This document shows, in pieces, positions 1 through 14,189 of a stretch of DNA of 14,189 nt. The stretch is from an uncultured Verrucomicrobiota bacterium (GTDB lineage Bacteria; Verrucomicrobiota; Verrucomicrobiae; Opitutales; Opitutaceae), in NCBI GenBank assembly GCA_946482165.1, contig CAMLQS010000110.1:1-14189 (forward strand). Reading direction: 5' to 3'. Made by a program: the position numbers and the translations under genes. The notes under the pieces were generated by a model, which did not search any database, was not told the DNA's origin, and saw only the letters and a program-made list of their open reading frames with translations. Each line of letters opens with the position of its first letter. Position 1 is the first letter of the stretch.

Positions 1-22
1 CTACACGACGCTCTTCCGATCT
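1..22. other. Illumina sequencing adapter remnant (not genomic)
   Basis: These 22 bases match the 3' end of the Illumina TruSeq universal/read-1 adapter, ending in the characteristic GCTCTTCCGATCT. They lie exactly at the start of the window, as expected for untrimmed adapter carried into a contig end. The adapter happens to stay open in the frame of the following gene, so an automatic gene caller may extend that protein into it; those residues are artificial. Genomic sequence starts at about base 23. Confidence 0.95.
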
Positions 23-24
23 CC

Positions 25-1320
25 ACGCTGGCGGCGCTCATCCCTCCGGATTTGCCTCACTCGGTGAAATTGATCGACGAGGGGGTGGTGGACGTGCCGC
101 TGGATTTGGAGGCGGATATCGTCGGCCTCACGGTGATCACGGGCACGGCAAAACGGGCGTATCTTTTGGCTGATCATTTCCGGGCCCGGGGGATCACAGT
201 GGTGCTGGGCGGGCCGCACGTGACCTTGATTCCCGATGATGCGCAGCCTCACGCGGACGCGGTGGTGTGCGGCTATGCGGAGGATACTTGGCCGCAACTG
301 CTCCGCGATTTCGTGGCCGGCCAGTTAAAAGAGCGTTACACACAGGCTCCGGGATTGGACATCGGAGGCCGGCCGTTTCCGCGACGCGACCTGCTACCGA
401 GCGAAAATTACATCACGAACAACGTGTTCGAGGCGACGCGCGGTTGCGTGCATGCCTGCGATTTTTGCGTGGTGCCGACGGCGTGGGGGCGGAAGCCGTT
501 TCAAAAACCGGCGACGGAGGTCGTGGCCGATATCCGACAGCATGGCGCGCGAAAGCTGATCTTCATCGATCTCAACCTGATCGCTCATCGCGGCTACGCG
601 AAGGAGCTGTTCACCGCGCTGATTCCGCTGCGCTTGCAGTGGTATGGGCTCGCGACGGTGTTGCTGGCGGATGATGCGGAGTTGTTGGAACTGGCGCAGC
701 GCAGCGGGTGCAAGGGATTGTTGATGGGCTTGGAGTCGATCTCGACGGCGAATTTGAAAATGAACCACAAGGGCTTCAATTCGCCGGAGCATTACGGGCG
801 GGTGGTGGAGCGGCTCCACGCGCATGGGATCGCGTTGCAGGGCTGCTTTGTCTTCGGGCTCGATGAGGATCAGCCGGACGTGTTTTTGAAAACGGCGGAG
901 TTCGCGGTGCAGGCGAAGATCGACCTGCCGCGCTTCGCGGTGGTCACGCCTTTTCCCAACACGCCCTTGTATCTGCGGCTCGAGGCGGAGGGACGGATAC
1001 TGACGAAGGACTGGGAACTCTACGACGCCCAGCATGTGGTATTTCAGCCGAAGCACATGAGTGTGCGAGAGCTACAGGAAGGGATCGAGGCGGCGTGGAA
1101 ACACGCCTATTCGTGGAACTCGATCTGGCGACGATTGCGGCATTCGCCGGCGCCGTGGCCGGTGCGCATCGGGACGAATTTGGGATACCGATTCTATGCG
1201 AATAATCTGAGCCGGTTCTACAACTGCGACTGGATCATCGGCCGGGTGCCGCGGAACGTGCCCTTTGTGCAGGCCGGCGCCGTCTCCGAGGAAAACACGG
1301 CGGAACGAAAGGCGGCCTGA
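25..1320 (+). CDS. B12-binding-type radical SAM protein, 5' partial
   Basis: Cut by the contig end; the frame is open from the adapter junction and stops at TGA 1318-1320. Alignment by eye with the downstream paralog suggests about 30 N-terminal residues are missing, so the TTG at 52 is not a real start. The N-terminal third looks like the cobalamin-binding Rossmann domain of this class, with VVLGGPHVTLIPDDA at about 202-246 and GYAEDTWPQLL soon after. The radical SAM cluster motif CVHACDFC (CxxxCxxC) is at 445-468 and should ligate a 4Fe-4S cluster that cleaves S-adenosylmethionine. Later parts (IDLNLIAHRGYA, GLLMGLESIS, VTPFPNTPLY) follow the usual TIM-barrel order, and the C-terminal tail resembles DUF4070. 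Family members include methylases such as HpnP and the BchE cyclase; the substrate here is unknown. The stop shares one base with the next ATG. Confidence 0.88.
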   Translation, partial: TLAALIPPDLPHSVKLIDEGVVDVPLDLEADIVGLTVITGTAKRAYLLADHFRARGITVVLGGPHVTLIPDDAQPHADAVVCGYAEDTWPQLLRDFVAGQLKERYTQAPGLDIGGRPFPRRDLLPSENYITNNVFEATRGCVHACDFCVVPTAWGRKPFQKPATEVVADIRQHGARKLIFIDLNLIAHRGYAKELFTALIPLRLQWYGLATVLLADDAELLELAQRSGCKGLLMGLESISTANLKMNHKGFNSPEHYGRVVERLHAHGIALQGCFVFGLDEDQPDVFLKTAEFAVQAKIDLPRFAVVTPFPNTPLYLRLEAEGRILTKDWELYDAQHVVFQPKHMSVRELQEGIEAAWKHAYSWNSIWRRLRHSPAPWPVRIGTNLGYRFYANNLSRFYNCDWIIGRVPRNVPFVQAGAVSEENTAERKAA

Positions 1321-2678
1321 TGCGGGTCACCTTGATCCATCCTTGCATTGGGCGCCGCGCGGGCGACCGGTCCTATATCCGCACTTGGCAAATGGAGCCC
1401 TTACCGGCGGCGACGCTCGCGGGGCTGACGCCTGCGGACGTGGAGGTGAAGTTCTACGATGATCGGATGGAGGTGGTGCCGTTTGACGAGGCGACCGACA
1501 TGGTGGCGATCAGCGTGGAGACCTATACGGCGAAGCGCGCCTACCAGATCGCGAGCGAGTATCGGCGTCGGGGCGTGCCGGTGGTGATGGGCGGGTTTCA
1601 CGCGAGCCTCTGTCCGGACGAGGTTGCGCGGCGTGCGGAGGCGGTGGTGGTGGGCGAGGCGGAAGCACTTTGGCCGCGGGTGCTGGACGACGCGCGGCAC
1701 GGGACGCTGCAAAAATTTTACCGGGCGGAGGGGCGCACGGCGCTTGGCGGACTGCGGCCGGATCGCTCGATTTTTCGCGGGAAACGCTATCTCAAGGTCG
1801 GCTTGGTCGAGGCGGGGCGCGGGTGTCACTTCAAGTGCGAGTTCTGCGCGGTGCAGACGGTGTTCAGCTCGACGCAAACGCGGCGGCCGGCGGACGACAT
1901 CCTGGCGGAGCTGCGGAGGATAAAAGACGAGCGGAAGCTGATCTTTTTCGTCGATGACAACATCACCTCAAACCTGGCGCAGGCGAAGGAGTTTTTCCGC
2001 GCGCTGATTCCGCTGAAGATTCGCTGGGTGAGCCAATCGAGCATCAACGCGGCGCACGACGAGGAGTTTCTCGATCTGCTCAAGCGGAGCGGGTGCATGG
2101 GCGTGCTGATCGGCTTCGAGAGCCTCAACCCCGCCAATCTCGCGGCGATGAACAAAACCTTCAACACGGCGCGCGGCGGCTTCGAGACGGCGCTGGCGAA
2201 CCTGCGGCGGCATCGCATCCGGGTGTATGGGACCTTCGTGTTCGGCTACGATGGCGACACCCCGGAAAGTTTTTCACCGACGGTGGAGTTCGCGCGGCGA
2301 CATGGGTTCTACATCGCGGCGTTCAACCATCTGACACCGTTTCCCGGCACCCCGTTATATGCGCGGCTGAAGGCGGAGGGGCGCCTGCTCTACGAGGCGT
2401 GGTGGCTGGACGACCGCTACGGCTACAACAGGATTCCGTTTCAACCGAAGGGCATGTCGCCGGAGGCCCTGCGGGAGTCATGCCTCGCCGCGCGGCGGGA
2501 GTTTTATTCGTGGCCGAGCATCGTGGGGCGCGGTTTCGACGCGGTGAACCGGGCGGATGGGTTCATGTGGCGTAATTTTTACCTGATCAACGCGCTGCAT
2601 CGAAACGACGTCGCGCTGCGCGATCATCATCCACTGGGGGACGAGTCATGGCGGGGGCCTTTGCTCCAGGCGAATTGA
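1320..2678 (+). CDS. B12-binding-type radical SAM protein, second copy
   Basis: A complete 452-residue paralog of the upstream gene. It starts at ATG 1320, sharing one base with the preceding TGA (TGATG), which implies translational coupling. Residues 1-125 form the B12-binding-like domain (VVMGGFHASLCPDEV at 88-102, then VGEAEALWPRVL). CHFKCEFC at 169-176 is the CxxxCxxC cluster motif (Cys169, Cys173, Cys176). FFVDDNIT follows in the next barrel strand, then GVLIGFESL and LTPFPGTPLY. The C-terminal region (FQPKGMSPEAL and a Tyr/Trp-rich end) resembles DUF4070. No DxHxxG motif is visible in the N-terminal domain; its absence is usual in BchE/HpnP-like members, which are thought to bind cobalamin without that histidine. 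A methyl transfer or ring rearrangement on a lipid or natural-product substrate is possible, but the substrate is unknown. The last 31 bases overlap an alternative start of the next gene. Confidence 0.9.
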   Translation: MRVTLIHPCIGRRAGDRSYIRTWQMEPLPAATLAGLTPADVEVKFYDDRMEVVPFDEATDMVAISVETYTAKRAYQIASEYRRRGVPVVMGGFHASLCPDEVARRAEAVVVGEAEALWPRVLDDARHGTLQKFYRAEGRTALGGLRPDRSIFRGKRYLKVGLVEAGRGCHFKCEFCAVQTVFSSTQTRRPADDILAELRRIKDERKLIFFVDDNITSNLAQAKEFFRALIPLKIRWVSQSSINAAHDEEFLDLLKRSGCMGVLIGFESLNPANLAAMNKTFNTARGGFETALANLRRHRIRVYGTFVFGYDGDTPESFSPTVEFARRHGFYIAAFNHLTPFPGTPLYARLKAEGRLLYEAWWLDDRYGYNRIPFQPKGMSPEALRESCLAARREFYSWPSIVGRGFDAVNRADGFMWRNFYLINALHRNDVALRDHHPLGDESWRGPLLQAN

Positions 2679-2689
2679 GCGAGGGGCGA

Positions 2690-3793
2690 ATGCGCGCCGG
2701 TCGTCGCGGGACGTTTCGTTTCGCGGGGGCGACGCGTGCGGATGAGGCTGAACTGCGGGCGTTTTTGCGCAACACGCCGACGCCGGGAGGGGTGCGCCTG
2801 GCGGCGGCGCGCGAGCCGGACTATTTCGCCGGCGAGGGCGCGGGCGAGGCGGCGGACACGACGATCATCGCGCGTTTGGACGGCCGCGTGGTCTGCATGG
2901 GGCGATGCTCGCGTCGAAAAATGTATGCGGGCGGGTCGCTGCGCGAGGTGGGATACCTGGGCGAGCTGCGGCTCGCTCCGGGAACACCGCGGGGCTTGGA
3001 CGCGCTCCGCGATGGGTATGCGTTTTTCGCCGAGCTCGAGCGCGCGCGCCCGGCGGAAGCCTACTTCACTTGCGTGGCGACCCAGAACCACCGGGCGCGC
3101 TTGGTGCTGGAAGGCGGACGGTTGGGCCTGCCGCGCTATCATCCCGTGGCGGAACTGCGGACGCTGGCCTGGCCGGTGCCGCAGCGCGCGACGCTGAAAG
3201 CGAGCCCGGACGAAGTCGTCGACGCGGGGGAGCTGGTCGCGTTTCTCGACGGTGAGGCGAGGCGGCGGGCGCTGACGACGCCTTGGAACGAGGCGAGCTT
3301 GCGTTCGCTCGGCAGGCATGGGCTCCACCTCGAAGATTTTTGCGTGGTTAGGGCGAGCGGGAGGATCGTGGCGGCCGCGGCGTTGTGGGATCAGTCCGCG
3401 TGGCGGCAAACATTGGTCGCGGGGTATTCGGGCGGACTGCGCGCCGCGCGGCCGTGGATCAATCTCGCGCTGCGACTGGCGGGGCGCGCGAACTTACCTC
3501 CGGCGGGGGGCGAACTGCGGCAAGCGAGCTTGCATGGACTCTCGGTCGCGACCGGAGCGGAGGGGTGTTTGGCCGAGCTCTGCGCGCGGTTGGAAGCGCG
3601 GGCGAGGCGGCGCGGCGTGGCGTGGTTGGTGGCGAGCCTCGACGCGCGCGACGAGCGGGTGCGGGCGGCGTTGCCGAAGCGACTCGGAGCGCAGGTCTAC
3701 TCCACGCGTCTGCATGCGGTGCGGTTTCCTGATTTCGACGAGGTGATTCTGCGCGGAGATGAGTGGGTGCGGCCGGAGGCGGGATGGCTATGA
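2690..3793 (+). CDS. Two-lobed GNAT-family N-acyltransferase-like protein
   Basis: 367 residues from ATG 2690, which follows GAGGGG at 2681-2686 and leaves an 11-bp gap after the upstream stop. ATG 2648 in the same frame, with GGGGGA upstream, is the alternative and would add 14 residues and a 31-bp overlap. The preferred start puts the GNAT-type opening TFRFAGATRADEAELR at residues 8-23. Acetyl-CoA-binding motif A is recognisable as VGYLGELRLAPGTPRG (87-102), though degenerate. A second, weaker GNAT-like lobe fills the C-terminal half (HGLSVATGAEGCLAELCARL onward). Segments such as NTPTPGGVRL and AAAREPDYF look like a recurring family of roughly 380-residue two-lobed GNAT proteins of unknown substrate; this is from memory, not a search. 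It probably transfers an acyl group to an amine in the same pathway as its neighbours. Its stop overlaps the next gene. Confidence 0.7.
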   Translation: MRAGRRGTFRFAGATRADEAELRAFLRNTPTPGGVRLAAAREPDYFAGEGAGEAADTTIIARLDGRVVCMGRCSRRKMYAGGSLREVGYLGELRLAPGTPRGLDALRDGYAFFAELERARPAEAYFTCVATQNHRARLVLEGGRLGLPRYHPVAELRTLAWPVPQRATLKASPDEVVDAGELVAFLDGEARRRALTTPWNEASLRSLGRHGLHLEDFCVVRASGRIVAAAALWDQSAWRQTLVAGYSGGLRAARPWINLALRLAGRANLPPAGGELRQASLHGLSVATGAEGCLAELCARLEARARRRGVAWLVASLDARDERVRAALPKRLGAQVYSTRLHAVRFPDFDEVILRGDEWVRPEAGWL

Positions 3794-4521
3794 ATACGCT
3801 TCGCGCGAACAGGGTGATCACCACACGAGCGACACGTCGCTCCACGCTGAGCGCCGAGGAGCGGCGCGAGCTGCGCGTGCTGTTGGACACTCATTTCGAT
3901 GGGGTGTCGGAGGCGCAGTTCGAGAGCGATCTGGCGGAGAAGGATTGGGTGCTGCGGCTCTGGCTGGACGGGCGCCTGGCGGGATTCTCGACCGTGGCGA
4001 CGAGCGAGTGCATGGCCGCAGGGGCGAAGATAAACGTGGTGTATTCCGGAGACACGATCATCGCCCCCGAGGCGTGGGGGACGACTGAACTCGCGAAGGG
4101 CTGGATCGGTCTCGTGCGCGAGGCGCTGGCAAACATGCCGGCGCGGCCCGCCTATTGGCTGCTGTTGTCATCGGGTTTCAGGACCTACCGGTTTCTCCCG
4201 GTTTTTTGGCGCGAGTTCTGGCCACGTTTTGACGCGGCGATGCCGACGCGGGAAAAAGCGCTGCGGGACGAGTTGGCGGGCGCGCGATTCGGCGCCGTCT
4301 ATGACAAGAAGACGGGACTCGTGCGGTTTTCCCGTCCGCAACGGTTGCGCGGACGCTTGGCGGAAGTGCCGCAGGGGCGGGAGCGGGATGCCCATATCGC
4401 GTTTTTCCTGCAGGCGAACCCGGGGCACGCGCACGGAGATGAGCTGGTTTGTCTCACGGAACTCAGCGATGAAAACCTGACGGCGGCCGGGCGTCGAATC
4501 GTGAGGGAGGCGGTCCAATGA
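3784..4521 (+). CDS. GNAT-fold-like protein of unknown substrate
   Basis: 245 residues from ATG 3784. ATG 3790, which forms an ATGA overlap with the upstream stop, and a GTG at 3763 are alternatives. GGAGG at 3775-3779 lies 4 bases before the first ATG and 10 before the second, so the start cannot be settled. The middle of the protein (LRLWLDGRLAGFSTV, then INVVYSGDTIIAPEAWG, then WLLLSSGFRTYRFLPVFW) reads like the beta-sheet core and acyl-CoA loop of an N-acyltransferase fold, but no canonical Q/RxxGxG/A motif is present. No membrane segment or signal peptide is seen. Lying between a GNAT-like gene and a GH3 gene, with overlaps on both sides, it most likely works on the same intermediate. 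The fold assignment is moderate and a specific reaction cannot be given. Confidence 0.6.
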   Translation: MAMNTLRANRVITTRATRRSTLSAEERRELRVLLDTHFDGVSEAQFESDLAEKDWVLRLWLDGRLAGFSTVATSECMAAGAKINVVYSGDTIIAPEAWGTTELAKGWIGLVREALANMPARPAYWLLLSSGFRTYRFLPVFWREFWPRFDAAMPTREKALRDELAGARFGAVYDKKTGLVRFSRPQRLRGRLAEVPQGRERDAHIAFFLQANPGHAHGDELVCLTELSDENLTAAGRRIVREAVQ

Positions 4522-6080
4522 GCGCGGGCCCCTTGCTGGCCAATCTGGCGTGGGCCGCCGGTAATCTCGTCGCGGCACGCAGGTTTTCCGTCGCGTTGGA
4601 AGAGCCCGCGGCGACGCAGTGGCGGTGGCTGACGCAAGCGCTCCGGCGCGACGGGGAGTCGGCGTTCGGGCGCGAGCATGGCTTCGGGGCGATCGCCGAC
4701 TACTCCGCATTTTCGCGACGCGTGCCCTTGCGCGCTTGGGACGAGTTTGCGCCGTGGGTGGAGCGAGTGCGCCGCGGGGAGGGCGCGGTGTTGGGGGCCG
4801 AGCGGGTGACGCATCTGGCGCCGACGAGCGGGACGAGCGGGGCACGGAAACTCATTCCGTTCACGGCGAGCTTGCAGGAGGGGTTCTCCGCGGCGGTGGG
4901 CGCGTGGATGACGGATCTCGTCCGGTTGCGGCCGGGTATTCTTGGCGGGCCGGCTTATTGGTCGGTCTCGCCGGCGGGGGATGACGATGCCCACGTGGCG
5001 GGTGAGGTGCGCGTGGGATACGCGGACGAAGCGGATTATCTCGGCGGGTTGCGCGCATGGCTGGTGAGGCTGGCGCTGGCGGCGCCGGCGGAGTTGCGGA
5101 ACGAGCGCGACATGGAAGAGTTTTGGCGCAAGACGCTGGTCGCGGTGCTGGCGCGGAAGGATCTGCGGCTGATCTCGGTGTGGCATCCGTCGTTTTTGGA
5201 TCTGTTGCTGGAGGCGGCGGAGCGACGGTGGGGCGAGGTGTGCGAGGAGATCGAGCGAAGGAGTCGCGCGAGGGCTGCGGAACTGCGACGTTTGGGGCCG
5301 GGGGCGTGGACGCGTTGGTGGCCGGCTCTGCGGGTGGTAAGCTGCTGGGGGGACCAGGCGGCGGAGGCGGGGTGGCGGCGGCTCGCGCAAAAGTTTCCGG
5401 GCGTGTTGGTGCAGGCCAAAGGACTGTTGGCCACGGAAGCCGCGGTGACGATTCCATGCCGGGGCGCATATCCGCTGGCGGTGACCTCCCATTTCTTCGA
5501 GTTCATCGACAAGAACGGGAACGTGCGCCGGGCGCATGAACTCGAGCGCGGAGGCGACTACGAAGTGGTGGTCACCAACGGAGGCGGATTATGGCGTTAT
5601 CGCCTCGGCGACATGGTGGAATGCACAGGGCATCTTATCGCGACGCCGACACTGCGGTTTCTCGGACGCGCGGGAAACGTGAGCGATCTGCGCGGGGAAA
5701 AACTCAGCGAGGCATTTGTCGCCGAGGTGCTTCGCGGACTTTGGAGGCGCGACGCGCGTCCGGAGTTCGCGGTGTTGAGGGCGTTGCCACGGGAGCCGGG
5801 CTATCGGTTGGATGTGTCCGAGGCCGGGGAGAGCGAGTCGGCGTTGGCGGCGAGGCTCGACGCGGCCTTGTCGGAGAATCCGCACTACGCGTGGGCCCGG
5901 CGGCTGGGGCAGCTGGCGCCCGCGCGTGTCCGCGTTGCGGGTCCGGGCATCGCGCGCGAGGTCTTGCGGTCGCATCGAAGCGGGATCGGCGATGCGAAGC
6001 CCGCGGTGTTGATCGGGCCGGGGATGTCGATTGCGACGAGGCGGGGAGGCTGCGATGAGTCCTCTTGTGTGGATTTCTGA
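4518..6080 (+). CDS. GH3-family (auxin-responsive GH3-like) acyl-adenylating protein
   Basis: 520 residues. ATG 4518 overlaps the previous stop as ATGA and has GGGAGG at 4505-4510, seven bases upstream. Three regions mark the GH3 family: the nucleotide-binding APTSGTSGARKLIPFT (101-116), preceded by VPLRAWDEFAPWVERV (69-84); the LLATEA segment (5426-5443); and YEVVVTNGGGLWRYRLGDMV (5560-5619). Plant GH3 enzymes adenylate a carboxylic acid (for example jasmonate or indoleacetate) and join it to an amino acid. Bacterial members are largely uncharacterised, so the reaction here, adenylation of an acid and amide formation, is inferred. The length is normal for the family. The last 26 bases overlap the following membrane-protein gene. 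It is probably cytoplasmic: no signal peptide is seen. Confidence 0.85.
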   Translation: MSAGPLLANLAWAAGNLVAARRFSVALEEPAATQWRWLTQALRRDGESAFGREHGFGAIADYSAFSRRVPLRAWDEFAPWVERVRRGEGAVLGAERVTHLAPTSGTSGARKLIPFTASLQEGFSAAVGAWMTDLVRLRPGILGGPAYWSVSPAGDDDAHVAGEVRVGYADEADYLGGLRAWLVRLALAAPAELRNERDMEEFWRKTLVAVLARKDLRLISVWHPSFLDLLLEAAERRWGEVCEEIERRSRARAAELRRLGPGAWTRWWPALRVVSCWGDQAAEAGWRRLAQKFPGVLVQAKGLLATEAAVTIPCRGAYPLAVTSHFFEFIDKNGNVRRAHELERGGDYEVVVTNGGGLWRYRLGDMVECTGHLIATPTLRFLGRAGNVSDLRGEKLSEAFVAEVLRGLWRRDARPEFAVLRALPREPGYRLDVSEAGESESALAARLDAALSENPHYAWARRLGQLAPARVRVAGPGIAREVLRSHRSGIGDAKPAVLIGPGMSIATRRGGCDESSCVDF

Positions 6081-6486
6081 AGCGAGCTCCGCGTATCTGG
6101 CGATCTTGTCGGTCTACCATGTGTGGACGGGCGCGATCTCTTTTTTCGCGCCACGGTTCGCGCTTCGATTTTATCGCGGGATGTATGGCTGCGACCCGGT
6201 GGAGCGAAGGCATCTGACGCTTGTGATGCGGCCATGGGGGGCGCTTGCGATTTTCGCGGGGCTGTCGGGCTTCGTGGCGTTCATCGAGCCGCGGGCGCGC
6301 GTGTGGATCGTTGGGGCGACTGCAGTGTTGCTCGCGTTGCGGATCGGCTACCGCGTCGCGTTGCGGCGGGAACTGGCCGAGATCGCGCGCATCGACGCGC
6401 GCCGAAACAGGATAAGCGTGTCGATGCTGGCGGGCGGTCTGTTCCTGCTGCTTGGCGAACTGACGAACCGGTTTCTTTCCCTATGA
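6055..6486 (+). CDS. Small four-helix membrane protein (paralog 1)
   Basis: 143 residues. ATG 6055 lies inside the end of the GH3 gene (26-bp overlap) and has GGAGG at 6045-6049, five bases upstream, which fixes the start. Four hydrophobic stretches at about residues 11-33, 54-77, 82-102 and 120-137 suggest an integral inner-membrane protein. The first helix contains YHVWTGAISFFAP, and a short amphipathic loop (RFYRGMYGCDP) follows. The next gene encodes a protein of the same layout with YHVTIGVAAFLPP at the same place and a matching ALRIGYR/AVRIGQR element in helix 3, so the two are probably an ancient tandem duplication and may form a hetero-oligomer. I do not recognise a named family. Its place at the end of the operon suggests the pathway product or an intermediate is membrane-associated. 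Confidence 0.75.
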   Translation: MSPLVWISEASSAYLAILSVYHVWTGAISFFAPRFALRFYRGMYGCDPVERRHLTLVMRPWGALAIFAGLSGFVAFIEPRARVWIVGATAVLLALRIGYRVALRRELAEIARIDARRNRISVSMLAGGLFLLLGELTNRFLSL

Positions 6487-6929
6487 AATCACCCTACCAC
6501 CTGCTGCGAGGACTGCTTTGGCTGATTTGCCTGTATCACGTGACGATCGGTGTCGCGGCGTTTTTGCCTCCGGAGAGCGTGAAGGCGGCGGCCCGGGCTA
6601 TCCTCGGACTGAACTTGCCGGACGAGCCGGCGCTTTATCAGGTGATCAAGTCGTTCGGCGTGTATGCCGGCGTCTTTGGCGTGATGATGGGCTTGGCGGC
6701 TTACGATCCGGTGAAGAATCGCGCGATGATTACGGTGGGCGTGATATTGTTCGCGGTTCGTATCGGTCAGCGGCTGGCGGCCTTGGACGCGCTTGAGCGG
6801 GATTTCGGAGTGAGCGCGGGGCGCAATGTCGGAACGGTGGCCTTTGTCGCGGGGCTCGGGCTCGCGCTGGCGTGGTTTCGCTGGCGCCTGTGGCGGGACA
6901 TGCGAGGTGGGAAAGTCGTTTCGACCTAA
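6483..6929 (+). CDS. Small four-helix membrane protein (paralog 2)
   Basis: 148 residues. ATG 6483 forms an ATGA overlap with the stop of paralog 1, so the two are translationally coupled. Predicted helices lie at about residues 9-29, 52-75, 80-99 and 114-133, with a basic C-terminal tail (WFRWRLWRDMRGGK) that should sit in the cytoplasm. It shares helix layout, the YHV...G...F.PP element and the RIG(Y/Q)R element with its neighbour. No catalytic motif is evident and no named family is recognised. It is the last gene of the + strand operon and ends 5 bp from the convergent end of the AurF-like gene. No strong hairpin with a T-run lies in that tiny gap, so transcripts from both sides may overlap. 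Confidence 0.75.
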   Translation: MKSPYHLLRGLLWLICLYHVTIGVAAFLPPESVKAAARAILGLNLPDEPALYQVIKSFGVYAGVFGVMMGLAAYDPVKNRAMITVGVILFAVRIGQRLAALDALERDFGVSAGRNVGTVAFVAGLGLALAWFRWRLWRDMRGGKVVST

Positions 6930-6934
6930 CTCAG

Positions 6935-7834
6935 CTAAAGGACGGGCCGGGTTTCGCCGACGAGAGCAGACTCCAGGTCACGCAGTTCGCGGAAGCGGTC
7001 CGCCAGCGCGAAGGTGCGTGGTTCCCGGCGGCGGCTATAGATGCCCGCGAGATAATCGGAGCGGTCATCCAAGGCGAGCAGCTCGCGGCGCAGTTCGCCG
7101 AGCAGTGGACGAAGGGACGGCGCTTCGTCGGCGAGGTGGAGGACGACTCGCCATGCGGCGCGCTTTGGCAGGCGGAAAAATTCGCGCAGGATAAAGACAA
7201 AGAGCCAACGATTGAGGAAGCGGGCGGCGGGCGAAAGAGCGGGCCAGACCTCTCGGAGCAGTTCGCCGTCGAGGCCCACGTGGCGCGCTTCATCGAGCGA
7301 GTGGAGCCGATGAAGGGTTACGAAGTGGGGTTCGCAGGTCGCGGGGCCGTTGGTGATCTCGTGGGAGGCGGCGATGGTGCGTTCCTCGATGATCATCGCG
7401 AGCCAGAGGCAGAAAGGGAACCGCCAGGGACGTCGCGCGCAGTAGCCAAAGAGAGCCAGAGGGGCGGAGCCGAGCCGGACGAAGTGATGGTAGTTTTCGC
7501 GATACAGCGTGGGCTCGCAGGCGCGGTGGAGGGCATGGAACCATGCGGTGTGACGTTGTTCGTCCTCGCGAAATTCGACGAGGCGGCCGGCCAAGGGTGT
7601 GCCCGCGTAGCGTGCGATCAACGAGGGCAAGGCATGGTTGGCCAGCATGCGTTCCAAGAAGATGAAGTGCTCGTGGTAGCAACTGGCGAAGAGCTGATTG
7701 TAGCGCAGTTGCAGAGCAGCGGGGAGTTTTCCGTGAGTCGGGGTATGCGCGAGAGGAGTGAGATGTGGCGGAACGAAGGGCCGCGAACGATCGATGTTCC
7801 CGATCAAAAAATCTGCGGTAGCCGAAGTGCGCAT
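6935..7834 (-). CDS. AurF-like diiron oxygenase
   Basis: 299 residues from ATG 7834. The open frame continues upstream past this ATG, but that part falls in HupE-coding DNA in another frame. The ligand pattern of the AurF p-aminobenzoate N-oxygenase family is complete: Glu55 or Glu61 in YHEHFIFLERML, ExxH in EDEQRHTAWF (Glu92, His95), Glu150 or Glu151 in MIIEERTI, and HxxxExxH in HSLDEARHVGL (His178, Glu182, His185). The fold should be a ferritin-like four-helix bundle holding a diiron centre that activates O2. Characterised relatives oxidise aromatic amines to nitro groups; other substrates are possible, so amine N-oxygenation here is inference. The start lies 16 bases after the stop of the upstream HupE-like gene, suggesting co-transcription. 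It converges on the radical SAM/GH3 operon with a 5-bp gap, so a shared pathway is plausible but unproven. Confidence 0.82.
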   Translation of the reverse strand: MRTSATADFLIGNIDRSRPFVPPHLTPLAHTPTHGKLPAALQLRYNQLFASCYHEHFIFLERMLANHALPSLIARYAGTPLAGRLVEFREDEQRHTAWFHALHRACEPTLYRENYHHFVRLGSAPLALFGYCARRPWRFPFCLWLAMIIEERTIAASHEITNGPATCEPHFVTLHRLHSLDEARHVGLDGELLREVWPALSPAARFLNRWLFVFILREFFRLPKRAAWRVVLHLADEAPSLRPLLGELRRELLALDDRSDYLAGIYSRRREPRTFALADRFRELRDLESALVGETRPVL

Positions 7835-7850
7835 GGGAACTTCAGGAATC

Positions 7851-9044
7851 CTAAAAGAAGGCGCGCTCGACGGTCCAGTAGAGGCCGGTGGCGGCGATGA
7901 GGGCGCAGGCGGGGATGGCGAGGGTGCGGCGATACCAGGGTTTTTGGCGGAACCAGCCGACGGCCAGGATGGCGAGGGCCAGGACGGCGAGTTGGCCGAA
8001 ATCCACGCCGAAGTTGAACGACAGGAGCGCGGTGAAGAACCGGTCGCCGGGCATAGCCAGCTCCGAGAGCGCGCCGGCGAAGCCGAGGCCGTGGAGAAGG
8101 CCGAAGATGAACACGACCACGAGGCGCGCCGGGCCGACGCGCGGGCGGAAGATGTTTTCCAGGGCGACGAAGGCGATGGAGAGCGCGATGAGCGGCTCGA
8201 CGATGGCGGGCGAGACGCGCACGAGGCCGGCGGCGGCGAGGCCCAGCGTGGTGGTGTGCGCGATCGTGAAGGTGGCGATCTGCGCGGCGAGGGCGCGCCA
8301 GCCGGCCCCAAGAAAATAGAGGCCGAGCACGAAGAGGATGTGGTCGAGCCCGAGCGGAATGATGTGCAGAAAGCCGAGCCAGAGATACTGCGTCACCACG
8401 GCGAGGCCTCCGCGGCCGAAGGGTTCGGGGGCGAGGTCGGGGGGTGGCGTGGCGGGGTCGGCGGATGAGGCGGGCGAGGACGCGGGGCGCCAGGTGAAGG
8501 GGCGCGTGGCGTCGCCGGGGCTTTGCAGCCAACGGGTGCGGGCTTGCGTCTCGCCGGGGGAAATCACGGAGCAGGCGACGGGGAAGACGACGCGGGCGTC
8601 GGAGCGGCTGCGGAGGAGGAAGGTCGTGTCTGCGCGGGCGGGATCGGTGCCGAGGCGGGTTCGCCAGACGACGGCGAGGGTGGCGGGGTCTTTGGCGGAG
8701 CGCGGCGTGGCGGCGTCGGGAGAGGGGAAACTCCAGGAGACGAGGCGCCACGCTTCGGCGGGGGGCGTGAATTCGGGGCGGAGTTGCGCGAGGATTTCGC
8801 CGACGAGGACGGTGACGCGCGGCGCTTGGATCGTGGCGTCGGCGACGGGAAGCGAAGCGGCTTCGGCGGCATCGACGAGGGGCGGGGCGAGATCGGTCTC
8901 GATGCGGAGCTCGACTTCTTCACCGGTGCCCGTCGGGGCGGCGGAGAGCGTGATGCGCGTGAAGTGGAGCGCGTGCGCGGAGAGGTTTGCGCCGCAGAGC
9001 GTGAATAACGCGAGGAGCGTCAACGCGGCGAAGAGGCGGCTCAT
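7851..9044 (-). CDS. HupE/UreJ-family membrane protein with signal peptide
   Basis: 397 residues from ATG 9044. Residues 1-25 form a signal peptide ending in AHA. A roughly 170-residue extracytoplasmic beta-rich region and a Pro/Ala/Ser-rich linker follow. The C-terminal half is a HupE/UreJ-type multi-spanning domain with the conserved histidine segments GFLHIIPLGLDHILFVLGL, FTIAHTTTLGLA and VFIFGLLHGLGFAGAL, and an acidic VEPLIALSIAFVALEN. HupE and UreJ proteins are implicated in nickel or cobalt uptake for hydrogenase and urease. The long extracytoplasmic N-terminus is typical of the variant group, whose substrate is less certain. No hydrogenase or urease gene is in view. A divalent-metal permease upstream of a diiron enzyme gene, or next to a carbonic anhydrase, might be a functional link or chance. 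It is probably co-transcribed with the AurF-like gene 16 bp downstream. Confidence 0.85.
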   Translation of the reverse strand: MSRLFAALTLLALFTLCGANLSAHALHFTRITLSAAPTGTGEEVELRIETDLAPPLVDAAEAASLPVADATIQAPRVTVLVGEILAQLRPEFTPPAEAWRLVSWSFPSPDAATPRSAKDPATLAVVWRTRLGTDPARADTTFLLRSRSDARVVFPVACSVISPGETQARTRWLQSPGDATRPFTWRPASSPASSADPATPPPDLAPEPFGRGGLAVVTQYLWLGFLHIIPLGLDHILFVLGLYFLGAGWRALAAQIATFTIAHTTTLGLAAAGLVRVSPAIVEPLIALSIAFVALENIFRPRVGPARLVVVFIFGLLHGLGFAGALSELAMPGDRFFTALLSFNFGVDFGQLAVLALAILAVGWFRQKPWYRRTLAIPACALIAATGLYWTVERAFF

Positions 9045-9248
9045 ACTGATCGCCGATTGATTAAGGAGGTCGGCATTGAGTCACCGCGCAGGCGGCGTGC
9101 GGATGATCGGCCGAGGTCACGGGCGGAGGGACCGCCCGTCCACCTGGAGTCTGAAGGCGCCAGGGGGCGGCAGCAGGCGGACGGCGGGCATGGGCGGGAC
9201 GGCGGCACGCTTCGGACGGAAGCCGGGGACGGCGTCCCTCCAATAGAG
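9045..9248. repeat. Intergenic spacer with GC-rich palindromes (REP-like)
   Basis: This gap between the carbonic anhydrase stop and the HupE-like start contains two hairpins. ACGGGCGG (9119-9126) pairs with CCGCCCGT (9132-9139) across a 5-base loop, and GGGAC (9226-9230) pairs with GTCCC (9234-9238) across a 3-base loop. Neither is followed by a T-run on the - strand. The first shares the ACGGGCG core with the hairpin at 10291-10309, suggesting a dispersed REP-like family. Any promoter for the HupE/AurF pair should lie in this stretch; I see no convincing -35/-10 pair. Confidence 0.6.
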
Positions 9249-9896
9249 TCACTCGCCGAGGGCGGCGAGGGCGGCTTTGTAGGTGGTCTCGGCTTCGGCG
9301 GCGGAGGAGGCGCTGACCTTCAAGTCGCGGATGTGGCCGTCTTTCAGGCCGTAGATCCAGCCGTGGATGGTGATGGTTTGGCCGCGGTCCCAGGCATCGC
9401 GCACGACGGTGGTTTGGGTGACATTTTGCACCTGCTCGATGACGTTGAGCTCGCAGAGGCGATCCACCCGGGCGCCTTCGTCGGGGAGGGCGCAGAGGCA
9501 GCTGTCGTGTTTCACCTTCACGTCCTGGACGTGGCGCAGCCAGTTGTCGGCGAGGCCCACGCGGTCGCAGCGGAGGGTGGCGCGCACGCCGCCGCAGCCA
9601 TAGTGGCCGACGACCATGACGTGTTTCACCTTCAACACGTCGACGGCGTATTGGAGGACGGAGAGGCAGTTGAGGTCGGCGTGGACGACGACGTTGGCGA
9701 TGTTGCGGTGGACGAAGACTTCGCCGGGAAGCAGGCCGATGATCTCGTTGGCGGGCACGCGGCTGTCGGAGCAGCCAATCCAAAGGTATTCGGGGCTCTG
9801 CTGGCGCGAGAGCTTAACGAAGAATTCGGGATCGCGCTCGGTGATCGACTGGGCCCAGGCGCGGTTCTGGGCGAAGAGGTGGGCGAGATGGTCCAT
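9249..9896 (-). CDS. can: Beta-carbonic anhydrase (Can-type)
   Basis: 215 residues from ATG 9896; a TTG at 9935 is possible but less likely. With the ATG start, the zinc ligands fall at Cys42, Asp44, His98 and Cys101, matching E. coli Can numbering, which supports this start. Motifs are LWIGCSDSRVPA, FVHRNIANVV and VVGHYGCGG. The C-terminal half keeps CELNVIEQVQNV and TIHGWIYGLKDG, as in E. coli Can (220 residues). The enzyme interconverts CO2 and bicarbonate in the cytoplasm as an oligomer. The Asp44-Arg46 pair is that of the allosteric type II group, in which Asp44 can ligate zinc in a closed state. No Shine-Dalgarno sequence is visible before the ATG. It lies 204 bp upstream of the HupE-like gene on the same strand, separated by palindromes, so joint transcription is doubtful. 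Confidence 0.95.
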   Translation of the reverse strand: MDHLAHLFAQNRAWAQSITERDPEFFVKLSRQQSPEYLWIGCSDSRVPANEIIGLLPGEVFVHRNIANVVVHADLNCLSVLQYAVDVLKVKHVMVVGHYGCGGVRATLRCDRVGLADNWLRHVQDVKVKHDSCLCALPDEGARVDRLCELNVIEQVQNVTQTTVVRDAWDRGQTITIHGWIYGLKDGHIRDLKVSASSAAEAETTYKAALAALGE

Positions 9897-10052
9897 CGGT
9901 GCGCGGCAGTGTGCGGGGCGCGGGCCGTGGGCCAAGGAAAAGCTTTAGCGAGGCAAGGGAGGTTCAAAAGGAGCGCTTATACGCTTCTCCCCATGCGCGC
10001 CGAGGGGCTCGGGCCGATGCCGAAGCTTTATGGGCAGGGCTAAAATGAGGGC

Positions 10053-10253
10053 ATGAAAACGAAAACATACCTCTCTTCGCTTCTCGGTGCGCGGTCGTCG
10101 CGCGGCGTCGGTATCACCTCGCTTCACGAGCTTTGCCGCGATGTCCGTCGGCGGCGCGGGGCGATCGGCTGGTCGCTGATGTATCTGGTATTCGGCGGCG
10201 GTTTGATCGGCGCCGTGGTGGTCTACATGCTCGTGAAGATGATCGGCGGGTGA
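10053..10253 (+). CDS. Small single-helix membrane protein, hypothetical
   Basis: 66 residues from ATG 10053. The N-terminal 37 residues are basic and soluble (HELCRDVRRRRG just before the membrane), followed by one hydrophobic helix at about 40-63 (SLMYLVFGGGLIGAVVVYML) and a short end. It is not recognised as a known family. TAAAAT at 10042-10047 lies just upstream and could be a -10 element placing the transcript start close to the ATG, but no matching -35 is seen. GAGG at 10047-10050 is too close to the ATG to be a normal ribosome site. Its coding look (basic stretch plus clean helix) and isolated position support a real small gene, but with moderate confidence. It converges on pilT. Confidence 0.55.
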   Translation: MKTKTYLSSLLGARSSRGVGITSLHELCRDVRRRRGAIGWSLMYLVFGGGLIGAVVVYMLVKMIGG

Positions 10254-10290
10254 GACCGGCCGGGGAAGCGGATCGGGGGGGCGTCGATCC

Positions 10291-10309
10291 CACGGGCGGG
10301 ACGCCCGTG
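10291..10309. terminator. Hairpin between convergent genes (terminator or REP-like)
   Basis: CACGGGCG pairs with CGCCCGTG across a GGA loop: an 8-bp perfect GC-rich stem between the stop of the small membrane-protein gene (10253) and the stop of pilT (10322). There is no T-run on either strand, so it is not a canonical intrinsic terminator. It may work bidirectionally with other factors or protect 3' ends. The ACGGGCG core recurs at 9119-9139, hinting at a dispersed repeat family. Confidence 0.55.
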
Positions 10310-10321
10310 CCACACAGGGGC

Positions 10322-11377
10322 TCAGGCGACGCGGCGCTTGAGGAGGTCCGGGTGGCGGGCGCGGCTCATGGCGACGTCGTAGGTGATGCGGCACTTCGTG
10401 TAGAGCGCGTGCAGCGACGTATCCATCAATTGCATACCCTCGCGCGTTCCGGTCTGCATGGTGTTGTCGAGCTGGTGGAGCTGGTTTTCCCGGATAAGGT
10501 TCCGGATGGCGCCGTTGGCGATCATGAGCTCGCAGGCGAGCGCGCGGCCGCCGTCGAGCGAGGGGAGGAGCTCCTGCGAGACGATGCCCAGGATGCTGTT
10601 TGAAAGCTGCATCACCACCTGGCGCTGGGCGTTGCCCTCGAAGGTGCCGATGATGCGCTCGATGGCCTGGCTGGTGCTGGGCGAGTGCATGGTGGCGAGG
10701 ACGAGGTGGCCGGTCTCGGCGGCGTTGAGCGCGGTGGCGATGGCGCCGTGGTCGCGCATCTCGCCGACGACGATGACGTCGGGGTCCTGGCGCAGGGCGT
10801 GGATGAGGGCGCGGGAAAAGGATTTGGTGTCGGTGAGGACCTCCTGTTGCACGACGATGGCGAGGTTGTTCTCGTGGACGTATTCGATGGGGTCCTCGAT
10901 GGTGACGATCTTGCAGCGGCGCTCGCGGTTGATGAGGTCGACGAGGTAGTTGAGCGTGGTGGTCTTGCCGGCGCCGGTGGGGCCGGTGATGAGGATGAGC
11001 CCGTTTCGGCGGCGGACGAGATCGTCGATCTTGGCGGGGAGGCCGAGCTCCTCGCGGGAGAAAATGCGGTGGCCGCAGAAGCGGATGCTGAGCTCGGGCA
11101 GGCCGTTGCGTCGGTAGAGGGTGACGCGCATGCGGCCGACGGCGGCGTGGTGGAGCGAGACGCAGAGCTCCCAGTCGCGCTCGAAGGCGGCGAGTTGGAG
11201 GGGGTTGAGCATGGCCGCGAGCATAGCCGCGGTGTCCTCGACGGTGACGGGGCCGGCGTCGGCGAAGAGGATCTCGCCGTTGACGCGGAGGCTGGGCGCC
11301 ACGCCCACGATGAGGTGGAGGTCGGAGGCGCGGGACTCGGCGACAAGGGTGAAGAGGCGGTCGAGCTTTGGGGTCAT
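10322..11377 (-). CDS. pilT: PilT-family type IV pilus twitching ATPase
   Basis: 351 residues from ATG 11377, which overlaps the TPR gene's stop as ATGA. The N-terminal PAS-like domain (SRASDLHLIVG, about 15-25) is followed by the RecA-like ATPase core: Walker A GPTGAGKTT (132-140), Asp box TIEDPIEYVHE (159-169), Walker B region ALRQDPDVIVVGEMRD (194-209) and His box ETGHLVLATMHS (221-232). Near the C-terminus, NGAIRNLIRENQLHQL matches the PilT-type AIRNLIRE signature, pointing to retraction rather than PilB-type assembly. PilT hexamers hydrolyse ATP at the inner membrane to depolymerise pilin and power twitching. No other pilus genes are in view; PilT paralogs far from pil operons are common. 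It is the last gene of a coupled three-gene set, so the upstream TPR and membrane proteins may be partners. Confidence 0.93.
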   Translation of the reverse strand: MTPKLDRLFTLVAESRASDLHLIVGVAPSLRVNGEILFADAGPVTVEDTAAMLAAMLNPLQLAAFERDWELCVSLHHAAVGRMRVTLYRRNGLPELSIRFCGHRIFSREELGLPAKIDDLVRRRNGLILITGPTGAGKTTTLNYLVDLINRERRCKIVTIEDPIEYVHENNLAIVVQQEVLTDTKSFSRALIHALRQDPDVIVVGEMRDHGAIATALNAAETGHLVLATMHSPSTSQAIERIIGTFEGNAQRQVVMQLSNSILGIVSQELLPSLDGGRALACELMIANGAIRNLIRENQLHQLDNTMQTGTREGMQLMDTSLHALYTKCRITYDVAMSRARHPDLLKRRVA

Positions 11378-12141
11378 GCGAAGCGGGAGCGGAAGCGGCG
11401 GAGGAGGCGGGAGAAGGCGCCGGTGTCGGCGATGGACAAGGTGAGCTCGTGGATGCCGGGGAGGGCGGCGTCGAGCTGGGCGGCCTGGGCGAGGGACTGG
11501 CGGGCGCGGCCGGCGATGCCGAGGGCGAGCTCGAGGCGGGCGACCTCTAGCCAGGCGACGGCGCGCTCGGGGGCGAGCTCGACGGCCCGGCGGGCGTGGG
11601 CGAGGGCCTGGGCGAAACGGCGGTAGAAGGCGTGGATGCGGGCGGCGAGCCAGTGGAGGGTCCAGTCGCGGGGGCGGAGGGCGAGGGCGCGTTCGAAGCA
11701 GTAGGGCGCGCCGGAGTCGTCGCGGGAGAGGAGGACCTCGCCGCGGGCGAGCCAGACGTAGGGGGTGTCGCCGCGCTCCTCGAAGGAGGCGTCGGAGAAG
11801 GCCATGGCGGCGCCGGGCTCGCCGGCGCGGGCGAGGACGACGCCCTTGGCGGCGAGGAGCTCGGGGTCCTTGGGGAAGCGTTCGAGGGCCTTGTCGACCC
11901 AGAGCTTGGCCTCGCGGTATTCGCCGAGCTCGACGAGCATGCGGACCTGGGCGCACCAGGCGTGGGTGTTGGCGGCGTTGTGCTCGAGGACGCGGGAGTA
12001 GGAGCGGAGGGCGAGGTCGTAGCGACCGTTTTGATACAGCCCGGTCGCCTCGGACAAGTGCCAGGCCTCGTCGCGGACGGCGTCGCCGCGGTTGTCGTCG
12101 CGGTCGACGGGGCCGAGTTCGAGGTTGTTGAAGCGGCTCAT
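11374..12141 (-). CDS. TPR-repeat protein, pilT-coupled
   Basis: 255 residues from ATG 12141; ATGA overlaps at both ends couple it to the membrane-protein gene and to pilT. After a polar 25-residue N-terminus, at least five to six TPR-like helix pairs run from about residue 27 to 230, for example ATGLYQNGRYDLALRSYSRV, GEYREAKLWVDKALERFPKD and RFAQALAHARRAVELAPERA. The C-terminus is basic (FSRLLRRFRSRFA). TPR arrays bind proteins rather than catalyse reactions, so it is probably an adaptor. No signal peptide is seen, so it should be cytoplasmic, where it could contact the PilT hexamer. The frame stays open far upstream, but the upstream part overlaps the membrane-protein gene in another phase and is not counted. 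Confidence 0.85.
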   Translation of the reverse strand: MSRFNNLELGPVDRDDNRGDAVRDEAWHLSEATGLYQNGRYDLALRSYSRVLEHNAANTHAWCAQVRMLVELGEYREAKLWVDKALERFPKDPELLAAKGVVLARAGEPGAAMAFSDASFEERGDTPYVWLARGEVLLSRDDSGAPYCFERALALRPRDWTLHWLAARIHAFYRRFAQALAHARRAVELAPERAVAWLEVARLELALGIAGRARQSLAQAAQLDAALPGIHELTLSIADTGAFSRLLRRFRSRFA

Positions 12142-13037
12142 GGGGTTTGCTTGTGCCAAAACCAACGTTTGTAAGGCCGGCCGACGAGCGCGGATTGGGG
12201 GACGCGGCCGATGTCGGCGGGGAGGGTGCCGGCGGAACCTTGGGCGAAGTTGAAGACGACGGGCCAGATGAAGGCCTCGTCGGGGGCGAGGAGGACCTGG
12301 TTCTTGAATGGCATGCGGGGGAGCGCGGGATGGGGCGCGTCGTCCACGAGGTAGCGGTCGCCGTCGAAGACGATGGTCCGGTCGGGGGCGGCCGCCAGGA
12401 CGCGGCCCCAGTAGATGCCTTCGCGGACGCGGTAGCCTCCGTAGCTGCGTTGCTGCAGGCGGTAGGCGACGAGTTCTCCGGCGCGAGCGGGGGCGGGCGT
12501 GGAGGAGGGGGAGATGAGGACGGGGCCGTCCTTGCCGGCGATCGCGATCAGGTGCGGCGCGATGACGCGGGAGGCGATCATGGTAAGGAGGAGGGCGGCT
12601 ACGAGCGCGACAAACAGGCGGCGAAGAATGTGAACGGGATAGGGGAAAAAGGAGGTGACGCGGAGGTCGGAGCAGGCGACGGCGGCGATGGCGTGGGCCC
12701 CGGCGGCGAGCCCGAAGGCGGCGGAGCCCGCGGGGCGGCCGTATTCGGTGAGGGCGAAGAAGAGCGCGCCCCAGAAGATGGGGAGGCCGATGCGCCGCCA
12801 ACGGGGATTGGGCAGGAGATAAAAGCCGAGCGAGGGAACAAAGGCCGCGCCGAGGGTGGAGGAGGTGACGGAGAAGGACGCGGCCACCGCCTGGAGGGCT
12901 GAGACGGCCGGACTCTGACGGATTTCTCCGATGCGGGAACGGCGGCGGAAGGCGAACCAGGCGCGCCACAAGCCGCCGCCGCGACCGGCGCGGGGCGGGG
13001 CGTAAGGGGAGTCGGCGCTGGGGTCGGCGGGGGGCAA
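12138..13037 (-). CDS. Membrane protein with signal-peptidase-like (S26) C-terminal domain
   Basis: 299 residues if it starts at TTG 13037. The start is uncertain: no ATG precedes the membrane part in frame, and an open frame back to TTG 13157 crosses hairpins and a 7-bp tandem repeat, so that part is probably noncoding. Hydrophobic segments lie at about 47-75, 84-97, 104-123 and 140-164. The C-terminal half (170-299) resembles the beta-rich S26 signal peptidase fold: PARAGELVAYRL (GD-type loop), GRVLAAAPDRTIVFDGDRYL (where KRVVGLPGD is usual), LLAPDEAFIWP and RVPQSALVGRPYKRWFW. The expected catalytic Lys appears to be Gly/Trp, and the SM.PT nucleophile motif is only vaguely echoed by SPSSTPAP, so proteolysis is doubtful. 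ATGA overlap with the TPR gene places it in the pilT set. It may be a membrane anchor or degenerate peptidase. Confidence 0.65.
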   Translation of the reverse strand: MPPADPSADSPYAPPRAGRGGGLWRAWFAFRRRSRIGEIRQSPAVSALQAVAASFSVTSSTLGAAFVPSLGFYLLPNPRWRRIGLPIFWGALFFALTEYGRPAGSAAFGLAAGAHAIAAVACSDLRVTSFFPYPVHILRRLFVALVAALLLTMIASRVIAPHLIAIAGKDGPVLISPSSTPAPARAGELVAYRLQQRSYGGYRVREGIYWGRVLAAAPDRTIVFDGDRYLVDDAPHPALPRMPFKNQVLLAPDEAFIWPVVFNFAQGSAGTLPADIGRVPQSALVGRPYKRWFWHKQTP

Positions 13038-13092
13038 GGGAGCGTGGAGCCAGGAGCAGGGAGCTCGGATCAGGGAGTTTGGAGCGAAGGAC
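13037..13092. repeat. Degenerate 7-bp tandem repeat (about 8 units)
   Basis: Eight consecutive heptamers share an nnGGAGC pattern: AGGGAGC, GTGGAGC, CAGGAGC, AGGGAGC, TCGGATC, AGGGAGT, TTGGAGC and GAAGGAC. The array lies just upstream of the putative TTG start of the membrane-protein gene and downstream of the DUF2997 gene, so it is in the leader or promoter region. The last units diverge most. Confidence 0.65.
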
Positions 13093-13105
13093 GGGGCGCT
13101 GTGGG

Positions 13106-13143
13106 CCCGGCCAACGGCCGGGCAGCCAGACCAGCGGTCTGGC
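13106..13143. repeat. Twin tandem hairpins (REP-like)
   Basis: Two adjacent perfect stems lie 26 bases past the stop of the DUF2997 gene. CCCGGCC/GGCCGGG with loop AAC spans 13106-13122, and GCCAGACC/GGTCTGGC with loop AGC spans 13125-13143. Both have the core CC-A(A/G)C-GG, which suggests two copies of one unit rather than chance. No T-run follows. They may stabilise or end the DUF2997 transcript, or be a mobile REP pair. Confidence 0.6.
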
Positions 13144-13169
13144 CTAGATGGAGCCAAGGCGGCGCGCGA

Positions 13170-13370
13170 CTAGTGGCGTTGGTCGAGGCGGATCTGGACC
13201 TGTTCCTCGGGGCCGTAGAACTCGTGGGTGGGTTGCTGGGATTGCAGCTCGCCGACGATTTGCCGGAAGAACTCCATGGCTTCGAGGCAGCGTTTGCCGG
13301 AGTAGCCGGAGACCTTGAGCTCTACCTGGCCGTCGGGGGCGACGATGATCTCGTATTCGCGGTTGGGCAT
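13170..13370 (-). CDS. DUF2997 family small protein
   Basis: 66 residues from ATG 13370. The first half reads as a short beta-hairpin with the family pattern EIIVAPDGQVELKVSGYSGK followed by RCLEAMEFF, where the PDG and G..G..C elements are typical of DUF2997; the C-terminus ends YGPEEQVQIRLDQRH. No catalytic function is known for this family. In cyanobacteria and some other bacteria, DUF2997 genes tend to lie beside DUF1257 (Ycf35-like) genes and sometimes an AAA ATPase. Here a probable DUF1257-like gene lies immediately upstream on the same strand, which supports the call. The ATG has no clear Shine-Dalgarno sequence. Twin hairpins lie just beyond its stop. Confidence 0.72.
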   Translation of the reverse strand: MPNREYEIIVAPDGQVELKVSGYSGKRCLEAMEFFRQIVGELQSQQPTHEFYGPEEQVQIRLDQRH

Positions 13371-13393
13371 GGGGGATGCGGGGAAAGGTTATT

Positions 13394-13485
13394 TAACCAC
13401 GGACGCCACGGATGGGCGCGGATGCGGAGCAATGCGAAGGAGCAGGGCCCTTGTCCGTGCGGTCTCCGTGGGCATCCGTGGTGGA
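13394..13485. repeat. Imperfect inverted-repeat element (AACCACGGA type)
   Basis: The left arm from 13395 (AACCACGGACGCCACGGA) and the right arm at 13464-13483 (ending GGCATCCGTGGT) form an imperfect inverted pair. Both carry the CCACGGA/TCCGTGG motif more than once, so the arms also contain internal direct repeats. Elements of this 'accACGGA...' style recur in intergenic DNA of some Verrucomicrobiota and Planctomycetota genomes (from memory). It separates the DUF1257-like and DUF2997 genes and contains no ORF of its own. Confidence 0.6.
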
Positions 13486-13505
13486 AGGTGGTTTTGGCGG
13501 CGGCT

Positions 13506-13976
13506 TTAGTTTTCCCAGTGGCGGACGCGGAGGCGGATGGAGCCGTCGTCCTCGCGCACCTCCTCGACCACGGAAAAATCGCGGGCCTGCATCTCGTCCT
13601 TCAGGCGTTGATGGACGTAACTCTGGACGACGGCGCGGGAGAGTTCCTCCCCGGCGGCGCGGAGGTTGTCGTCGGACAGATGGCCGAAGACGCAGAGCGA
13701 GGCGCGGTTGCGGGCGTCGCGGGAGAAGATGACGGTGACGCCGGCCCGGTGGACGGTGATGCGCTGGTCGCGGCCGAGGGTGCCGGTGACGAGTTCGCTG
13801 TTGGAGACCTCGAGCTCGATGCGTTTGCCGGAGCGGATGGCTTCGGCGACGATTTTGGCGGAGCTGCGCTCGTCGAGGACCGAGTAGCCAAGGGAGGTGG
13901 CGGCGGCGACGACGGCGGCGCTAAAGGCGGGCCAGCCGGCGACGACAACGGGGGCGAGAATGCAGACGACGCTCAT
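13506..13976 (-). CDS. DUF1257/Ycf35-like protein
   Basis: 156 residues from ATG 13976; no Shine-Dalgarno sequence is visible. The C-terminal 45 residues (SYVHQRLKDEMQARDFSVVE, then DDGSIRLRVRHW) match the ending typical of DUF1257/Ycf35 proteins, a tyrosine-led helix followed by E...DGSI.L..R.W. The N-terminal half (MSVVCILAPVVVAGWPAFSA, then ATSLGYSVLDE) fits a ferredoxin-like first strand and helix but is less typical. Hydrophobicity near the N-terminus is not strong enough for a clear membrane helix. Function is unknown. Its pairing with a DUF2997 gene downstream on the same strand is the usual neighbourhood and is the main support. The family member is inferred from the C-terminus and context, so confidence is moderate. 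Confidence 0.55.
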   Translation of the reverse strand: MSVVCILAPVVVAGWPAFSAAVVAAATSLGYSVLDERSSAKIVAEAIRSGKRIELEVSNSELVTGTLGRDQRITVHRAGVTVIFSRDARNRASLCVFGHLSDDNLRAAGEELSRAVVQSYVHQRLKDEMQARDFSVVEEVREDDGSIRLRVRHWEN

Positions 13977-14054
13977 GGGGTGTGCCGAGTTTGACCGAGG
14001 CGGCGGCGTTTCCTCACGCGCGGCGTCGTGATTTTGAGCGCGAAGGGCGCGGGC

Positions 14055-14189
14055 CTAGGGATTGGATGGAACGTGGAAGACGGCGGCGCGCTGCTCCGGG
14101 GTGAAGCGATGGATGGCGAAGGCCGTGAGGAAGAGGGCGAGCAGGGCCAGCAGGCTGAGGATCAGCGTGAGGGCGAAAAAGGGGCGGGT
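14055..14189 (-). CDS. C-terminal end of a membrane protein, 5' partial
   Basis: The - strand frame is open from the window edge to TAG at 14055-14057, giving 44 residues. It begins TRPFFALTLILSLLALLALF, a strong single membrane helix, and ends with a polar tail FTPEQRAAVFHVPSNP. Only the end is visible, so family and start are unknown. It lies 78 bases upstream of the DUF1257-like gene on the same strand and may be co-transcribed. The clean helix followed by a soluble tail and a single stop favours a real gene end over chance. Confidence 0.6.
   Translation of the reverse strand, partial: TRPFFALTLILSLLALLALFLTAFAIHRFTPEQRAAVFHVPSNP

Follow-up and report, generated by a model that had tools for sequence, protein, structure and literature searches.

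Results

Gene organization of the locus

The window, by which we mean the whole 14,189-nucleotide stretch of DNA analysed here, carries seven overlapping genes on its plus strand at about 23-6929. The junction overlaps, in order from rSAM1 to Mem2, are 1 (TGATG), 31, 4 (ATGA), 4 (ATGA), 26 and 4 (ATGA) bases, close to those given in the initial annotation, whose description of seven same-strand genes that overlap or nearly touch is thereby confirmed. Judged from these overlaps, the seven genes are likely to form one transcript. The features are as follows:

1..22, no strand: non-genomic remnant of an Illumina sequencing adapter at the start of the contig
23..1320, plus strand: rSAM1, predicted cobalamin-binding (class B) radical SAM protein, 5' end missing (Pfam PF02310 and PF04055)
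1320..2678, plus strand: rSAM2, second, paralogous, predicted cobalamin-binding radical SAM protein (PF04055, PF02310)
2648..3793, plus strand: GNAT1, predicted tandem-GNAT, NMT-like N-acyltransferase with a putative catalytic C-terminal carboxylate (predicted fold)
3790..4521 (start refined), plus strand: GNAT2, GNAT-fold protein with a C-terminal extension, the cluster marker used here (AF2 model, fold matches)
4518..6080, plus strand: GH3, predicted GH3-family acyl-adenylating amide synthetase (Pfam GH3, GH3_M, motifs)
6055..6486, plus strand: Mem1, four-segment membrane protein, paralogue of Mem2 (paralogy, hydropathy scan)
6483..6929, plus strand: Mem2, DUF4345-like membrane protein (DUF4345 below cut-off; relatives in seven loci)
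6935..7834 (start inferred from translation), minus strand: AurF-like diiron oxygenase, convergent with the operon (PF11583)

Bases 1-22 read ctacacgacgctcttccgatct, which we take to be the end of an Illumina adapter; the frame at these bases is therefore not genomic and the 5' end of rSAM1 is missing, by about 37 codons with the mechanical open reading frame in locus L001 as yardstick. No structured RNAs (at gathering thresholds) and no tRNAs were found in the window.

A conserved pair of radical SAM proteins

Both rSAM1 and rSAM2 contain a B12-binding domain (PF02310; 42.2 and 35.3 bits, cut-off 32.1) and a Radical_SAM domain (PF04055; 41 and 63.4 bits, cut-off 29.5), together with a CxxxCxxC motif (C141/C145/C148 in rSAM1 and C169/C173/C176 in rSAM2) that is kept in all but at most one of 25 loci. 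These features place the two proteins in the class B (cobalamin-dependent) radical SAM enzymes, with the use of cobalamin being predicted. A DUF4070 match on the C-terminal side lies above the Pfam cut-off in rSAM1 and below it in rSAM2. The best family scores include those of HpnJ, BchE, PhpK and a ladderane-type lipid radical SAM protein; the highest equivalog scores, 78.5 bits for rSAM1 (BchE, cut-off 481) and 92.1 bits for rSAM2 (HpnJ, cut-off 578), are far below the NCBIfam cut-offs, and membership of these four families was rejected.

rSAM1 shares 75-90% sequence identity with its counterparts in the eight loci nearest to the window (L001, L002, L004, L005, L007, L008, L093 and L094). 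At similar four-fold divergence, the two radical SAM proteins are much better conserved than GNAT1, GNAT2 and GH3, most cleanly in comparison with L001, the closest relative, and with L002. Against L001, protein identity is 91 and 94% for the radical SAM proteins and 60, 69 and 73% for GNAT1, GNAT2 and GH3, respectively, and four-fold sites are 57-66% identical across the five genes (58 and 66% for the pair, 57-59% for the others). The corresponding four-fold values against L002 are 42 and 52% for the pair and 38-44% for the others. Recent recombination as the source of the high identity is thus unsupported against these two loci, where the four-fold sites of the pair are about as diverged as those of the other genes. 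Some effect of recombination may nevertheless exist, given that the values scatter against L004 (26-55%) and that rSAM2 is somewhat less diverged at four-fold sites against L005 (44 versus 31 and 39%). A putative rSAM1 gene is located 3.5-6.3 kb upstream of rSAM2 in L079, L084, L085, L086 and L089, and its orthology is less sure because of this distance. Nine regions with far rSAM2 paralogues (L092, L095 and L100-L106) contained no GNAT1, GNAT2 or GH3 at E 1e-5.

Two GNAT proteins and a GH3 synthetase

Neither GNAT protein of the window matched any Pfam family at E 0.1, and GNAT1 is accordingly not part of the NMT (N-myristoyltransferase) sequence family at that threshold. Comparison of the AlphaFold model of GNAT1 (pLDDT 88.0) identified a tandem GNAT fold, as is characteristic of the N-myristoyltransferases, and the top fold matches among those listed are long-chain acyltransferases, with a sequence identity to NMTs of 8-12% in the same matches. 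Residue 381 of the model pairs with chain residues such as 455 and 496 at the end of each of the 50 rows listed, and L455 and Gln496 are described as catalytic C-terminal residues of NMTs in the available parts of PMC4964394 and PMC12219266. The C-terminus is also fixed in position, with the same end residue position in 117 of 120 GNAT1 relatives and a terminal leucine in 113 of the 120 among the matches listed, which is what a role of the terminal carboxylate as catalytic base would predict. Another GNAT case of C-terminal carboxylate use is mycobacterial Eis. A terminal carboxylate as base is termed unique to NMT among GNATs in the available part of a review (PMC4964394). From its predicted structure, GNAT1 thus has the N-myristoyltransferase fold, with carboxylate catalysis being putative.

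The AF2 model of GNAT2 (pLDDT 94.4) has a GNAT fold, in keeping with membership of the superfamily, and its matches, aminoglycoside acetyltransferases being among those listed, do not discriminate. GNAT folds also transfer acetyl or aminoacyl groups. The L004 orthologue of GNAT2 matches PF13527 below the cut-off (18.3 bits versus 25), and some relatives carry a precomputed annotation with that family. The absence of a family from a fold-comparison list does not indicate that it is unrelated.

GH3 has the N-terminal (122.5 bits) and middle (GH3_M, 62.4 bits) domains of its Pfam family, both above the cut-off of 23.6, and GH3_C falls just below the same cut-off at 20.2 bits. The motifs TSGxxGxxK, LLATE and GGLWRYRLGD are invariant or nearly so in an alignment of 29 sequences, and correspond to the three GH3 nucleotide-binding motifs described in section 6 of PMC12493201. 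By domains and motifs, the protein is predicted to be a GH3 acyl-acid amido synthetase. Its identity as OlsH, a lyso-ornithine lipid synthetase, was rejected (NF052613, 47.3 bits versus a cut-off of 620).

The core recurs across phyla and on a plasmid

We compared 38 other regions, selected by matches to GH3 or rSAM2, for the five-gene core of rSAM1, rSAM2, GNAT1, GNAT2 and GH3. All five genes were present in 24 of these, with an rSAM2 identity of 45-94%; the order is uninterrupted as in the window in 14 complete loci, the same with gaps in eight and rearranged in two. Co-occurrence of GNAT2 and rSAM2 holds both ways at the genome level, rSAM2 being present in 16 of 18 GNAT2-bearing genomes among 387 (Fisher p 1.7e-23, kinship ignored) and in six of nine among 297 (p 8.1e-8, kinship ignored). 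The core genes are co-located in genomes of three phyla and on a Citrobacter plasmid, which carries a rearranged version; no close relatives of this copy were found in E. coli genomes (megablast), and no second plasmid was found. A phage origin was rejected, the phage collection giving no megablast match. The core thus recurs elsewhere, contrary to the rarity that the initial annotation had named as grounds for refuting its proposal, and the literature searched held no published description of the five-gene cluster, in line with the earlier view that it is not a named one.

In one genome (G031) the genes are split between two loci yet co-present (L078 and L134). GH3 and GNAT2 occur without the radical SAM pair in L135, L138 and L140, and likewise as a pair in L137, and GNAT2 occurs without GH3 in L136 and L139; the core is therefore modular.

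Membrane proteins, AurF and variable neighbours

Mem1 and Mem2 are paralogous (27.7% identity, E 3.7e-9), each with four hydrophobic segments in a simple hydropathy scan, and Mem2 matches DUF4345 below the Pfam cut-off (20.6 versus 26.5 bits). Their family was found in seven of 47 other regions searched (L003, L004, L077, L078, L097, L134 and L142), making it less constant than the core, and the Mem2 family recurs adjoining desaturase, hydroxylase or radical SAM genes. In the available part of PMC13274452, DUF4345 is mentioned once, at the edge of the N-nitroglycine cluster, with no further link. The AurF protein matches PF11583 above the cut-off (41.1 versus 29.6 bits), and N-oxygenase activity is predicted only. 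Its gene follows a HupE-like gene, and the family also occurs in four other loci (L001, with two copies, L076, L096 and L135); the protein is a candidate member of the pathway.

Accessory genes vary strongly between loci and include lipid-type neighbours (FA_desaturase, FA_hydroxylase, PAP2, Rieske, AurF and a hexapeptide protein), with no desaturase gene in view in the window. Exporter-type genes are found in L002, L007 and L145, those in L002 and L007 being MacB-like and ABC genes that follow GH3 immediately. HlyD, MFS and OEP genes surround a GNAT2-GH3-GNAT1 trio in a distant relative, an Acinetobacter record, a variant not found in the available main text of PMC9162365. Desaturase, AurF, Rieske and hydroxylase genes are absent from 11 of 11 regions with a strong F4-type radical SAM protein. 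A clean split between oxygen-using and oxygen-free versions is contradicted by L001, where a weak F4 match lies beside AurF and desaturase genes, and by G031, which holds both versions in its separate loci, and the separation is only a tendency.

Discussion

We lean towards a model in which the five core genes together make an N-acylated, lipid-like amide. The initial annotation proposed a dedicated pathway whose product is a modified lipid or amide. The results support this: the NMT-like fold of GNAT1, the motifs of GH3 and the neighbours of lipid type all speak for the product class that we infer. The two cobalamin radical SAM proteins would act on one invariant scaffold, by methylation or by forming or cleaving a C-C or C-O bond. 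GNAT1 would act in the manner of NMT, taking a long acyl chain from a thioester and placing it on a primary amine with its own C-terminal carboxylate as base, and GNAT2 may acylate a second position or a second amine. GH3 would convert a carboxylic acid into an acyl-AMP and then couple it to an amine. Tailoring or handling of the chains and head group may fall to the membrane proteins together with the variable neighbours (desaturases, fatty acid hydroxylase, AurF, Rieske, hexapeptide acyltransferase and PAP2). Transport of the product to the envelope or to the outside of the cell is probable, as suggested by the MacB-like and ABC genes and by the exporter genes around the Acinetobacter trio.

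These same transporters would carry out the product if the cluster instead made a small molecule for secretion, either a natural product or a signal, with short or absent acyl groups and with the GNATs as acetyl- or aminoacyltransferases. The patchy distribution and plasmid copy, resembling secondary metabolism, and the aminoglycoside acetyltransferases among the listed GNAT2 matches also fit such a product, which we consider unlikely though well short of negligible, as the top GNAT1 matches are long-chain acyltransferases and several neighbours are of the fatty-acid desaturase/hydroxylase or PAP2 type. A pathway that alters a pre-existing core lipid (e.g. hopanoid-, sterol- or ladderane-like) through radical SAM reactions and conjugation via an amide, with no new acyl-amide built, seems improbable. 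It would agree with the families that score best for the radical SAM pair, with a weak SQS_PSY match of the PAP2 protein in L099 (24.9 bits, cut-off 26) and with a 4beta-methylsterol monooxygenase match of the Rieske protein in L096 (46.3 bits, cut-off 600), but the radical SAM scores are those far below the cut-offs and the fused PAP2 protein occurs in one locus.

A defence or RiPP system is very improbable: both radical SAM proteins have weak PADLOC PDC-M51A matches (25 and 31.1 bits), a similarity expected among radical SAM proteins generally, and the other five proteins have no PADLOC match at E 0.001. That housekeeping or unrelated genes simply happen to lie side by side here is hardly tenable; the varying accessory genes and the order broken or altered in 10 of 24 complete loci could be cited for it. 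Chance adjacency is rejected for the five-gene core by the shared regions, the uninterrupted order in most complete loci and co-occurrence far above chance, and may hold for Mem1, Mem2 and AurF.

The amide-lipid model can be taken further, more tentatively, to a horizontally mobile cluster for a new bacterial amide-lipid class, possibly one in which the radical SAM pair shapes an invariant head scaffold that is then N-acylated by the NMT-like GNAT1, using its C-terminal carboxylate, and coupled by GH3, with the oxygen-using (desaturase, AurF, Rieske, hydroxylase) and extra-radical-SAM versions as equivalent tailoring. If true, the cluster would represent an undescribed mobile pathway to an acyl-amide product, which could be sought in an isolate by way of the Citrobacter plasmid copy. 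It would also mean that bacterial metabolism has its own equivalent of N-myristoyltransferase, sharing the unusual C-terminal catalysis of that enzyme, and the two strongly conserved cobalamin radical SAM proteins would offer a reaction that could be worked out.

Several known systems share parts of this architecture. The OlsH/OlsI ornithine-lipid pathway of Singulisphaera acidiphila (PMC12493201) uses the GH3-like OlsH to form an amide in lipid synthesis, with motifs common to the window GH3, whose partners are instead two radical SAM and two GNAT proteins; no OlsI-type hydrolase is annotated in the window. HpnJ, BchE, PhpK and the ladderane-type proteins have the B12-binding and radical SAM architecture of the window pair, which differs in its partnership with GNATs and GH3 and in scores far below the equivalog cut-offs. 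Compared to eukaryotic NMT, GNAT1 resides in a bacterial metabolic cluster, and its low identity in the rows listed and lack of a Pfam match set it apart. The selidamide and lipolanthine GNATs, as described in the available part of PMC13060382, are likewise bacterial and transfer fatty acyl groups onto amines, and one of them, NpuN, is predicted to be tandem; they act on ribosomal peptides, whereas the GNATs of the window are partnered with GH3 and radical SAM genes.

Gene organisation of the window

The seven genes under study encode rSAM1 and rSAM2 (paralogous cobalamin-binding radical SAM proteins), GNAT1 (an NMT-like tandem GNAT), GNAT2 (a GNAT-fold protein), GH3 (an acyl-adenylating amide synthetase) and the paralogous membrane proteins Mem1 and Mem2. 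The ORF list and a reading of the junctions showed that they overlap on the + strand from the contig start to 6929, in keeping with the initial annotation of seven one-strand genes that overlap or nearly touch. Nucleotides 1-22 are occupied by Illumina adapter sequence remaining at the contig start, and rSAM1, the first gene, is thus artificially truncated, lacking ~37 codons relative to the ORF in L001, a locus from another genome. Five bases past Mem2 follows:

6935-7834, - strand, AurF-like diiron gene

Further on are a HupE-like gene and then genes for a carbonic anhydrase, a type II/IV secretion (PilT-like) ATPase and a TPR protein. The HupE/UreJ-like and carbonic anhydrase genes adjoin one another at 7851-9935. 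No tRNA was found in the window, nor any Rfam family at gathering thresholds.

Conservation of the gene set

Searching the genome collection with a GH3 profile gave eight loci, with record titles naming Verrucomicrobia, Acidobacteria, Haloferula, Akkermansiaceae (two), Gemmatimonadaceae, Verrucomicrobiales and Gemmatimonadales, and six of them share the order rSAM1-rSAM2-GNAT1-GNAT2-GH3. L006 starts within GNAT2, and in L003 (a MAG) one frame runs from the rSAM1 start into GNAT1 (7406-8440), with GNAT2 and GH3 kept behind, reflecting either a deletion or a misassembly. Searches with rSAM2 (E 1e-80 or better) of genomes from the phyla to which three of these belong (G001, G005 and G002) gave matches in 19/387, 5/298 and 12/297 genomes, respectively, and the cluster is therefore rare.

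The surrounding regions brought the sample to 38 besides the window, every one picked via GH3 or rSAM2 matches. GNAT1, GNAT2 and GH3 were present in 26 (GNAT1 is partial in L003) and all five core genes in 24, so the possibility, raised at the outset, that neighbourhood searches would find these genes rarely together elsewhere was not borne out. Fourteen complete loci have the window order with every gap ≤300 bases, eight have this order with a gap above 300 bases, and two (L090, L098) are ordered GNAT2-GH3-rSAM1-rSAM2-GNAT1. Among the eight, L087 and L088 owe their gaps at least in part to GNAT1 matches confined to the end of the protein (83 and 76 residues); in L096 accessory genes precede GH3, and L079 has a methyltransferase gene between GNAT1 and GNAT2. 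In L079, L084, L085, L086 and L089, other genes intervene between the rSAM1-like gene and rSAM2. Among the 14 regions without the full set, L077 and L091 are cut off by contig ends, L003 is disrupted, L083 has no recognised rSAM1, and L078 holds rSAM1-rSAM2, a desaturase and a Mem gene with no GNAT or GH3; L092, L095 and L100-L106 were reached through remoter paralogues of rSAM2 (37-43% identity). The counts are not independent events, since some regions (L084/L085, L086/L089, L087/L088) look like close kin. Pairwise identities of the five proteins correlate across 25 loci (Spearman 0.55-0.86).

In the reverse direction, a GNAT2 profile (E 1e-15) matched 18/387 genomes from the phylum of G001, 16 of them with an rSAM2 match too (Fisher p 1.7e-23, kinship ignored), and 9/297 from that of G002, six of them with rSAM2 (p 8.1e-8, kinship likewise ignored). 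The five genomes with GNAT2 and no rSAM2 match are G312, G342, G699, G741 and G824; three of them have GH3 close to GNAT2 (L135, L138 and, on the opposite strand, L140). Genome G031 has an rSAM locus without GNATs and Mem-F4-GNAT1-GNAT2-GH3 at a separate locus, L134, F4 being a SPASM-like radical SAM family. The rSAM pair need not always be required for the product. In rSAM-free L135 (4611-13337), SnoaL-like, hexapeptide, desaturase, AurF, Rieske, GNAT2, GH3 and GNAT1 genes stand together.

Neighbouring genes

Across 48 regions, window included, AurF occurred in five (the window, L001, L076, L096 and L135), Rieske proteins in five, hexapeptide proteins in nine, SnoaL-like proteins in seven, PAP2 in five (including L103, a paralogue region), fatty acid hydroxylases in two and the amidohydrolase family F7 in five. 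Strong matches to the desaturase families F8 and F11 were found in six regions each, and to F4 in 11. The Mem family recurs in seven regions besides the window, five times beside a desaturase and once each beside a hydroxylase and an F4 radical SAM. L096 is the most complete region, with rSAM1, rSAM2, GNAT1, GNAT2, AurF, desaturase, hexapeptide, PAP2, Rieske, SnoaL-like and GH3. In L099 the gene directly upstream of rSAM1 (11696-13120) joins a PAP2 domain (28.9 bits) to a region that weakly matches squalene/phytoene synthase (24.9 bits, cut-off 26).

Plasmid copy

With rSAM2 as the tblastn query, the plasmids gave a single record at E 1e-60 or better, the IncFIB/IncFII plasmid NZ_CP134684.1 of Citrobacter portucalensis from a gull cloaca:

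L143:16361-28456 (NZ_CP134684.1 51417-63512), Citrobacter 11-gene version of the cluster

Its genes run GNAT2, GH3, rSAM1, rSAM2, GNAT1, two more radical SAM genes, PAP2 and a SnoaL-like protein, with a further radical SAM gene and a desaturase on the opposite strand. All 11 proteins match L098, from the phylum of G002, at 36.5-67% identity; the fifth radical SAM protein matches only the rSAM1 of L098, leaving 10 of the 11 with a counterpart of their own. By megablast, neither the E. coli genomes nor the other plasmids contained a close copy.

GNAT2 retrieved 12 plasmid records. The fetched Burkholderia arboris and Acinetobacter regions contain GNAT2, GNAT1 and GH3 with no rSAM1 or rSAM2 match, and an Azospirillum region contains GNAT2 alone. 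In the Acinetobacter baumannii record (L145:6104-13783), GNAT2-GH3 and GNAT1 are surrounded by HlyD, MFS and OEP genes. The 'plasmid' records of 4 Mb appear to be chromosomes that were deposited under that label.

Constraint, family range and novelty

The rSAM pair seems to be under far stronger constraint than its partners, because between the window and L001 four-fold sites diverge similarly across the five genes (57-66% identical) while protein identity differs (rSAM1 91%, rSAM2 94%, GH3 73%, GNAT2 69%, GNAT1 60%). L002 gave a like pattern (four-fold sites 38-52%; both rSAMs 80%, the others 46-61%). The protein pattern also held for L004, but with scattered four-fold values (26-55%), and in L005, where rSAM2, GNAT2 and GH3 were compared, rSAM2 was somewhat closer at four-fold sites (44 vs 31 and 39%). 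Such constraint would fit an invariant scaffold on which the rSAMs act, with the acyltransferases using acyl groups or acceptors that vary. The fixed C-terminus of GNAT1 reaches relatives at 30-35% identity (P0121-P0240), some named Chloroflexota and Myxococcota, and it is therefore a mark of a broader family of bacterial tandem GNATs.

Among the listed titles and abstract openings of the literature on GH3, radical SAM, GNAT and lipids, drawn largely from outside subscription journals, none described the cluster, which agrees with the initial failure to assign it to any named cluster. The product class is a reasoned guess. The cluster is real, conserved and rare and, within the reach of these searches, undescribed.
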